A stretch of DNA of 55,233 nucleotides from Pseudanabaena sp. lw0831 (GTDB taxonomy: Bacteria; Cyanobacteriota; Cyanobacteriia; Pseudanabaenales; Pseudanabaenaceae): the NCBI RefSeq assembly GCF_016584665.1, contig NZ_BBJB01000093.1, positions 1 to 55,233 of the forward strand, in the 5' to 3' direction. Positions 1-55,233 of this stretch are shown here, piece by piece (positions within the stretch are counted from its first letter, which is position 1; every line of letters starts with the position of its first letter). The notes under the pieces were generated by a model. That model saw nothing but the letters and a program-made list of their open reading frames with translations. It was not told the origin of the DNA and did not search any database. The position numbers and the translations under genes were made by a program.

Positions 1-145
1 AGTCCTTATTTAGCGAGCTTTTGTACTTTTTCAGGAAGCCCTAAGTAATCTTTCTTTATAATATTGAGCCAACTGCTGACCAATCAACATTGCCAGAATT
101 GCTTAGCGCGTTAGTAGCAACTATGCACACCCTAGAGTATTGCCC

Positions 146-778
146 TTAAGCGACTTCAGTAACGCTGAGAATTTTACCGCCAGTCTTCTGGATGTTCTGG
201 ATTTTCTGAGACAGTTGGCTATAACCAATCTCAAAAGTTGTTGCACTCTGGGTTACACGGCTACCAAATTTAGCTTTGGTGATGGAAATGCGGAAGCGCT
301 TGCCATGGCTGCTCGCAGAACCAGAACCACTTGCAGGAGCAACGATCTTAGTGGACAAGTTACCTGCGAGATCGCTAATCAGCTTGGCGGATTTGCCAGT
401 GTCGTTTGCGGCATAGCCACGCATCAAAGCAAAGGTGCGATTGAAGTTAACATTCTTGCTGCCAGCTTGAGTACGATTGCCACGAGCAGAAGGTACAACA
501 TTTTCGCCAAAGCTGCTGACATACTCATCGCTATCGATGTATGAGTTGATTTCAGCTTCATAGCCTTGAGTGTTGTAGGTCAAAACATGGGCTGCAATTT
601 CAGCTTGATCTTGAGGTGCGCGACCGAGCAAATGCTTAAAGTTGAGTTCAACAAAGCGATAGGGAGAAGAATTCTCGAAAAATAGAGATTGATATAGCTC
701 TGACTGTGCGATCGCTCTAACAAAACCAGCAATAGAGATGTCACCATTGCGAAGTTGGGACTCAGCAGTGGTTGGCAC
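146..778 (-). CDS. Phycobilisome rod linker polypeptide, N-terminally truncated (possible pseudogene)
   Basis: Rod linkers join phycocyanin-type hexamers in the phycobilisome on the thylakoid surface. The 210 residues contain most of a PBS linker domain (FVRAIAQSELY, ELNFKHLLGRAP, SYIDSDEY, FGENVVP) and, from about residue 155, a CpcD-like capping domain ending GGKILSV. Full rod linkers are about 270-290 residues; the first 60 or so residues of the linker domain are absent here. The only start is a GTG at 776-778 without a visible ribosome binding site, and an in-frame TAG lies three codons upstream at 785-787. No lost N-terminus is recognisable in the other frames upstream. I infer a 5' deletion or rearrangement; expression of a short linker cannot be excluded. 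It stands alone, not in a cpc operon, at least inside this window. Confidence 0.72.
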   Translation of the reverse strand: MPTTAESQLRNGDISIAGFVRAIAQSELYQSLFFENSSPYRFVELNFKHLLGRAPQDQAEIAAHVLTYNTQGYEAEINSYIDSDEYVSSFGENVVPSARGNRTQAGSKNVNFNRTFALMRGYAANDTGKSAKLISDLAGNLSTKIVAPASGSGSASSHGKRFRISITKAKFGSRVTQSATTFEIGYSQLSQKIQNIQKTGGKILSVTEVA

Positions 779-1050
779 TGGTTGCTAAAGAAGTGATAAA
801 TGGTTGTAAGGCTTATCAAGTAAGGATTTATGGAGATTGATAGCAAAACCGTGAAAAGCTTGACCAGAAATACTTTGAGCGACTCATCCCTCTTTAACAG
901 TCCAGTGCCTGTGCCTCTAAATGGCTAAGGGGACTAGCGTATTAATTTATACGCTTTGTTATAATCGATTTTCGTATAAGTCCGTTACCTTAATTATCAA
1001 GATTTGTGAATTTTGATAAGTTTTGCACAAGATTTACACAATCAAATTTA
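779..1050. other. Gap with no recognisable gene
   Basis: No ORF here resembles a known protein on either strand. The stretch 930-980 is AT-rich and could hold promoter elements for either direction, but no box is convincing. The gap continues into two abutting palindromes. Confidence 0.4.
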
Positions 1051-1107
1051 TTGCAATCAAAAATTGAGGGTCGGCGCAAAGCGCCGACCCTCAATTTTTG
1101 ATTGCAA
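1051..1107. repeat. Perfect palindrome, 27-bp arms
   Basis: Arms 1051-1077 and 1081-1107 are exact reverse complements around an AAA loop with a GGCGC/GCGCC centre. It lies downstream of the HEAT-repeat gene and directly abuts the next palindrome. Confidence 0.9.
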
Positions 1108-1175
1108 ACTCGAACCAAGAAATCATTTAAAAGTGTTGCAAAGCAACACTTTTAAATGATTTCTTGGTTCGAGTT
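1107..1175. repeat. Perfect palindrome, 33-bp arms
   Basis: Arms 1107-1139 and 1143-1175 are exact reverse complements around AAA, centre TTGC-AAA-GCAA, and the motif GAACCAAG near the outer end. It ends 19 bases before the stop of the minus-strand HEAT-repeat gene and may act as its terminator. Confidence 0.9.
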
Positions 1176-1194
1176 TGAGCGAAAAGCCCTGTAA

Positions 1195-1875
1195 CTATTT
1201 GGGTAAGCCTGCTTCTAGGGCAGCCGCGACTACATAGTGGTTTTCGTCTTTTTGGAGCTTGGCGAGTAGGGGCTTTGCTCTGGGATTAGAAGAAATGCTG
1301 AGGGTAGTAGCAGCTCGACACCGATCACGCCAAAATTCCGAGTCAGTTAGTTCGGTCAGTAAATCTAAGGCTTCGGATTCATATTTGCTTTTTAGCAGAC
1401 TGCCTAAAGCTAAAATCGCGGTTTCTTTGACAGTTTGAGTCGGATCAAGCAGAGCTAGATTAATGATGTTTAGCAAAATATCTGGGAGATCGCTCTCCAT
1501 CAAGATCGCCAGAATCGTTTGACGGGTGAGCCAGTTTTGATTACGTTCAAATAAATTTTGGAGAAATGGTATGGAGCGATCTCCAAATTCAAACAACGTA
1601 TTTGCAATCTCGGATATCACATTGTCATCCTGCTCTTGCTCTAACATGCTTGTCAAAACTTGAAATGACTGATCGGTGAGATGATTGCCTAAACCCATTA
1701 CTGCGAAGCGACGACATAAAAAATCGGTGCTAGTGGTTAGTCTTTGTAAAAATGGGACAACTTGGTCAGATGGGGCTTGTGACAACTCGTCAAGCGCTAA
1801 CTTGCGATCGTAAATCGACTCACTATGAAATAAAAGCTCTAATTGGGCTAGGCGATCGCTATCTATTGTATTCAT
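1195..1875 (-). CDS. HEAT-repeat protein
   Basis: A 226-residue all-helical protein with about six HEAT-like repeats of roughly 30 residues; clear examples are the stretches containing RRFAVMGLGNHL, KETAILALGSLL and RDRCRAATTLSIS. Such repeats form a curved scaffold for protein binding; in cyanobacteria related families include phycobilin lyase and NblB-like proteins, but nothing here fixes a partner. The ATG overlaps the stop of the upstream gene (ATGA at 1872-1875), so the two are translationally coupled. No signal peptide or membrane segment is visible. Function unknown beyond scaffold-type binding. Confidence 0.8.
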   Translation of the reverse strand: MNTIDSDRLAQLELLFHSESIYDRKLALDELSQAPSDQVVPFLQRLTTSTDFLCRRFAVMGLGNHLTDQSFQVLTSMLEQEQDDNVISEIANTLFEFGDRSIPFLQNLFERNQNWLTRQTILAILMESDLPDILLNIINLALLDPTQTVKETAILALGSLLKSKYESEALDLLTELTDSEFWRDRCRAATTLSISSNPRAKPLLAKLQKDENHYVVAAALEAGLPK

Positions 1876-2354
1876 GAGTTGAAATCCTTTAGTTCCACCT
1901 TAAAAATTTCATCAACAGGTTTCGATGAGATCGTCACATCCCAAGAAATGCCTTGCAAAAAGTTAGCCCCCACTAATGGCTCAATAACATCCACACCCCA
2001 ATCCCCAGTCTGTAAAGCATCTGGTGAGTCACTACTGGGTGGTGTGTTTTTGACACCACCTAAGACTAAAATTTCTGGTAAAGATTTACGATCTATCCCT
2101 TGGCTGATGCGTTGATCGGCAAGAGCCTGAGCGCAAAATTCGCCAATTTGCTTGGGCGAAAACTGGTTGAGTTCAAACAAGATTTCGACAGTCCAATGGG
2201 GATGATTGATTAGTCGGGTTTGGCAAGATCTGCGATCGCCTAAACCTAACCGAAATACTTCGGCAAACTCTTCACGGCTGAGGGCTGGTGCTACATCAGG
2301 CGAAACATCAAAGTTGTGGGAGAGCAGCATTCGCCCCTTAGCTGAATTACTCAA
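1872..2354 (-). CDS. Conserved hypothetical protein, first gene of HEAT operon
   Basis: 160 residues that I do not recognise as a named family. The start chosen is TTG at 2352-2354, preceded at good spacing by GAGGAAT; an internal ATG (codon 9) is the alternative. The N-terminal half is mixed and fairly charged, with a run reading HPHWTVEILFELNQFSP, and the C-terminal half is rich in G, P and V (GDWGVDVIEPLVG, ISWDVTISS), suggesting beta structure. It overlaps the HEAT-repeat gene by four bases, so the products probably act together. No signal peptide, metal motif or transmembrane segment is seen. Confidence 0.7.
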   Translation of the reverse strand: MSNSAKGRMLLSHNFDVSPDVAPALSREEFAEVFRLGLGDRRSCQTRLINHPHWTVEILFELNQFSPKQIGEFCAQALADQRISQGIDRKSLPEILVLGGVKNTPPSSDSPDALQTGDWGVDVIEPLVGANFLQGISWDVTISSKPVDEIFKVELKDFNS

Positions 2355-2401
2355 GATATTCCTCAGGATTTCTAGTATAGCTATTGCCTATTTTAGGACA
2401 C

Positions 2402-2448
2402 AACCAAAATAGATTTGCGGCGCATCACGCCGCAAATCTATTTTGGTT
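2402..2448. repeat. Palindrome with AACC/GGTT ends, 21-bp arms
   Basis: Arms 2402-2422 and 2428-2448 are perfect reverse complements with loop CATCA and a GCGGCG centre; a T-run follows the right arm. It sits downstream of the cbiET gene (minus strand) and upstream of the HEAT operon. Confidence 0.88.
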
Positions 2449-2476
2449 TTTTTGAGCGCAAAGCGATGTAAATAAG

Positions 2477-3688
2477 TCAAGGCTTAAGTGTTTTCCATTG
2501 GGTTACAGGTCTCATTGGCTTCCAGCCCAAAAAAGAACCGATTGCTTCAGCACGGCTAATCGAAATTTGGATGAGCGTTCCGCCATATTTTTGCTGCCAC
2601 TGAAATAATTTTTGTTCGCCCTCAAGGGTGACTACGTTGGCAACTAAGCGCCCCTGCGATCGCAAGCTCTCCCAGCAAGTCTCAAATAAATCTGGTATAT
2701 TCACGCCGCCGCCAATAAAAATCGCGTCAGGAGTGGGTAAACCTTGCAAAACTTCAGGTGCTTTGCCTTCGATAATTTTGAGATTGGGAGTGCCGAGGGA
2801 AATTGCATTTTCAGCAATGAAATGAGTACGCGATTTTTCGATCGCGATCGCTTGACAACGAGGATGACTTCGCATCCATTCAATACCAATAGAACCGCAA
2901 CCAGCGCCAACATCCCAGAGTAATTCTCCCGCATTAGGAGCTAGTGCTGATAGCGTAATGGCTCTTACTTCTCGTTTGGTTAATTGTCCATCGTGATGAT
3001 AGGCATCATCGGGAAGTCCTGTCATTCGCGATAAAATCTTCGCGTCAGAATTGGGAATACATTCCACTGCGATCGCATTGAGATCGGCAAATTCGGGAAA
3101 GTTCTGAGATCGATTGACAACAGTGGAAACAATACGTTCTTTTGTTCCGTTTAAATGTTCTAAGATAGTAATCTTACTGTTGCTGAAATTGCGATCGCAT
3201 AGCATCTCGGCAACAATCTTAGGAGTTTCTTTGCCAGAACTAAGAATCAGAAGTTTTGCCTTGGGATAGATATAAGTTTGCAATAGTGAAGCAGGACGAC
3301 CACATAAGCTCAGAGTTTCCACCTCATTCAATGACCATCCTAATCGCGCACAAATCAAGCTAAAAGTGGAAGGTGATGGGATAATCGAAATTTCTTCTAT
3401 GGGAATTTTTTTTAAGAGAGTAGTACCAATTCCAAACCAGAGCGGATCGCCACTGGCTAGGACACATACTGATTTGCCGCGATAACTAGTAATCTTTTGA
3501 ATGGTTTCATCAATAGGAGATGTCCAAACTAATCGAGATCGCATATCATCAGGAAGCATAGCTAAATGGCGATCGCCGCCTACTAAAATTTCGGCATTAT
3601 CAATTAGCGATCGGGCAGCCGAGCTTAGTCCTGATAGACCATCTTCCCCAATACCAATTACTGTAAGCCAATTTTTATTGCAAGTCAT
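2477..3688 (-). CDS. cobL: Precorrin-6Y C5,15-methyltransferase (decarboxylating), CbiE-CbiT fusion
   Basis: Bifunctional enzyme of cobalamin (corrin ring) synthesis: SAM-dependent methylation at C5 and C15 with decarboxylation of the C12 acetate. Residues about 8-205 form the CbiE tetrapyrrole methylase domain (VIGIGEDGLSGLS, ILVGGDRH, LASGDPLWFGIG, IIPSPSTFS). Residues about 215-395 form the CbiT class-I methyltransferase domain, with the SAM-binding loop LLWDVGAGCGSIGIEW and IFIGGG. The length of 403 matches fused CobL proteins. It stands alone; no other cob/cbi gene is in the window, in keeping with the scattered cobalamin genes of cyanobacteria. Confidence 0.95.
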   Translation of the reverse strand: MTCNKNWLTVIGIGEDGLSGLSSAARSLIDNAEILVGGDRHLAMLPDDMRSRLVWTSPIDETIQKITSYRGKSVCVLASGDPLWFGIGTTLLKKIPIEEISIIPSPSTFSLICARLGWSLNEVETLSLCGRPASLLQTYIYPKAKLLILSSGKETPKIVAEMLCDRNFSNSKITILEHLNGTKERIVSTVVNRSQNFPEFADLNAIAVECIPNSDAKILSRMTGLPDDAYHHDGQLTKREVRAITLSALAPNAGELLWDVGAGCGSIGIEWMRSHPRCQAIAIEKSRTHFIAENAISLGTPNLKIIEGKAPEVLQGLPTPDAIFIGGGVNIPDLFETCWESLRSQGRLVANVVTLEGEQKLFQWQQKYGGTLIQISISRAEAIGSFLGWKPMRPVTQWKTLKP

Positions 3689-3838
3689 GTGAGCCGAGTC
3701 AAATCAAACCTGATTATCGCAGCATTAGTCAGGTTTGGTGGTGGAAAGAATTAGGCGATCGCTTTTTGAATTTTTTACTGGGGCATGAACACCTCGTAAA
3801 GTAATGTTAAAGTATTGGTGAAAATACTCAAGAAATCC

Positions 3839-4141
3839 ATGACGTTAACTTTTAACCTACCGTCAGAAGTTGAGCAATATCTTTTGCAGGAAACCAATCA
3901 AAAGGGAATTTCCATTGAGTCCGTGACATTGGATTTATTAACAAACTTTATTCTGTTAAGGCAAAATCAAGCTAAAGCGGTTAACTTAATTCAGTCTTGG
4001 ATAGATGATGAAGATATTGAGGAACAGCAAGAAACTCGTGAATATTTGATTCGTGTGTTGGATGAGGATCGCCTTTCTGAGCGTAAATTGTTTCCAGTTA
4101 AGATGAAGGGTGTAACTTGGGGCACTGGTTCCGCACTATAA
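3839..4141 (+). CDS. Small antitoxin-like protein with C-terminus supplied by a MITE
   Basis: About 100 residues from ATG 3839 (a GTG at 3815 is possible but starts with an unlikely KILKK extension). The N-terminus, TLTFNLPSEVEQYLLQET, and the acidic middle (SWIDDEDIEEQQETREYL) resemble small cyanobacterial antitoxin-like proteins that precede toxins. No toxin follows. The last residues GTGSAL and the stop are encoded inside the left inverted repeat of a MITE (4118-4262), so the original C-terminus has probably been replaced. Assignment as an antitoxin is inference from composition and size. Confidence 0.5.
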   Translation: MTLTFNLPSEVEQYLLQETNQKGISIESVTLDLLTNFILLRQNQAKAVNLIQSWIDDEDIEEQQETREYLIRVLDEDRLSERKLFPVKMKGVTWGTGSAL

Positions 4142-4262
4142 GAAAAAGCTCTGAAACCCTTTTTGTGTCTAGGCTTCGACGATTTGACCTTAAAATGGCT
4201 AAAACCCTTGTCAAGCAAGGATTTTAGCCGAACAATCTCATAGTGCGGAACCAGTGCCCAAG
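4118..4262. mobile_element. MITE-like element with 27-bp terminal inverted repeats
   Basis: Left end near 4118-4145 and right end near 4235-4262 are inverted copies (shared core GGCACTGGTTCCGCACTAT) differing by one indel and one or two substitutions. The interior of about 90 bases has no ORF of note, so this is a non-autonomous element. The left repeat encodes the end and stop codon of the preceding gene. No clear target duplication beyond the inverted ACTTG/CAAGT flanks, which may belong to the repeat itself. Confidence 0.75.
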
Positions 4263-4353
4263 TTTGCGGTAGTTTGAAAGTAACTGGATGTTTATACCGC
4301 ATTTGCTTATGAATTATTAAGTTATGCAGCTTAGTCCTTAGTGGGGGCACAGT

Positions 4354-5292
4354 CTAAATTTTATCTGTACTTGCCCCAACCTTTTGTGCAATTGCTTTGA
4401 TTGCGTCGCGTAACCAACGATTGGCTTCATCTTGATCGCTCAAAGTGCTCCACAGCATGGAAACCATCCATGGGTTTGTTTTGATTGGCAGTTCAAACAT
4501 TGTTAAATTGCAGACAGTTGCTAAACGGATGGCAATGCGTCGGGGAACTGCTGCGACTAGATCACTAGATGCGAGCGCAAACGGCAAAATCATCATATGC
4601 GGAGTTGTGAATGCAATCCTTCGCTCTAAATTCTGCTCATTCAACGCTTTGTCAATAGCACCTGTAGTATCTCGACGTAGAGTTGCGAGGGCGTGGGGAA
4701 GCTGGGCAAAGGTTTCTAAAATCATGGTTCCTTGCTGAAGAGCCGGATGTTCTTGACGGGCAATCCCCACAAATCGTTCTTCAAATATGGGTTCCCTTTG
4801 CGTTTGTCGGGGTGGATTAGGAAAAACACCCAATGCCACATCAATTTCCCCCTTTTCTAGCAGATCTCCAATACTGTCTTTCTCAAATCCCATTATCCGA
4901 AAGTTGATGGATGGAGCCGTTTGATGACTCAATTCCAGTAGCGGCGGCACGAGGACAAAACTGGTGTAATCTGAACTGCCGATGGCAAAGGTGCGATCGC
5001 TAGAAGTTGGCTCAAATGTTTGACTGACAGTAATGGCTTGGCGAATCTGTTGCAATGCTGCCAGAATGCCTGGGGCGATCGCTTGGGCTTTGAGCGTCGG
5101 CTGCATCTGTCTCCCCAACCGTACAAACAATTCATCTTCAAAGAGAATACGCAAACGGCTGAGTGCTGCACTCATTGCAGGCTGCCCAATCTGAAGTTGC
5201 TCCGAAGCTTTCGTAACGCTGTGCTGTTCTAGAAGGGCTTCAAAGGCAACCAACAGGTTTAAGTCGATTGCCGCCAAGTTTATCGATTTCAT
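4354..5292 (-). CDS. LysR-family transcriptional regulator
   Basis: 312 residues with the LysR winged helix-turn-helix at about 8-67 (LLVAFEALLEQHSVTKASEQ, then SAALSRLRILFEDELFVR) followed by a substrate-binding effector domain (about 90-300, LVPPLLEL, GFEKDS, DVALGVFPNPP). The GQPAMSAALSRLR recognition helix places it in the NodD/SyrM-like branch. It is divergently transcribed from the short-chain dehydrogenase gene at 5386 across about 90 bases, the usual arrangement for a LysR regulator and its target; regulation of that gene is inferred. The inducer is unknown. Confidence 0.9.
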   Translation of the reverse strand: MKSINLAAIDLNLLVAFEALLEQHSVTKASEQLQIGQPAMSAALSRLRILFEDELFVRLGRQMQPTLKAQAIAPGILAALQQIRQAITVSQTFEPTSSDRTFAIGSSDYTSFVLVPPLLELSHQTAPSINFRIMGFEKDSIGDLLEKGEIDVALGVFPNPPRQTQREPIFEERFVGIARQEHPALQQGTMILETFAQLPHALATLRRDTTGAIDKALNEQNLERRIAFTTPHMMILPFALASSDLVAAVPRRIAIRLATVCNLTMFELPIKTNPWMVSMLWSTLSDQDEANRWLRDAIKAIAQKVGASTDKI

Positions 5293-5385
5293 TGATACTA
5301 TTTATCTAAAATATCGACTTGTTTAATATCTTAGAGGTTGTTAAGTTAACTGTACATACATTTTATTGAGGGAAGTTTGACGATC

Positions 5386-6129
5386 ATGACGCAGAAAGTT
5401 GCTGTAATCACGGGCAGTCACAAGGGGCTAGGCTATGCGATCGCTCGCCAGTTAGCACAGCAGGAAAATATTCAAGTTGTGTTGACGAGTCGGCAAGAGC
5501 AAGATGGTCTTGCTGCTCAACAGCGCCTATCCAGCGAAAATATTCAAGTGGATTTTCATTCTCTGGATGTCACAAGTGATGCCAGTGTGCAACAGTTTAC
5601 AACTTGGTTGCAGCAGACTTATGGCAGAGCCGATATCTTGGTCAATAATGCGGGTGTCAACCCCACGATGCAACCAGAAGAATCCAGTCTGCTCACGGTT
5701 CAAATGGAAACGATGCTAGCAACCTTGACAACAAATGTTCTAGCCGTTGCCCGAATCACCCAAGCCCTAATGCCCTTGATGAAAGCGCAAAACTACGGAC
5801 GGATCGTCAATGTGTCTACTGAGATGGCTTCCCTCACGTCTATGGGGAGTGATTACTATCCACTAGCTCCGTCATATCGCCTTTCCAAAGTTGGGCTGAA
5901 TGCTCTGACAGCACTCTGGGCAAAGGAACTCCAAGGCACCAATATTTTGGTGAATGCCTACTCTCCTGGCTGGATGCAAACCGACATGGGTGGTTCTAAT
6001 GCACCGTTCACAGCCGATGAGGGTGCCGAAACCGCCGTCTATCTGGCGACGCTTCCAGAGGGTGGCGCACAGGGCAAGTTTTTTGCAGAAATGCGGAAGT
6101 TTGGGGGTGCAGTGACACTGGCTTGGTAA
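5386..6129 (+). CDS. Short-chain dehydrogenase/reductase (SDR)
   Basis: About 247 residues with a classical SDR fold: NAD(P)-binding TGSHKGLG near the N-terminus, DVTSD, NNAG, and the catalytic Ser plus YRLSK (YxxxK). ATG 5386 is preferred over TTG 5377 because the ribosome binding site GAGGGA at 5369-5374 is then correctly spaced. The sequence resembles plant/fungal carbonyl-reductase-like SDRs (an insert between NNAG and the active site, and SPGWMQTDMGG near the end). Substrate unknown. Divergent from the LysR gene, its likely regulator. Confidence 0.9.
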   Translation: MTQKVAVITGSHKGLGYAIARQLAQQENIQVVLTSRQEQDGLAAQQRLSSENIQVDFHSLDVTSDASVQQFTTWLQQTYGRADILVNNAGVNPTMQPEESSLLTVQMETMLATLTTNVLAVARITQALMPLMKAQNYGRIVNVSTEMASLTSMGSDYYPLAPSYRLSKVGLNALTALWAKELQGTNILVNAYSPGWMQTDMGGSNAPFTADEGAETAVYLATLPEGGAQGKFFAEMRKFGGAVTLAW

Positions 6130-6170
6130 TTAATTGAACCGAAGAGACAAAACAACTCCAACGAGGAATA

Positions 6171-6441
6171 ACAATGATGACTCCAACTGAACAACAAAAA
6201 TGTCAATCTCAGTAAAACTGGAAAACCTGGCTATGTGATTTTTAGTCGCCTATTACCCAACGGACAATTCAATTGCTTTTCAGGGATGTATGCAGTATTT
6301 AATGAAGGTAGCGATCGCGCACTCCTTAAATGCTACAAAGTGATGAAAAGACGCATCAAGTCAGATCGTGAATCGGTACAACGGTTTGTAGCCTGTTTTA
6401 AGATAAACCGAGTCTTAGGGATAGCGTTCATATCTCGGTGA
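6171..6441 (+). pseudogene. Possible frameshifted small gene
   Basis: A good ribosome binding site (CGAGGAATAAC) precedes an ATG-ATG at about 6174, but that frame stops after 13 codons (MMTPTEQQKCQSQ). The overlapping +1/-1 frame is open from 6181 to 6441 and continues with NLSKTGKPGYVIFSRLLPNG, so the two could be one gene with a frameshift near 6195. I do not recognise the protein. The rest of the gap up to 6578 shows nothing further. Low confidence. Confidence 0.25.
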
Positions 6442-6578
6442 ACAGCCAAAAGACCAAATGCTAGACTCAAACCCTCTAGTGCAACAGCAGGATGACACTG
6501 TGTTGGATCGGCAGGGCTAGTCTTCGACTAGAAATAGCTGCACATCGCGGTATATTAAGCTAAATATACGTTAGTCCT

Positions 6579-7913
6579 ATGCTAGAACCTTTGCATTATT
6601 GGATTGTCAATGTTCGGATTCCTAATTGTTTTATCGATAGTGAAATTATTGGGCAAAATATAGAAGCTCACCTCACGCCGACATTGCAGCGCGATCGCCT
6701 ATTTCCTTGCCATCTCGAAATCCGTAATGGTCAAATAGCGGAAATTTTACCGAGTTATCGGATTTCAGAAATTCCTACAGAAAGTTTACCAATCATCGAT
6801 GGCAAACAGGGGATCATGATTCCTTGCTTTGCTGACTTACATACCCATCTTGACAAAGGTCATATTTGGGAACGCAATCCGAATTTAGATGGCACATTTC
6901 AAGGTGCACTCACAGGCATTTATCGCGATTGCACAGAGCAAGGCAATTGGAACTATGACGACCTCTATCGCCGCATGGAATTTGGATTGAAGTGCAGTTA
7001 TGCCCACGGTACAAAAGCAATAAGGACTCATTTAGATTGCCCACCGCATCAAGTGGAGACTACATTTAAAGTATTTAAAGAATTACGGGAAAAATGGAAG
7101 GAGAAAATCACCCTTCAAGCTGTGTCACTAGTGCAGCTACCTTATTTCTCAACTCACGAAGGAGAACTATTTGCTGATGCGATCGCTGATTTAGGTGGCA
7201 TTATTGGCGGCATTGCCCATATGGTCACAGGACTAGATCAATACTTAGATCGGATTTTTATCTTAGCTGCTGAACGCGATCTCAGTGCCGATTTCCATGC
7301 AGATGAGAATAATGATCCGCAATCGCGCACATTGCATTATATTGCCGAAGCTAGTTTACGCAATAATTTTAGTTCGCAAGTAGTCTGCGGTCATTGCTGT
7401 AGTTTGGCTGTGCAAGATGAAGATATCGCCAATACGACGATCGCTCTCGTTAAAGAGGCAAATATTGGCATCGTTAGTTTACCCATGTGCAATTTATATT
7501 TACAAGATCGGGTTGCGGAGCGAACTCCTCGCTGGCGTGGGGTTACCTTAGTTCGTGAGCTGGATGCGGTGGGTGTGAGCGTGGCGCTATCTAGTGACAA
7601 TTGCCGCGATCCTTTCTATGGATTTGGTGACCATGATTTATTAGAAGTTTTCAGTATGGGGACAAAGATTTCGCATTTAGATACTCCCTATGACAACTGG
7701 ATCGAGGCTGTGACTTCTCGCCCTGCGAAACTGATGGGCTTACCTAATGTTGGTAAAATTGGGATTGGGCAAGCTGCTGATTTAGTTCTATTTAAGGCGC
7801 GTAGCTATAATGAGTTGCTATCAAGACCTCAAAGCGATCGTACCGTGTTTAGAAATGGTATTGCGATCGATACGACTTTGCCCGATTATGCAGAACTTGA
7901 TGATTTGATATAG
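6579..7913 (+). CDS. Cytosine-deaminase-like amidohydrolase
   Basis: 444 residues of the metal-dependent amidohydrolase superfamily. Metal and catalytic residues are visible: HTH at 88-90 (ADLHTHLDKGH), the FHADENNDPQSR stretch with the expected Glu, a His in VVCGHCCSL, and the late Asp in LSSDNCRDPFYGFG, matching the CodA pattern. The reaction would be hydrolytic deamination of cytosine or a related pyrimidine/triazine; the exact substrate cannot be set from sequence. Starts at ATG 6579. It is followed 42 bases later by the M61 peptidase gene on the same strand. Confidence 0.85.
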   Translation: MLEPLHYWIVNVRIPNCFIDSEIIGQNIEAHLTPTLQRDRLFPCHLEIRNGQIAEILPSYRISEIPTESLPIIDGKQGIMIPCFADLHTHLDKGHIWERNPNLDGTFQGALTGIYRDCTEQGNWNYDDLYRRMEFGLKCSYAHGTKAIRTHLDCPPHQVETTFKVFKELREKWKEKITLQAVSLVQLPYFSTHEGELFADAIADLGGIIGGIAHMVTGLDQYLDRIFILAAERDLSADFHADENNDPQSRTLHYIAEASLRNNFSSQVVCGHCCSLAVQDEDIANTTIALVKEANIGIVSLPMCNLYLQDRVAERTPRWRGVTLVRELDAVGVSVALSSDNCRDPFYGFGDHDLLEVFSMGTKISHLDTPYDNWIEAVTSRPAKLMGLPNVGKIGIGQAADLVLFKARSYNELLSRPQSDRTVFRNGIAIDTTLPDYAELDDLI

Positions 7914-7955
7914 TCGGCTCGAAGTACTGACTATGCTAACGATAAATTAAAAAAC

Positions 7956-9710
7956 ATGAAAGATCCTACTAGCAGCCAATTTAACTACCGTCTATCGATT
8001 CCTGAGCCAGAAAATCATTTGTTGGAGGTCGAACTAGCGATCTCCAACTGGCAAGAGGAATTTATCGACCTGAAGATGCCAGTCTGGACACCTGGCTCCT
8101 ATTTGGTGCGCGAATATGCCAAACATCTGCAAGACTTTGAGGCAGCAAATGAAACTGGTAAACCTCTGTCATGGCAAAAAATCAGTAAAAATCACTGGCA
8201 GATAAAATGTGGAAATAATAGTAGCGATCGCCTCAATAATTCGATCATTAAAATTCGTTATCACATCTTCTGTAATGAATTAACAGTTCGCACTAATCAT
8301 ATCGATCGCACCCATGCTTTTTTGACAGGTGCAGCAGTATTTATGTATGTTCCTGAATATCAGCAGCAGCCTTATACTGTCGAGATTGGCGAAATCAAAG
8401 AGAATTGGCAAATAGCTACCGCTTTACCAGCAGTTGCGAATGCTACTAATACTTTCTATGCCAAGGATTTTGATACTTTAGTTGATAGTCCCTTCGAGAT
8501 TGGAATTCATAATCGCTATGAATTTACCGTTCAGGACAAACCCCATAGCTTTGTAGTGTGGGGTGAACACAATGCGGATATGCAGCGTATTGTCAAGGAT
8601 ACGGCGGAGATCGTCGCCGTGGAAGCGGAAATGTTTGGTGGGTTGCCTTACGATCGCTATGACTTTATTCTCCATGCTAGTAATGGATTTGGAGGATTAG
8701 AGCATAAAAACAGCACAGTCCTTCTCTACAACCGTTTAGGGTTTCGCAAAGAAGAGAGCTATCTCCAATTTATGAATCTAGTTGCCCATGAGTTTTTCCA
8801 TACTTGGAATGTGAAACGAATTCGCCCCAAAGCGCTTGAAAAATTTGATTATGACCAAGAAAATTACACTAGTTCTCTTTGGTTTAGTGAAGGAACCACT
8901 AGTTACTATGACCAGATCTTTCCGCTTCGGGCTGGACTCTATGATGCAAAGCACTATCTCAAACTAGTCAGCAAGGCGATCACCCGTCTGCAAAATACTT
9001 TTGGTCGCAATGTCCAATCTCTCTATGAGTCTAGTTTTGATACATGGATCAAGCTCTATCGACCCGATCCAAATACCCATAACAACCAGATTTCCTACTA
9101 TCTCAAAGGGGAAATGGTATCGATGCTGCTAGATTTACTAATTCGTTTTAAAACTAATAACCTGCGATCGCTCGATCGGGTCATGCAGATTATGTGGGAA
9201 CGTTTTGGTAAAGATGAAATTGGCTTTAGCGAAGCTGAACTGCATGAAGTAATCGAGACTGTGGCAGGTGTTGACCTATCAACATTCTGGAATGATTATC
9301 TCTATGGCAATAAAGAACTAGACTATAATTACTATCTCGAACCCTTTGGAATCGAATTACGGACTTCAAGGCAAGATATCCCATTTATCGGAATGACGCT
9401 CAAATCTAAAAATGGAATTCCTGAAGTTGAGAAAGTCGAGTTTGGCTCACCTGCTCAAAAAGCTGGCATCAGTACAGGTGACATCGTAATCGCGATCGCA
9501 GGAATTCGCGTCACTGCCGAAAACTTTAATGAACGCCTGCGAGATTTTGCGGCTGGCGATGCGATCGCGGTGACCATTTTCCAGCAAGATTTATTACGCA
9601 CTGCGGAAGTGACTTTACAAGAGCCAATCTGTAATCAATTTGAACTAGTCCAAATTGATAATGCCTCACCAAACCAAGAGCTAAACCTAAGATTGTGGCT
9701 CAGCATCTAG
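7956..9710 (+). CDS. M61-family metallopeptidase with PDZ domain
   Basis: 584 residues. The N-terminal half is the beta-rich M61 N domain, followed by a gluzincin catalytic domain with HEFFH at 278-282 and a downstream Glu in WFSEGTTSYY, and a C-terminal PDZ domain (about 470-560, GSPAQKAGISTGDIVIAIAG). Family members include glycyl aminopeptidase; cyanobacterial members are of unknown role. No signal peptide is visible, so a cytoplasmic location is likely. Probably co-transcribed with the upstream amidohydrolase. Confidence 0.92.
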   Translation: MKDPTSSQFNYRLSIPEPENHLLEVELAISNWQEEFIDLKMPVWTPGSYLVREYAKHLQDFEAANETGKPLSWQKISKNHWQIKCGNNSSDRLNNSIIKIRYHIFCNELTVRTNHIDRTHAFLTGAAVFMYVPEYQQQPYTVEIGEIKENWQIATALPAVANATNTFYAKDFDTLVDSPFEIGIHNRYEFTVQDKPHSFVVWGEHNADMQRIVKDTAEIVAVEAEMFGGLPYDRYDFILHASNGFGGLEHKNSTVLLYNRLGFRKEESYLQFMNLVAHEFFHTWNVKRIRPKALEKFDYDQENYTSSLWFSEGTTSYYDQIFPLRAGLYDAKHYLKLVSKAITRLQNTFGRNVQSLYESSFDTWIKLYRPDPNTHNNQISYYLKGEMVSMLLDLLIRFKTNNLRSLDRVMQIMWERFGKDEIGFSEAELHEVIETVAGVDLSTFWNDYLYGNKELDYNYYLEPFGIELRTSRQDIPFIGMTLKSKNGIPEVEKVEFGSPAQKAGISTGDIVIAIAGIRVTAENFNERLRDFAAGDAIAVTIFQQDLLRTAEVTLQEPICNQFELVQIDNASPNQELNLRLWLSI

Positions 9711-9734
9711 CTGAAAGCCCAATAAGTCTTCTAG

Positions 9735-9782
9735 AACCAGTTTTTTGTGTCGCGGCTTAGCCGCGACACAAAAAAACTGGTT
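9735..9782. repeat. Palindrome with AACC/GGTT ends
   Basis: Arms of 22 and 23 bases with one A/T length difference around a TTA loop, centre CGCGGC/GCCGCG. It is the first of two tandem palindromes between the convergent M61 and FHA-GGDEF-EAL genes. Confidence 0.88.
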
Positions 9783-9788
9783 GCTGTG

Positions 9789-9839
9789 AACCAGCCTAAT
9801 AAGTGGCGGCGCGGAGCGCCGCCACTTATTAGGCTGGTT
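9789..9839. repeat. Perfect palindrome with AACC/GGTT ends, 24-bp arms
   Basis: Arms 9789-9812 and 9816-9839 match exactly around GGA, centre GGCGC/GCGCC. The right arm contains the last codons (Pro, Ala) and stop of the minus-strand FHA-GGDEF-EAL gene. Confidence 0.9.
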
Positions 9840-11997
9840 CAATTCTATTTGGTCTAGTTATTCCTTGCGCCCTTAATAAAGTCTCAATTTCATCGGCGGG
9901 TAGGGCTTTGTAGAAAAAATAACCTTGGATCTGATCGCAGCCCAGCGATCGCAACACATCAACTTGCTCTTGGGTTTCGACACCTTCAGCAATTACATTC
10001 AGATCTAGACTGTGAGACAAACTGATAATCGAAGCCACAATTGCGCGATCGTGGGCATTGTGAGCAATATATTCAATAAAAATACGGTCTATTTTGAGCG
10101 TATCAATTGGCAAATTCTTTAGATAGCTCAGAGCCGAGTAACCAGTGCCAAAATCATCGATTGACAACTGAATCCCCATCTGACGGAATTCATTTAACAA
10201 GACAATCTTCTCTTCAACATTATCCATCATGATTCCTTCAGTAATTTCTAACTCTAGAAAATGAGGATCGAGATTTGTTTCTTCGAGAATTTGCTGTAAA
10301 CAAGATAGAAAGTCTTTTTGTTGAAGTTGCTTAATCGATAAATTTACACCAATCTGAATCGGTGGCAATCCCATATTTAGCCATGCGATCGCTTGTAAAC
10401 AGGTTTGCCGTAGTACCCAAGTCCCAATCGCCGTAATTAGTCCTGTTTCTTCGGCGAGGGGAATAAATTGGCTCGGTGGAATTGAACCTAAAGAGACATG
10501 CTTCCAGCGTAGTAAAACTTCTAATCCAACAATTTTACCTGTGATTAAATCGATTTGAGGTTGGTAGTATGTCAGCAGTTCGTTGTTCTCTAGCGCTCTT
10601 CGCAGATTATTTTCCATAGATAATCGCTGAAAACTCTGCTCCTGCATATTCGGAACATAAAACTGAAAGCTATTTTGTCCTTCAGCTTTAGCCCGATACA
10701 TTGCCATATCTGCATTCCGAATTAGCCCCTCGACTTCAGTACTATGAGATGGATAAATACTTGCACCAATACAGGTCGTGATGTGTAGTTCATGTCCATC
10801 ACAATTAAAAGGTAAAGTCAAAGCTTGAATCATGGCTTCAGCAATTTGGACAACGGCATCAGTAGAATTGATCTCCTTGGCTACGATCGCAAACTCATCT
10901 GCACCCCAACGCACCATCACATCACCCTGTTTGAGCAAATTCTTCAAGCGATCGCTCACTGCTTTCAGCAATAGATCGCCAATACTATGCCCTAAAGAAT
11001 CATTAATTAACTTAAATCGATCAATATCCAGAAATAGAACTGCAAATAACTGTTGTTTATGTTCTAGTTTTTCGATTGTCTCAACTAGATGTTCATGTAA
11101 ATATTTTCGGTTTGGCAGCCCTGTCAGTGCATCGTGATGAATTTGATAGGAGATTATCGCTTCTGCTTGCTTTTGATTTGTAACATCAGATATATGAATC
11201 CGAATTATTTCATTCCAAGTCATAAAATGGATGATTTCTTCAAACACCTTGTCATTAATTATTACCTCTCGCATAAAAAATTTGCGAACAGGATTGACTA
11301 ATGGTAGCAATTGAACTAATAGTTCTTGAAGTAGCGGATGATTGATTCTCATCTCTTCGAGATTAGGAAATTGAGATAGCGCCGCAGGATTAAGGTATAA
11401 GATTTTGCCAACGAGATTTAGCTCGATAATTGGTTGTGGATTTAGCTCTGGTGATGCAATGAATTGGTTAACAGTTTTATGGACATGTGTGGATAAATCT
11501 TGTTCGGGAATAGCCTGTAAAGGAGAAAATCGAAAAGGCTTAGTCTCATCAAAGGACTGATTATTGAACTGAGGATAGCTGCTTTCAGAAATCTGATTTT
11601 GAGAACTATTAGTTTTAGGTATATTGGTAATCGCACTGATCACCTGATATACCGCTTTAGTATCCTTACTAAAGAGGATTTCATCACCGTGGGAAAGTAT
11701 ATGCGAAAATCGCTTTTTGCCGTTAATTAAAATTCCATTTGTACTGCGTTTACCTTCTGCACTTCCATCAATTATTCGGAAAAAGCATGAAGATTTCTTG
11801 GAAGCTACTGCTAACAAAGTTGCATGTTGACGAGATACGAGATTAGAACGCAGAATTATCGAATTCTCCAAGCTACGCCCTAGAGAATAAGTCATATTAT
11901 TCAAGAGAAAATTCCGAAAACCTTGTGCATCTTCAACCGTAAGTACGTGATGAAGCATTTCTTTGATCTCAAGAGTGGATGACTCTTCTGGTCTCAC
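9829..11997 (-). CDS. FHA-GGDEF-EAL cyclic-di-GMP signalling protein
   Basis: 722 residues. An FHA domain at about 15-105 ([28 protein letters not shown]) would bind phosphothreonine; a short PAS-like linker follows; a GGDEF domain at about 285-445 has the degenerate signature RWGADEF and no RxxD inhibitory site; an EAL domain at about 465-705 has EVLLRW in place of EAL but keeps [27 protein letters not shown] and AEGVET. I infer an active phosphodiesterase with a possibly weak or regulatory GGDEF. GTG 11995-11997 is chosen because AAAGGGA lies about 9 bases upstream. The C-terminus falls in a palindrome. Confidence 0.9.
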
Positions 11998-12187
11998 CTG
12001 AATAATGTCCCTTTAAAACGAGCTTTAGAAAGATTTTACGACTATATAAACTATTAGATCCTTGTTAAAAGTAGCACTAAGCGATAGCTTTAACAAAAGT
12101 TCGTGCTTCCCTTGATCGAAAACCGATGTAAGCATCTAATTTATAATCTAAGGATTTCTTTTGCTTTCGATAATTATTAGCTTTAAC

Positions 12188-12284
12188 TATATAGCAATCG
12201 TAATTCATCTGTGAGATTAAACGGGTTGTAAGAGACTGTCCCTTCTGGAGTAGTTTCTCACAGATGCATTGGGATCGCTATATA
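12188..12284. mobile_element. MITE-like element with TATATAGC termini
   Basis: Ends are TATATAGC and GCTATATA; the inverted repeats extend about 27 bases with CATCTGTGAGA/TCTCACAGATG as the inner part and a few mismatches between. Total about 97 bases, no ORF. TATAGC-ended repeats of this kind are common in cyanobacterial genomes. Confidence 0.7.
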
Positions 12285-12413
12285 AATTTAATTATATAAA
12301 TTTATTAGTGGAAAACAGTCATCTAACCTACGGTTATGCAACTATATCCAGCGTTTGCTCAATAAATACTAGTAAATTATAGATTTTCTGGCATTTATTT
12401 TGAGATTTTGGAT

Positions 12414-12476
12414 AAATTATTAGATTTCCGTTAAAAGCCTTGTAAAACAAGGCTTTTAACGGAAATCTAATAATTT
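12414..12476. repeat. Perfect palindrome, 29-bp arms
   Basis: Arms 12414-12442 and 12448-12476 match exactly around TAAAA, with GCCTTG/CAAGGC at the centre. Confidence 0.88.
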
Positions 12477-12505
12477 GTTTTGATCTTCTAGCTGTCGCCA
12501 ACCTT

Positions 12506-12537
12506 ACCCAAAAGAGAGTTGTAACTCTCTTTTGGGT
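12506..12537. repeat. Perfect palindrome, 15-bp arms
   Basis: Arms 12506-12520 and 12523-12537 match around GT; the outer end reads ACCCAAAAG/CTTTTGGGT, as in several other palindromes of the window. Confidence 0.8.
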
Positions 12538-12554
12538 TTTACAGCAGTGTTCGA

Positions 12555-12629
12555 TCAAACCCGCCACAAGAAGGGGCGCTGGGCAAAGCCCCACAATGGG
12601 TTTTATATTCTTATTTGTGGCGGGTTTGA
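12555..12629. repeat. Inverted repeat with inner hairpin
   Basis: Outer arms TCAAACCCGCCACAA and its complement (12555-12569, 12615-12629) enclose about 45 bases that include a small GGGC-AAA-GCCC hairpin. Confidence 0.75.
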
Positions 12630-12695
12630 AAGCAAATTGATGTAAGTCTTTACTAAAGTGGCGATCTCTATACTTCATCGAAAAGTTATAAGCAC

Positions 12696-12785
12696 CTTGG
12701 CATAATTAAAAGCCTAGAGCCAAAATCTTTAACGCCCGCTAAGGGGCGTTAAAGATTTTGGGTTTTTACATTTAATTGTGCGTAG
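12696..12785. repeat. 90-bp element, copy 1 (conserved flanks, variable hairpin)
   Basis: Begins CTTGGCATAATT and ends with the diverged complement starting AATTGTGC. Inside is a strong stem (12720-12737 with 12744-12761). The flanks closely match those of the element at 18704-18794 on the opposite strand, while the stem sequences differ. Confidence 0.7.
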
Positions 12786-12837
12786 CTACTTAATCAATGC
12801 CTAAAATGATTGTATTAATGACTCATTAATACAACAA

Positions 12838-14244
12838 ATGTCAGAAACATGTAGAGAATGGACGGCAGTTCAGCAAACATTTCAGAAAATTTGGGGATAT
12901 GCAGATCTACGTCCTTCTCAGCGAGAGGTAGTTACGAGCTTGTTGCGGGGGCAAGATAGCTTAGCGATTATGGCTACAGGTGGTGGTAAGTCTATTTGCT
13001 TTCAGTTGCCAGCAATCCTCAATGAAGGCTTGACATTGGTGGTTTCTCCTTTACTGGCGCTGATGGAAGATCAAGTGCGAGACTGTAAATCTCGGAATCT
13101 CCCCGCAGCTTGTTTGCATAGTAATTTATCGCAAATAGAACGCCGTGAAGTCTTACAAAATCTCGGAGGCACAAGATTGCTTTACGTTTCTCCAGAAACC
13201 CTCTTGAGTCAACCTATCTGGGAAAAGCTATGCGATCGCCAATTAAAAATTACAGGTTTAATGCTTGATGAAGCCCATTGTCTAGTGCAGTGGGGCGACT
13301 CATTCCGTCCCAGCTATCGCCGTTTGGGTGCAGTGCGCTCAGCTTTGATGGCACAAAAGCCCAATCATCATCCACGTATTGCGATCGCTGCATTTACAGC
13401 TACTGCCGATCGCGATACAACGGCTGAGCTACAAGCTTGTTTACATTTAGAAAATCCCAGTATTATCAGAACCAGTCCTTATCGTCCACATCTGAGCTTG
13501 CAGGTCGCGATCGCATGGACACCCGCAGGACGAAAATCACGCACACTCAAATTTATCCGCGATCGCAAGGGACAATCGGGCTTAATATATGTCCGCAGTC
13601 GTCATGATGCGGAGATGCTGGCTACTTGGTTACAAGAAAATTCTTTTAAAACAGCCGCTTATCATGCGGGTTTACCACCTCAAGAGCGTCGGCAGATCGA
13701 GCAGCAATGGCTGACTAACCAATATCCCTTTGTGATCTGCACATCTGCGTTTGGTCTCGGTATTAATAAACCCGACACCCGTTGGGTCTTGCATTTTCAT
13801 CCACCTTTGACGCTCTCAGAATATATCCAAGAAATTGGCAGGGCGGGGCGCGATGACAAACCTGCGGAGGCATTGATGTTAGTCAGTGAACCAACTGGGC
13901 TACTTGATGATAGCGATCGCCAAAGAGTAGATTTTTTCTTGCAGCAACAACAAAAAACACAACGGCAAGCATTAGCCCTTTTGCCAAAACTACCACGCCA
14001 AGGTAATTTCGCCGAAGTTGCCAAATTACATCCCGATGCGGCGATCGCTTTGGGTTTACTGCATCGTTCAGGCAATCTCACATGGCATACGCCATTTACT
14101 TATGAGATTCATCGTTTACCTCACCAAAAACAACTAAAACAACAATTTGGGGATCAGCGTGCGATCGCTCAAATGAAAGCTTTCATCCATACGCGAGGAG
14201 ATCGCTGGAAATTTTTACTCAATACCTTTGGTTTTGAAGAATAA
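12838..14244 (+). CDS. RecQ-family ATP-dependent DNA helicase, short form
   Basis: 468 residues. All RecQ helicase motifs are present: motif 0 (LRPSQREVV), Walker A TGGGKS with Lys51, DEAH at about 144-147, FTATAD, SGLIYVRSR, and the arginine-finger region QEIGRAGRD. It unwinds DNA 3'-5' in repair and recombination. The usual four-cysteine zinc region and HRDC domain are not visible: after GRAGRD only about 125 residues remain, without a Cys cluster. This short form is known among cyanobacterial RecQ-like proteins (inference from memory of the family). ATG 12838 follows a region without an obvious ribosome binding site. Confidence 0.9.
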   Translation: MSETCREWTAVQQTFQKIWGYADLRPSQREVVTSLLRGQDSLAIMATGGGKSICFQLPAILNEGLTLVVSPLLALMEDQVRDCKSRNLPAACLHSNLSQIERREVLQNLGGTRLLYVSPETLLSQPIWEKLCDRQLKITGLMLDEAHCLVQWGDSFRPSYRRLGAVRSALMAQKPNHHPRIAIAAFTATADRDTTAELQACLHLENPSIIRTSPYRPHLSLQVAIAWTPAGRKSRTLKFIRDRKGQSGLIYVRSRHDAEMLATWLQENSFKTAAYHAGLPPQERRQIEQQWLTNQYPFVICTSAFGLGINKPDTRWVLHFHPPLTLSEYIQEIGRAGRDDKPAEALMLVSEPTGLLDDSDRQRVDFFLQQQQKTQRQALALLPKLPRQGNFAEVAKLHPDAAIALGLLHRSGNLTWHTPFTYEIHRLPHQKQLKQQFGDQRAIAQMKAFIHTRGDRWKFLLNTFGFEE

Positions 14245-14306
14245 GCTAAGTCCCTGCTAAGATTTAAGTATTAACTTAATTTTTCTTAACAACAGGGAAA
14301 TAATAC

Positions 14307-15377
14307 GTGTCGTCTACGACTATTCATCGGATCAATCTAGACAATCCGCTTACCGATACATCTTCGACATCTCAAACCGAGCTTCCGTTTACTTTTCAAG
14401 ATGTAAAAGCTGCTATTCCTACCAAATGTTTTGCTCCTAACGTATGGCGATCTCTCGCCTATTTTTTTGCCGATGCTGCGATTATCGTGGGTTTATATGC
14501 CACTGCTGTCTATTTGGATGCATGGTGGTTTTATCCGATTTTCTGGTTTGCAACGGGGACAATGTTTTGGGCTTTCTTCGTAGTTGGTCATGACTGCGGA
14601 CATGGGTCTTTTTCGCGGATTAAATGGCTAAATAACTTAATCGGACACCTAACCCATATTCCGATCCTTGTGCCATATCACGGCTGGCGCATCAGTCATC
14701 GCACCCATCATCAAAACACAGGTAATATCGATACCGATGAAAGTTGGTTTCCAGTTACCGAGAGTCAATACAGATCAATGGATTGGTTGGGGAAATTCAT
14801 TCGCTTTGATGCTCTCTTGTTTGCTTATCCGCTTTATCTATTTAAGCGATCGCCTGCACGTCCTACGGCTTCCCATTTCGTTCCCAATAACGATCTATTT
14901 CGCGAATCGGAAACTACTGATATTCTCACCAGCAGCATCCTTTTTACCATGATGGTTGGCTTTTTAGGATGGTTGGGTTTTACCTATGGTTTCCTATTTC
15001 TATTTAAGTTTTATATCGTTCCTTATCTTATCTTTGTAGTATGGCTTGATCTGGTCACCTATCTACACCATACCGAAGCTGATATTCCTTGGTATCGTGG
15101 TAAAGATTGGTATTTCTTGAAGGGAGCGCTCTCCACAATTGATCGTGATTATGGAATCTTCAACGATATCCATCACAATATCGGTACTCACGTTGCGCAC
15201 CATATCTTTATTGGTATTCCTCACTATCATCTCAAGACTGCTACTGAAGCAATCAAACCAGTTTTAGGCTCATATTACCGAGTCTCAAACGTTCCGATCT
15301 GGAAATCCTTTTTCACTTCTCAAAAAGCCTGTCAATTTGTCCCTGACTCAGGCAGTGAAGTCTATTATTGCGATTAG
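14307..15377 (+). CDS. desB: Omega-3 (delta-15) acyl-lipid desaturase DesB
   Basis: 356-residue membrane di-iron desaturase that introduces the omega-3 double bond into glycerolipid-bound fatty acids. Three histidine boxes are present: HDCGH 95-99, HRTHH 131-135 and HVAHH 295-299, with hydrophobic segments at about 52-92 and 215-255. GHDCGHGSFS, LVPYHGWRISHRTHH and YFLKGALSTIDRDYG are typical of DesB rather than DesA. The start is GTG 14307 with CAGGGAA upstream. DesB genes are typically cold-induced; no cold box is identified here. A strong terminator follows. Confidence 0.93.
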   Translation: MSSTTIHRINLDNPLTDTSSTSQTELPFTFQDVKAAIPTKCFAPNVWRSLAYFFADAAIIVGLYATAVYLDAWWFYPIFWFATGTMFWAFFVVGHDCGHGSFSRIKWLNNLIGHLTHIPILVPYHGWRISHRTHHQNTGNIDTDESWFPVTESQYRSMDWLGKFIRFDALLFAYPLYLFKRSPARPTASHFVPNNDLFRESETTDILTSSILFTMMVGFLGWLGFTYGFLFLFKFYIVPYLIFVVWLDLVTYLHHTEADIPWYRGKDWYFLKGALSTIDRDYGIFNDIHHNIGTHVAHHIFIGIPHYHLKTATEAIKPVLGSYYRVSNVPIWKSFFTSQKACQFVPDSGSEVYYCD

Positions 15378-15399
15378 CCTACTTGGTTAAAAAATGATC

Positions 15400-15430
15400 A
15401 AAGAAAGGGGCGCATTGCGCCCCTTTCTTT
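15400..15430 (+). terminator. Rho-independent terminator of desB
   Basis: Perfect 14-bp stem (15400-15413, 15417-15430) with ATT loop, GGGGCGC centre, followed by a T-rich tail. Confidence 0.88.
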
Positions 15431-15443
15431 TTTATGAAAAAGT

Positions 15444-15573
15444 AGCAATTCTAATTATAAAACCGATTTTTAAGTTTTCTACGCCGCAGACGCAGAAAAC
15501 TTAAAAATCGGTTTTGATGAAAATCTTCTGTCGATGAACCTGCATCAAAACTGATTTTTATAATGAGAATTGC
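15444..15573. repeat. Nested inverted-repeat element (hairpin within TIRs)
   Basis: Outer ends AGCAATTCT...AGAATTGCT, extended inward by TTATAAAA/TTTTATAA, enclose a perfect 22-bp stem at 15459-15480 / 15494-15515. About 130 bases, no ORF. The remaining part of this 396-bp gap, 15574-15773, shows no gene and only the AT-rich leader of clpS. Confidence 0.72.
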
Positions 15574-15773
15574 TAATGGAAAAGCTATCCACTTCACATT
15601 TTTTGGGTTCGTACTTATAATGTAAGTTAGCCTTGAGTATTATTACTGGCATATCTATAGCGCAGATCTGTAAGCAATTTGATTTTGCTCAATGCACCAA
15701 ACTCATACCGCAATTATCTAGCGTCATAAAACTTTTCCTTTATCGCAAACCCTTATTGGAGGCAACTTAATCT

Positions 15774-16055
15774 ATGTCTACCGAAACTATTAAACGTCCT
15801 GAAACCATACGCAAAATCGCACCAAGATATCGAGTTTTATTACATAACGACGATTACAACTCAATGGAATATGTCGTGCAAACCTTAATGCAAGTCGTAA
15901 ATGGTCTTACTCAGCCGCAAGCAGTGGATATTATGATGGCGGCTCATGCTAGTGGCTGTGCGCTCGTAATTACTTGCGTACAAGAACATGCCGAATTTTA
16001 TTGTGAGGGCTTGCAAAGTAAGGGTTTAACTAGCACGATGGAGCCAGAGTCATAA
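15774..16055 (+). CDS. clpS: ATP-dependent Clp protease adaptor ClpS
   Basis: 93 residues. ClpS delivers N-degron substrates to ClpC/ClpP in the cytoplasm. The core contains RYRVLLHNDDYNSMEYVV, the substrate-pocket NDD motif, followed by MMAAHASGCALV and a C-terminal EFYCEGLQSKGL segment (the ER of typical ClpS is altered). ATG 15774 follows GGAGGC at a suitable distance. Transcribed alone, with its own hairpins downstream. A clpP gene lies 23 kb away in this window. Confidence 0.93.
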   Translation: MSTETIKRPETIRKIAPRYRVLLHNDDYNSMEYVVQTLMQVVNGLTQPQAVDIMMAAHASGCALVITCVQEHAEFYCEGLQSKGLTSTMEPES

Positions 16056-16077
16056 GTAAAAAGCGATCGCTTTTTAC
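16056..16077. repeat. Palindrome centred on HIP1
   Basis: A 22-bp perfect palindrome built around GCGATCGC immediately after the clpS stop codon. Confidence 0.75.
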
Positions 16078-16106
16078 GATCGCATTACTAAGGGCTTGAT
16101 ATAGAG

Positions 16107-16147
16107 AACAGGTAGGATTGTTATTAGCAAAATCCTACCTGTTTTTT
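16107..16147 (+). terminator. Rho-independent terminator of clpS
   Basis: 13-bp perfect stem (16107-16119, 16131-16143) followed by a T-run. Its position shows that the next gene cannot start before 16148. Confidence 0.88.
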
Positions 16148-16150
16148 ATT

Positions 16151-17020
16151 GTGAATCTCAATCGCTTAAATTCTTATCCAGCACCAGTACGCATCATTCT
16201 TTTTTTAATAACTTTATTGATGCTGTGGCTACCGATCGCTGCACCAATGTATCTAATTTGGGGTGAGGCGGTTGGAGTTGCCCTGACAATTTTGCTGTAT
16301 TGCGGATTTTTGGGATTAATTTGGTTTTGGGGGCGCAAAATTGCGAAATATTCATATCCCTACCGCTATTACGGGCTGTTATTTACCCGCAAAAATGGAC
16401 GCGATTTTTTATTAGGTTTGGCGCTTGGCTGTGTAACACTGCTCATCTTTTTTAGCTCACAGGTGAGTCTTGGTTGGCTAGCGGTGCAAACTGTCACTTG
16501 GCAGCAACCCTTGCCAGATAACCTACTCCCAGCGATCGGTGTATATTTTGTCGATTGGCAAGGCGCGATATTCCCAGGGCTGCTGACTTCCGTTGGCGTA
16601 GGATTTGCGGAGGAAATGTTGTTTCGCGGTTGGATACTCTCAGAGCTAGAGCGCGATTATTCAAAAAACACAGCTTTACTTGGTTGTAGTTTAGTATTTG
16701 CAATTTTGCATTTCATCAAGCCCTTAAACGTCATTTTGGCTACATGGAGCCAATTTCTCGGTTTGGTGATGCTCAGCGTTGCCCTAGTACTGGCAAGACG
16801 CAGATGTGATGGCAGATTGGGCATATCAATTGGCTTACATGGAGGTTTGGTTTGGTGCTATTACATCGTGAATACAACCCACTGGCTTAAACCAACAGGC
16901 GCTGTGCCTGAATGGGTGACAGGTATTAATGGCAATCCGATCGCAGGTGTGATGGGAATTGTTTTTTTAAGTGCGATCGCGATCGGATTTCGTAATTCCA
17001 AAAAAATCAAAAGTGCTTAG
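16151..17020 (+). CDS. CPBP-family intramembrane glutamic endopeptidase
   Basis: About 289 residues from GTG 16151. An upstream TTG at 16118 is rejected because it would lie inside the clpS terminator. The protein has about eight hydrophobic segments. The CPBP (Rce1-like) motifs are visible: EEMLFRGWILSELE near residue 153, ILHF and a late His in SIGLHGGLVW. Roles in the family include CAAX processing, bacteriocin self-immunity and plastid scaffolding; none can be assigned here. The final residues (NSKKIKSA) and the stop are encoded by one arm of a palindrome (16994-17042). Confidence 0.88.
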   Translation: MNLNRLNSYPAPVRIILFLITLLMLWLPIAAPMYLIWGEAVGVALTILLYCGFLGLIWFWGRKIAKYSYPYRYYGLLFTRKNGRDFLLGLALGCVTLLIFFSSQVSLGWLAVQTVTWQQPLPDNLLPAIGVYFVDWQGAIFPGLLTSVGVGFAEEMLFRGWILSELERDYSKNTALLGCSLVFAILHFIKPLNVILATWSQFLGLVMLSVALVLARRRCDGRLGISIGLHGGLVWCYYIVNTTHWLKPTGAVPEWVTGINGNPIAGVMGIVFLSAIAIGFRNSKKIKSA

Positions 17021-17042
17021 CACTTTTGATTTTTTTGGAATT
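16994..17042. repeat. Perfect palindrome overlapping the CPBP stop, 23-bp arms
   Basis: Arms 16994-17016 and 17020-17042 match exactly around TTA (AGTGC-TTA-GCACT centre). The left arm encodes the last eight residues of the CPBP protease. Confidence 0.9.
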
Positions 17043-17105
17043 ACCTATTGCCAGTGGCGCAATAAGTGTATATGATTAGATTCGCTTGGAAAACAGCCAA
17101 GTAAA

Positions 17106-17186
17106 GGGTCGATGCCCGAGTGGTTAATGGGGGCGGACTGTAAATCCGCTGCGTAAGCTACGTTGGTTCAAATCCATCTCGGCCCA
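17106..17186 (+). tRNA. tRNA-Tyr(GUA)
   Basis: Acceptor stem GGGTCGA pairs with TCGGCCC; D-arm GCCCGAGTGGTTAATGGGGGC; anticodon stem GCGGA/TCCGC with loop CTGTAAA and anticodon GTA; a long variable arm (class II) as expected for bacterial tRNA-Tyr; T loop GGTTCAAATCC. Discriminator A; CCA is not encoded. Confidence 0.95.
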
Positions 17187-17193
17187 TCTAAAT

Positions 17194-17265
17194 AAAAAAC
17201 GGCTGGTATGCTGGTTAATGTTGGTCAATGACCATCAATAATCATGTTTACCGCCGTTTTTTTTT
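17194..17265 (+). terminator. Terminator downstream of tRNA-Tyr
   Basis: AAAAAACGGC...GTA pairs with TACCGCCGTTTTTT with one bulge, enclosing a smaller stem around TGGTCAATGACCA, and ends in a run of nine T. Confidence 0.75.
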
Positions 17266-17336
17266 ACTGAATTTTAATCGCCAAGATGGATAAAATACAT
17301 TCAACAGATGGCTAGTCAACTAAGGAGAATAACCTG

Positions 17337-17681
17337 ATGACAATGACTTTTGAACAGATGCAAGAACTGATCGCACAGACCTTAGAAATTACCAATCGCA
17401 ACTCAACTGCGATCGCTGAAACTAGAGAAATCTCGGCTCAGAATACCAAAGACATCAGAGAAACTAAGGCGATCTCAAACTCAAATGCCCGTGCAGTCGA
17501 AGCCATGCTGCAACAGATGTCAATGGATCGGGAAGAACGCAACGCAGTTTTAGAGATGATTGCTAAGCAACAAAAGCAACTAGACCGACATCAACGCATT
17601 CTTAAAGGATTGCAAACCGAAAACCGTCGCATTTTGGACTTACTCATAAACAATCAACCTGAACCCGACGACGACGAATAA
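17337..17681 (+). CDS. Small coiled-coil protein
   Basis: 114 residues, nearly all helical and coiled-coil-like, rich in N, E, Q and R, with repeated heptad-like units (IAETREIS, IRETKAIS) and an acidic C-terminus EPDDDE. ATG 17337 is preceded by AAGGAG. Similar small proteins of unknown function are common in cyanobacteria. No membrane segment or catalytic motif. A strong hairpin follows at once. Confidence 0.75.
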   Translation: MTMTFEQMQELIAQTLEITNRNSTAIAETREISAQNTKDIRETKAISNSNARAVEAMLQQMSMDREERNAVLEMIAKQQKQLDRHQRILKGLQTENRRILDLLINNQPEPDDDE

Positions 17682-17720
17682 AAAAGGAGAAGCGGCGCAT
17701 CGCGCCGCTTCTCCTTTTTT
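17680..17720. terminator. Bidirectional terminator/palindrome, 19-bp arms
   Basis: Arms 17680-17698 and 17702-17720 match exactly around ATC; A6 on one side and T6 on the other serve both convergent genes. Centre GGCGC/GCGCC. Confidence 0.9.
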
Positions 17721-17732
17721 ATGGAAAGTTTC

Positions 17733-18653
17733 TTAAGCAAAAATTTGCCTTAGCGCTGTATCAATATCAGGGTAATTGAACGTAAATTTATTAATCTCGG
17801 CTTTGTGTGGCACAACGCGCTGACCGTTTAGCAATACCGTGGCACTTTCACCAAATACCAAAATCAAAGCTGCCGCAGGCACAGGCAAAAAGGCAGGACG
17901 TTTAATTGCCTTGGCAAGAGCCGCTGTGAAATCTGCGTTAGTAACTGCTTTAGGAGCCGTAGCATTAAGCGCACCAGTGATCTGATCGTTCTTCAGTGCA
18001 TAGATGATTAGCTCCACGAGATCATCGCGATGAATCCATGAAAACCATTGCTTTCCATTACCAATTTTGCCGCCGCCACCAACTTGAAAAATTGGTAGCA
18101 TTTTGGCGATCGCACCACCCATACCTAACACAATTCCCGTTCTCAGTTTGACTAGGCGCACACCTAAGCTCGTAACTGCATCGGCTGCTGCTTCCCAATC
18201 TTTGCAGACATTAGCTAAGAAGTCATCGCCAGCATAACTGTACTCGTCAAAGGATTTATCAAGACTCGTGCCGTAATAACCGATCGCGGAGCCGCTAATT
18301 AAGATTTGTGGTTTCATATCGGCCTTAGCGATCGCTTCAACCAACACTTTTGTGGTTAAAATACGACTATCGCGGATCTCTTGCTTGCGTTTATCAGTCC
18401 AGCGCACACCAGCAAGGGGTTCACCAGCCAGATTAATTACCGCATCACTACCAAATATCGCCTTAGTCCAATCGCCCAATTCAAAAGGTGTATAACTAAT
18501 TACTTCAACATTGGGAAAAGTATCTTGGGGGAATTGACGGGTTGCTTTTTGGGAATTACGCGCTAAGACGATAATGCGATCGCCCAAAGCATGTAATCTC
18601 TCAACTAATTTCTCACCAACAAACCCAGTAGCACCTGTCACTACAATTTTCAT
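17733..18653 (-). CDS. TIGR01777-family NAD-dependent epimerase-like protein
   Basis: 306 residues of the extended SDR superfamily: GATGFVGEKLVERL nucleotide-binding loop at the N-terminus, DAVINLAGEPLAG, ISGSAIGYYG, and the C-terminal subdomain with PVPAAALILVFGE. The family includes E. coli YfcH and the cyanobacterial/plastid SulA-GC1 group linked to division or to the thylakoid; which applies is not decidable here. No substrate is known. ATG at 18651-18653. Confidence 0.9.
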   Translation of the reverse strand: MKIVVTGATGFVGEKLVERLHALGDRIIVLARNSQKATRQFPQDTFPNVEVISYTPFELGDWTKAIFGSDAVINLAGEPLAGVRWTDKRKQEIRDSRILTTKVLVEAIAKADMKPQILISGSAIGYYGTSLDKSFDEYSYAGDDFLANVCKDWEAAADAVTSLGVRLVKLRTGIVLGMGGAIAKMLPIFQVGGGGKIGNGKQWFSWIHRDDLVELIIYALKNDQITGALNATAPKAVTNADFTAALAKAIKRPAFLPVPAAALILVFGESATVLLNGQRVVPHKAEINKFTFNYPDIDTALRQIFA

Positions 18654-18703
18654 AATATATATTTGCTTAAATTACTAGAGACATCAGCACAAGGCTTAAA
18701 TTG

Positions 18704-18794
18704 CTTGGCACAATTAAATGCAAAAGCCCAAAACATGTAATGCCCACTGTGCGGACGTTACATGTTTTGGCTCTGGTTTTTAAATTATGCCAAG
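18704..18794. repeat. 91-bp element, copy 2 (conserved flanks, variable hairpin)
   Basis: Terminal inverted repeats CTTGGCACAATT and AATTATGCCAAG enclose a stem with a CATGTAA-type arm. Read on the minus strand, the flanks match the element at 12696-12785 while the stem differs. It lies between divergent genes. Confidence 0.75.
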
Positions 18795-18842
18795 GTACTT
18801 AGTCGCCTATTTTAATGCGAAAACACCTTTGTAACCACATCC

Positions 18843-21788
18843 ATGCATAGCTCACCAGAAAATAAACTCACAAGCAAACCCAAAAGCAAATTATTGATCG
18901 TTGATGATGAAGAAGATAACTTAGATCTACTTCAGCGTATTTTCTATCGAAGTTATCTCATTTTGCGAGCTAAAAATGGATTTGAGGCGTTGGCGCTTTT
19001 AGCTAAGGAGTCAGATGTTGCGGTGATTGTCTCCGATCAGCGAATGCCCATGATGTCTGGTACAGAGTTTTTGAGCCAAGTGGCTGAAAGTTATCCTGAC
19101 ACGTTGCGAATTATTTTGACCGCCCATACCGATGTGCGCGATTTGGTGGAAGCGATTAATCAATCACAAGTTTTTAAATACATTACGAAGCCCTACAAGG
19201 TGGAAGATTTAGTCGAAGTCGTACAACAGGCGACTGAAATTCATAAATTATTGCAATTAAGAACTTCTAAACTTCGCAACGATCTCGAAAGTGCAGAGGC
19301 TAAATATAAAGATATTTTTGAGAATGCGATCGAAGGAATTTTTCAAACGACGATTGATGGACGTTATCTAATCGCCAATTCGATGCTAGCCCAGATTTAT
19401 GGATATCCTTCTGCCGAATCTCTGATTAGTAATGTTACCAATATTGCCAATCAGATTTATGTAAATCCATTACGTCGCCAAGAATTTATTAATGTTTTAC
19501 TTACCCATGACACGGTTTCTAATTTTGAGTCTCAGGTCTATCGCCGTGATGGCACGAAAATCTGGATTTCGGAAAATGTGCGCGCAGTGCGCGATTTTGA
19601 CGGAACTCTAATTGGTTTTGAAGGTACTGTACAGGATATTTCCCAACGCAAAAGAGCTGAGGCAGAATCACAATTATTGCAATGTTTGACCTTAGAAATT
19701 AGTGCCGCCAATGATTTTCAAACAGCTTTAGAAATAACTCTCACTAAGATTTGTCAATTTACAGGATGGGACTATGGAGAAGCATGGATTCCATCGGGGG
19801 ACGGACAGATTTTGATATGTAGCCCCGCTTGGTACAGCAGCGTTGAGGGATTAGAAGGGTTTCGTCAATGTAGCGAGAGAATCTCTTTCCCCGCAGGAAT
19901 TGGTTTCCCCGGGAGAGTTTGGGAAAATCAGCGACCAGAATGGATTTGGGATATTTCTCTCGAAGAAGAATCACATTTCTTACGCAAATATCCTGCCTTA
20001 GAATGTGGTTTGCAATCGGGGTTGGCGATTCCTGTCAGTGCCGATACCAATGTGGTCGCGATCATGGCTTTCTTCACCAAATCTCCCAACGATCGCGATC
20101 AGCAATTGGTGGGTTTAATCAGCGCGATCGCCATGCAGCTAGGTATATTGATGCGCCGCAAACGAGATGAAGAAACTCTTCGCTTGATGAATGAAGAACT
20201 AGCCCTAGCACGCGATCGCGCCTTAGAAGCAAATCGGACTAAAAGTACCTTTGTTGCGAATATGAGTCATGAATTGCGAACACCTCTTAATGCGATTATC
20301 GGCTATAGCGAGATGTTGCAGGAAGATGCAGCTTTGCTGGGGTTGGATGATTTTGTAGATGATCTCAAAAAAATTTATCGCTCTGGCAAACATCTACTAG
20401 ATTTGATTAATGACATTTTAGATATGACCAAAATTGAAGCGGGTAAACTAGAAATTTATTACGATAATTTTGATGTGCCAATGCTGATATGGGAGACAGG
20501 TCAAACAATTCAACCATTGTTACTCAAAAACAATAATCATCTGGAAATAGAATGCGATCTGCAACTTGGGGAAATTCGGGCAGATATGACGCGCGTAAGA
20601 CAAGTTCTCTTAAATGTTTTAAGCAATGCCTGTAAATTCACAAAATCAGGTGTAATTAAAATCCAAGTAAACCGCCAAAATTCGGCTCTAGGAGAAATTT
20701 TTTGCTTCACGATTAGCGATACGGGGATAGGGATTAGTCCAGAAAATCTACAAAAACTGTTTCAGCCATTTAACCAAGCCGATAGTTCCACGACGAGACA
20801 ATATGGTGGAACAGGTTTAGGCTTAGCCATTAGTCATCGTCTTTGCCAAATGATGAGTGGTGATATTACGGTAATCAGCGAATTGGGAATAGGCTCAACT
20901 TTTACAATTTGTTTGCCAATTGACTGCGAAAGCATCTCTAAAAAAACGCTAAAAAAAGGACAAAATTCTTCCTCTAATTTATCGACATCGCCTGAACCTT
21001 TATCACTGGAAACTGGCAATCCGCAGCAAAACCATCCTTCCGTCTTAGTGATTGCTGGCGATTCGATGCTCCATCAATCTACTCATTCCTATCTCCATCA
21101 TCTCGGAGTTTCACTCTACTCATCCTCAAATGGAGAAGATGGAATGCAATTAGTCTATCAAATTTTACCCGATGCCATTATCTTAGATATGCAAACACCT
21201 GCAATGAGTGGATGGGAAGTACTTAAGGAGTTAAAGTCGCAACCTTTAACTTCTGGAATTCCGATTATTTTGCTGACTATTAACGACGAAAAGCATGAAA
21301 GCTATGAGATTGGGGCAAATGACTATTTGTTTAAGCCGATTGATCGCGATCGCTTAATTCCGATCGTTGAAAAATATCGCGTTGAGCAACAGTCAGAGCT
21401 TTCAGTGTTAGTGATCGAAGATGATTCCAATATTAGAGCAATGTTGAAACGGATGCTGGAAAAAGAGCATTGTATTGTCTCTGAGGCACAGGACGGACAT
21501 GAAGCTTTGGAGGTGATGACGCAGAAAATTCCGCAATTAATTTTGCTCGATTTGATGATGCCCAATGTCGATGGCTTTGAATTTATGCATTTGCTGAGGC
21601 TGCGACAAGACACCCCATCAATTCCGATTATCATCATTACGGCAAAGGATTTGACGAATGAAGACTGCACCCGTCTCAGTGGCTCGGTACAAAAAATTCT
21701 ACAAAAGCCTAATTACAGTTACCCGCAACTACTAGAAGAAATTGTGCGGCGACTCTATAAATTAGGTGTCTTGGTAACCAATTTATAG
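18843..21788 (+). CDS. Hybrid sensor histidine kinase (REC-PAS-GAF-HisKA-HATPase-REC-REC)
   Basis: 981 residues. Order: receiver about 15-130 with phospho-acceptor Asp65 (VSDQRMPMMSG); PAS about 150-270 (FENAIEGIFQTT); GAF about 280-430; HisKA with His476 in NMSHELRTPLNAI; HATPase_c to about 690 (NVLSNACKF, DTGIGIS, GGTGLGLAIS); a receiver at about 735-850 (DAIILDMQTPAMSG); a last receiver at about 857-975 (LILLDLMMPNVDG, Asp near 903). No membrane segment, so cytoplasmic. The layout implies a multistep phosphorelay. ATG 18843. The stimulus is unknown and no partner gene adjoins. The end of the gene lies within an inverted repeat. Confidence 0.93.
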   Translation: MHSSPENKLTSKPKSKLLIVDDEEDNLDLLQRIFYRSYLILRAKNGFEALALLAKESDVAVIVSDQRMPMMSGTEFLSQVAESYPDTLRIILTAHTDVRDLVEAINQSQVFKYITKPYKVEDLVEVVQQATEIHKLLQLRTSKLRNDLESAEAKYKDIFENAIEGIFQTTIDGRYLIANSMLAQIYGYPSAESLISNVTNIANQIYVNPLRRQEFINVLLTHDTVSNFESQVYRRDGTKIWISENVRAVRDFDGTLIGFEGTVQDISQRKRAEAESQLLQCLTLEISAANDFQTALEITLTKICQFTGWDYGEAWIPSGDGQILICSPAWYSSVEGLEGFRQCSERISFPAGIGFPGRVWENQRPEWIWDISLEEESHFLRKYPALECGLQSGLAIPVSADTNVVAIMAFFTKSPNDRDQQLVGLISAIAMQLGILMRRKRDEETLRLMNEELALARDRALEANRTKSTFVANMSHELRTPLNAIIGYSEMLQEDAALLGLDDFVDDLKKIYRSGKHLLDLINDILDMTKIEAGKLEIYYDNFDVPMLIWETGQTIQPLLLKNNNHLEIECDLQLGEIRADMTRVRQVLLNVLSNACKFTKSGVIKIQVNRQNSALGEIFCFTISDTGIGISPENLQKLFQPFNQADSSTTRQYGGTGLGLAISHRLCQMMSGDITVISELGIGSTFTICLPIDCESISKKTLKKGQNSSSNLSTSPEPLSLETGNPQQNHPSVLVIAGDSMLHQSTHSYLHHLGVSLYSSSNGEDGMQLVYQILPDAIILDMQTPAMSGWEVLKELKSQPLTSGIPIILLTINDEKHESYEIGANDYLFKPIDRDRLIPIVEKYRVEQQSELSVLVIEDDSNIRAMLKRMLEKEHCIVSEAQDGHEALEVMTQKIPQLILLDLMMPNVDGFEFMHLLRLRQDTPSIPIIIITAKDLTNEDCTRLSGSVQKILQKPNYSYPQLLEEIVRRLYKLGVLVTNL

Positions 21789-21795
21789 AGTCGCC
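21748..21795. repeat. Inverted repeat spanning the kinase stop codon
   Basis: GGCGACTCTATAAATT...AATTTATAGAGTCGCC, 19-20-bp arms with one bulge; the left arm and loop encode the last residues of the kinase. Confidence 0.85.
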
Positions 21796-21825
21796 ATGCT
21801 TTGTATTGGGAATCGCAGCGTTATA

Positions 21826-21875
21826 GCTTTTTTAGTTTTTAAATGGGCATATGCTCATTTAAAAACTAAAAAAGC
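21826..21875. repeat. Palindrome centred on GCATATGC
   Basis: About 21-bp matching arms with one mismatch pair near the centre; part of the gap between the kinase gene and lpxA. Confidence 0.82.
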
Positions 21876-21880
21876 CAACT

Positions 21881-21941
21881 CAGCAAAGTTTTCAAGTTTT
21901 CAGTTTGCCGTAGTCAAACTGAAAACTTGAAAACTTTGCTG
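21881..21941. repeat. Perfect palindrome, 27-bp arms
   Basis: Arms 21881-21907 and 21915-21941 match exactly around a 7-base loop, 60 bases upstream of lpxA. Confidence 0.88.
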
Positions 21942-22001
21942 ATGATTGCGATAAACTATTGGTTGTTTTCTAGCGCCCAGAGACTATAGACCGCTATTTC
22001 C

Positions 22002-22847
22002 ATGCCAAATACCAATCCAGATACTAATATCACGATTCATCCCCGCGCCATCGTACATCCCAAGGCAAAGATTGGCGAAGGCACATCTATTGAAGCCGAT
22101 GCCATTGTTGACGAGTTTGTGGAGATCGGCGATCGCTGCGAGATTCGCGCTAGGGCCATCATCACAGGGCATACCAAGATTGGCAATGATAACCAAATTG
22201 GCTATGGGGCAATTGTTGGCTCTGAGCCTCAGGATACTTCCTACAAAGGCGCAATTAGTTTTGTGGAAATCGGCGATCGCAATGTACTGCGAGAGTACGT
22301 GACGGTCAATCGCGGCACTAAGGAAGGCTCGGCAACTAAAATCGGTAATGATAATTTGTTTTTTACAGGTGCTCATGTAGCCCATAACTGCACGATCGGC
22401 GATCGCGTGATTTTAGTAAATAATGTGTTGCTGGCGGGTTATGTGGAAGTGCATGACCATGCCTTTATGGGTGGGGACGCTGTCGTACATCAATTCACGC
22501 GCATTGGTTCCTATGCGATGATTCGCGGACAAACTCGCCTTGGGATGGATGTGCCGCCCTATTGCATGGCTGTTGACACAAATATGGTGTGTGGGCTAAA
22601 TCGCCTTGGGTTACGTCGCAATGGCTTCGGTCACGAGCGCCGACGGACAATTCTCTCGGCATATGAAGTAGTCTACAATTCCGATCGTAATCGTACTCAG
22701 GCGATCAAATTTCTAGAGTCAGATCCCGAATTTGCTAACAATCCCGATATTCAATTGTTCTGCAATTTTATTAAGAACAGTCGTCGCGGTATTTGTAAAC
22801 TCTATGAAAAAGGTGCAAGTCGCATCGAAGAGGAGCGAGAGTATTAG
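22002..22847 (+). CDS. lpxA: UDP-N-acetylglucosamine acyltransferase LpxA
   Basis: 281 residues forming a left-handed beta-helix of hexapeptide repeats (IHPRAIVHPKAKIGEG, IGDRCEIRARAIITG) with the LpxA-specific segment GAHVAHNCTIGD carrying the catalytic His and the C-terminal helical domain ending NSRRGICKLYEKG. It catalyses the first step of lipid A synthesis, moving a 3-hydroxyacyl group from ACP to UDP-GlcNAc. In cyanobacteria lpxA usually sits next to fabZ/lpxC; here it is isolated, so a second copy elsewhere is possible. ATG 22002. Confidence 0.9.
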   Translation: MPNTNPDTNITIHPRAIVHPKAKIGEGTSIEADAIVDEFVEIGDRCEIRARAIITGHTKIGNDNQIGYGAIVGSEPQDTSYKGAISFVEIGDRNVLREYVTVNRGTKEGSATKIGNDNLFFTGAHVAHNCTIGDRVILVNNVLLAGYVEVHDHAFMGGDAVVHQFTRIGSYAMIRGQTRLGMDVPPYCMAVDTNMVCGLNRLGLRRNGFGHERRRTILSAYEVVYNSDRNRTQAIKFLESDPEFANNPDIQLFCNFIKNSRRGICKLYEKGASRIEEEREY

Positions 22848-22920
22848 ATTTGCAATCTTCCCAATGCAAAGGTTCTAAGAATTGCCATCAATAATTTCGA
22901 TCTTAATTTGTGTCATAGGG

Positions 22921-23094
22921 TTAGACGGTGAAATACATTATTTGGGCAATGTTTAAGCTTTCTAACTCCTCAATTAAGTTTTCCACATCTAGATTTTGAA
23001 AATCACCAGCTTTTAACTTTGCGATCGCATTCTCTAACCACAAATTAAGATCGCGATCGCACAGCGTTGTTTTTTGTCCGATAGTCTGTGTCAT
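22921..23094 (-). pseudogene. Truncated DUF29 gene, relic copy 1
   Basis: A 57-codon frame starting MTQTIGQKTTLCDRDLN and continuing LWLENAIAKLKAGDFQNLDV, then diverging after IEELESL and stopping at 22921. The first 47 or so residues match the intact DUF29 protein encoded at 25027-25497; the remaining two thirds are missing. The ATG overlaps the stop of a 23-codon antitoxin-like frame (ATGA). Confidence 0.75.
23033..23091. repeat. 59-bp direct repeat, left copy
   Basis: Identical to 24037-24095. Both copies encode the N-terminus of DUF29 on the minus strand. The repeat bounds an approximately 1-kb segment carrying hicBA and a restriction-gene relic. After one mismatch (which turns ATG to ATC in the right copy) the match continues as ATTCGATTACCTC. 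Confidence 0.85.
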
Positions 23095-23162
23095 TCGATT
23101 ACCTCTAAGCGATCGCCATTCTGCATTTGCTTGATTGCTTCTAAAACTTGAGATTTAATCAT
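23091..23162 (-). pseudogene. Antitoxin-like N-terminal fragment, relic copy 1
   Basis: 23 codons, MIKSQVLEAIKQMQNGDRLE then VIE and TGA. The sequence is the start of a small antitoxin-like protein of the kind that begins MIKxQVLEAI; the rest is missing and translation would couple into the DUF29 relic. Confidence 0.6.
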
Positions 23163-23285
23163 AGTTTTATAACTGATTATCTACTGTGTAAAAGGGTGTG
23201 CCCATTAAGATTTACTCTATTGGAAAGCTAGGAATGATGAGATCTATTTCTTGCATAATCTCTATTATTTCTTTAAGAGCAACTA

Positions 23286-23510
23286 CTAATCAGTCTTCCA
23301 TTCACTTTCTGGGATATCAGCACCCTTCATAATGTTGCGTAATGTTCCAATTGGTAAATCACGCTTTTTATGATATGGCACAATTACTTGAAGCTGAAGA
23401 TCTAGATTTCGCCATTTACGATGACTTCCTTTTTGAGAAGTCAACTCAAACCCATATTTTTCTAAAATACGTTCAACTTCATCCGCATTCATACATCGAT
23501 TACGAGTCAT
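23286..23510 (-). CDS. hicA: HicA-family toxin (mRNA interferase)
   Basis: 74 residues of the HicA double-stranded RNA-binding fold: ADEVERILEKYGFELTSQKG followed by the catalytic His30 in GSHRKW, and a C-terminal IGTLRNIMKGADIPESEW. HicA cleaves mRNA when not bound by HicB. The gene overlaps the upstream hicB by four bases. It lies between 59-bp direct repeats in a region of gene debris. Confidence 0.88.
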   Translation of the reverse strand: MTRNRCMNADEVERILEKYGFELTSQKGSHRKWRNLDLQLQVIVPYHKKRDLPIGTLRNIMKGADIPESEWKTD

Positions 23511-23716
23511 CCGACCAAGACCTCTCGTAAAACTGTGCCTGATTTTAATTCAATGTGATCAGGCTCTAAATAAAGAGCGATCGCTTCACGAATATTTTCT
23601 AAAGCCTCTTCTTCGGTTTCCCCTGCGGAGACACAACCTGATAACTCTGGACACCAAACCGCCCAATCTCGTGTTTCAGGATCAAATTCAAGGATAACAC
23701 GCCATTTCATACTCAT
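23507..23716 (-). CDS. hicB: HicB-family antitoxin
   Basis: 69 residues: the partial RNase-H-like HicB fold, MKWRVILEFDPETRDWAVWC then PELSGCVSAGETEEEALENI. It binds and neutralises HicA and often represses the operon. Order is antitoxin then toxin, with ATGA overlap. The short C-terminus has no obvious helix-turn-helix, so DNA binding is uncertain. ATG at 23714-23716; MKW two codons later is an alternative. Confidence 0.88.
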   Translation of the reverse strand: MSMKWRVILEFDPETRDWAVWCPELSGCVSAGETEEEALENIREAIALYLEPDHIELKSGTVLREVLVG

Positions 23717-23718
23717 TT

Positions 23719-23900
23719 TTCCCTAGAACATTTAACCATAATAGCAATAGCCACACCTTGCTGAATATCAAACACATTTTTATCTGGCGAAGCATCGCTG
23801 CCTTTTTCAGAGCCTCATCCAAAGTATTTGTGAGATAAATTCCCAAACGCTGCTTCCCTTTAAATTTATAACCAAGTTCCTGAAGTTGTAGACCAAGTTT
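23719..23900 (-). pseudogene. Relic of a type ISP-like restriction-modification/N6-methylase gene
   Basis: Minus-strand translation from 23900 gives LGYKFKGKQRLGIYLTNTLD then EALKKAA, and after a one-base frame change DKNVFDIQQGVAIAIMVK to a stop at about 23719. The NVFDIQQGVAI string is characteristic, as I recall, of the methylase domain of type ISP and related enzymes. Only about 60 codons remain, frameshifted, with no start. It sits directly upstream of hicB. Confidence 0.55.
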
Positions 23901-23935
23901 AAAATGGTTGATCGCCTAAATCCTCAACTAACTTT

Positions 23936-23998
23936 TTAATCAAAGCGATCGCTATTTGGCATTTGTTTGATTGCTTCTAAAACTTGAGATTTAATCAT
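23936..23998 (-). pseudogene. Antitoxin-like N-terminal fragment, relic copy 2
   Basis: 20 codons, MIKSQVLEAIKQMPNSDRFD, then TAA. Nearly identical to the fragments at 23091-23162 and 24103-24165. Confidence 0.55.
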
Positions 23999-24014
23999 TA
24001 TTTTTTGAATAAGC

Positions 24015-24098
24015 TTATGTTAAAGAGATCGCCTCTTCTAACCACAAATTAAGATCGCGATCGCACAGCGTTGTTTTTTGTCCGATAGTCTGTGTGAT
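24015..24098 (-). pseudogene. DUF29 N-terminal fragment, relic copy 2
   Basis: Frame reading TQTIGQKTTLCDRDLNLWLE then EAISLT and stop. The start codon position holds ATC instead of ATG (24096-24098). Within 24037-24095 it is base-for-base identical to relic copy 1. Confidence 0.65.
24037..24095. repeat. 59-bp direct repeat, right copy
   Basis: Identical to 23033-23091; see that entry. Confidence 0.85.
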
Positions 24099-24102
24099 TC
24101 GA

Positions 24103-24165
24103 TTACCTCCAATAATCGCTATTCGGCATTTGTTGGATCGCTTCTAAAATTTGAGTTTTAATCAT
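24103..24165 (-). pseudogene. Antitoxin-like N-terminal fragment, relic copy 3
   Basis: 20 codons, MIKTQILEAIQQMPNSDYWR, then TAA; a small deletion relative to copy 1 removes the GATCGC site and shifts the frame. Confidence 0.55.
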
Positions 24166-24261
24166 AGTTTTTATCTACTTATCTTTTTTAACTGCAATAA
24201 AAAAATCTACAATTCTTACTTTATCTATTATCTAGATATCTCTAAAGAAAAGGAGATTTGT

Positions 24262-24906
24262 TTAATTAGTCCGTCTTGCTCTCGGAGGAATCTTCACTTT
24301 AACTGAATTACTCTGTACTTCAAAAATGTAGAACTGTAATAAGCTTTCTACTACGTCTATTACATGATTTAGATCCTCTGGCGAGGGATTATATCCACGA
24401 TGGGCTGCCGCACTACCTGCATCAAGAACAACCTTCAAAATATCACGTTGCTTGCTTCCTAAGTAGCCACCATCGACTAATTTCTTCAATTTTTCCTCAA
24501 ATGTGCCAATATCTCCAATTTTATCCAGAATGAACATATCAATCACAGTTCGTGCTCCCATCAAAGCTAATCGACGGCTATTGGAGTGCAATGCTATGTA
24601 TACTTCAGCTAATAAATCCTGCATCTCAACAGGTAATTTATCTTGCCATTGAGGTAGTCTCCGAGATACTTGTGGTGGATAAAATTCAATCTCTTGTTGA
24701 TTGCTCTCCCACTCCGAACAAGTATATTGACGGCGCAGAGTTACAGATTCACAACCACAACAAATGAAAAGAGTGTATTTGGTGTTCCACCATATAACAA
24801 AATCAAGATATTTATCTTTATCTTCACAGTTATGTTCTTTAAGTATTTCATGCTTTGTTAAATGTAAGCATTTATTACAATGAACCCACTCAATATTTGA
24901 AGACAC
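24262..24906 (-). CDS. DUF4145 domain protein with N-terminal zinc-binding cysteines
   Basis: 214 residues. Cysteine pairs CNKC (near residue 10) and CCGC (near 52) suggest a zinc ribbon. The DUF4145 helical domain follows (about 90-190): LLAEVYIALHSNSRRLALMG, ARTVIDMFI, and AGSAAAHRGYNPSPED near the end. DUF4145 proteins are frequent in restriction and defence neighbourhoods, often as short stand-alone genes; their activity is not established. ATG at 24904-24906. The surrounding debris of toxin-antitoxin and restriction genes fits an accessory role. Confidence 0.82.
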   Translation of the reverse strand: MSSNIEWVHCNKCLHLTKHEILKEHNCEDKDKYLDFVIWWNTKYTLFICCGCESVTLRRQYTCSEWESNQQEIEFYPPQVSRRLPQWQDKLPVEMQDLLAEVYIALHSNSRRLALMGARTVIDMFILDKIGDIGTFEEKLKKLVDGGYLGSKQRDILKVVLDAGSAAAHRGYNPSPEDLNHVIDVVESLLQFYIFEVQSNSVKVKIPPRARRTN

Positions 24907-25026
24907 GTTACTAGCTCCAGAAATTAATTAATACCCTTAAAAATAAAAATGTGATTCAACTTGAAATTATTAGAGCATTCGATATTGCGTGATTATATCA
25001 ACTAAACATTCTTAAATAAATTGATC

Positions 25027-25497
25027 TTAATTCATTTCCCAGAAGTAAGAATTTAGTATAGCGTCAATATCTCGGCTAAACTGCCATGTTTTAGGAAAAT
25101 TCACAGATTTATAATCTGGATGAGCCTTTACAACCTTTAAAGCATCATCAAAAGCTTTTTGGAATAACTCAGGACTATTGATATAGCCTTTTAAACTTGG
25201 AGACTGTTCGAGAATATCTTGGATATTGTTACGAGTCCTGACAATTGTGACAACCCACCCCGCATAATCATATTCACTCTTGACATAGCAACACTTGAGA
25301 ATATGCTCAATGAGTGTAGTCAATCTTCGCTTGAGTTCACGCCTATCTCTACCCGCCAAACCTTCTAACTCCTCAATTAAGTTTCCTACATCTAGATTGT
25401 GAAAATCGCCTGCTTTTAATTTCGCGATCGCCTCTTCTAACCACAAATTAAGATCGCGATCATACAGGGTTGTTTTTTGTTCGATAGTCTGGGTCAT
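25027..25497 (-). CDS. DUF29 family protein
   Basis: 156 residues, the complete member of a family present twice more nearby as relics. Features: YDRDLNLWLEEAIAKLKAG, NLIEELEGLAGRDRRELKRR, LIEHILKCCY and a C-terminal FPKTWQFSRDIDAILN. DUF29 proteins are strongly expanded in cyanobacteria and are probably helical; function unknown, though they often neighbour toxin-antitoxin genes. ATG at 25495-25497. Confidence 0.9.
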   Translation of the reverse strand: MTQTIEQKTTLYDRDLNLWLEEAIAKLKAGDFHNLDVGNLIEELEGLAGRDRRELKRRLTTLIEHILKCCYVKSEYDYAGWVVTIVRTRNNIQDILEQSPSLKGYINSPELFQKAFDDALKVVKAHPDYKSVNFPKTWQFSRDIDAILNSYFWEMN

Positions 25498-25542
25498 AGG
25501 TTTAGGCGATGCGATACAGCATTCATCAAGTATATCCCAAAG

Positions 25543-25566
25543 AACAAGGGGCTTAAGCCCCTTGTT
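25543..25566. repeat. Perfect 24-bp palindrome
   Basis: AACAAGGGGCTT followed directly by its reverse complement, no loop, between the DUF29 gene and the secreted-protein gene upstream of it. Confidence 0.8.
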
Positions 25567-25660
25567 TTACTTTTCAATTATTCAATCAATTCCATCAAGA
25601 GACGAGAAACCTTGACACGTTGATTCAAATCAGAGCATTTACCCATAACCTACTCCTCAA

Positions 25661-26734
25661 TTAAAGCTTCCAACTGCCACCATCGCACATCATAGGAATA
25701 GTAAAAGTAGTGAGCATTCCAGAATTAGGATCAAACTTTAGAACGATTTTGGATTCACCGCCACGAATAGCAACTTTATATAAACGTTGTTTAAGAAATT
25801 CTTTCTCAAGTAGTGCTACAAGAAGACCAGGAGATAAGGCAGACAAAGATAGGTATCTGTCCTCACCTAGCTTTGCTACGAAAGGTCTAAACTGGCTGTA
25901 ATCATCAGTTTGATTAGCTTCTTGACTGAGCTTAATGTGTGAATTTAGAATAGAGAAAAACTTATCTTCGCCCATTTCTGAAACAAACTTGTTTAAATCT
26001 TGTAGCTTTTGACCGTGGAGATAGCGCCGCATCTGATCTAGATTGTTCTGCTTGGCGGATTCAATGTAATCAAGATAAGCCTTTATCGGTGAAGTGGAAA
26101 GTGCTGCTTGACCTGTGAAAACATTAGTTAAAAATGAACGTTGTTGAATAGGAACTTTAAACGAGACTTTGTACTTAAAATTTTGGTTTAAGGTGGCTGA
26201 GCCACTTATTTCTCCAGTGATCTGTTGACCCTTGATTTGCAAAGAATTGCCAGACTCTAAACTATCAGTTAATGAGGATAAGCCGAAACCTGAAACGGGA
26301 GGATAGAGAAAAATCACACTATACGCGTCATTTCTTGGTGATTCGATGGTAAACCGCATTCCTCTAAGACTATTATCCAAGAGGCTATTTGGAAGAATCA
26401 CTCTATTCTCAAGAAGATTATGCAAAAGAGTGTCAGGAATCTCCCGTTCTGTAAGGAGCAGAGTAAATCCTTCTCGAAATGTTTTATCACTGGGAAGATA
26501 TAAGTTGTCTTGCCACTTTTTGTCTGTTGCGATCGCATAGGCATGATTTAAAGGAACTATTTTGTTATCTACTATTAGCTCCCCCTTAGCTGTGCCTTTA
26601 GCGAACTGGGTTGATTTGGCTTCCGCTTTGGGCAAGCCACAGGCAAATTGATTGGCTTGCACTTGAGAACAGTTGATCATTGCTAAAGATAAACTGATAG
26701 TCAAAGCAGTTGATAATTTGGAGACTATAGTCAT
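25661..26734 (-). CDS. Secreted protein of unknown function
   Basis: About 357 residues from ATG 26732-26734; the open frame extends to a TTG at 26788 but the ATG gives a proper signal peptide (TIVSKLSTALTISLSLAMIN, then CSQVQANQ). The mature part is mixed alpha/beta with internal similarity of two MGEDKFFS / LGEDRYLS segments, and ends PMMCDGGSWKL; Cys pairs are few. I do not recognise the family. Predicted location is periplasm or outside the cell. It precedes nothing obvious in an operon. Confidence 0.7.
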   Translation of the reverse strand: MTIVSKLSTALTISLSLAMINCSQVQANQFACGLPKAEAKSTQFAKGTAKGELIVDNKIVPLNHAYAIATDKKWQDNLYLPSDKTFREGFTLLLTEREIPDTLLHNLLENRVILPNSLLDNSLRGMRFTIESPRNDAYSVIFLYPPVSGFGLSSLTDSLESGNSLQIKGQQITGEISGSATLNQNFKYKVSFKVPIQQRSFLTNVFTGQAALSTSPIKAYLDYIESAKQNNLDQMRRYLHGQKLQDLNKFVSEMGEDKFFSILNSHIKLSQEANQTDDYSQFRPFVAKLGEDRYLSLSALSPGLLVALLEKEFLKQRLYKVAIRGGESKIVLKFDPNSGMLTTFTIPMMCDGGSWKL

Positions 26735-26811
26735 AAATAACAAACCCAGATCAAAAAATAGAGTTTTTTTAGAGTTACAGCTGTTCAAAATTGATTGCTA
26801 AGTCAACTTAA

Positions 26812-26840
26812 CTTTCTATTCGTAGTCTACGAATAGAAAG
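26812..26840. repeat. Perfect palindrome, 14-bp arms
   Basis: CTTTCTATTCGTAG, one-base loop, and its complement; upstream of the secreted-protein gene. Confidence 0.8.
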
Positions 26841-26860
26841 ACTTGGGATACTTGCTATAA

Positions 26861-26883
26861 AAGTGGGGGCAAAGCCCCCACTT
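26861..26883 (-). terminator. Hairpin downstream of putA
   Basis: AAGTGGGGGC-AAA-GCCCCCACTT, a 10-bp GC-rich stem six bases beyond the putA stop. Confidence 0.75.
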
Positions 26884-26889
26884 CTGAGT

Positions 26890-29800
26890 TTACTCAATTC
26901 CATCAAGAGGTGCAAAACCTTGACGTTGAGTATTTTCAGTAATAGACCTTGGCTCTAAGAACTGCAATAGATAATCTCGTCCGCCAGCTTTGGAGCCGAT
27001 ACCGCTTAGTTTAAAACCACCGAAGGGATGGCGATCTACTAATGCGCCCGTGATACCGCGATTGATGTAGAGATTACCCACTTCAAACTCACGATAGGCG
27101 CGTTCAATATGGGAAGGTGTGCGCGAATATAAGCCACCCGTGAGCGCGAAGTTTGTACCATTGGCGATCGCTAAAGCCTCATCAAAACTATTTGCCTTGA
27201 TTACCGCCAGTACGGGGCCAAAAATTTCCTCTTGAGCGATCGCACTTTCAGCATCAACATCACCAAAAATAGTAGGACTGACATAGAAGCCATGATTGGG
27301 AACTTCACCTTCATAGGCGAGTGTCGCGGTTTCCTTACCTTTGGCAATGTAGTTTTGGATGTTCTTTTGGGCGGCTCCATCGATGACAGCGCTGAGTTTG
27401 GTGTCAGGGAGATGTGCTTCACCGACCTTGAGAGAACGAGTGGCTTCCACTAGACGCTCCATGAAGTTGTCATAGACGGGAGCAAGGACGATCGCTCTCG
27501 AACAAGCGGAACATTTTTGACCAGCAAAGCCAAAACTGGAGTTCATTACACCAACAACGGCTTGATCGAGGTCGGCGCTTTCATCGACGATGATGCCATT
27601 TTTGCCACCCATTTCCGCGATAACGCGCTTCATGTGTTTTTGTTTAGGACGCAAAATGGAGGCTTCGGTGACGATTTGACAGCCGACTTGTTGGGAACCA
27701 GTGAAGGCAATTAGATGCACATCGGGATGTTTGACTAAGTGAGCGCCGACAGTGGAACCCTTAGCAGGAAGATAGGTGAATACGCCTGTGGGTAAGCCTG
27801 CGGCTTGAAGAACTTCCGCAATTTTTGCACCGATTACAGAGGACTGTTCGGCGGGTTTGAGAATCACGGTATTACCTGCGGCGATCGCAGCCACACTCAT
27901 ACCTAAGGCGATCGCAAAGGGAAAGTTCCAAGGCGAAATCACGACCACTACACCACGAGGTTGATAGATATAAGTATTATCTTCCCCAGGGATATTGCGT
28001 TGTTCGCCGCTTTCGAGACGTTCCATTTCTTTGGCATAGTAGCGACAGAAATCGATCGCTTCTGAAACTTCGCCATCACCTTCGCGGATGGGTTTAGCAA
28101 CTTCCCAACAAATCCACGCAATTAGTTCTTCGCGTTTCTCTTCCATAATGTCCGCAGCCTTACGCAGAAAATCTCCACGCTGTTTGGCGCTGAGTTTCTT
28201 CCATGACGCAAAGGCGGACTTTGCCGACTGCACGGCTTCATCGGCTTGCTCGATGCTGGCTAGCCCGATTTTGCCGACCACTTGTGAGGAGTTGGCAGGA
28301 TTGACCGATTCTACATAATTATCGGTTTGGACAGCTTGACCATTGATAATTGGTAAATAGGTCTTACCGAGTTGATTGTGAATATGCTGTAAGGCAGTTT
28401 GAGCAGCTTGCCGATCTCTATCGATGGCATAGTCGCGATCGCTAGAATTCACAAATCCATCAAAGATATTTTGAGCAGGTGCGCCATTATAATCCAAATC
28501 GCGATCGGTTTTAATCGGATTAGCAATCAACTTCTCAACAGAACTACCTTCCCCACTAATTCTTAAGAAAGAACTATTGGCGGTATTTTCTAACAAGCGA
28601 CGAATCAAATAGGACATCCCAGGGATGAGGTCGCCAAATGGACAATAAACCCGCACTCGGTAGCCCATATCGGCGATCGCTTTAGCAAACTTGTCACCCA
28701 TGCCATAGAGACATTGGGCTTCAAAGGCGCGACTGGGGATATTTAGGGTCTGGACGATCGCGATCGCTTTTGCCAAAGATCTGGCATTATGACTACCGAT
28801 CGCCGCATAGAGATATTGATGATTTTCCAGTAAAATCTGAATCAAGCGCTCGTAGTTGGCATCGGTGGAAACCTTGTCCGAGAATACGGGCAAAGCCCAA
28901 CCCTGTTGATAGGAACGAATGGTTTCACGATCCCAATATGCTCCTTTGACTAAGCGCACGGTGACGGGCTTACCACGTTGCTTTGCCCATTCGACTAGCT
29001 CTAATAAATCCTGTTCGCTATCGCGGAGATAGCCTTGGATGGTGATACCAACATCTGTGCGATCGCGAAATTCTGGTTCCGTTAAAACTTGCTTGAGAAT
29101 TTGCAATGTCAGCGATTTGAACTCATACTGCTCCATGTCAAAATGGATGCCGCAACCTAAAGCTTGCGCCTTACGCAATAGGACTCTAGCAGGTTCGCTG
29201 ACTTTCTCAGTAGTTTTAATGGGATCGAGGGGATCGAATTGGGAATAGAAAGCACTAAGCTTTACAGAAACCTGAACGCGCTTCAGTTCTTCACTATCAG
29301 CTTTGTCAATCTGATCTATCAAGCCCCAGTTCTTCGCCTTATTAGACAAATCCTCCATCATGCCGATGTAGCGATTGAGATAGCCCTCAGCTTCTACTTC
29401 ACTAATCACGGCTTCGCCGAGTAAATCCATCGTAAAGCCAAAGCGATCGCGCCTTAGTTTCTCAATCGATTTGGTTGCGTCGCCCAAATTTTCACCGCAA
29501 ATATAGCGTTTTGCCAGAGTTCCCACGGCAGTCGAGAGGGTGGTTGCGGCAGCGATCGCCGTAATCGAGTTGGGATTGTCGGTACTGAAATTTAGCAAAG
29601 TGCGTAGGGCGGGAACTTCTACGGCATCACTGGCGAGATATTCTTGCATATGCCTTGCAATCTCGGCTTTGCTCTGCAATGCTGGCAAGCAGTCAATCAA
29701 TCTAAATAATTGCACCCGCAAGCCTTCATTTTCCATCGTCCAAGCCATGAGCTTGTCATCGAGGCGCAATTCATCTTTTAGTTGCGATAGTTTTGACCAA

Positions 29801-29922
29801 AGTGAACTTTTTTCAGTTCCACTCAAAATCTTCTTGGCTATCTCCTGCGTTTTCGCTTCATATTTAGAGATATCTAGAGAACTTTCAAACTTGCTATTTG
29901 CTTGCTGCGTTTGGCTAACCAC
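26890..29922 (-). CDS. putA: Bifunctional proline dehydrogenase / delta-1-pyrroline-5-carboxylate dehydrogenase
   Basis: 1010 residues. Converts proline to glutamate. Residues about 90-480 are the FAD proline dehydrogenase barrel (VKLSAFYSQFDPLDP, VRLVKGAYWDRETI, YCPFGDLIPGMSYLIRRL). Residues about 520-990 are the NAD aldehyde dehydrogenase (SPWNFPFAIALG, FTGSQQVG, catalytic Glu in EMGGKNG, catalytic Cys near 805 in GFAGQKCSACSR, EEIFGPVL). There is no N-terminal ribbon-helix-helix DNA-binding domain, so it is not self-regulating as in E. coli. The start is GTG at 29920-29922; an upstream ATG is followed at once by a stop. Single gene. Confidence 0.95.
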   Translation of the reverse strand: MVSQTQQANSKFESSLDISKYEAKTQEIAKKILSGTEKSSLWSKLSQLKDELRLDDKLMAWTMENEGLRVQLFRLIDCLPALQSKAEIARHMQEYLASDAVEVPALRTLLNFSTDNPNSITAIAAATTLSTAVGTLAKRYICGENLGDATKSIEKLRRDRFGFTMDLLGEAVISEVEAEGYLNRYIGMMEDLSNKAKNWGLIDQIDKADSEELKRVQVSVKLSAFYSQFDPLDPIKTTEKVSEPARVLLRKAQALGCGIHFDMEQYEFKSLTLQILKQVLTEPEFRDRTDVGITIQGYLRDSEQDLLELVEWAKQRGKPVTVRLVKGAYWDRETIRSYQQGWALPVFSDKVSTDANYERLIQILLENHQYLYAAIGSHNARSLAKAIAIVQTLNIPSRAFEAQCLYGMGDKFAKAIADMGYRVRVYCPFGDLIPGMSYLIRRLLENTANSSFLRISGEGSSVEKLIANPIKTDRDLDYNGAPAQNIFDGFVNSSDRDYAIDRDRQAAQTALQHIHNQLGKTYLPIINGQAVQTDNYVESVNPANSSQVVGKIGLASIEQADEAVQSAKSAFASWKKLSAKQRGDFLRKAADIMEEKREELIAWICWEVAKPIREGDGEVSEAIDFCRYYAKEMERLESGEQRNIPGEDNTYIYQPRGVVVVISPWNFPFAIALGMSVAAIAAGNTVILKPAEQSSVIGAKIAEVLQAAGLPTGVFTYLPAKGSTVGAHLVKHPDVHLIAFTGSQQVGCQIVTEASILRPKQKHMKRVIAEMGGKNGIIVDESADLDQAVVGVMNSSFGFAGQKCSACSRAIVLAPVYDNFMERLVEATRSLKVGEAHLPDTKLSAVIDGAAQKNIQNYIAKGKETATLAYEGEVPNHGFYVSPTIFGDVDAESAIAQEEIFGPVLAVIKANSFDEALAIANGTNFALTGGLYSRTPSHIERAYREFEVGNLYINRGITGALVDRHPFGGFKLSGIGSKAGGRDYLLQFLEPRSITENTQRQGFAPLDGIE

Positions 29923-30028
29923 GACTTTAACTCATAATCCTTTCCATCATTTAGTATAGCTAGTAACCATCCTCTACTTATTTGCAGCTTTTTGAATTGT
30001 ATACAAGTCATGACAAAAAATGCCCTGC

Positions 30029-30130
30029 ACTCAAGTGCGGGCTAAAAGCTCAAACCCGTTGAAACGGGTTACGGAGAAGTATTCTTTAGTCTGCTTTAGC
30101 AGACTTTAGCTTTTAGCCAAGAACTTGAGT
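30029..30130. repeat. Cloverleaf-type nested repeat
   Basis: Outer arms ACTCAAG/CTTGAGT and GGCTAAAAGCT/AGCTTTTAGCC enclose two side hairpins, AACCCGTTGAAACGGGTT (30053-30070) and AGTCTGCTTTAGCAGACT (30088-30105). No ORF. This is the main content of the 290-bp gap between putA and the PIN gene. Confidence 0.75.
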
Positions 30131-30215
30131 TCTTGTTTTATTTTGCGTAAGCCCTGAAATAATTACGATCGCTTCAAATTAGTGGCTCTAATTAATTTTA
30201 CTGACGAGGCGATCG

Positions 30216-30611
30216 CTACCAAATTGTTTCTACATGCGGATAATTCAAAATCTTGGCATCACAGGTCACGAGTGGAATTTGATATCGTCTAGAGATCGCT
30301 ACCAAGATTCTATCGGCTGGGTCTTTGTGAAATGGTTCTGGCAAAAGACTGCTGGCTATCGCATCGAGCGGATCTAAAGGCTCAATGATGATACCTGAAT
30401 GGCTTTTGGCTAATTGATACCATTCATCGATAGGGAGGGGAATGTCTAATTTTCCAAGACTAGCTTTAACGGAAACTTCCCATACAGAAATAGCTGAAAC
30501 TAATAAGCCATCACGATCTTCTTCGGTAGAAATTGCTACTCGTGCTTTTTCTGATAGTTGGCTGGGATTGTGCAGTAACCATAGCCAAACATGCGTATCG
30601 AGTAAAATCAT
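30216..30611 (-). CDS. PIN-domain toxin (VapC-type)
   Basis: 131 residues of a PIN-domain ribonuclease: acidic residues Asp5 (MILLDTHVWLWLL), Glu45 (ISVWEVSVKA), Asp97 and Asp100 (HKDPADRILVA) and a terminal TCDAKILNY. It would cleave RNA unless held by its antitoxin. Overlaps the upstream antitoxin by four bases. The DTHVWLW subgroup pairs with Phd/YefM-type antitoxins. Confidence 0.9.
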   Translation of the reverse strand: MILLDTHVWLWLLHNPSQLSEKARVAISTEEDRDGLLVSAISVWEVSVKASLGKLDIPLPIDEWYQLAKSHSGIIIEPLDPLDAIASSLLPEPFHKDPADRILVAISRRYQIPLVTCDAKILNYPHVETIW

Positions 30612-30838
30612 TCGCTTAGTGCTTCCCAGAGGTCGGACATTGGTTCGTCAAAGTCAGCAGAAATTGTAATTGGCATTCCTCGAAGCGGGTAATGTTTAAT
30701 CCGAGGGGTAGCATAGGGAACGATTCTGGCTAGGGGGATTCCATTGCGAGTGATCACAATTTCAGATTGGTTGATTGAAACTTCGTTAACAATTGCAGCA
30801 AGGGAAGGGTTAACTTCTTGGACGTTCAGATATTTCAT
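30608..30838 (-). CDS. Phd/YefM-type antitoxin
   Basis: 76 residues: MKYLNVQEVNPSLAAIVNEV, then EIVITRNGIPLARIVPY, the typical Phd/YefM DNA-binding fold, and a C-terminal toxin-binding tail (DFDEPMSDLWEAL). First gene of the pair with the PIN toxin; expected to neutralise it and repress the operon. ATG at 30836-30838. Confidence 0.88.
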   Translation of the reverse strand: MKYLNVQEVNPSLAAIVNEVSINQSEIVITRNGIPLARIVPYATPRIKHYPLRGMPITISADFDEPMSDLWEALSE

Positions 30839-30994
30839 ACCTGTTTTGGGGTGAACCCGATTGGGTAGATTTGCTAGGTTGAGGTTTAGTTTAATTTTAG
30901 CTTGTCTCTAGTGTTTGATGTTGATGTGATCGCAGGTAATTTCAACCCAGTTATTAAGTAGCTAGGCATAAGAAAACTTAAAACGCACAGGTTA

Positions 30995-31059
30995 AGATCC
31001 CCTACTTTTTTTGTGAATTTGCAAATGGACTTTGCTTGCTTAGAAAAAGTTGGGGATCT
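30995..31059. repeat. Inverted repeat with AGATCCCC ends
   Basis: 16-base arms (30995-31010, 31044-31059) differ at one position. A third copy of one arm, AAAAAAAGTCGGGGATCT, occurs at 35154-35171 inside the truncated xisI. The rest of the gap 30839-31177 holds no gene; 31120-31177 is the leader of the next operon. Confidence 0.7.
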
Positions 31060-31177
31060 GTGCATTTACAGGTTTCTCTTGCTGACCTACTAAACTACTA
31101 GCAAATTCTGAAAGTATCACCCTTTATGTGATTTCAGTTTATAGTTGTTTTTAGAAATTATTCTTGGAGTCTGAACG

Positions 31178-31567
31178 GTGAGCGAGTCCTTGGTCGAAAT
31201 TACTTTTGCGTTAGACAATCCTGATGACTATGAAAGGCAGGAGTTTGCGAAGAAATTGCTGAAACAGCTAAGGGAGCAGGGTGATGCTGAGTCTGTGGAG
31301 CGCACTGAAGATCTAAGCTCTGAGGCGGGTAGCAAGGGTGGACTAGATAAGTTAGTTGGGGTGTTGACGGCTGAGGTGAAGCTAGACAAAGTTGTTAGCT
31401 TTTTGGGCTTTGTCGGTAGCAAGTTTGCGGAAAAGCCGATGAAGATCTATGTGAAGGATGGCGATCGCGAAGTAACCATCGACAAAGCCCAAAAAGCTAC
31501 CTTGATTGGTGAGCAAATTGCGAAGGGGCTATTGGACACGATGAAAAAGGCTGTAGTCAATGGCTAA
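31178..31567 (+). CDS. EACC1-like small protein of a caspase conflict system
   Basis: 129 residues from GTG 31178, preceded by TTGGAG. Layout: an N-terminal beta strand and helix (LVEITFALDNPDDYERQEFA, KLLKQLREQ), a middle hydrophobic segment (KVVSFLGFVGSKFAEK) and a C-terminal strand-strand-helix (MKIYVKDGDREVTIDKA). This matches the plan of effector-associated constant component 1 (EACC1) proteins, which accompany caspase-like and other effectors in conflict systems; the match is from memory of the family and needs a profile search. It overlaps the caspase gene by eight bases, so the two are coupled. Confidence 0.62.
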   Translation: MSESLVEITFALDNPDDYERQEFAKKLLKQLREQGDAESVERTEDLSSEAGSKGGLDKLVGVLTAEVKLDKVVSFLGFVGSKFAEKPMKIYVKDGDREVTIDKAQKATLIGEQIAKGLLDTMKKAVVNG

Positions 31568-33881
31568 GAAGGCTCTACTGATTGGGGTAAGTCAGTACGA
31601 GGCAGGTTTGCCATCACTTGCGGCTGCGCCGAAGGATGTGGCGGCGATGCAGGGCGTGTTGAAAAGTCCTGAGCTTGGGGCTTTTGATGAGGTCGAGACG
31701 CTGATCGATCCTGATTTAGAAAAAATGCAAACAGCGATCGATCTCTTATTTCAAAGCTGTCAAAAGGGTGATTTGGGTTTGCTTTATTTTTCGGGGCATG
31801 GGATTACCGATGATAGCGATCGCCTATATCTAGCAACGCGCCGCACGAGCAAGGACACGTTTCGGTCTACGGCGGTATCGGCGAGTTTTATTCAGGGGAT
31901 CATGCGCGATCATCGCTATGAGAGGCAGCATGTTTTGATTTTGGACTGTTGCTATAGTGGGGCGTTTGCAGAGGGTTGGCAAGCAAAAGGTGCGGATGTG
32001 AAGCTAAAAAAACAGCTTGAGGTGGAGGGGAGTGTGGTGTTGACTTCTTCAACTGCGACGCAAAAGTCCTATGAGGATAAGGAGGGGGAACTGTCGCTCT
32101 ATACGAATTACATCGTGCAGGGGATCGAGTCGGGGGCGGCGGAATCTGATGGGGATGGGATGATCTCGGCGGATGAGTTGCATGAGTATGCTAAGCGTCA
32201 TGTGCAGTCGGCTAAGCCTGCGATGAAGCCAGAGATTTATGGGATTAGGCAGGGGATTAAGATTCGTCTTGCTAAGGCAAGGGTTGACACAAAGTTAGAG
32301 TATCGCCGTTTGGTGGAGAGATATGCTGAGAATGGCGAGATTTCTTTTGTGGGTCAAGATATTTTGGAGGTTAAGCGTGAGAGGTGGGGATTGTCAGATG
32401 AGGTGGCTATTGCGATCGAGAATGAGGTTTTAGAACCAGTTCGTAAGCGCTTGAAAAATTTAGAACGGTATGAAAAATCTTTGGAGAGAGCTTGTAAACA
32501 GATGTTTCCTCTGACGGAGAAGATCCTCGGTCAGTTTAAAGATTTGCAGGAAGTTTTGGGTTTAAGAGATGAAGATGTTCTGGCTATTCAAGATCGAGTG
32601 CTTACGCCTTACGAACAGCAAGAACTCGAAGCAGACAATCTGAGACAGAGGCAACAAAGACAAGCAGAGATACGAAAACAGCAAGAGCTAGATTTAGAAC
32701 GACAAAGACAAGCAGAATTAGAGCAACAAAGACTTCGGGATGCTGAGCAAGAAAAGCTCAAGGCTGAAGCTAAACGTCAATCTGCGCGTGAAGCAGAGCA
32801 ACAAAGACAAGAACGACAAATGCTTGTGGATTTCGAGGAACAAAGACTTCGGGATGCTGAGCAAGAAAGGCTAAAAGCTGAAGTCAAACGTCAATTGGAA
32901 CATGAAGCAGAGCAACGAAGACAAGAACAACAAAATTTACAATCAAAGATAGAAAATCCCAATTCGCTTGAACAGCCTAAATTACCTTTTCGTTTATCCA
33001 GACGTAACTTTATGCTGGTTGCAGGCTTTTCTGGAGTGAGTGTAGTGACTTTTGCTGCTATTCGGGGTAGTCAAACACCTACAAATAATTCCACAAATAA
33101 TTCTACACCAATAACAGTTAATACAAGTCAACCTAAGCCTTTTACAGTTGAGACTGGGAAGCCATTTAAAATTGAATTTGAAAACGGAGTAAATCTGGAT
33201 ATGGTTTATATCCCTAGTGGCAAATTTACGATGGGTTCACCCCCTGAAGAGAAAGGATTTGAAGATGAGCGTCCGCAGATTAAAGATGTCAATATTTCGG
33301 ATTTTTACATGGGGAAGTACGAAGTCACACAAGCCCAGTGGCAAGCAATTATGGGGAATAATCCTGCTAAATTCAAAAACAACTTACAAAATCCTGTGGA
33401 ATCAGTATCTTGGGATGATGCTCAAGAGTTTTGTAAAAAGCTATCGCAGAAAACGGGAAAGGAGTTTAGATTGCCTAGCGAAGCAGAATGGGAATATGCC
33501 TGTCGCGCAGGAACTACTACCGCTTATTCCTTTGGTGATAATGCTTCATTGTTAGGCGAGTATGCTTGGTATGGTGAAAATTCGGGATCGAAGACTCATC
33601 CTGTCGGACAGAAGAAACCTAATCCTTGGGGCTTGTATGATATGTACGGCAATGTCTGGGAATGGTGTCAGGACAGTTACGAAAAATATGGCGGTGAAAG
33701 CGACCTGATTCGGAAAACTGGTAAAGCTATCACAAAAGAGAATGATAATCGTTCTCGCCTGCTGCGTGGTGGTTCGTGGTACAACGATGCTGGGAATTGT
33801 CGTTCTGCGTATCGTGTCTACAACAATGCGCGTGCTCGGTACTTCCTCAACGGTTTTCGGGTTGTGTGCGTTTTGCGGTGA
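31560..33881 (+). CDS. Caspase-like peptidase / coiled coil / TM / FGE-sulfatase fusion, probable DGR target
   Basis: 773 residues. Peptidase C14 domain about 1-235 with catalytic His80 (YFSGHGITDD) and Cys131 (LILDCCYSGAF). Then two helical acidic repeats (about 240-360; RLVERYAENGEISFVGQDIL and YEKSLERACKQMFPLTEKIL), a long Q/R/E coiled coil (about 360-475), one hydrophobic segment near 483-503 and a Thr/Asn-rich linker. Residues about 540-773 are a formylglycine-generating-enzyme (SUMF1) domain with C-type-lectin-like fold (VYIPSGKFTMGS, EYACRAGTTTAY, GNVWEWCQDSY, RGGSWYNDAGNCRSAYR). FGE domains used as sensors are common DGR targets, and the last 43 codons have DGR variable-repeat composition. 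Probably a membrane-anchored sensor that activates a protease. Confidence 0.9.
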   Translation: MAKKALLIGVSQYEAGLPSLAAAPKDVAAMQGVLKSPELGAFDEVETLIDPDLEKMQTAIDLLFQSCQKGDLGLLYFSGHGITDDSDRLYLATRRTSKDTFRSTAVSASFIQGIMRDHRYERQHVLILDCCYSGAFAEGWQAKGADVKLKKQLEVEGSVVLTSSTATQKSYEDKEGELSLYTNYIVQGIESGAAESDGDGMISADELHEYAKRHVQSAKPAMKPEIYGIRQGIKIRLAKARVDTKLEYRRLVERYAENGEISFVGQDILEVKRERWGLSDEVAIAIENEVLEPVRKRLKNLERYEKSLERACKQMFPLTEKILGQFKDLQEVLGLRDEDVLAIQDRVLTPYEQQELEADNLRQRQQRQAEIRKQQELDLERQRQAELEQQRLRDAEQEKLKAEAKRQSAREAEQQRQERQMLVDFEEQRLRDAEQERLKAEVKRQLEHEAEQRRQEQQNLQSKIENPNSLEQPKLPFRLSRRNFMLVAGFSGVSVVTFAAIRGSQTPTNNSTNNSTPITVNTSQPKPFTVETGKPFKIEFENGVNLDMVYIPSGKFTMGSPPEEKGFEDERPQIKDVNISDFYMGKYEVTQAQWQAIMGNNPAKFKNNLQNPVESVSWDDAQEFCKKLSQKTGKEFRLPSEAEWEYACRAGTTTAYSFGDNASLLGEYAWYGENSGSKTHPVGQKKPNPWGLYDMYGNVWEWCQDSYEKYGGESDLIRKTGKAITKENDNRSRLLRGGSWYNDAGNCRSAYRVYNNARARYFLNGFRVVCVLR
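33750..33880 (+). repeat. Putative DGR variable repeat (VR)
   Basis: In these 131 bases only 15 are A. Bases 33750-33780 and 33851-33880 contain no A at all. All As fall in codons TAC, AAC, GAT, AAT or TAT, and intervening variable codons (GTC, TTC, CTC, GCT, CGT) are each reachable from AAC or AAT by changing only A. The invariant words GGTGGTTCGTGG, TGTCGTTCTGCG and GGTTTTCGGGTTGTG encode the conserved RGGSW, CRSA and GFRVV of FGE-type DGR targets. No template repeat or reverse transcriptase is seen in the window. Confidence 0.72.
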
Positions 33882-33955
33882 GGCCTCCCTTCTCTGTTCT
33901 TTTGCCTCAGCCCTTTGCCCTTCTTCTCTTTCTTAGCCCTTCTTTATCCCCCCAT

Positions 33956-33980
33956 TCGCCGTCAGGCGATCAATTTTTTT
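33956..33980 (+). terminator. Rho-independent terminator after the caspase-FGE gene
   Basis: TCGCC-GTCA-GGCGA stem followed by CAATTTTTTT. Between it and the stop codon is an almost pure pyrimidine tract (33882-33955). Bases 33981-34324 contain no gene I can support; a minus-strand open frame at 34066-34257 has no family resemblance. Confidence 0.7.
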
Positions 33981-34324
33981 GGGATGCTTGAAGAAGCAAT
34001 ATTGGCAAGAAAAAATTTAGGGGTTTTGCATTTGCGTCACAATCTCCAAACTCCCCACCTCAATCTCAATTCGCAAATACAAAACCCTCTTCGCTTTCAC
34101 CGATAAATTGTCCCTGCGTTGTGAGATTGAGGGTAAAGCATTCCCTAATCGAGAGGATCTGAGAACTTATAAATTTCTGCGGAAATGCTTGACCCCTAAA
34201 TTTTGGAATCATGAAAATCCAGCATGATATAACAACTCTCGCGATAGAATTGAACAACTAGGAAGCTAAGAAAAAAGAAAAAGTTTAAAATAGTGATTAA
34301 CCTAAAAAATTAGGAGATTAACTC

Positions 34325-34597
34325 ATGAATACGACACAACAAGAACTATTCAAAGCCTTCGAGTCATTACCCACCGAAGCCCAGCGCCAAGCCCTAAACT
34401 TCATCGCCTTCTTGCAGCAAACATACGCCCCAGTTACAGTCTCTCCCAATATCGCGGTCAAAAGCTCAGATATTAACGCACAGCATCAAAAACTAACCCT
34501 TAACGACTTAATATCCACAATTCCTAATAACTTTACATATCCTGACGATGTAATGGAATTTACTGAAAGCGAACCATTAGGGCGCGAACTTCTATGA
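34325..34597 (+). CDS. Antitoxin of a MazF-type pair (DUF2281-like)
   Basis: 90 residues. The N-terminal helical segment ELFKAFESLPTEAQRQALNF then IAFLQQ resembles DUF2281-type small antitoxins; the C-terminal part (LNDLISTIPNNFTYPDDVME) is acidic and probably binds the toxin. It overlaps the downstream MazF-type gene by four bases (ATGA). ATG 34325 is preceded by TAGGAGATT. The role is inferred mainly from position and size. Confidence 0.75.
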   Translation: MNTTQQELFKAFESLPTEAQRQALNFIAFLQQTYAPVTVSPNIAVKSSDINAQHQKLTLNDLISTIPNNFTYPDDVMEFTESEPLGRELL

Positions 34598-34932
34598 ATA
34601 TCCAAAGAGGTGAAATTATCAGGATTAATCTTAACCCAACACAAGGCAGAGAACAGTCAGGAAACGCTCGTCCCTGTTTGGTCATCAGTCATACGCAATA
34701 TAACCAAAAACGTCAAGGAATAGTCATTGTTCATCCCATTACCAGCACGATTAAACCTGAAATCAAAATGATGATTCCTATCCCCGCAGGTTTTAAAGTA
34801 CAGGGTTCAGTCATAGCAGAGCAAATAAGAACCCTCGATCTAAACCAGCGCTGGTGGAAAACAACAGGAGAAATTTTACCTGAATATTTTGTTAATCTAG
34901 TTGTCCAAACTTTTAGCGTTATCATCAGCTAA
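34594..34932 (+). CDS. PemK/MazF-family toxin (endoribonuclease)
   Basis: 112 residues of the SH3-like MazF fold: RGEIIRINLNPTQGREQSGN, ARPCLVISHTQYN, VHPITSTIK, and SVIAEQIRTLDLNQRW near the C-terminus with the catalytic Arg and Thr/Ser positions. It would cleave mRNA. Second gene of the pair; the upstream partner is the antitoxin. Confidence 0.9.
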   Translation: MNIQRGEIIRINLNPTQGREQSGNARPCLVISHTQYNQKRQGIVIVHPITSTIKPEIKMMIPIPAGFKVQGSVIAEQIRTLDLNQRWWKTTGEILPEYFVNLVVQTFSVIIS

Positions 34933-34955
34933 ACAGAAAAAGAGGAGATAGAACA

Positions 34956-35186
34956 ATGGATCGATTAGAAAGTTATCGCCAAATCGTGCGTACCTTTCTC
35001 AAAGAATATGCCCAAGAAAGCGTCTCACCTAATGAAAGCGTCACTGCTGAACTGGTATTTGATGAAAAACGCGATCGCTATTTATTAGTTCACTTTGGCT
35101 GGCAATTTAAGATTCAGATTTTCTGTTTTATCGAATTAGCCTCTATCCATCACAAAAAAAGTCGGGGATCTAAATCTCTACATTAA
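34956..35186 (+). pseudogene. xisI: Truncated XisI-family protein
   Basis: The first 50 residues, MDRLESYRQIVRTFLKEYAQ then ELVFDEKRDRYLLVHFGWQ, are the N-terminal half of XisI (fdxN-element excision controlling factor). From there the sequence departs from the family, which normally continues to about 110 residues, and ends in a low-quality tail (HHKKSRGSKSLH) encoded by an AAAAAGTCGGGGATCT repeat also found at 30995-31059. No xisH partner is adjacent. I read it as a gene cut by a repeat or rearrangement. It has a good ribosome binding site (AGAGGAGAT). Confidence 0.72.
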
Positions 35187-35205
35187 TTATGAGCAGAATG
35201 AGAAA

Positions 35206-36210
35206 CTACTTCTTCTTGCTAAACCAAATCTCCAAATCAGCAAGACTCTGAAAATCCAAAATCGCCTCAGCAAGACTCTCTAAACGAGGGCTGTGTAGTC
35301 GTGTAATTCTTGTATGTAGCTTTGGCGGTAAAGTCCCAAACTTGTGGGTAAGCTGCCTCGAAACGATCTCAACCAAACCTTCCTTGCGACCTTCTTGGCG
35401 ACCTTCTTGGCGACCTTCTTGGCGACCTTCTTGGCGACCTTCTTGGCGACCTTCTTGGCGACCTTCTTGGCGACCTTCTTGGCGACCTTCTTGGCGACCT
35501 TCTTGGCGACCTTCTTGGCGACCCTGCTGAAGTCCCAATTGCCGACCCTGCTGAAGTCCCAGTTGGCGACCTTCTTGAAGCCCTTCTTGCAAAATTTCTT
35601 GATATGTCACAGACTCACGCATGAGATCTCTCCTCAAAATTTGCTTAATAATATTTTTCTCTAAAACCAGACCAGCCAGCACATAGGTTGCAGCTCCTAT
35701 AGTTTTACGAGTATTTAGCTCAGGGATTTCATCAATTTTTTGAGCAATATCTCGCAGCAAGCTTTCCTTATTACCATCACCCACAAGTATAGCAAAAGGT
35801 AACATTCCCGTAAATTCTAAAAATTTAGCGAGGGGTTGTTCCCATAGCCTGATCACTTCAAATTCGTGGTGAGTTGTCCCATCTTCAAATTTGTGCTGAA
35901 AAACTGAATTTGAACTTGTTTCTCTGAGGTAAATAACGACCTGACGGATCTTTTTGTCGGGAAAACGTCTTTTGCCACGTACCCAATAGTCCAACATCCG
36001 AAACGGAATTTGCAGGTCGGCTTTGGTTTGAAATTCTAAGTGTAGTAGTAGTCCTTCAGCTTCCAGCAAGATTAAACTATCAGCACGAATCGGCTCTACC
36101 GCCAACTCTTGCGGCTGTACTTGAGTAAGAAGAATAGGCTCGCCAAATAGCCACGAGGCAATATCAGTAGAATAGGTTTCGGCAAGAAATTTGCAAATAT
36201 TGTCAAACAT
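35206..36210 (-). CDS. Rpn-family recombination-promoting nuclease/putative transposase with tandem-repeat linker
   Basis: 334 residues. Residues about 1-200 are a PD-(D/E)XK nuclease-like domain of the Rpn/PDDEXK_2 type (ADSLILLEAEGLLLHLEFQT then K; RMLDYWVRGKRRFP). A repeated QEGR linker (about 229-275) follows, then a DUF4351-like helical C-terminus (SRQLTHKFGTLPPKLHTRI). The linker is encoded by eleven exact 12-bp units (35389-35520) and is expected to vary in length between strains. Proteins of this group are abundant in cyanobacteria and may act in DNA exchange. ATG at 36208-36210. Confidence 0.88.
   Translation of the reverse strand: MFDNICKFLAETYSTDIASWLFGEPILLTQVQPQELAVEPIRADSLILLEAEGLLLHLEFQTKADLQIPFRMLDYWVRGKRRFPDKKIRQVVIYLRETSSNSVFQHKFEDGTTHHEFEVIRLWEQPLAKFLEFTGMLPFAILVGDGNKESLLRDIAQKIDEIPELNTRKTIGAATYVLAGLVLEKNIIKQILRRDLMRESVTYQEILQEGLQEGRQLGLQQGRQLGLQQGRQEGRQEGRQEGRQEGRQEGRQEGRQEGRQEGRQEGRQEGRQEGRKEGLVEIVSRQLTHKFGTLPPKLHTRITRLHSPRLESLAEAILDFQSLADLEIWFSKKK
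35389..35520. repeat. 12-bp minisatellite, 11 exact units
   Basis: Unit ACCTTCTTGGCG repeated eleven times without change; one degenerate unit precedes it (35377-35388) and related AGTCCC-containing units follow. In frame within the Rpn-type gene, encoding EGRQ/QEGR. Confidence 0.95.
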
Positions 36211-36246
36211 TATCCGATTTTATCGTTTATAGCGCTTTGCGCTCAA

Positions 36247-36309
36247 ACCCGAACCCAAAATAATTGAAAGTGTCGCGAAGCGACACTTTCAATTATTTTG
36301 GGTTCGGGT
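36247..36309. repeat. Perfect palindrome with GAA loop, 30-bp arms
   Basis: Arms 36247-36276 and 36280-36309 match exactly; outer part CCCGAACCCAAAAT, centre GTCGC-GAA-GCGAC. Lies between divergent genes. Confidence 0.92.
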
Positions 36310-36417
36310 GATCGGAAATTGTTTTAAATGGATGTGCTGATCGCAGACTAGACAAAATTGGCAGATTTAGGAGCAAAGAGATAGAATAGGATATATGTTT
36401 ACCATGTCTTAACCTAA

Positions 36418-37524
36418 ATGTCAGACACACTCACAGTGGAAGCATTGCCGATTTTAGCGATCGCACCAGCACATCTCTTAAGGGGAAACGGGATTTTATC
36501 GAAACTCCCACAATACTTATTGCACTATGGGAATAAAGCTCTCGTAATTTCTGGGAAGACAGCAAAGCAAGTCACAGCCAGTTATTTGCGCAATCCTGAC
36601 CTAGAAATTATTAACACGCCTGCGATCGCCGATTGCAGTGATGAAAATCTGGCGATGTTGCACCAAATTGTTCAACAAGAAAAGCCGAACGTCATCGTTG
36701 GGATTGGTGGCGGCAAGGTTTTAGATACTGCCAAACTCATCGCGCATCAGAGCAAGTTAGCGATTGTCACCGTTCCCACGACGGGAGCAACCTGTGCGGC
36801 ATGGACAGCCCTAACCAATGTCTATGATGGGGATGGCGCATTTAGCTATGACGTGACTCTCGATCGCTGTCCTGAGATGATGGTCGTCGATTATGACGTA
36901 ATCGCCAGCGCTCCAAAACGTACGCTTGTTTCAGGAATTGGGGATGCGATCGCTAAGTGGTACGAATCCTCCGTTAGCAGTGGCAGTAGCAATAAAACGA
37001 TGGTGATTGCCGCCGTCCAAGAAGCTAGAATCTTGCGCGATATTTTGTTTCAAAAATCGGCTGAGGCGATCGCAAATCCCAATAGCCCCGTATGGCGTGA
37101 AGTAGTGGATGCCACTGTATGTCTAGCGGGTGCAATCGGTGGTATCGGCGGCGCAAGTTGTCGCACGGTCGCAGCTCATGCAGTTCACAATGCTCTGACG
37201 CATTTACATCAGACTCACGACACGCTTCATGGAGAGAAAGTTGCTTATGGAATTCTGGTACAACTGCGTTTAGAAGAATTTCAAGGCAATCAGCTAGCTG
37301 CCTCATCACGCCATCAATTACTCAAGTTTTATCAAGAAATTGGTTTGCCGACCTCTCTTGCTGCCCTTGGCTTAAGTCAAGTCACTCTCTCAGAATTAGA
37401 GCATATTGCGGAAATAGCCTGTCAGCCCAATTCCGATATCCATCGTTTACCCTTTATCGTTTCACCGAGTCAAGTTCTCGCGGCGATGGTCTCTACGACT
37501 AGCCCAATTCTTGCCACTGTCTAA
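36418..37524 (+). CDS. Iron/zinc-containing alcohol dehydrogenase, glycerol-dehydrogenase-like
   Basis: 368 residues. NAD-binding GIGGGKVLDTAK (VIVGIGGG) and TVPTTGATCAAW are typical of GldA; metal ligands are Asp in GIGDAIAKWYE, His in VAAHAVHNAL and His in TLHGEKVAYG. The family oxidises glycerol to dihydroxyacetone with NAD; the cyanobacterial branch is not well characterised, so the substrate is uncertain. ATG 36418. Single gene, closed by a strong terminator. Confidence 0.88.
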   Translation: MSDTLTVEALPILAIAPAHLLRGNGILSKLPQYLLHYGNKALVISGKTAKQVTASYLRNPDLEIINTPAIADCSDENLAMLHQIVQQEKPNVIVGIGGGKVLDTAKLIAHQSKLAIVTVPTTGATCAAWTALTNVYDGDGAFSYDVTLDRCPEMMVVDYDVIASAPKRTLVSGIGDAIAKWYESSVSSGSSNKTMVIAAVQEARILRDILFQKSAEAIANPNSPVWREVVDATVCLAGAIGGIGGASCRTVAAHAVHNALTHLHQTHDTLHGEKVAYGILVQLRLEEFQGNQLAASSRHQLLKFYQEIGLPTSLAALGLSQVTLSELEHIAEIACQPNSDIHRLPFIVSPSQVLAAMVSTTSPILATV

Positions 37525-37526
37525 AT

Positions 37527-37556
37527 AAAAAAGCCTCGCGATGCGAGGCTTTTTTT
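37527..37556 (+). terminator. Rho-independent terminator
   Basis: AAAAAAGCCTCGC-GAT-GCGAGGCTTTTTTT directly after the dehydrogenase stop; also usable by the convergent sufE gene. Confidence 0.92.
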
Positions 37557-37558
37557 GT

Positions 37559-37587
37559 TGTAAAAGATAGCAACGCTATCTTTTACA
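37559..37587. repeat. Perfect palindrome, 13-bp arms
   Basis: TGTAAAAGATAGC-AAC-complement, seven bases beyond the sufE stop; probable sufE terminator. Confidence 0.82.
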
Positions 37588-37593
37588 AGATTG

Positions 37594-38034
37594 TTAACGA
37601 ACGCTGGGCAATTCAATTTCGATCGCTTGCTGTTGCATTTTCTTAAATACGTTATAAAAACCATTTGCCCTTGAAGGCGTAAGACTAGCCACCAAACCTG
37701 TGTCCTTAATAAAATCAGGCGTGAGCAACTCAATCTCTTTTTGAGTCAAACCACCCATACAGATTGATAATAAACCGACAAAACCCTTACTAATCAAAGC
37801 ATCAGAGTCACCAGCAAACACAACATGCTCATTCTCATCTAACTCTGCTACGACAAACACCTGTGAGACACATCCCATCACTTTGTTCTCAGGTGTTTTG
37901 AGCGCTTCAGGAAACTCTGCTAGCTTCTTACCGTACAAAATCAATTGCTCGTAACGTTGTTTTGGATCGGTGAGCCTTTGAAATCGCTGGACAATGCGAT
38001 CAATGGCTTCGGGTAAATGGGTCGAACTTGGCAT
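37594..38034 (-). CDS. sufE: SufE sulfur acceptor protein
   Basis: 146 residues. SufE accepts persulfide sulfur from the cysteine desulfurase SufS and passes it to the SufBCD scaffold for Fe-S cluster assembly. The catalytic Cys55 lies in NKVMGCVSQVFV; FVGLLSICMGGLT and SLTPSRANGF are family hallmarks. The suf operon is not adjacent. ATG at 38032-38034. Confidence 0.94.
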   Translation of the reverse strand: MPSSTHLPEAIDRIVQRFQRLTDPKQRYEQLILYGKKLAEFPEALKTPENKVMGCVSQVFVVAELDENEHVVFAGDSDALISKGFVGLLSICMGGLTQKEIELLTPDFIKDTGLVASLTPSRANGFYNVFKKMQQQAIEIELPSVR

Positions 38035-38162
38035 TAGCTTTGAAAATATTTGAAGAACAGACAGAAAATCTTACAGTTATTCCAGTCTAAAGGATCTTAG
38101 AACATCTTGTAGAGCGATCTCTTTAGCGTTTGAATACTGCGGAGACAACTGTAATATAGCTA

Positions 38163-38213
38163 AAACCCAAAAGATAAAGGCGGTGCGAAGCACCGCCTTT
38201 ATCTTTTGGGTTT
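38163..38213. repeat. Perfect palindrome with GAA loop, 24-bp arms
   Basis: Arms 38163-38186 and 38190-38213; outer AACCCAAAAG, centre GGTGC-GAA-GCACC. Between divergent sufE and the small secreted protein. Confidence 0.92.
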
Positions 38214-38301
38214 GGGTTGAACCTTTTGACCACAGGTGAATGTCTAAACCAGCGTTAGTCGTTAAGCGATTAATTCAACACCAGTAGTTAAAGGGATCAT
38301 C

Positions 38302-38616
38302 ATGAAAAGCCTAATTTTGCCTATTCTCGCCACTACTTCTCTCCTCAGCGCGATCGCAATTCTAAATCCAAACTCAGCATCGGCTGGTCCAATTCACGAA
38401 CGCCAAGTCAATCAGCAAGAGCGCATCTATAAAGGGGTGCAGCAAGGCACAATCAGCCAGCAAGAATACAAAAAACTGGAAGCACGAGAAGCAAAAATTG
38501 CCGCCCAACGTCGCGTCTATCTCAGTGATGGTGATTTAAATCGTAAAGAAGCAGCCCGTTTGACCAATGCCCAAAATCGCACTTCTAGAGCAATCTATCG
38601 CGATCGGCATGACTAA
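38302..38616 (+). CDS. Small secreted basic protein
   Basis: 104 residues. Signal peptide MKSLILPILATTSLLSAIAI followed by a cleavage site near SASAGPI. The mature part is helical and highly charged (IHERQVNQQERIYKGVQQGT, RREAKIAA-type segments, NRTSRAIYRDRHD) and resembles small periplasmic proteins of unknown role with an EF-hand-like YLSDGDLNRKEA loop. ATG 38302. Confidence 0.75.
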   Translation: MKSLILPILATTSLLSAIAILNPNSASAGPIHERQVNQQERIYKGVQQGTISQQEYKKLEAREAKIAAQRRVYLSDGDLNRKEAARLTNAQNRTSRAIYRDRHD

Positions 38617-38641
38617 ATAACAGTGCTTTGCGCTGAAATAA

Positions 38642-38700
38642 GAAGCAATAAAATTTTTGTAAGCGTTGCGAAGCAACGCTTACAAAAATTTTATTGCTTC
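38642..38700. repeat. Perfect palindrome with GAA loop, 28-bp arms
   Basis: Arms 38642-38669 and 38673-38700; centre GTTGC-GAA-GCAAC; about 110 bases upstream of clpP. Confidence 0.92.
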
Positions 38701-38809
38701 GATTGGTTCCAAAGTGCCATAGTTGCGGGGTGAAATCCGAATATAGACAAAGGTTAGCTGTGAGTACATATCAGTACAATAGACTGAGAGTAAACCGTAA
38801 AAATAAATT

Positions 38810-39406
38810 ATGATCCCCACCGTAATCGAACAGTCTGGTCGTGGCGAAAGAGCCTTTGACATTTTTTCGCGTCTACTGCGGGAGCGGATCGTATTTTTAG
38901 GGCAACAGGTTGATGACAGTATTGCTAGCATCATCGTTGCTCAGTTGCTTTTCCTAGAGGCAGACGATCCAGAAAAAGATATTTTCTTGTATATCAATTC
39001 CCCTGGTGGATCTGTGACCGCAGGAATGGCAATTTACGACACGATGCAGCATATTCGTCCTGATGTTTCCACAATTTGTGTGGGCTTAGCAGCAAGTATG
39101 GGGGCTTTTTTGCTCACAGGTGGCGCAAAGGGGAAGAGGCTTTCTTTGCCCCATACACGCATCATGATTCACCAACCTCTTGGTGGTGCACAGGGACAGG
39201 CTACGGATATTGAAATTCAAGCAAAGGAAATTCTTTATCACAAGAGTCGCCTCAATCAGTTGATGGCTTTCCATACTGGGCAGCCAATCGATCGCATTGC
39301 CGAGGATACGGATCGCGATTTCTTCATGGCTCCCGATGAAGCTAAGAATTATGGGTTAATCGATGAGGTTGTAGCCCAACGCCCTAAATTTGCAGTCGCA
39401 GCATAA
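38810..39406 (+). CDS. clpP: ATP-dependent Clp protease proteolytic subunit
   Basis: 198 residues with the serine-protease triad Ser97 (GLAASMGAF), His121 (IMIHQPLGG) and Asp170 (DTDRDFFM). It forms the proteolytic chamber used with ClpC or ClpX. The N-terminus [18 protein letters not shown] resembles cyanobacterial ClpP1. Cyanobacteria carry several clpP paralogues, often paired with clpR or clpX; this one is alone, 65 bases before glmM, with a terminator between. Confidence 0.95.
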
Positions 39407-39412
39407 TGTTTT

Positions 39413-39450
39413 AATAAGAAGGCTCACGCAGTGAGCCTTCTTATTTATTT
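39413..39450 (+). terminator. Rho-independent terminator of clpP
   Basis: 15-bp perfect stem AATAAGAAGGCTCAC-GCA-complement followed by TATTTATTT. Confidence 0.9.
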
Positions 39451-39471
39451 AAGGTGTGTGGAGTTTGATTT

Positions 39472-40845
39472 ATGAAATTGTTTGGTACAGATGGTATTCG
39501 CGGTCATGTTGGGAGTTTTTTAACAGCCCCATTGGCGTTAGAGGTTGGGATTAGTGCAGGAAAAATTTTAAAAGAGCGAGTTGCGCTTGATTTGGCAAAT
39601 AGAGCCAATGTAATTGCGATTGGGCAAGATTCTCGGACATCGGGTGATATGCTCTCGTCAGCTATTTCCGCAGGTTTGACTGCGGCAGGTTGGGATGTTT
39701 GGCATATTGGGTTATGTCCTACGCCTGCGATCGCTTACCTGACAGCGAATTCCTCTGAAATCTTTGGTGGTGTGATGATTTCCGCTAGCCATAATCCCCC
39801 TGAAGACAATGGTATTAAGTTCTTCGGAGCCAATGGCGTAAAACTTTGTGGTGAAACTCAGCAGGCGATCGAGAAACTTTTGGAATCGCGCCTCCATGCT
39901 GATCTGGTCAACTCCTCTACGGATTGGGGTAAATATCACGAAAAATCGCATTTAATCGCTGATTATCAAGAGTCTTTACAATCCTCGATCGCTACAGATT
40001 TAAGCGGTTTAAAAGTAGTTTTGGATCTCGCATGGGGTTCGGCTACCCGTGTATCGCTAGAAGTATTTCGCAACTTGGGCGCAGAAGTAATCTGCTTACA
40101 CCAAGAGGCTGATGGCGATCGCATTAATGTTAATTGTGGCTCCACTCACCTCGAACCATTACGAGCAGCAGTGAAAGAACATGAGGCAGATATCGGCTTT
40201 GCCTTTGATGGTGATGCCGATCGCGTGTTGGCGGTCGATAGTAATGGACGCGTGGTCGATGGTGACTACATCCTGTACCTGTGGGGACAGGAGTTAATGG
40301 AAAATAATCAACTGCCCGATAGTGCGATCGTGACAACTGTAATGGCAAATCTTGGCTTTGAACGCGCATGGCAAAAGCTTGGTGGCAATTTGGTACGCAC
40401 CGATGTGGGCGATCAATATGTTCATGCGGAAATGGTGCGATCGGGCGCAATGCTCGGTGGTGAGCAGTCAGGACATGTTCTCTGTCGTCACTATGCGGTT
40501 AGTGGTGATGGGCTATTGGCGGCGCTACATCTCGCGGCTCTTGCTAAGCAAAAAGCTCCTTTATCCGAATTGATGGATCAAAGCTTTCATCCTTATCCAC
40601 AGTTGCTCAAGAACGTGCGGGTGGAAGATCGGGAATTGCGCCGCAATTGGCAAACCTGTGATGTTCTCGTTCAAGCGATCGCTCTAGCCGAACAAGATTT
40701 GGGCGATCGGGGTCGGATTTTGGTGCGTGCATCGGGTACGGAGCCATTGATGCGGGTAATGGTAGAAGCGGAAACCCTTGATTTGGCTCAACATTGGACT
40801 GATAGTTTGACGGGATTAATTGAGAAACAATTTGTCAAGATCTAA
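39472..40845 (+). CDS. glmM: Phosphoglucosamine mutase
   Basis: 457 residues. Converts glucosamine-6-P to glucosamine-1-P for UDP-GlcNAc, hence peptidoglycan and lipid A. Phosphoserine Ser106 in [17 protein letters not shown]; metal-binding [14 protein letters not shown] substrate loop; C-terminal [13 protein letters not shown] phosphate-binding loop. ATG 39472. Confidence 0.96.
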
Positions 40846-40880
40846 AAAAAGATGTGGCGTTTTACGCCGCATCTTTTTTT
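40844..40880 (+). terminator. Rho-independent terminator of glmM
   Basis: 17-bp stem with one G-T pair, TTT loop, A7 and T7 on the two sides. Confidence 0.9.
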
Positions 40881-40925
40881 TAGCTATGCTACATATATGA
40901 CTCAGCCAGCTTGCATGGTCTAAAC

Positions 40926-43900
40926 ATGGATAATCTCGATGAAACCAAACTCAACGAAGCAATTCTGAGATTGTTCTACGATTTGCCCTTTATTGGCATG
41001 GCGATCACTTCGCCTGAGACTAAACGTTGGGTAAAGTTTAACGATCGCCTCTGCGAAATTTTAGGCTATTCGCGAGAAGAATTACCTCAAATCACTTGGA
41101 CAGAAATAACTCATCCTGAAGATCTAGATCTCGATGTTACCGAATTTGAAAGGGTAATGCGGGGAGAGACTGAAGGCTATGTCATGGATAAGCGCTTTAT
41201 TCGTAAAGATGGCAGCGTCATCGATGCTTCCATTGATGTCAAATGTTTGCGCAAAGAAGATCGTACCATTGATTTTTTTATCGCAACTGTACAAGATATT
41301 AGCGATCGCAGGCGTGCTGAAGCAAAACAAAAACAAGTCGAACAAGCTTTGGCTGAAAGTGAAAATCGCTATCGTCAAGTCGTACAAACTCAAATAGATT
41401 TTGTGCTGCGATCGCAGCCTGACACCACGATCACTTTTGCCAATGAGTCCTTATGCCGCGCCTTGGGAATGCCCCTCGATCAGGTCATCGGTCTAAAATG
41501 GATCGACTTCGCTCCTCCCGATGAGCTGCAAAGTACATTACAAAAAATATCGGCACTAAGCCCAGTTAATCCCAGCTTTTTAGCTGAAAACCACGACCAA
41601 CGGGCGGATGGGCAGATTGGCTGTACGCAATGGATTAATCAGGGGATTTTTGATAATCGAGGACAACTCATTGAAATCCAGTCGGCTGGAAGAGATGTCA
41701 CGGCGCTAAAAAATGCTGAAACTGCTCTCCAGAAACTGAATGACGAATTAGAAATAAGAATTGAGCAACGAACTGCTGATTTACAACAGAGTAAAGCCAG
41801 CAACCTATCTATTATCAAAGCTCTTCCAGATCTGCTACTTCTCTTAAAGCCTGATGGTACTTGTATCCAGTGCATTATCCCTTCAACCCATGACAAGTCA
41901 AAATACATCCCCATCCAACATCATATTTCTGAAGTTTTATCGCCAGAAGATCTGGCTGCACAATTACAACTATATAAGAAAGCGATCGCGACAGGAGAGG
42001 TGCAGATCTATGCACAGCAGCTATCTAAGTTTGGTAAAACTGTATACGAAGAGGTAAGAATTACGCCCTACGGCAAAGATGAGCTGTTAGTAATTGTGCG
42101 TGATATCACCAATCACAAATTAGCCGAAGAACAGCTACTCAAGAGTGATGCTCACTTAAAAGTAGCCCAGCGCATTAGCAGACTCGGTAGTTGGGAATTT
42201 GATCTCCGAACAGGGGACGTGATCTGGTCAGAAGAGGTATTTCGCATTTTTAGCCGTGACCCCGCATTCGGTACACCGACTTATCCAGAACTACAAAAAT
42301 CTGTGCATTCCGATGACTGGGAATATTTTGATCGAGTCGTCCAGAATGCGATCGCCACTTGTGAACCTTACGAGGTTGAATATCGCATTTGCTGGGCTGA
42401 TGGCACATTAATTTATGTTTTAGCCAAAGGCGAAATTATTTGCGATCTGATGGGGAAAGCAATCCAAATTGTTGGCACATTATTAGACATCACCGATCGT
42501 AAAGAAACTGAGCAGCAACTCCAAAATCTCACCGATCGCCTGACTCTAGCCATAAAATCAGCAGCAATCGGCATTTGGGAATGGGATATTGCACACAATT
42601 GTCTTGTCTGGGATGAGCGCACCTACGAGCTTTATGGCATTAACCCCGATCAATCTGCCGATGCTTATTTAGCTTGGGCAAGTCGTGTTCATCCTAGCGA
42701 TCGCGCGAGTGCAGAAACCGCAGTACAGCTAGCTCTCAACGGTGAGAAAGAATACGAACCCGAATTTCGGATCGTCCTGCCCGATGGTAACATTCGCTAT
42801 CTTAAAGCATATGCTTTGGTGCAACGTAATACTGATGGCGAACCTCAACGCTTGATCGGTATTAACTTTGATATTACCGATCGCAAACAAGCTGAAGAAC
42901 TGCTTCTGAAAAGTGATACCCATCTCAAAGTCGCACAGCGTATTGGTAAGGTCGGTAGTTGGGAATTTGAAATGAATACTGGCAAACTCACATGGTCAGA
43001 TGAAATTTTTCATATTTATGGGCTTGAGCCTAGCCCAGAGCCGCCAAGCTATGACGAATTGAAACTATATATCCATCCAGAAGATTGGGAGCTTTTTAAC
43101 CAAACCGTACAAAATGCAATTAGCTTGGCTCAATCCTACGATCTTGAACATCGCGTGTTACAACCAGATGGCAAATTGATCTATGTGATGGCTCGCGGTG
43201 AAATGATCTATGACTTATCAGGGCAGTTAACGCACATTATTGGTACGGCGATGGATATTAGCGATCGCAAACTCGCTGAAGCCAAAATTTTGCATACAGC
43301 AAATCAGTTAGCCAATACCAATCGTGAATTGGAATCATTTAGTTACTCTGTCTCCCATGATTTGCGTGCACCATTGCGTCATATGAATGGCTTTGTGAAT
43401 GCTTTACACCAACGACTGAAAACCCATGAAGCTCTGAACGATCCTAAAGTGAATCACTATTTGCAGGTGATTGAGAAGAGCAGCCAAAAGATGGGGCATC
43501 TAATCGATGGGCTGCTCACGCTCTCCCGTTACGGACGGCGACCATTAGACTCCAAACAGATATCAATTCGAGATTTGGTCGATGAGGCGATCGAAATCAT
43601 TCGTACTGACCCAAGCCATAACCCGTTAGTTAAATTTGCGATCGGTGACTTACCAACTACAGTTGGTGATCCCACCCTTTTGCAACAAGTTTTTCGTAAC
43701 CTGATTGGCAATGCTGTTAAATTTAGCCGCAACCAGCCCCAACCCTACATCGAAATTGATAGTTTGCCAGATCAAACCATTAGAATTAGAGATAATGGCG
43801 TGGGCTTTCAAATGGAATATGCAGATAAACTCTTTGGTGCTTTTCAAAGATTGCATAATGACAAGGAATTTGAGGGGACTGGTATTGGTTTAGCGATCGT

Positions 43901-43985
43901 CCAACGTATTATTCAGCGTCATGGTGGATCTATCTGGGCAGAGGGATATCCCGATCAAGGCGCAACTTTCTTTATAAAACTATAG
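40926..43985 (+). CDS. Multi-PAS sensor histidine kinase
   Basis: About 1019 residues from ATG 40926 (the frame extends to a TTG at 40911). About six PAS/PAC units: near 10-135, 150-270, 295-400, 410-520, 540-650 and 660-785, the last three sharing GSWEF/GIWEW and DITDRK motifs. Then HisKA with His811 in SYSVSHDLRAPLRHM and HATPase_c (NLIGNAVKFSR, RDNGVGF, GTGIGLAIVQRIIQRHGG). The kinase core is of the phytochrome/Cph1-like class, which normally signals to an Rcp-type regulator, and such a regulator is the next gene. No membrane segment. Confidence 0.92.
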   Translation: MDNLDETKLNEAILRLFYDLPFIGMAITSPETKRWVKFNDRLCEILGYSREELPQITWTEITHPEDLDLDVTEFERVMRGETEGYVMDKRFIRKDGSVIDASIDVKCLRKEDRTIDFFIATVQDISDRRRAEAKQKQVEQALAESENRYRQVVQTQIDFVLRSQPDTTITFANESLCRALGMPLDQVIGLKWIDFAPPDELQSTLQKISALSPVNPSFLAENHDQRADGQIGCTQWINQGIFDNRGQLIEIQSAGRDVTALKNAETALQKLNDELEIRIEQRTADLQQSKASNLSIIKALPDLLLLLKPDGTCIQCIIPSTHDKSKYIPIQHHISEVLSPEDLAAQLQLYKKAIATGEVQIYAQQLSKFGKTVYEEVRITPYGKDELLVIVRDITNHKLAEEQLLKSDAHLKVAQRISRLGSWEFDLRTGDVIWSEEVFRIFSRDPAFGTPTYPELQKSVHSDDWEYFDRVVQNAIATCEPYEVEYRICWADGTLIYVLAKGEIICDLMGKAIQIVGTLLDITDRKETEQQLQNLTDRLTLAIKSAAIGIWEWDIAHNCLVWDERTYELYGINPDQSADAYLAWASRVHPSDRASAETAVQLALNGEKEYEPEFRIVLPDGNIRYLKAYALVQRNTDGEPQRLIGINFDITDRKQAEELLLKSDTHLKVAQRIGKVGSWEFEMNTGKLTWSDEIFHIYGLEPSPEPPSYDELKLYIHPEDWELFNQTVQNAISLAQSYDLEHRVLQPDGKLIYVMARGEMIYDLSGQLTHIIGTAMDISDRKLAEAKILHTANQLANTNRELESFSYSVSHDLRAPLRHMNGFVNALHQRLKTHEALNDPKVNHYLQVIEKSSQKMGHLIDGLLTLSRYGRRPLDSKQISIRDLVDEAIEIIRTDPSHNPLVKFAIGDLPTTVGDPTLLQQVFRNLIGNAVKFSRNQPQPYIEIDSLPDQTIRIRDNGVGFQMEYADKLFGAFQRLHNDKEFEGTGIGLAIVQRIIQRHGGSIWAEGYPDQGATFFIKL

Positions 43986-44019
43986 AACTAAGCTGCATTT
44001 CGCGCTGCATAGTTCTATA
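43981..44019. repeat. Hairpin between kinase and response regulator
   Basis: TATAGAACTA...TAGTTCTATA with an inner GCTGC/GCGC stem; starts in the last codon of the kinase. Confidence 0.7.
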
Positions 44020-44039
44020 AATTATTATGGTCTAAATAA

Positions 44040-44474
44040 ATGGAACCAACCCAAATCCTGCTTATTGAGGATGATCCAAATGATGTTGAGTTAATCCAAA
44101 TTGCCTTGGATAGCTATAACTTTGTCAATAAAATAGACGTAGTGTCAGACGGAGAACAGGCGGTTCATTACCTATTTGGGCGCGATGGTCAACCACCGAC
44201 CCACCCACTACCGCGCCTAGTGCTTTTAGACTTAAAATTACCCAAAATAGATGGTATTCGAGTTTTAGAGATGATTCGTAGTTCTCCTCTTACTTGTAAT
44301 CTTGTCGTTGTCGTGATGACTTCATCGGCTGAAAATCGAGATTTAAAAGCTTGTTATGATTTAGGTGTAAATAGTTATATTGTTAAGCCTTTAGATTTTC
44401 AGCAGTTTGTGGAAATAGCTCAACATGTAGGCTTTTACTGGATGATGCTAAATCAGCTGCCACTAATTGATTAA
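44040..44474 (+). CDS. Rcp-type response regulator (receiver only)
   Basis: 144 residues, a single CheY-like receiver with the extended C-terminus of cyanobacterial Rcp1 proteins: acidic pocket IEDDPNDVEL, phospho-acceptor Asp64 (LLDLKLPKIDG), Thr/Ser in VMTSS and Lys in NSYIVKPLDF, ending HVGFYWMMLNQLP. Directly downstream of the multi-PAS kinase, which probably phosphorylates it. Confidence 0.94.
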   Translation: MEPTQILLIEDDPNDVELIQIALDSYNFVNKIDVVSDGEQAVHYLFGRDGQPPTHPLPRLVLLDLKLPKIDGIRVLEMIRSSPLTCNLVVVVMTSSAENRDLKACYDLGVNSYIVKPLDFQQFVEIAQHVGFYWMMLNQLPLID

Positions 44475-44614
44475 CGTCCATAGCTATAGTTTATGTATTT
44501 TTTTAGATATACTTTAGTAAATAGACTGCATTGACTCGCTAAGTGATTAATTTCAGGTAGATGGCAATGATTGTAAGTAAGAACTCTAAACCTATATCTT
44601 TGCATCTATAACCC

Positions 44615-46957
44615 ATGGGAAAATTGATACCAGAGCTAAGAGAATCTGAAAAGCCAGAGACGCAGCGATCGCTGCGTATTTTGATTATTGAAGATGTTGA
44701 TGCCGATGTAGAGCTGACACTATTGGCGCTGGAATCAGCAGGCTTAGATTTTACCTACGACATTGCTAGCACAGCGATCGAGTGCCAAGAACACTTACAA
44801 GATGAGATTTATGATGTAGTTTTGTCAGACTATCGGCTGCCTAGTTTTAATGGGTTGCAAGCTTTTAACTTTCTTAAACAATCAGGGCAAGATATTCCAT
44901 TTATCTTGATTACGGGGAGTTTAGGAGAAGAAGCTGCTGTTGAATGTATCAAAGCGGGAATGACCGATTATGTTTTAAAAGATCGTTTGTTTCGGTTGCC
45001 TAGTGTTTTGCAACGCGCTCTGCAAGAGTTTGCATTACGCCAACAACAGAAAAACGCGATCGCGCAAATTGAGCAGCAAGCATGGCGAGAGACAATTATT
45101 AATCGCATTGTCCAAGCCATGAGAGAAACTCTAGTTTTAGAAGATGTCCTGCAAACAACTGCGGATCTATTGCAAGAAGCTTTACATGTGAGTCATTGTT
45201 TAATCTTTCAGCCAGATACTTTGAAGAGGATGCGAGTTTGCTATGCCAGTAAAAACAACGTCGATCATAGCGAATCAGTAATTGGGCTATCTTGTGGTTT
45301 TTATGAGCATTATCATGATGATTTAGTTCAAGGAAAGCAAATCTCTATTCATCCGATTGGCGACTCTCTTCCAGAAGGGCTAAGACAGTTAGGAGAAAAA
45401 TATAGTATCTATTCTCTTTTGATAACTTCTCTTGTTTATCAACAAACTTATTTAGGCGGGATTAGCCTATATCAGTGCGATCGCGAGCGCATATGGTCTG
45501 AGGACGAACTATCGCTAGTTAAGGCGATCGCCGATCAATGTGCGATCGCGATCCATCAGTCAGATCTCTATCAAAATGCGCAATCCCAACTGATGGAGCG
45601 TAAAAAAATGGAAGCCCAACTACGTCATGATGCATTTCATGATGCGCTCACAGGCTTACCAAATCGTGCTTTGTTCTCAGATCGACTTAGCCATGCTCTA
45701 CAACTATCCCAGAGGCGTTCGCACCTAAACGCAGGAAATCTGTCTGAAAAATTTGCAGTGCTATTTTTAGATTTAGATCGATTTAAAGTAATCAATGACA
45801 GCCTTGGACATTTAGCAGGCGATCAACTATTAAAGGTTGTGGCGGATCGTCTCACTGCTTGTCTGCGCGGAGGCGATACAGTTGCTCGTTTGGGTGGCGA
45901 TGAATTTGTGATGCTAATCGAGGAAATTCAAGATGTTAATGACGTGATTGACGTTGTCCAGAGGATTCAAGGCGCATTAAAAGTTCCCATCTTAATCGAT
46001 GGCAATGAAATATTTGTCACGGCAAGTATTGGAATTGCCTTCAACTCCGCCGATCATAACAACCCAGAGCAATTGCTTCGCGACGCTGATCTAGCCATGT
46101 ATCGAGCTAAGGATCTAGGTCGAGAGAGATATGAGACATTTAATCCTGATATGCATACAGAAGCTCTTAGGAAATTACGCCTAGAGAGCGAACTGCGTCG
46201 AGCTATTGATCGCCAAGAGCTACGAGTGCATTACCAGCCAATTGTCTGTCTAAAGACGAGGCAAATACTTGGCTTTGAGGCACTTGTGCGTTGGCAGCAT
46301 CCCGAACAAGGCTTAGTTTCTCCTGCCGAATTTATCCCAATCGCGGAAGATATCGGATTGATTGGGGCGATCGACTTTTGGGTATTGCAAGAAGCTTGCT
46401 CGCAGTTGCGGGCATGGCAAGATCAGTTCCCAATGGCGAAAGCTCTAACCATGAATGTGAATCTATCTGGACGACAGTTTGCGAAACCAGATTTGACAAG
46501 CCAAATCGAAAAAGTACTCAGTAGAACAAATCTCAATCATGCTAGTTTAAAAATAGAAGTTACGGAAAGCATATTAATCGAGAAAACTTCTTTATCAACT
46601 AAAATCTTAAGTGAACTACAAGAACAAAACATTCAAATTTGTATTGATGATTTTGGTACAGGCTATTCTTCATTGAGCTATCTCCATCGGTTTCCAATTC
46701 ATACGCTCAAGATCGATCAATCCTTTGTTTCACGAATTGATAGCAACTCTAAAGACGGTGAAATTGTCAAAGCAATTATTATTTTAGGAATAAATCTTGG
46801 CTTAAATGTAGTTGCTGAAGGCGTAGAAACTGCTGAGCAGTTATGCTTTTTGGAAGCTAATAATTGCCATGCAGGTCAGGGATATTATCTGTTTAAGCCT
46901 TTGGAAGCTGATACTATCACGAAGTTACTGGGTGATATGCCAGACAGAAGGAAATAG
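44615..46957 (+). CDS. Response regulator REC-GAF-GGDEF-EAL (cyclic-di-GMP enzyme)
   Basis: 780 residues. Receiver about 20-140 with Asp72 (VLSDYRLPSFNG); GAF about 165-325; GGDEF about 345-510 with canonical RLGGDEF and an inhibitory site RGGD just before it; EAL about 525-770 with [38 protein letters not shown] and AEGVET. Both catalytic domains look intact. Third member of a signalling cluster with the kinase and the Rcp-type regulator; output of the cluster is probably c-di-GMP level. Confidence 0.93.
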   Translation: MGKLIPELRESEKPETQRSLRILIIEDVDADVELTLLALESAGLDFTYDIASTAIECQEHLQDEIYDVVLSDYRLPSFNGLQAFNFLKQSGQDIPFILITGSLGEEAAVECIKAGMTDYVLKDRLFRLPSVLQRALQEFALRQQQKNAIAQIEQQAWRETIINRIVQAMRETLVLEDVLQTTADLLQEALHVSHCLIFQPDTLKRMRVCYASKNNVDHSESVIGLSCGFYEHYHDDLVQGKQISIHPIGDSLPEGLRQLGEKYSIYSLLITSLVYQQTYLGGISLYQCDRERIWSEDELSLVKAIADQCAIAIHQSDLYQNAQSQLMERKKMEAQLRHDAFHDALTGLPNRALFSDRLSHALQLSQRRSHLNAGNLSEKFAVLFLDLDRFKVINDSLGHLAGDQLLKVVADRLTACLRGGDTVARLGGDEFVMLIEEIQDVNDVIDVVQRIQGALKVPILIDGNEIFVTASIGIAFNSADHNNPEQLLRDADLAMYRAKDLGRERYETFNPDMHTEALRKLRLESELRRAIDRQELRVHYQPIVCLKTRQILGFEALVRWQHPEQGLVSPAEFIPIAEDIGLIGAIDFWVLQEACSQLRAWQDQFPMAKALTMNVNLSGRQFAKPDLTSQIEKVLSRTNLNHASLKIEVTESILIEKTSLSTKILSELQEQNIQICIDDFGTGYSSLSYLHRFPIHTLKIDQSFVSRIDSNSKDGEIVKAIIILGINLGLNVVAEGVETAEQLCFLEANNCHAGQGYYLFKPLEADTITKLLGDMPDRRK

Positions 46958-46990
46958 ATAGAAAGCGCGTACGAATCTCGCGCTTTCTAT
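46958..46990. terminator. Hairpin between convergent genes
   Basis: 12-bp perfect stem ATAGAAAGCGCG/CGCGCTTTCTAT with 9-base loop between the REC-GGDEF-EAL gene and fabD. Confidence 0.78.
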
Positions 46991-46992
46991 GC

Positions 46993-47874
46993 TTAAAAAG
47001 CTATCGCTTGTTCCAATGTACTAACATTCACGAGCGCCAGACTTGGGGCTGATTTCCTAACTAGCCCAGTTAAAACTTTGCCTGAACCAACTTCGATCGC
47101 TTTCTCATATCCTTGAGCCGCCAGATATAAACAGATTTCACGCCAACGTACTGGAGAAGTCATTTGTTGAGAAAGATGCTCTCGGATAACTTGCCCTGAT
47201 GTTGTAGCGTCGTCTGGAGCAACATTAGAAATAACAGGAATCTCAGCATCATTAAAGATTATCTTTTCCAGCGTTACCGCAAATTGTGTAGCCGCTTCTG
47301 CCATCAGTGGGGAATGGAAAGCTCCACTCACTTTCAAAGGGATTGCTCTCCTTGACTTAACTTGCTCACAGATCGACTTGATTGCGGCTTCCGTACCTGA
47401 AATTACCACCTGATCGTTACTATTATCATTAGCCAGAATTACATCTGCGGTTTGGGCGATCGCTGCTTCTAATTGATGGCGATCAAATCCAAGTAAAGCC
47501 GTCATCGCGCCACCACTTGCTTCAGACATCAAGAGCGATCGATGCCTCACTAGCTCTAGTCCTGTGGCAAAATCCACGACACCTGCACAATAAAGCGCAC
47601 TGTATTCTCCCAAGCTATGCCCTGTCACCGCATCAGGTTTTGCACCTTTAGCTTTTAAAACATCAGCGAGAATTGCTGAAATCACATACAGGCAAGGCTG
47701 AGTAAATTCGGTTTTGGCCAGTTCTGTGGCATCAGTCTGTGATTTATCTAAAATCGACCAACCTAAAATTTTCTCCGCCTTGTCAAACTTATCCTTGCCT
47801 ATTTCCGCAAGGTCTAAGCCCATACCCACAGCCTGAGAGCCTTGCCCAGGAAATATCCATACATTTTTGGTCAT
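46993..47874 (-). CDS. fabD: Malonyl-CoA:ACP transacylase
   Basis: 293 residues. Loads malonyl groups onto ACP for fatty-acid synthesis. FPGQGSQAVGMG at the N-terminus, nucleophile Ser87 in GHSLGEYSAL, His187 in GAFHSPLM, and late VGSGKVLTGL. ATG at 47872-47874. Usually near fabH/plsX in cyanobacteria, but no fab gene adjoins here. Confidence 0.95.
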   Translation of the reverse strand: MTKNVWIFPGQGSQAVGMGLDLAEIGKDKFDKAEKILGWSILDKSQTDATELAKTEFTQPCLYVISAILADVLKAKGAKPDAVTGHSLGEYSALYCAGVVDFATGLELVRHRSLLMSEASGGAMTALLGFDRHQLEAAIAQTADVILANDNSNDQVVISGTEAAIKSICEQVKSRRAIPLKVSGAFHSPLMAEAATQFAVTLEKIIFNDAEIPVISNVAPDDATTSGQVIREHLSQQMTSPVRWREICLYLAAQGYEKAIEVGSGKVLTGLVRKSAPSLALVNVSTLEQAIAF

Positions 47875-47991
47875 TATTTATAAAATGTTATTCAAGTAAC
47901 TTTATATTTTCTAAAGTTTACAGCGCTTTGGACTGCAACAAAAAACAAAAGACTAGTCCCAAAGGCATACAAATCAAGCTTTTATAGCTAT

Positions 47992-48040
47992 AACCAACAA
48001 GAGAGTAGCGGCGCGAAGCGCCGCTACTCTCTTGTTGGTT
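47992..48040. repeat. Perfect palindrome with GAA loop and AACC/GGTT ends, 23-bp arms
   Basis: Arms 47992-48014 and 48018-48040; centre GGCGC-GAA-GCGCC. Lies just beyond the stop of the HNH gene. Confidence 0.92.
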
Positions 48041-48048
48041 TTGGTTTT

Positions 48049-48543
48049 CTAATTAATAATATATTTCTGCCATTCGTCATGATTTCCCGATCTCAGATAT
48101 TTTGTCACCTCGAAATGCAAGCCACTGTGGGGGCGGCGTGGTTGCTTCTTTAATGGCATAGATGCTTCTTTAGGTGTGCGGTTGCCTTTTTTGACATTGC
48201 AGCGCACACAGGCGGTAATAATATTGTCCCAACTGTCACCACCACCACGCGATCGCGGCATGACATGATCTAACGTCAGATCGTCGCCAGTATGTCCACA
48301 ATACTGGCAGGAATGGGAATCGCGATGGAGAATATTACGACGAGTGAGGGGAATTTCTTTGTAGGGAATGCTGATATATTGCAACATTCGGATCACTGTA
48401 GGCAGTGGCATTCCAGGATAAATCATCCTGCCGTTATGTTCGACTTGTTCAGCTTTACCTTTTATGACCAACACAATAGCTCGCTGCCAATTTGTGATGT
48501 TCAGCGGCTCATAGGATGCGTTTAGTACAAGGACTTTTGCCAT
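48049..48543 (-). CDS. HNH endonuclease family protein
   Basis: 164 residues. Zinc and catalytic HNH signature: CQYCG, LDHVMPRSRGGG, WDNIITACVRCNVKKGNRTP. The N-terminus VLVLNASYEPLNITNWQRAI is typical of the widespread cyanobacterial/plant-type single-domain HNH proteins of unknown physiological role. ATG at 48541-48543. Confidence 0.92.
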   Translation of the reverse strand: MAKVLVLNASYEPLNITNWQRAIVLVIKGKAEQVEHNGRMIYPGMPLPTVIRMLQYISIPYKEIPLTRRNILHRDSHSCQYCGHTGDDLTLDHVMPRSRGGGDSWDNIITACVRCNVKKGNRTPKEASMPLKKQPRRPHSGLHFEVTKYLRSGNHDEWQKYIIN

Positions 48544-48627
48544 TACTGTCGAGCGAACTTATCAGATGCTACCACAGCTAGCCAAAATCAGCTAGATGGT
48601 TATGTGTTGAAATCGCAGGCGATCTCT

Positions 48628-49887
48628 CTATTCTCCATTAGATTTCCATGCGATCTCCTTACTTGGCTCAGGATCAGGCAACTTGCGCGTAATCACGGCG
48701 GCGGCGAGAACTAGAGCCGTTGATACCCAGAGACAACCAATTAAACCTGCAAATTGATACACCAAACCCGATAGCACTGTTCCTACTAAGCGTCCACCCG
48801 AATTAGCCATGTAGTAAAAGCCTACATTCAGCGCTACTTTGTCATCATCGGTGAATGCGAGAACTAGATAGGAATGTACGGATGAGTTAAAGGCAAAGAC
48901 GACTCCGAAGATAAGTAATCCACCGATAATTACCAAGTTTGCTGGGAGATTTAATTGCAAGGCGATCGCAATGAGCGCAGGAACCGTTATTAGGGCAGTA
49001 GTCCAAAATCTCACGGTTTGCGATCGCGGTGGCTGACCTGAACCAAATCGCTTAATTAATGTTGGTGCAAGGGATTGAATGATGCCATAGCCGATTACCC
49101 AACAGGCTAAAAATCCACCAACTTGATAAAATGACCAGCCTAAAATACTTCGCAAGAATACAGGTAATCCCACCACAAACCAAACATCTCTAGAACCAAA
49201 CAAGAAAAATCTGGCTGCGGAAAGTAGATTGATTTCGGGACTTTTGGAAAAGAGTTGTTTAAACTTAACTTTCGCCTTAATTTTACCCATACCTTTAGGC
49301 AAGAATAAGCCTGTAAACAAGAGCAAGAATAGACCTCCAGCCATAACCCACAGGGAATTCGCAAATCCAAATAGTCCTAACAAAGCACTACCGATAAAAA
49401 AACCCACGCCTTTGAGGGCATTCTTAGAACCTGTCAGAATTGCGACCCATTTAAATAGTGCTGACTGAGCATCTTGCGGCACGACTAATCGAATTGCGCT
49501 CTTGGTACTCATTTTGGTTAGGTCTTTTGCAATACCAGAAAAAGCTTGAGCAATCATCACATAGAGAACTGATAACCACTGCGTCCATTCAGGATTGAGA
49601 AAGGATAATAGCATTAAGGAGAAAATCTGCAATCCTATCCCTGTATAGAGCGTAATTTTCAGCCCTAATTGCGAACCAATCCATCCGCCTAAAAAGTTGG
49701 TAACGACTCCAAAGACTTCGTAGAATAGAAATAGAGAAGCGATCTGAATTGGGGTATAGCCAATGTTATTGAAATATAGCAATACTAATAATCGTAAAGC
49801 ACCATCGGTAATCGTGAATCCCCAATAGGTGAGGGTGACAAGCGCGTAGTTCTTGAAGTTTGCTTGGGATGCGGTGGAAGAGTTCAT
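48628..49887 (-). CDS. arsJ: Organoarsenical (1-arseno-3-phosphoglycerate) efflux MFS transporter
   Basis: 419 residues, about 12 hydrophobic segments, MFS fold. NYALVTLTYWGFTITDGALR and LYFNNIGYTPIQIASLFLFY at the N-terminus match ArsJ. With the adjacent GAPDH it confers arsenate resistance: GAPDH makes 1-arseno-3-phosphoglycerate, ArsJ exports it, and it hydrolyses outside. Second gene after GAPDH on the minus strand; arsR is divergent. ATG at 49885-49887. Confidence 0.9.
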   Translation of the reverse strand: MNSSTASQANFKNYALVTLTYWGFTITDGALRLLVLLYFNNIGYTPIQIASLFLFYEVFGVVTNFLGGWIGSQLGLKITLYTGIGLQIFSLMLLSFLNPEWTQWLSVLYVMIAQAFSGIAKDLTKMSTKSAIRLVVPQDAQSALFKWVAILTGSKNALKGVGFFIGSALLGLFGFANSLWVMAGGLFLLLFTGLFLPKGMGKIKAKVKFKQLFSKSPEINLLSAARFFLFGSRDVWFVVGLPVFLRSILGWSFYQVGGFLACWVIGYGIIQSLAPTLIKRFGSGQPPRSQTVRFWTTALITVPALIAIALQLNLPANLVIIGGLLIFGVVFAFNSSVHSYLVLAFTDDDKVALNVGFYYMANSGGRLVGTVLSGLVYQFAGLIGCLWVSTALVLAAAVITRKLPDPEPSKEIAWKSNGE

Positions 49888-49910
49888 AGGTTTTCTTAAA
49901 GAATATTTGC

Positions 49911-49947
49911 AGCAAAATTGAGCGTGCTTCGCACCCTCAATTTTGCT
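49911..49947. repeat. Palindrome between GAPDH and arsJ
   Basis: AGCAAAATTGAG/CTCAATTTTGCT arms around GTGC-TTC-GCAC; overlaps neither CDS but could attenuate arsJ. Confidence 0.8.
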
Positions 49948-49948
49948 T

Positions 49949-50968
49949 TTAGAGAGCGATCGCTACTTTTCTCGCCAATTCCGCCATGCGGCAGGAATAA
50001 CCCCATTCGTTGTCATACCAAGCCAATATCTTGACTTGAGTTCCATCCACAACCATTGTCGAAAGGGCATCAATGATTGCCGATCGCGAATCATCTTTGT
50101 AGTCAATGGAAACTAAGGGACGCTCTTCATAACCTAAAATCCCGTTGAGTTCTCCGTCGGCGGCTGTTTTTAATAATTGATTGACTTCCTCAATTGTGGT
50201 TTTTCTTTCTACTTCAAATACACAATCTGTAAGCGAAGCATTGAGTAAGGGCACTCGCACCGCTAATCCATTTAACTTGCCCTTGAGGTCGGGATAGATC
50301 ATCGCGATCGCAGTTGCTGATCCTGTTGTTGTCGGAATTAAAGATAAAGCCGAAGCCCTAGCACGGCGCAGATCTTTATGGGGCGCATCAACGAGGGTTT
50401 GCGTATTTGTGTTGTCATGAATCGTGGTAATTACACCATGCTTAATTCCTAAACCTTCATGGATAACTTTCACCACAGGCGCGAGGCAATTGGTGGTACA
50501 AGAGGCGGCGGTAAGAAGATGATGCTGTGCAGGATCGTAAAGATAATCGTTAATTCCCATTACGATATTGAGCGCTTCTTCTTTGACAGGAGCCGCTACG
50601 ATTACTTTCTTTACGCCCTTGGTGAAATAGGGATTTAGGGTTTCTGGGGTGCGAAATTTGCCAGAACATTCCAATACGATATCAACTCCTAATTCTTGCC
50701 AGTTGACTAATTCAGGTTTCGCATATTCGCTAAAGCTGAGCTTTTGAATTGATTTTTGATCATCGATGGCAATGCGATCGCCTATGACTTGCACATCAGG
50801 CAACCAGCGTCCATGTACTGAGTCAAATGTGAGTAAATGCGCCGCCGCTTCTATTCCGCCTTTAACTTCATTAATATGTACAAATTCCAATTCAGGAAAG
50901 CCCCAAGCAGCACGGAGAGCTAATCGACCAATTCTGCCAAAACCATTAATGCCAGCGCGCACAGCCAT
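49949..50968 (-). CDS. ArsJ-associated glyceraldehyde-3-phosphate dehydrogenase
   Basis: 339 residues. NAD-binding [14 protein letters not shown]; catalytic Cys157 in [12 protein letters not shown]; His in [11 protein letters not shown]-terminal [12 protein letters not shown]. In this context it uses arsenate in place of phosphate to give 1-arseno-3-phosphoglycerate for export by ArsJ. It differs from housekeeping GAPDH by position next to arsJ. The ATG (50966-50968) is 14 bases from the dyad at 50982-51017. Confidence 0.93.
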
Positions 50969-50981
50969 AGAGCAACCTCAG

Positions 50982-51017
50982 ATATAGATTATCATCAATA
51001 TTGATGGTAGTCTATAT
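50982..51017. promoter_or_regulatory. Probable ArsR operator (36-bp dyad)
   Basis: Symmetric about 50999/51000: core CATCAATATTGATG with outer ATATAGA/TCTATAT. ATCAA-TTGAT dyads are typical ArsR/SmtB sites. It lies between divergent GAPDH and arsR genes and would control both. Confidence 0.78.
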
Positions 51018-51046
51018 TTTGACGGCTTTCAGGTCGATATGTCAAG

Positions 51047-51427
51047 ATGGATTTTATGAAAACTGCTCAAAAAAACTTTGCAAGTGCCAATACAACTAAG
51101 CCTGAAGTTGAGGCGATCGCCCGTTGTTGTCCCCCATTGCTCAATGGTCGCATCACGTCTGAAGATACTAACTATCTTGCGGCGATTTTTCGCGTGTTGG
51201 GAGAACCAGCAAGATTACAGATTTTAAGCTTGATTTCCGCTCAACCAAGCCAAGAAGTCTGCGCTTGTGAATTGGTGGAGGCTTTAGGTTTAGCACAACC
51301 AACGGTGAGCCATCATCTCAAAGTCTTATATGAAGCAGGATTACTCACCAAAGAGCGGCGTGGAACTTGGATTTACTATCGCATCTTGCCTGAAAAATTA
51401 GCGATGTTACGGGATGCTCTTTCCTAA
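51047..51427 (+). CDS. arsR: ArsR-family arsenic-responsive repressor
   Basis: 126 residues, winged helix: LAAIFRVLGEPARLQILSLI, the arsenite-binding pair Cys72/Cys74 in EVCACELVEAL, recognition helix LAQPTVSHHLKVLYEAG and beta wing ERRGTWIYYRI. An additional Cys27-Cys28 pair near the N-terminus may bind metal. Divergent from GAPDH-arsJ across the dyad. ATG 51047 or ATG 51056. The final codons (DALS) are inside a palindrome. Confidence 0.92.
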   Translation: MDFMKTAQKNFASANTTKPEVEAIARCCPPLLNGRITSEDTNYLAAIFRVLGEPARLQILSLISAQPSQEVCACELVEALGLAQPTVSHHLKVLYEAGLLTKERRGTWIYYRILPEKLAMLRDALS

Positions 51428-51469
51428 ACAAAGGGGACGAGAATCGTCCCCTTTGTTTAGGAAAGAGCA
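51415..51469. repeat. Perfect palindrome with GAA loop spanning the arsR stop, 26-bp arms
   Basis: Arms 51415-51440 and 51444-51469 match exactly; left arm encodes the last four residues of ArsR. Confidence 0.92.
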
Positions 51470-51557
51470 ATTATCCATCTTGAGCTTCTTAAGGTTGTGT
51501 GTTCGCAAGGTTATCATCAAAGATCAATGCCATGAATTCATAAGAGTCGATCGCAAA

Positions 51558-51965
51558 ATGACCACATCAATGACCACCATTCTCGATATTGTACAATCTG
51601 ATTACGCAAAATTCCCTGAAGCGCAAACCTATAGCATCTATAGCGAGGATGTCTATTTTAAAGATCCTGTCTATAACTTTCGTGGCATCAAACAATATCA
51701 AAAGATGATCGGCTTTATTACATTTTGGTTTAAAAATCTCAAGCTTGATCTCCACGCAATTAGTCGTACAGATAATCTGATCAAAACTCGCTGGACGATG
51801 AGTTGGGATGCGCCTTTACCTTGGAAGCCGAGAATCGCGGTTACTGGCTGGAGCGATCTCACTCTTGATGAAAAGGGTGAATTAATTATTTCCCATATTG
51901 ACTATTGGGAATGCACCAAACTTGATGTCATCAAGCAGCATTTTATCAAAAAAGCCAAAAGATGA
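51558..51965 (+). CDS. DUF2358 family protein
   Basis: About 135 residues from ATG 51558; the open frame begins at 51414 but its first 48 codons lie in the arsR palindrome and leader. SYEDVYFKDP-type segment (YSEDVYFKDPVYNFRGIKQY), FWFKNLKLDLHAI and TRWTMSWDAPLPWKPRI are typical of this NTF2-like family, conserved in cyanobacteria and plastids, function unknown. The C-terminus IKKAKR lies in a palindrome. Confidence 0.88.
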   Translation: MTTSMTTILDIVQSDYAKFPEAQTYSIYSEDVYFKDPVYNFRGIKQYQKMIGFITFWFKNLKLDLHAISRTDNLIKTRWTMSWDAPLPWKPRIAVTGWSDLTLDEKGELIISHIDYWECTKLDVIKQHFIKKAKR

Positions 51966-52009
51966 GAGACTGCGCTTCGAGCAGTCTCTCATCTTTTGGC
52001 TTTTTGATC
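51945..52009. repeat. Palindrome spanning the DUF2358 stop
   Basis: 29-base left arm and 28-base right arm (A6 versus T5) with centre CTGC-GCTTCGA-GCAG. The left arm encodes the last seven residues of the DUF2358 protein. Confidence 0.9.
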
Positions 52010-52075
52010 TGTGCATAAATTTTGTACACTGAAGCTAGTGATCAGCAATCAAGATCTAAAATAGCGAGAAAATCA

Positions 52076-52885
52076 ATGTTTGCAGAAACGAGAGAATTTT
52101 CGGCTACGCAGTTTGTCAAAACCAGATGTACAACTGATGGCACACTGTCATTTTGGGCTTGGAGTGGTTATCTCTATTCGTTTATGCCCAATGAGCCAAA
52201 GCGCAAACTGTTCCAAATTGTCGGTATAAGTGTGGGGCGATGTATCGACAAAGGTGATGGGGGTTGGGACTTTACCTCTCGCGAAGTGCTGCTATATCTC
52301 GATCCTGAAACTGGTGAGATGATCCGTCATTGGCAAAATCCTTGGACTGGTGAAATGTTGCCTGTAGTCCATGTGGCTAATAGCCCTATTCAAGGTACAT
52401 TTCGCCACAATATTCCTGCCGAAGTGGAGGGCGATACGGCAACTTTTATTTTCGACCTATTTGGTCACTATCCTAATCCTCTAGCTGATGATCCTAAGTT
52501 CGCAGAATATTGCGATCGCCCAATGTACAACTCCGTAGAATTATTTAAGCTCGCGGTTCCCATTGCCGATCTTGAAGACCCTAAAGCCACAACTGTATCG
52601 AAATTAGTTCTCTCTTGGAATCGCGTGGGGCCATGGTTGCCTTGGATGAAAATGGGACAGCGAGAAGGTAATCTGATTTACAGTGCCGCTGGTAAAAAAG
52701 TCAAAGATTTTAATGCGCTACCAGAAATTCTCAAAAAAGAAATCGAAACTCGTGTGCCTATGTTTAAAGACGCACCATCAGAAAAGATTGAAGGTGAGGA
52801 AATGACTTCGTGGCAATATTTCAAGCTACATTTTGACGCTTATCAGCAAGGTGCTACATTCCCTATTCCCACATTAAGCAAGTAA
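52076..52885 (+). CDS. DUF1838 family protein
   Basis: About 269 residues from ATG 52076, with GCGAG upstream; an in-frame TTG at 52022 would add 18 unlikely residues. Motifs: FVKTRCTTDGTLSFWAWSGY, FQIVGISVGRC, TGEMIRHWQNPWTGE, WQYFKLHFDAYQQG. DUF1838 is a beta-rich family of unknown function present in cyanobacteria and proteobacteria. No signal peptide. Confidence 0.86.
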   Translation: MFAETREFSATQFVKTRCTTDGTLSFWAWSGYLYSFMPNEPKRKLFQIVGISVGRCIDKGDGGWDFTSREVLLYLDPETGEMIRHWQNPWTGEMLPVVHVANSPIQGTFRHNIPAEVEGDTATFIFDLFGHYPNPLADDPKFAEYCDRPMYNSVELFKLAVPIADLEDPKATTVSKLVLSWNRVGPWLPWMKMGQREGNLIYSAAGKKVKDFNALPEILKKEIETRVPMFKDAPSEKIEGEEMTSWQYFKLHFDAYQQGATFPIPTLSK

Positions 52886-52895
52886 AGTCTAGAAA

Positions 52896-52934
52896 TAACT
52901 TTTTTGGCGATGCTTTGCCGTGCAAAAAAAGTTA
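52896..52934 (+). terminator. Hairpin downstream of the DUF1838 gene
   Basis: TAACTTTTTTGGC pairs with GCAAAAAAAGTTA around a GCTTTGCC loop. Confidence 0.7.
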
Positions 52935-53016
52935 GTCTTTTCTCGCATAACTAGAGCGTGAGCGTTTCTGAGTTGGTGACGTAACAAATAAGGTTTTTAA
53001 TTTTTGCGATCCGCAT

Positions 53017-53105
53017 GGGGAATGAATAATTACGAATTATCAATTACGAATTACGAATGAAGAAATTTTAATTCGTAATTGATAATTCGTAATTATTCAT
53101 TCCCC
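53017..53105. repeat. 35-bp perfect inverted repeat containing TTACGAA units
   Basis: Arms 53017-53051 and 53071-53105 are exact complements with a 19-base spacer. The right arm holds the last codons (Gly, Asn, Glu) and stop of the four-helix-bundle gene; the left arm is therefore an inverted copy of that gene end. Confidence 0.92.
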
Positions 53106-53449
53106 TTCGCACTTTTCTGTATGCTCCCAATAATCCGACATAGTTCTTCTACATCGGGATGTATGCTTTCAAATTCTTTTTCGGTTAGATAATCAGTGTC
53201 TTTTAGGAGCCTTAGCCAGTAGCTTGTTTCGCGGGCTTCTTTATACGCTATTGATAGTTTGGAGATAAAGTCTGCTTTTGATTGCCCACCAATAGCTTCT
53301 TCAACATTTGCACCGATACTGGTTCCCGATCGCAATATTTGTTTAGACAGGACATATTCTTTTTTTGTGCTTGTCAAATACTGATAAAGCTTCACGATCC
53401 GCACAGCGAAGGCGTAACTTTTTTGTTGGACTACGTTTTCGGGTTTCAT
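53093..53449 (-). CDS. Four-helix bundle protein (23S rRNA intervening-sequence / bAvd-like family)
   Basis: 118 residues of PF05635 type: SYAFAVRIVKLYQYL, QILRSGTSIGANVEEAIGGQ, DFISKLSIAYKEARETSYWL, LLKDTDYL. Members form pentameric helical bundles, occur within rRNA intervening sequences, and are related to Avd, the accessory protein of diversity-generating retroelements. Here it stands alone, bracketed by TTACGAA repeats on both sides, which suggests that gene and repeats travel together. ATG at 53447-53449. Confidence 0.9.
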   Translation of the reverse strand: MKPENVVQQKSYAFAVRIVKLYQYLTSTKKEYVLSKQILRSGTSIGANVEEAIGGQSKADFISKLSIAYKEARETSYWLRLLKDTDYLTEKEFESIHPDVEELCRIIGSIQKSAKGNE

Positions 53450-53738
53450 TTTTTAAATTACGAATTACGAATTACGAGTTTTTTAATTACGAATTACGAA
53501 TTACGAATTACGAACTGATGTTACGTGGAAATCTTGAAGACTTTACAGAGACAAAAATCGTGGACTTTAAAGTGTTGATTGCCTGTAACCCTATAGATTC
53601 GTACATCTAGCCAAATCGTTCCACGTAAAATCAGTTACGAATCATGAAATTTTAACTCGTAACTCGTAATTCGTAATTCGTAATTAATCAATTCTCGTAA
53701 TTCATAATTAAAAAAAACTCGTAATTCGTAATTCGTAA
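53450..53738. repeat. TTACGAA short tandem repeat region
   Basis: Repeats of (AATTACG)n at about 53456-53513 and in opposite orientation (CGTAATT)n at 53654-53740. Between them is an inverted repeat (53513-53530 with 53619-53636, core TTACGTGGAA/TTCCACGTAA) around 88 bases without an ORF. Two 39-bp direct repeats, 53663-53701 and 53718-53756, are identical; the second contains the last codons and stop of the following minus-strand gene. Confidence 0.85.
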
Positions 53739-55233
53739 TTAATCAATTCTCGTAATCAAAGCAGAGGCATCGACCCGTCCCCAGAAATATCCCATCTCCT
53801 CGCTGGCGCGTTTGGCTCTGTCTGCTTCACGTCTGGCGGTAATGAGATCGCCTTCGCGCCAATGCAGCCATGCTAGGGCAATGCGAAGATCTGTTTCATA
53901 AATGCGATAACCGCTTGTAGTGGCATAGGTCAGCGCTTCGTCAAGATATTGTCGCGCTAGTACAAGATCGTTCTCATCTTTAGGATTCTCATTCGTGCGG
54001 AGGGAAAGCATATAGCATTGTTCTGTTTGGGAATGGGAAATTGCTTGCTTCACTTCTTGAGAAATTGGGATTAGTCCTAGACCCACCAACCAGCGACCAT
54101 AACCTAGCAATGCTGTAATGAGAACGGCACGGAAAGAAATACTACGTGCAATTTTGAGGGCTTCAGCATAATGCACTTGAGAATTGATGCCAAGATCACC
54201 GAGAACGCGATGACATTGGCTAAAAGATTTTACAAAGTGATTGTGATTGCAAATTTCAAAATTTGTCTGTGTAATATGCTGTGCATAATCTAATTCACCA
54301 AATCGGATTAAGTATTCTGCGTGAAAAATGCCTAAATCGCTATATAGATATTGTGTGTGAGGTTCTATCATACGCTGTAATATCTCAGCTTGCTGAAATG
54401 TCCTATTGGCTTTAGCATCTCCTTGCAAAAATAATATGTAAGCAAGTTTAGCAATTGAATTGCATTTGAATTCTTTGTTCTTGGCAGAATCACTCATTCT
54501 AATCGCTTCACTAGCAGAGTGAACACTTCTTCCTAGATCACCAAGAAAGATATATAAATCTGCTAGATTCCGATAGCTTACGCTAGAGTTGAGGTTGTCA
54601 GATTGAATGTAACTAATACTTCGCTCGTAAAAAGAAGGTGCTTCTCGCAAGTGTCCTAAAGCCATGAGACAGACAGCGATTGTGTTTAGAAGATAGCCTT
54701 TATTTATTGGTTGACCTACCTGTGGCTCTTGATATAGATCGCCATAGAGAAAAAATTCTTTAGTGATAGAAAGATTGGTCTCATAAGCACCGAGTACATG
54801 AGTAAGGATATAACGATATTGTTGATCAATCTTTTTCCAAGCAATATTGCTTGCCTCGTCATATACGCCTGCTTGACAAGCATGATGTACCGCTTCAATC
54901 AACGGTGCAAGTTGATCGAGCGTTGGCACTTCGGGCATTGCTCCTGCAATGTCGAGATACCAACCCTTAACTCGATTGTGAAGTTCCTGCACTGCCTCAA
55001 TGGGCTTCTCTTGCATCCGTTCCAAATAGTAAGACCTAATCAATGGATGCGTCGTATAGTGTTGCAATCGGCTATCGTAGCGCAACATCCGATACTTCGC
55101 TAACTGATGCAAAATGCCACTCGATCCCCCTAAATACACCAACGCCGACTCTTTCACTGGCAAACGGAATGCACTAAAACATTCCATCACCTCCCGTTCT
55201 GCCTCAGACAAATGCTCATCATAGCGCCGCAAC
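53739..55233 (-). CDS. STAND-type NTPase with TPR repeats, C-terminal part (partial)
   Basis: 498 visible codons; the gene enters from the right edge, so the N-terminus and NTPase domain are missing. The visible start, RRYDEHLSEAEREVMECFSA then FRLPVKES, looks like the winged-helix part that follows an NB-ARC/AP-ATPase module. From about residue 100 onward are tetratricopeptide-like repeats (INKGYLLNTIAVCLMALGHL, VSYRNLADLYIFLGDLGRSV, RIALAWLHWREGDLITARRE). Such proteins act as signal or defence switches. The last residues TRID lie in a 39-bp repeat. Confidence 0.8.
   Translation of the reverse strand, partial: LRRYDEHLSEAEREVMECFSAFRLPVKESALVYLGGSSGILHQLAKYRMLRYDSRLQHYTTHPLIRSYYLERMQEKPIEAVQELHNRVKGWYLDIAGAMPEVPTLDQLAPLIEAVHHACQAGVYDEASNIAWKKIDQQYRYILTHVLGAYETNLSITKEFFLYGDLYQEPQVGQPINKGYLLNTIAVCLMALGHLREAPSFYERSISYIQSDNLNSSVSYRNLADLYIFLGDLGRSVHSASEAIRMSDSAKNKEFKCNSIAKLAYILFLQGDAKANRTFQQAEILQRMIEPHTQYLYSDLGIFHAEYLIRFGELDYAQHITQTNFEICNHNHFVKSFSQCHRVLGDLGINSQVHYAEALKIARSISFRAVLITALLGYGRWLVGLGLIPISQEVKQAISHSQTEQCYMLSLRTNENPKDENDLVLARQYLDEALTYATTSGYRIYETDLRIALAWLHWREGDLITARREADRAKRASEEMGYFWGRVDASALITRID

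Follow-up and report, generated by a model that had tools for sequence, protein, structure and literature searches.

The stretch of DNA analysed here (the window, 55,233 nucleotides of Pseudanabaena sp. lw0831) carries close to its right-hand end a small gene of 118 codons on the reverse strand (53093..53449). By profile match, its product belongs to PF05635, the '23S rRNA-intervening sequence protein' (S23p/IVP) family (E 7.9e-32, 110.1 bits, curated cut-off 33.8), and to TIGR02436, 'four helix bundle protein' (E 5.5e-35, 119.9 bits, cut-off 24). Apart from a weak match to bAvd, no other Pfam family was found in the protein, and its AlphaFold model is a four-helix bundle with an Avd-like fold (pLDDT 94.8). 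Pfam profiles identify the neighbours as a DUF1838 gene and a gene for a TPR protein, the latter on the reverse strand and cut by the window end (53739..55232). The final codons and the stop of the TPR gene are supplied by a repeat array; its homologue in the sister genome G292 ends without an array. A remnant at 52951..53016 (reverse strand) looks by eye like the beginning of the ORF behind the TPR gene in G292 (MTIAQIENLIRYVTNAES). The Rfam scan of positions 50000-55233 gave no match at the gathering score and hence no rRNA around the window gene.

The gene is bracketed by heptamer arrays, for which the register AATTACG is used here in place of the TTACGAA of the initial annotation. On the 5′ side, a gene-proximal AATTACG array, broken by TTTTTT (53456..53514, forward strand), is accompanied by gene-distal arrays of inverted units (TAATTCG; 53653..53756, reverse strand), which extend into the end of the TPR gene. 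On the 3′ side, an AATTACG array (53028..53058, forward strand) and an array of inverted units right behind the stop codon (53069..53095, reverse strand) are the outer and the inner arm of a hairpin. They lie in an exact inverted repeat (53017..53105) with arms at 53017-53053 and 53069-53105, which takes in the last nine bases of the gene. The arrays in both orientations upstream of the gene and the inverted repeat at its end, described in the initial annotation, are confirmed; the inverted repeat is exact over 37 bp and not over 35 bp as stated there. Because the outer end of the arms carries the last codons of the gene (GGGGAATGA), the gene end does occur a second time as an inverted copy. 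Using a criterion of period 7 with 13 of 14 matching positions, we detected four arrays in the whole window, all of them 5′ of the PF05635 gene (53455-53741); the 3′ arrays do not pass because they are interrupted. No period-7 array arose in 1000 Markov-1 simulations of the region 53000-53760, and across 30 simulations no exact inverted repeat exceeded 13 bp, compared with the observed 37 bp. To judge from the sequences compared, the perfect 37-bp repeat is a trait of the window copy and not of the unit generally, the copy in G294 being imperfect.

Within the 5′ array there is also a MITE-like insertion of 122 bp (53514..53635) with the ends ACTGATGTTACGTGGAA and TTCCACGTAAAATCAGT, which the initial annotation did not mention. 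A possible 5-bp duplication, TACGA (53509-53513 and 53636-53640), is ambiguous as it is located inside the repeat. Related MITE-like copies were found on G000:C5, on G309:C92 and within the array of G311.

PF05635 genes are present at three places in the genome of the window. On contig C94, a related TPR-gene region contains one intact and two broken tandem copies with AATTACG arrays between them, and on contig C57 a divergent gene is framed by different heptamers, TTTTTAC and TTTTTCC. A 23-mer of the AATTACG repeat (at most two mismatches) matches 63 times, spread over 19 sites and 16 contigs; the reversed pattern has no hit in the same genome. There is no PF05635 gene at 17 of the 19 sites. 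Eleven gene-less loci were read: at six of them, arrays of opposite orientation form pairs, and the other five hold a single orientation. Tandem heptanucleotides are dispersed through this genome in the manner of STRR-type sequences.

Among cyanobacteria, PF05635 was detected in 129 of 291 genomes with up to 15 matches per genome. Our first sample comprised 60 cyanobacterial loci, each taken with some 10 kb of flanking sequence to either side and picked by hand from the listed matches of the same class roughly by score; small contigs and most of the near-identical copies of G119 were left aside. Nine of these loci had been viewed beforehand, and seven other previewed loci of the class, six of them without arrays, were omitted. 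Strict period-7 arrays within 200 bp were found at 43 of these 60 loci and at 14 of the 35 omitted ones, so hand selection made the first sample look better than the remainder. We therefore give the frequencies for all 95 loci, drawn from 105 same-class entries among the matches listed; two entries of G000, eight near-identical G119 copies (L128-L135) and any matches beyond those listed fall outside this set. The analyses of framing, permutation, Mantel correlation, gene-less arrays, arm length and genome-versus-lineage pairs refer to the 60 loci. Since the combined counts lower the frequency and not the contrast, they leave the odds of the main readings unchanged.

Strict arrays lie within 200 bp of the PF05635 gene at 57 of the 95 loci. 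Their density is 34.6 per 10 kb within this distance versus 1.51 per 10 kb at 0.5-2 kb, an enrichment of about 23-fold (first 60 loci: 43.6 per 10 kb versus 1.0-1.6 at 0.2-9 kb; 35 added loci: 18.9 per 10 kb near the gene). Arrays on both sides within 300 bp were observed at 44 of the 95 loci, and in 37 of these 44 the downstream unit is reverse-complementary to the upstream unit in six or seven of seven letters. When only one locus per genome is counted, the values are 31/48 for strict arrays and 17/22 for the inverted arrangement. In the 60-locus sample, 29 of 34 two-sided loci are inverted, with a permutation mean of 3.5 and a maximum of 8. Other periods are rare near the gene: none of 4-6 or 10-13 was seen, period 8 occurs at three loci and period 9 at one, and period 14 is a harmonic. 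The median copy number is 4.4 units, with detection requiring about three.

Framing by inverted arrays of the same unit was found for 27 of 60 PF05635 genes but for only 2 of 676 other ORFs in the same stretches (0/224 among small ORFs); any array within 200 bp occurs at 50 of 60 PF05635 genes and at 144 of the 676 other ORFs. Inverted pairs of same-unit arrays spaced 350-700 bp enclose PF05635 in 58 cases and other content in four, a ratio ascertained on PF05635 loci. Arrays fill 27% of the intergenic DNA beside the gene and 2.4% farther off (60 loci). The initial annotation had named two kinds of contrary evidence. Arrays equally frequent away from such genes are not what these densities and framing counts describe. 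Homologues lacking repeats do exist in part: at 38 of the 95 cyanobacterial loci, strict arrays are missing from the 200 bp around the gene.

The repeated word varies from locus to locus and includes, among others, AGGTGAC, AGGCAAT, GGGAGTA, CAGGAGT, TTAGTCA, CAGTTAT, GGGGGCA and AATTACG. A search for a single heptamer motif to which all words could be aligned in register gave no significant signal (3.57 bits versus 3.36 ± 0.16, 29 distinct words) and was discarded. With the strand taken relative to the gene, sharing of the word is correlated with protein distance (Mantel r = -0.53, 0/2000 permutations, n = 53; two proteins, L082 and L124, entered the alignment with X at stop codons). The word is shared by all 12 pairs at a protein distance below 0.10, by 92% of 24 pairs at 0.10-0.25, by 56% of 89 pairs at 0.25-0.40 and by 2-6% of pairs above 0.4. 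Close proteins (distance below 0.25) from different genomes without flanking synteny agree in their word in 13 of 15 pairs, and distant proteins inside one genome in 1 of 25. On the evidence of these alignments, the heptamer tracks the protein lineage and neither the genome nor the place. In the genus of the window, arrays are located within 300 bp at 16 of 27 loci among the matches listed, and four of these loci (L177, L179, L188 and L189) repeat AATTACG. The upstream word of the L106 lineage, TCAGTTA, is the reverse complement of TAACTGA.

Four pairs of loci share little over 20 kb beyond the gene and its array flanks, apart from short repeats. The shared segments amount to 431 bp at 96% identity (L099/L103), 439 bp at 99% within one genome, with a 122-bp insertion in one copy (L083/L084), 393 bp at 91% (L096/L107) and 496 bp at 89% plus a separate 319-bp stretch at 72% (L105/L119). 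In three of the four pairs, homology stops within an array or at its border. In L083/L084 it continues past the arrays for about 46 bp at either end, so that arrays are not always the outer ends of the unit.

The initial annotation had suggested looking for empty sites in sister strains, and sites without the gene were found at two places. At the site of L099, the genomes G251 and G235 have the order array, gene, array; G095 contains the same forward and inverted arrays and an unrelated insert but lacks the gene there, its own copy being located elsewhere, and in G097 the gene is missing and the heptamers are different ones. The second place is the end of the TPR gene next to the unit in the window: here both array and gene are absent from G292, G311 has an array and a MITE but not the gene, and G294 shows array, gene and inverted array. 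Of 200 gene-less arrays in 27 genomes, 98 match the word of a resident PF05635 gene, compared with a mean of 17.8% and a maximum of 31% under swapping of genomes. Array length varies between relatives; the ends of the unit are such variable arrays, and target-site duplications are masked inside the repeats. No transposase was detected by Pfam profiles in the gene-array unit. The earlier suggestion that gene and repeats form a mobile unit gains weight from its occurrence in different contexts and its absence from sister sites, whereas a mobility mechanism of its own was not borne out. The dispersed PF05635 copies of G119 were considered as a case of self-proliferation and rejected: ten copies were read, nine of them of a truncated or near-identical type, and the readable ends (L130, L133) are those of a larger IS-like element, ACTGACGTTACGCA / TGCGTAACATCAGT, with 5-bp duplications. 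As the readable copies sit in this element, they are not counted for mobility of the unit.

The association extends beyond cyanobacteria. The window protein has matches in 167 of 395 Bacteroidota genomes, from which 30 loci (55-68% identity) were chosen on the protein alone, with AATTACG on a set strand as the prediction. Probing with a 14-mer and three allowed mismatches, we found the word on the predicted strand upstream at 17/30 loci, downstream as the reverse complement at 16/30 and on both sides at 15/30. The wrong strand gave 3/30 on either side, and positions 630-800 bp away gave one and three. At four mismatches the contrast weakens, with 24 upstream hits on the predicted strand versus 13 on the wrong one. 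When 60 words of the same letters were ranked, AATTACG came first with 33 hits, followed by AATTAGC with 28 (mean 7.6). Strict arrays were present at 9 of the 30 loci.

In a broader scan of 80 named PF05635 loci, the best 80 by match, period-7 arrays within 250 bp were detected at 10/11 cyanobacterial loci, 15/40 loci of other phyla and 3/29 Bacteroidota loci, and inverted pairs at five, eight and none, respectively. The eight come from Rhizobiales (four), Thiohalocapsa, Polyangiaceae, Omnitrophica and Clostridia, and at some loci of the scan the period is 8 or 9 in place of 7. In six of these genomes, arrays of period 7-9 accompany 13 of 20 PF05635 loci, six of the 20 being repeated from the scan; one Mesorhizobium has four PF05635 copies with four different arrays. 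For Gammaproteobacteria, period-7 arrays were observed within 300 bp at 17 of 30 loci (one of the 30, L314, repeats L268), with 27 array segments near the gene versus six beyond 500 bp. A pairing of TAACTGA with PF05635 in this class was considered and dropped, as the pattern occurs in 1 of 369 genomes (G328) and the listed PF05635 match there adjoins TTAGCTG.

With regard to structure, the model of the window protein is closest to 2RLD (BT_0352 of B. thetaiotaomicron; 57% identity, Z 21.7), followed by 2GSC (XCC0516 of Xanthomonas campestris; Z 17.0). These structures, released in 2007 and 2006, are titled as hypothetical or of unknown function, and each has five chains. Avd, the accessory protein of DGRs, is a pentamer, and the PF05635 protein is probably a pentamer as well. 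The fold is shared with Avd chains, whether free or part of the DGR ribonucleoprotein (Z 13.8-14.7), at an identity of 18-19%; the Avd scores narrowly exceed the values of up to 13.4 reached by helical bundles that are unrelated. Where copper storage proteins and invertase inhibitors matched, they were read as common helical bundles. The Avd models stay below their cut-offs on the window protein (bAvd 27.3 bits versus 40, DivGenRetAVD 20.7 versus 80). The single RVT_1 match of the genome lies at C3:52048-52608, outside the window, which is contig C93. Reverse transcriptase matches do not track PF05635 across 15 genomes; G292 has 13 and no PF05635, and G000 has one, on another contig. The connection to a DGR on which the initial annotation had speculated is thus not supported. 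A movement by reverse transcriptase supplied in trans, as for Avd in DGRs, could appeal to the similarity of the fold, including that within the ribonucleoprotein, but appears very improbable in the light of these scores and of the distribution of reverse transcriptases.

Known heptanucleotide arrays comprise the cyanobacterial STRR, GGGAATC in Xanthomonas and TAACTGA in Beggiatoaceae and cyanobacteria. Like the arrays described here, they are tandem, mostly intergenic and often of about four units, with inverted pairs in Xanthomonas, according to the relevant passages of two reports (PMC4692102, PMC4679880). These passages name no partner gene, whereas the present arrays belong to a protein family. 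For X. campestris ATCC 33913, Rehm 2015 (PMC4692102) describes in the part concerned 186 GGGAATC arrays, most commonly of four units, and counts 70 inverted pairs that are convergent; the study found no function for them. The locus tag of the 2GSC protein, XCC0516, is from the series used there; its closest relative in 369 gammaproteobacterial genomes has 56% identity. In its section on the TAACTGA arrays, MacGregor 2015 (PMC4679880) leaves the binding protein open. The full-text literature available to us yielded no paper tying PF05635 to heptamer arrays generally, which is weak evidence of absence given its thin coverage of subscription journals.

A further comparison is offered by RAYT/REP systems, in which a gene is flanked by short inverted words and many gene-less copies of the word exist in the genome. 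RAYTs are Y1 transposases. Inverted words around the gene and numerous gene-less copies are common to both; the PF05635 product, however, is no enzyme but a four-helix bundle, its words are heptamers arranged in tandem, and no Y1 transposase gene is enclosed.

What the comparisons show is the pairing, its inverted geometry, its lineage specificity across phyla, the occurrence of the unit in unrelated settings and sister sites that lack it. Several explanations were considered. If the PF05635 protein were a regulator binding RNA or DNA, the adjacent arrays could serve autoregulation and the dispersed ones form a regulon (cf. MacGregor, Beggiatoaceae). Gene-less arrays of the cognate word are scattered in the same genomes, and a translational role has been proposed for the TAACTGA arrays of Beggiatoaceae in the passage that treats them (MacGregor 2015, PMC4679880). 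We nevertheless regard this as unlikely, because autoregulation has no need of an inverted array behind the gene and because the same unit is met with in unrelated contexts and phyla, yet sister genomes lack it. A little less probable is an RNA element in which the paired arrays form a transcript stem around the ORF and are excised by RNase III like the 23S IVS. The IVS shares with our unit the PF05635 family, a short ORF between complementary ends and a suspected mobility, and in Coxiella tandem heptamers precede the S23p ORF, as stated in a passage of Warrier 2016 (PMC4990558). Exact mirror matches of at least 20 bp between the two flanks occur at 18 of 60 loci (direct orientation 1/60, between different loci 0/60), which would suit such a stem. 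However, the array lengths of the two sides are uncorrelated (Spearman -0.04, n = 34), and a stem does not require tandem words conserved across phyla. In contrast to the IVS, the window's unit is located outside rRNA; its tandem arrays are long, its word is specific to the protein lineage, and further arrays occur elsewhere without the gene.

The arrays might also be passive, slippage-prone landing sites to which PF05635 is carried by other elements. MITE-like elements in and around arrays (window 53514-53635, G119 copies) and the different array lengths among relatives are in line with this, but other ORFs are seldom framed by inverted arrays and the word follows the protein lineage, so we give it little credence. 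Our preferred reading, which we hold to be rather probable, is that gene and inverted arrays constitute a minimal mobile (selfish) unit of about 0.45-0.6 kb, made up of an Avd-like protein with its cognate repeats. The pairing of protein and word is very likely, and that gene and arrays move as a unit is likely. Specific binding and array-directed copying are plausible steps. Counting against this reading are the loci without strict arrays (the 38 cyanobacterial and most Bacteroidota ones), the illegible target-site duplications, the unmatched array lengths on the two sides, the homology running past the arrays in L083/L084, the G119 copies carried by an IS-like element and the genome G328, which has TAACTGA arrays, yet another word beside its listed PF05635 match.

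As a mechanism for the minimal mobile unit, we propose that the Avd-like bundle, which is probably pentameric, pairs specifically with the heptamer that accompanies its gene. Through the arrays, the unit would carry an identical word at either end, similar to terminal inverted repeats, and gene-less arrays of this word elsewhere would be derivatives or docking sites. The pentamer would bind the tandem word, at a guess as single-stranded DNA or RNA. Copying to new sites might then be achieved by host replication or recombination, through annealing or template switching between arrays. Host enzymes are invoked since the gene has no linked transposase, recombinase or reverse transcriptase, and we regard annealing or template switching as most likely because moved units mostly end in arrays and because arrays remain at sites that lack the gene. 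With its mirrored gene end, the window's perfect 37-bp repeat would fit a fold-back copying. We consider the unit a new kind of element: a gene for a non-enzymatic protein, framed by short tandem words of its own, is by our tests not an IVS, a DGR or a RAYT/REP system, though the 23S IVS may prove to be a special case.

More tentatively, PF05635 genes with arrays of heptamers (sometimes 8- or 9-mers) could be minimal mobile elements throughout the bacteria. A pentamer would read the tandem word, perhaps with one repeat per protomer, movement would proceed without an enzyme of its own via host replication or annealing, and the cyanobacterial arrays, GGGAATC of Xanthomonas, TAACTGA of Beggiatoaceae and the 23S IVS would be footprints of such elements. 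The heptamer arrays of cyanobacteria, Xanthomonas and Beggiatoaceae had no known partner, and a co-travelling protein family makes the question of a partner testable. At the same time, the IVS-protein family represented by 2GSC and 2RLD gains a concrete candidate substrate. One word per protein lineage suggests a recognition code, and the pairing of gene and repeat offers an explanation for the so far unexplained heptamer repeats of bacteria.

A MITE-like element lies inside a heptamer array of the window (53514-53635), and elements of this kind also surround the PF05635 copies at two loci of another genome, G119 (L130 and L133). The elements of the window and of G119 have similar ends, ACTGAYGTTACG...CGTAAMATCAGT, and apparent 5-bp duplications are seen at both. 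Other repeats were detected beside PF05635 units elsewhere. In genome G187, a stretch of about 130 bp adjoining the unit (positions 1394-1526 of the L083 query) has about 20 high-identity occurrences in the genome and is apparently another small element, lodged among the heptamer arrays. At L115 in G282, a 50-bp repeat of GGGGGCA-type heptamers follows downstream of the PF05635 gene in at least 10 tandem copies. The window itself carries a further tandem array at 35377-35571, where 12 copies of a 12-bp repeat adjoin a 24-bp tandem repeat.

The second PF05635 place in the genome of the window, on contig C94 (L006, 1609-2550), comprises a tandem of one intact and two broken copies, which are separated by AATTACG arrays; both broken copies begin at the identical internal codon (TCGGGAACCAGC). 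Since near-identical TPR-gene sequence terminates both the window contig, C93 (right end, 55233), and C94 (at the start of L006), the break in the assembly probably lies at a duplicated TPR gene.

One branch of PF05635 is marked by RRSSRSVCANLAEAWRKRRY; seven of its loci were sampled, and the looser criterion detects no array at five of these (L093, L101, L109, L114 and L122). This may be a settled, non-mobile branch of the family.
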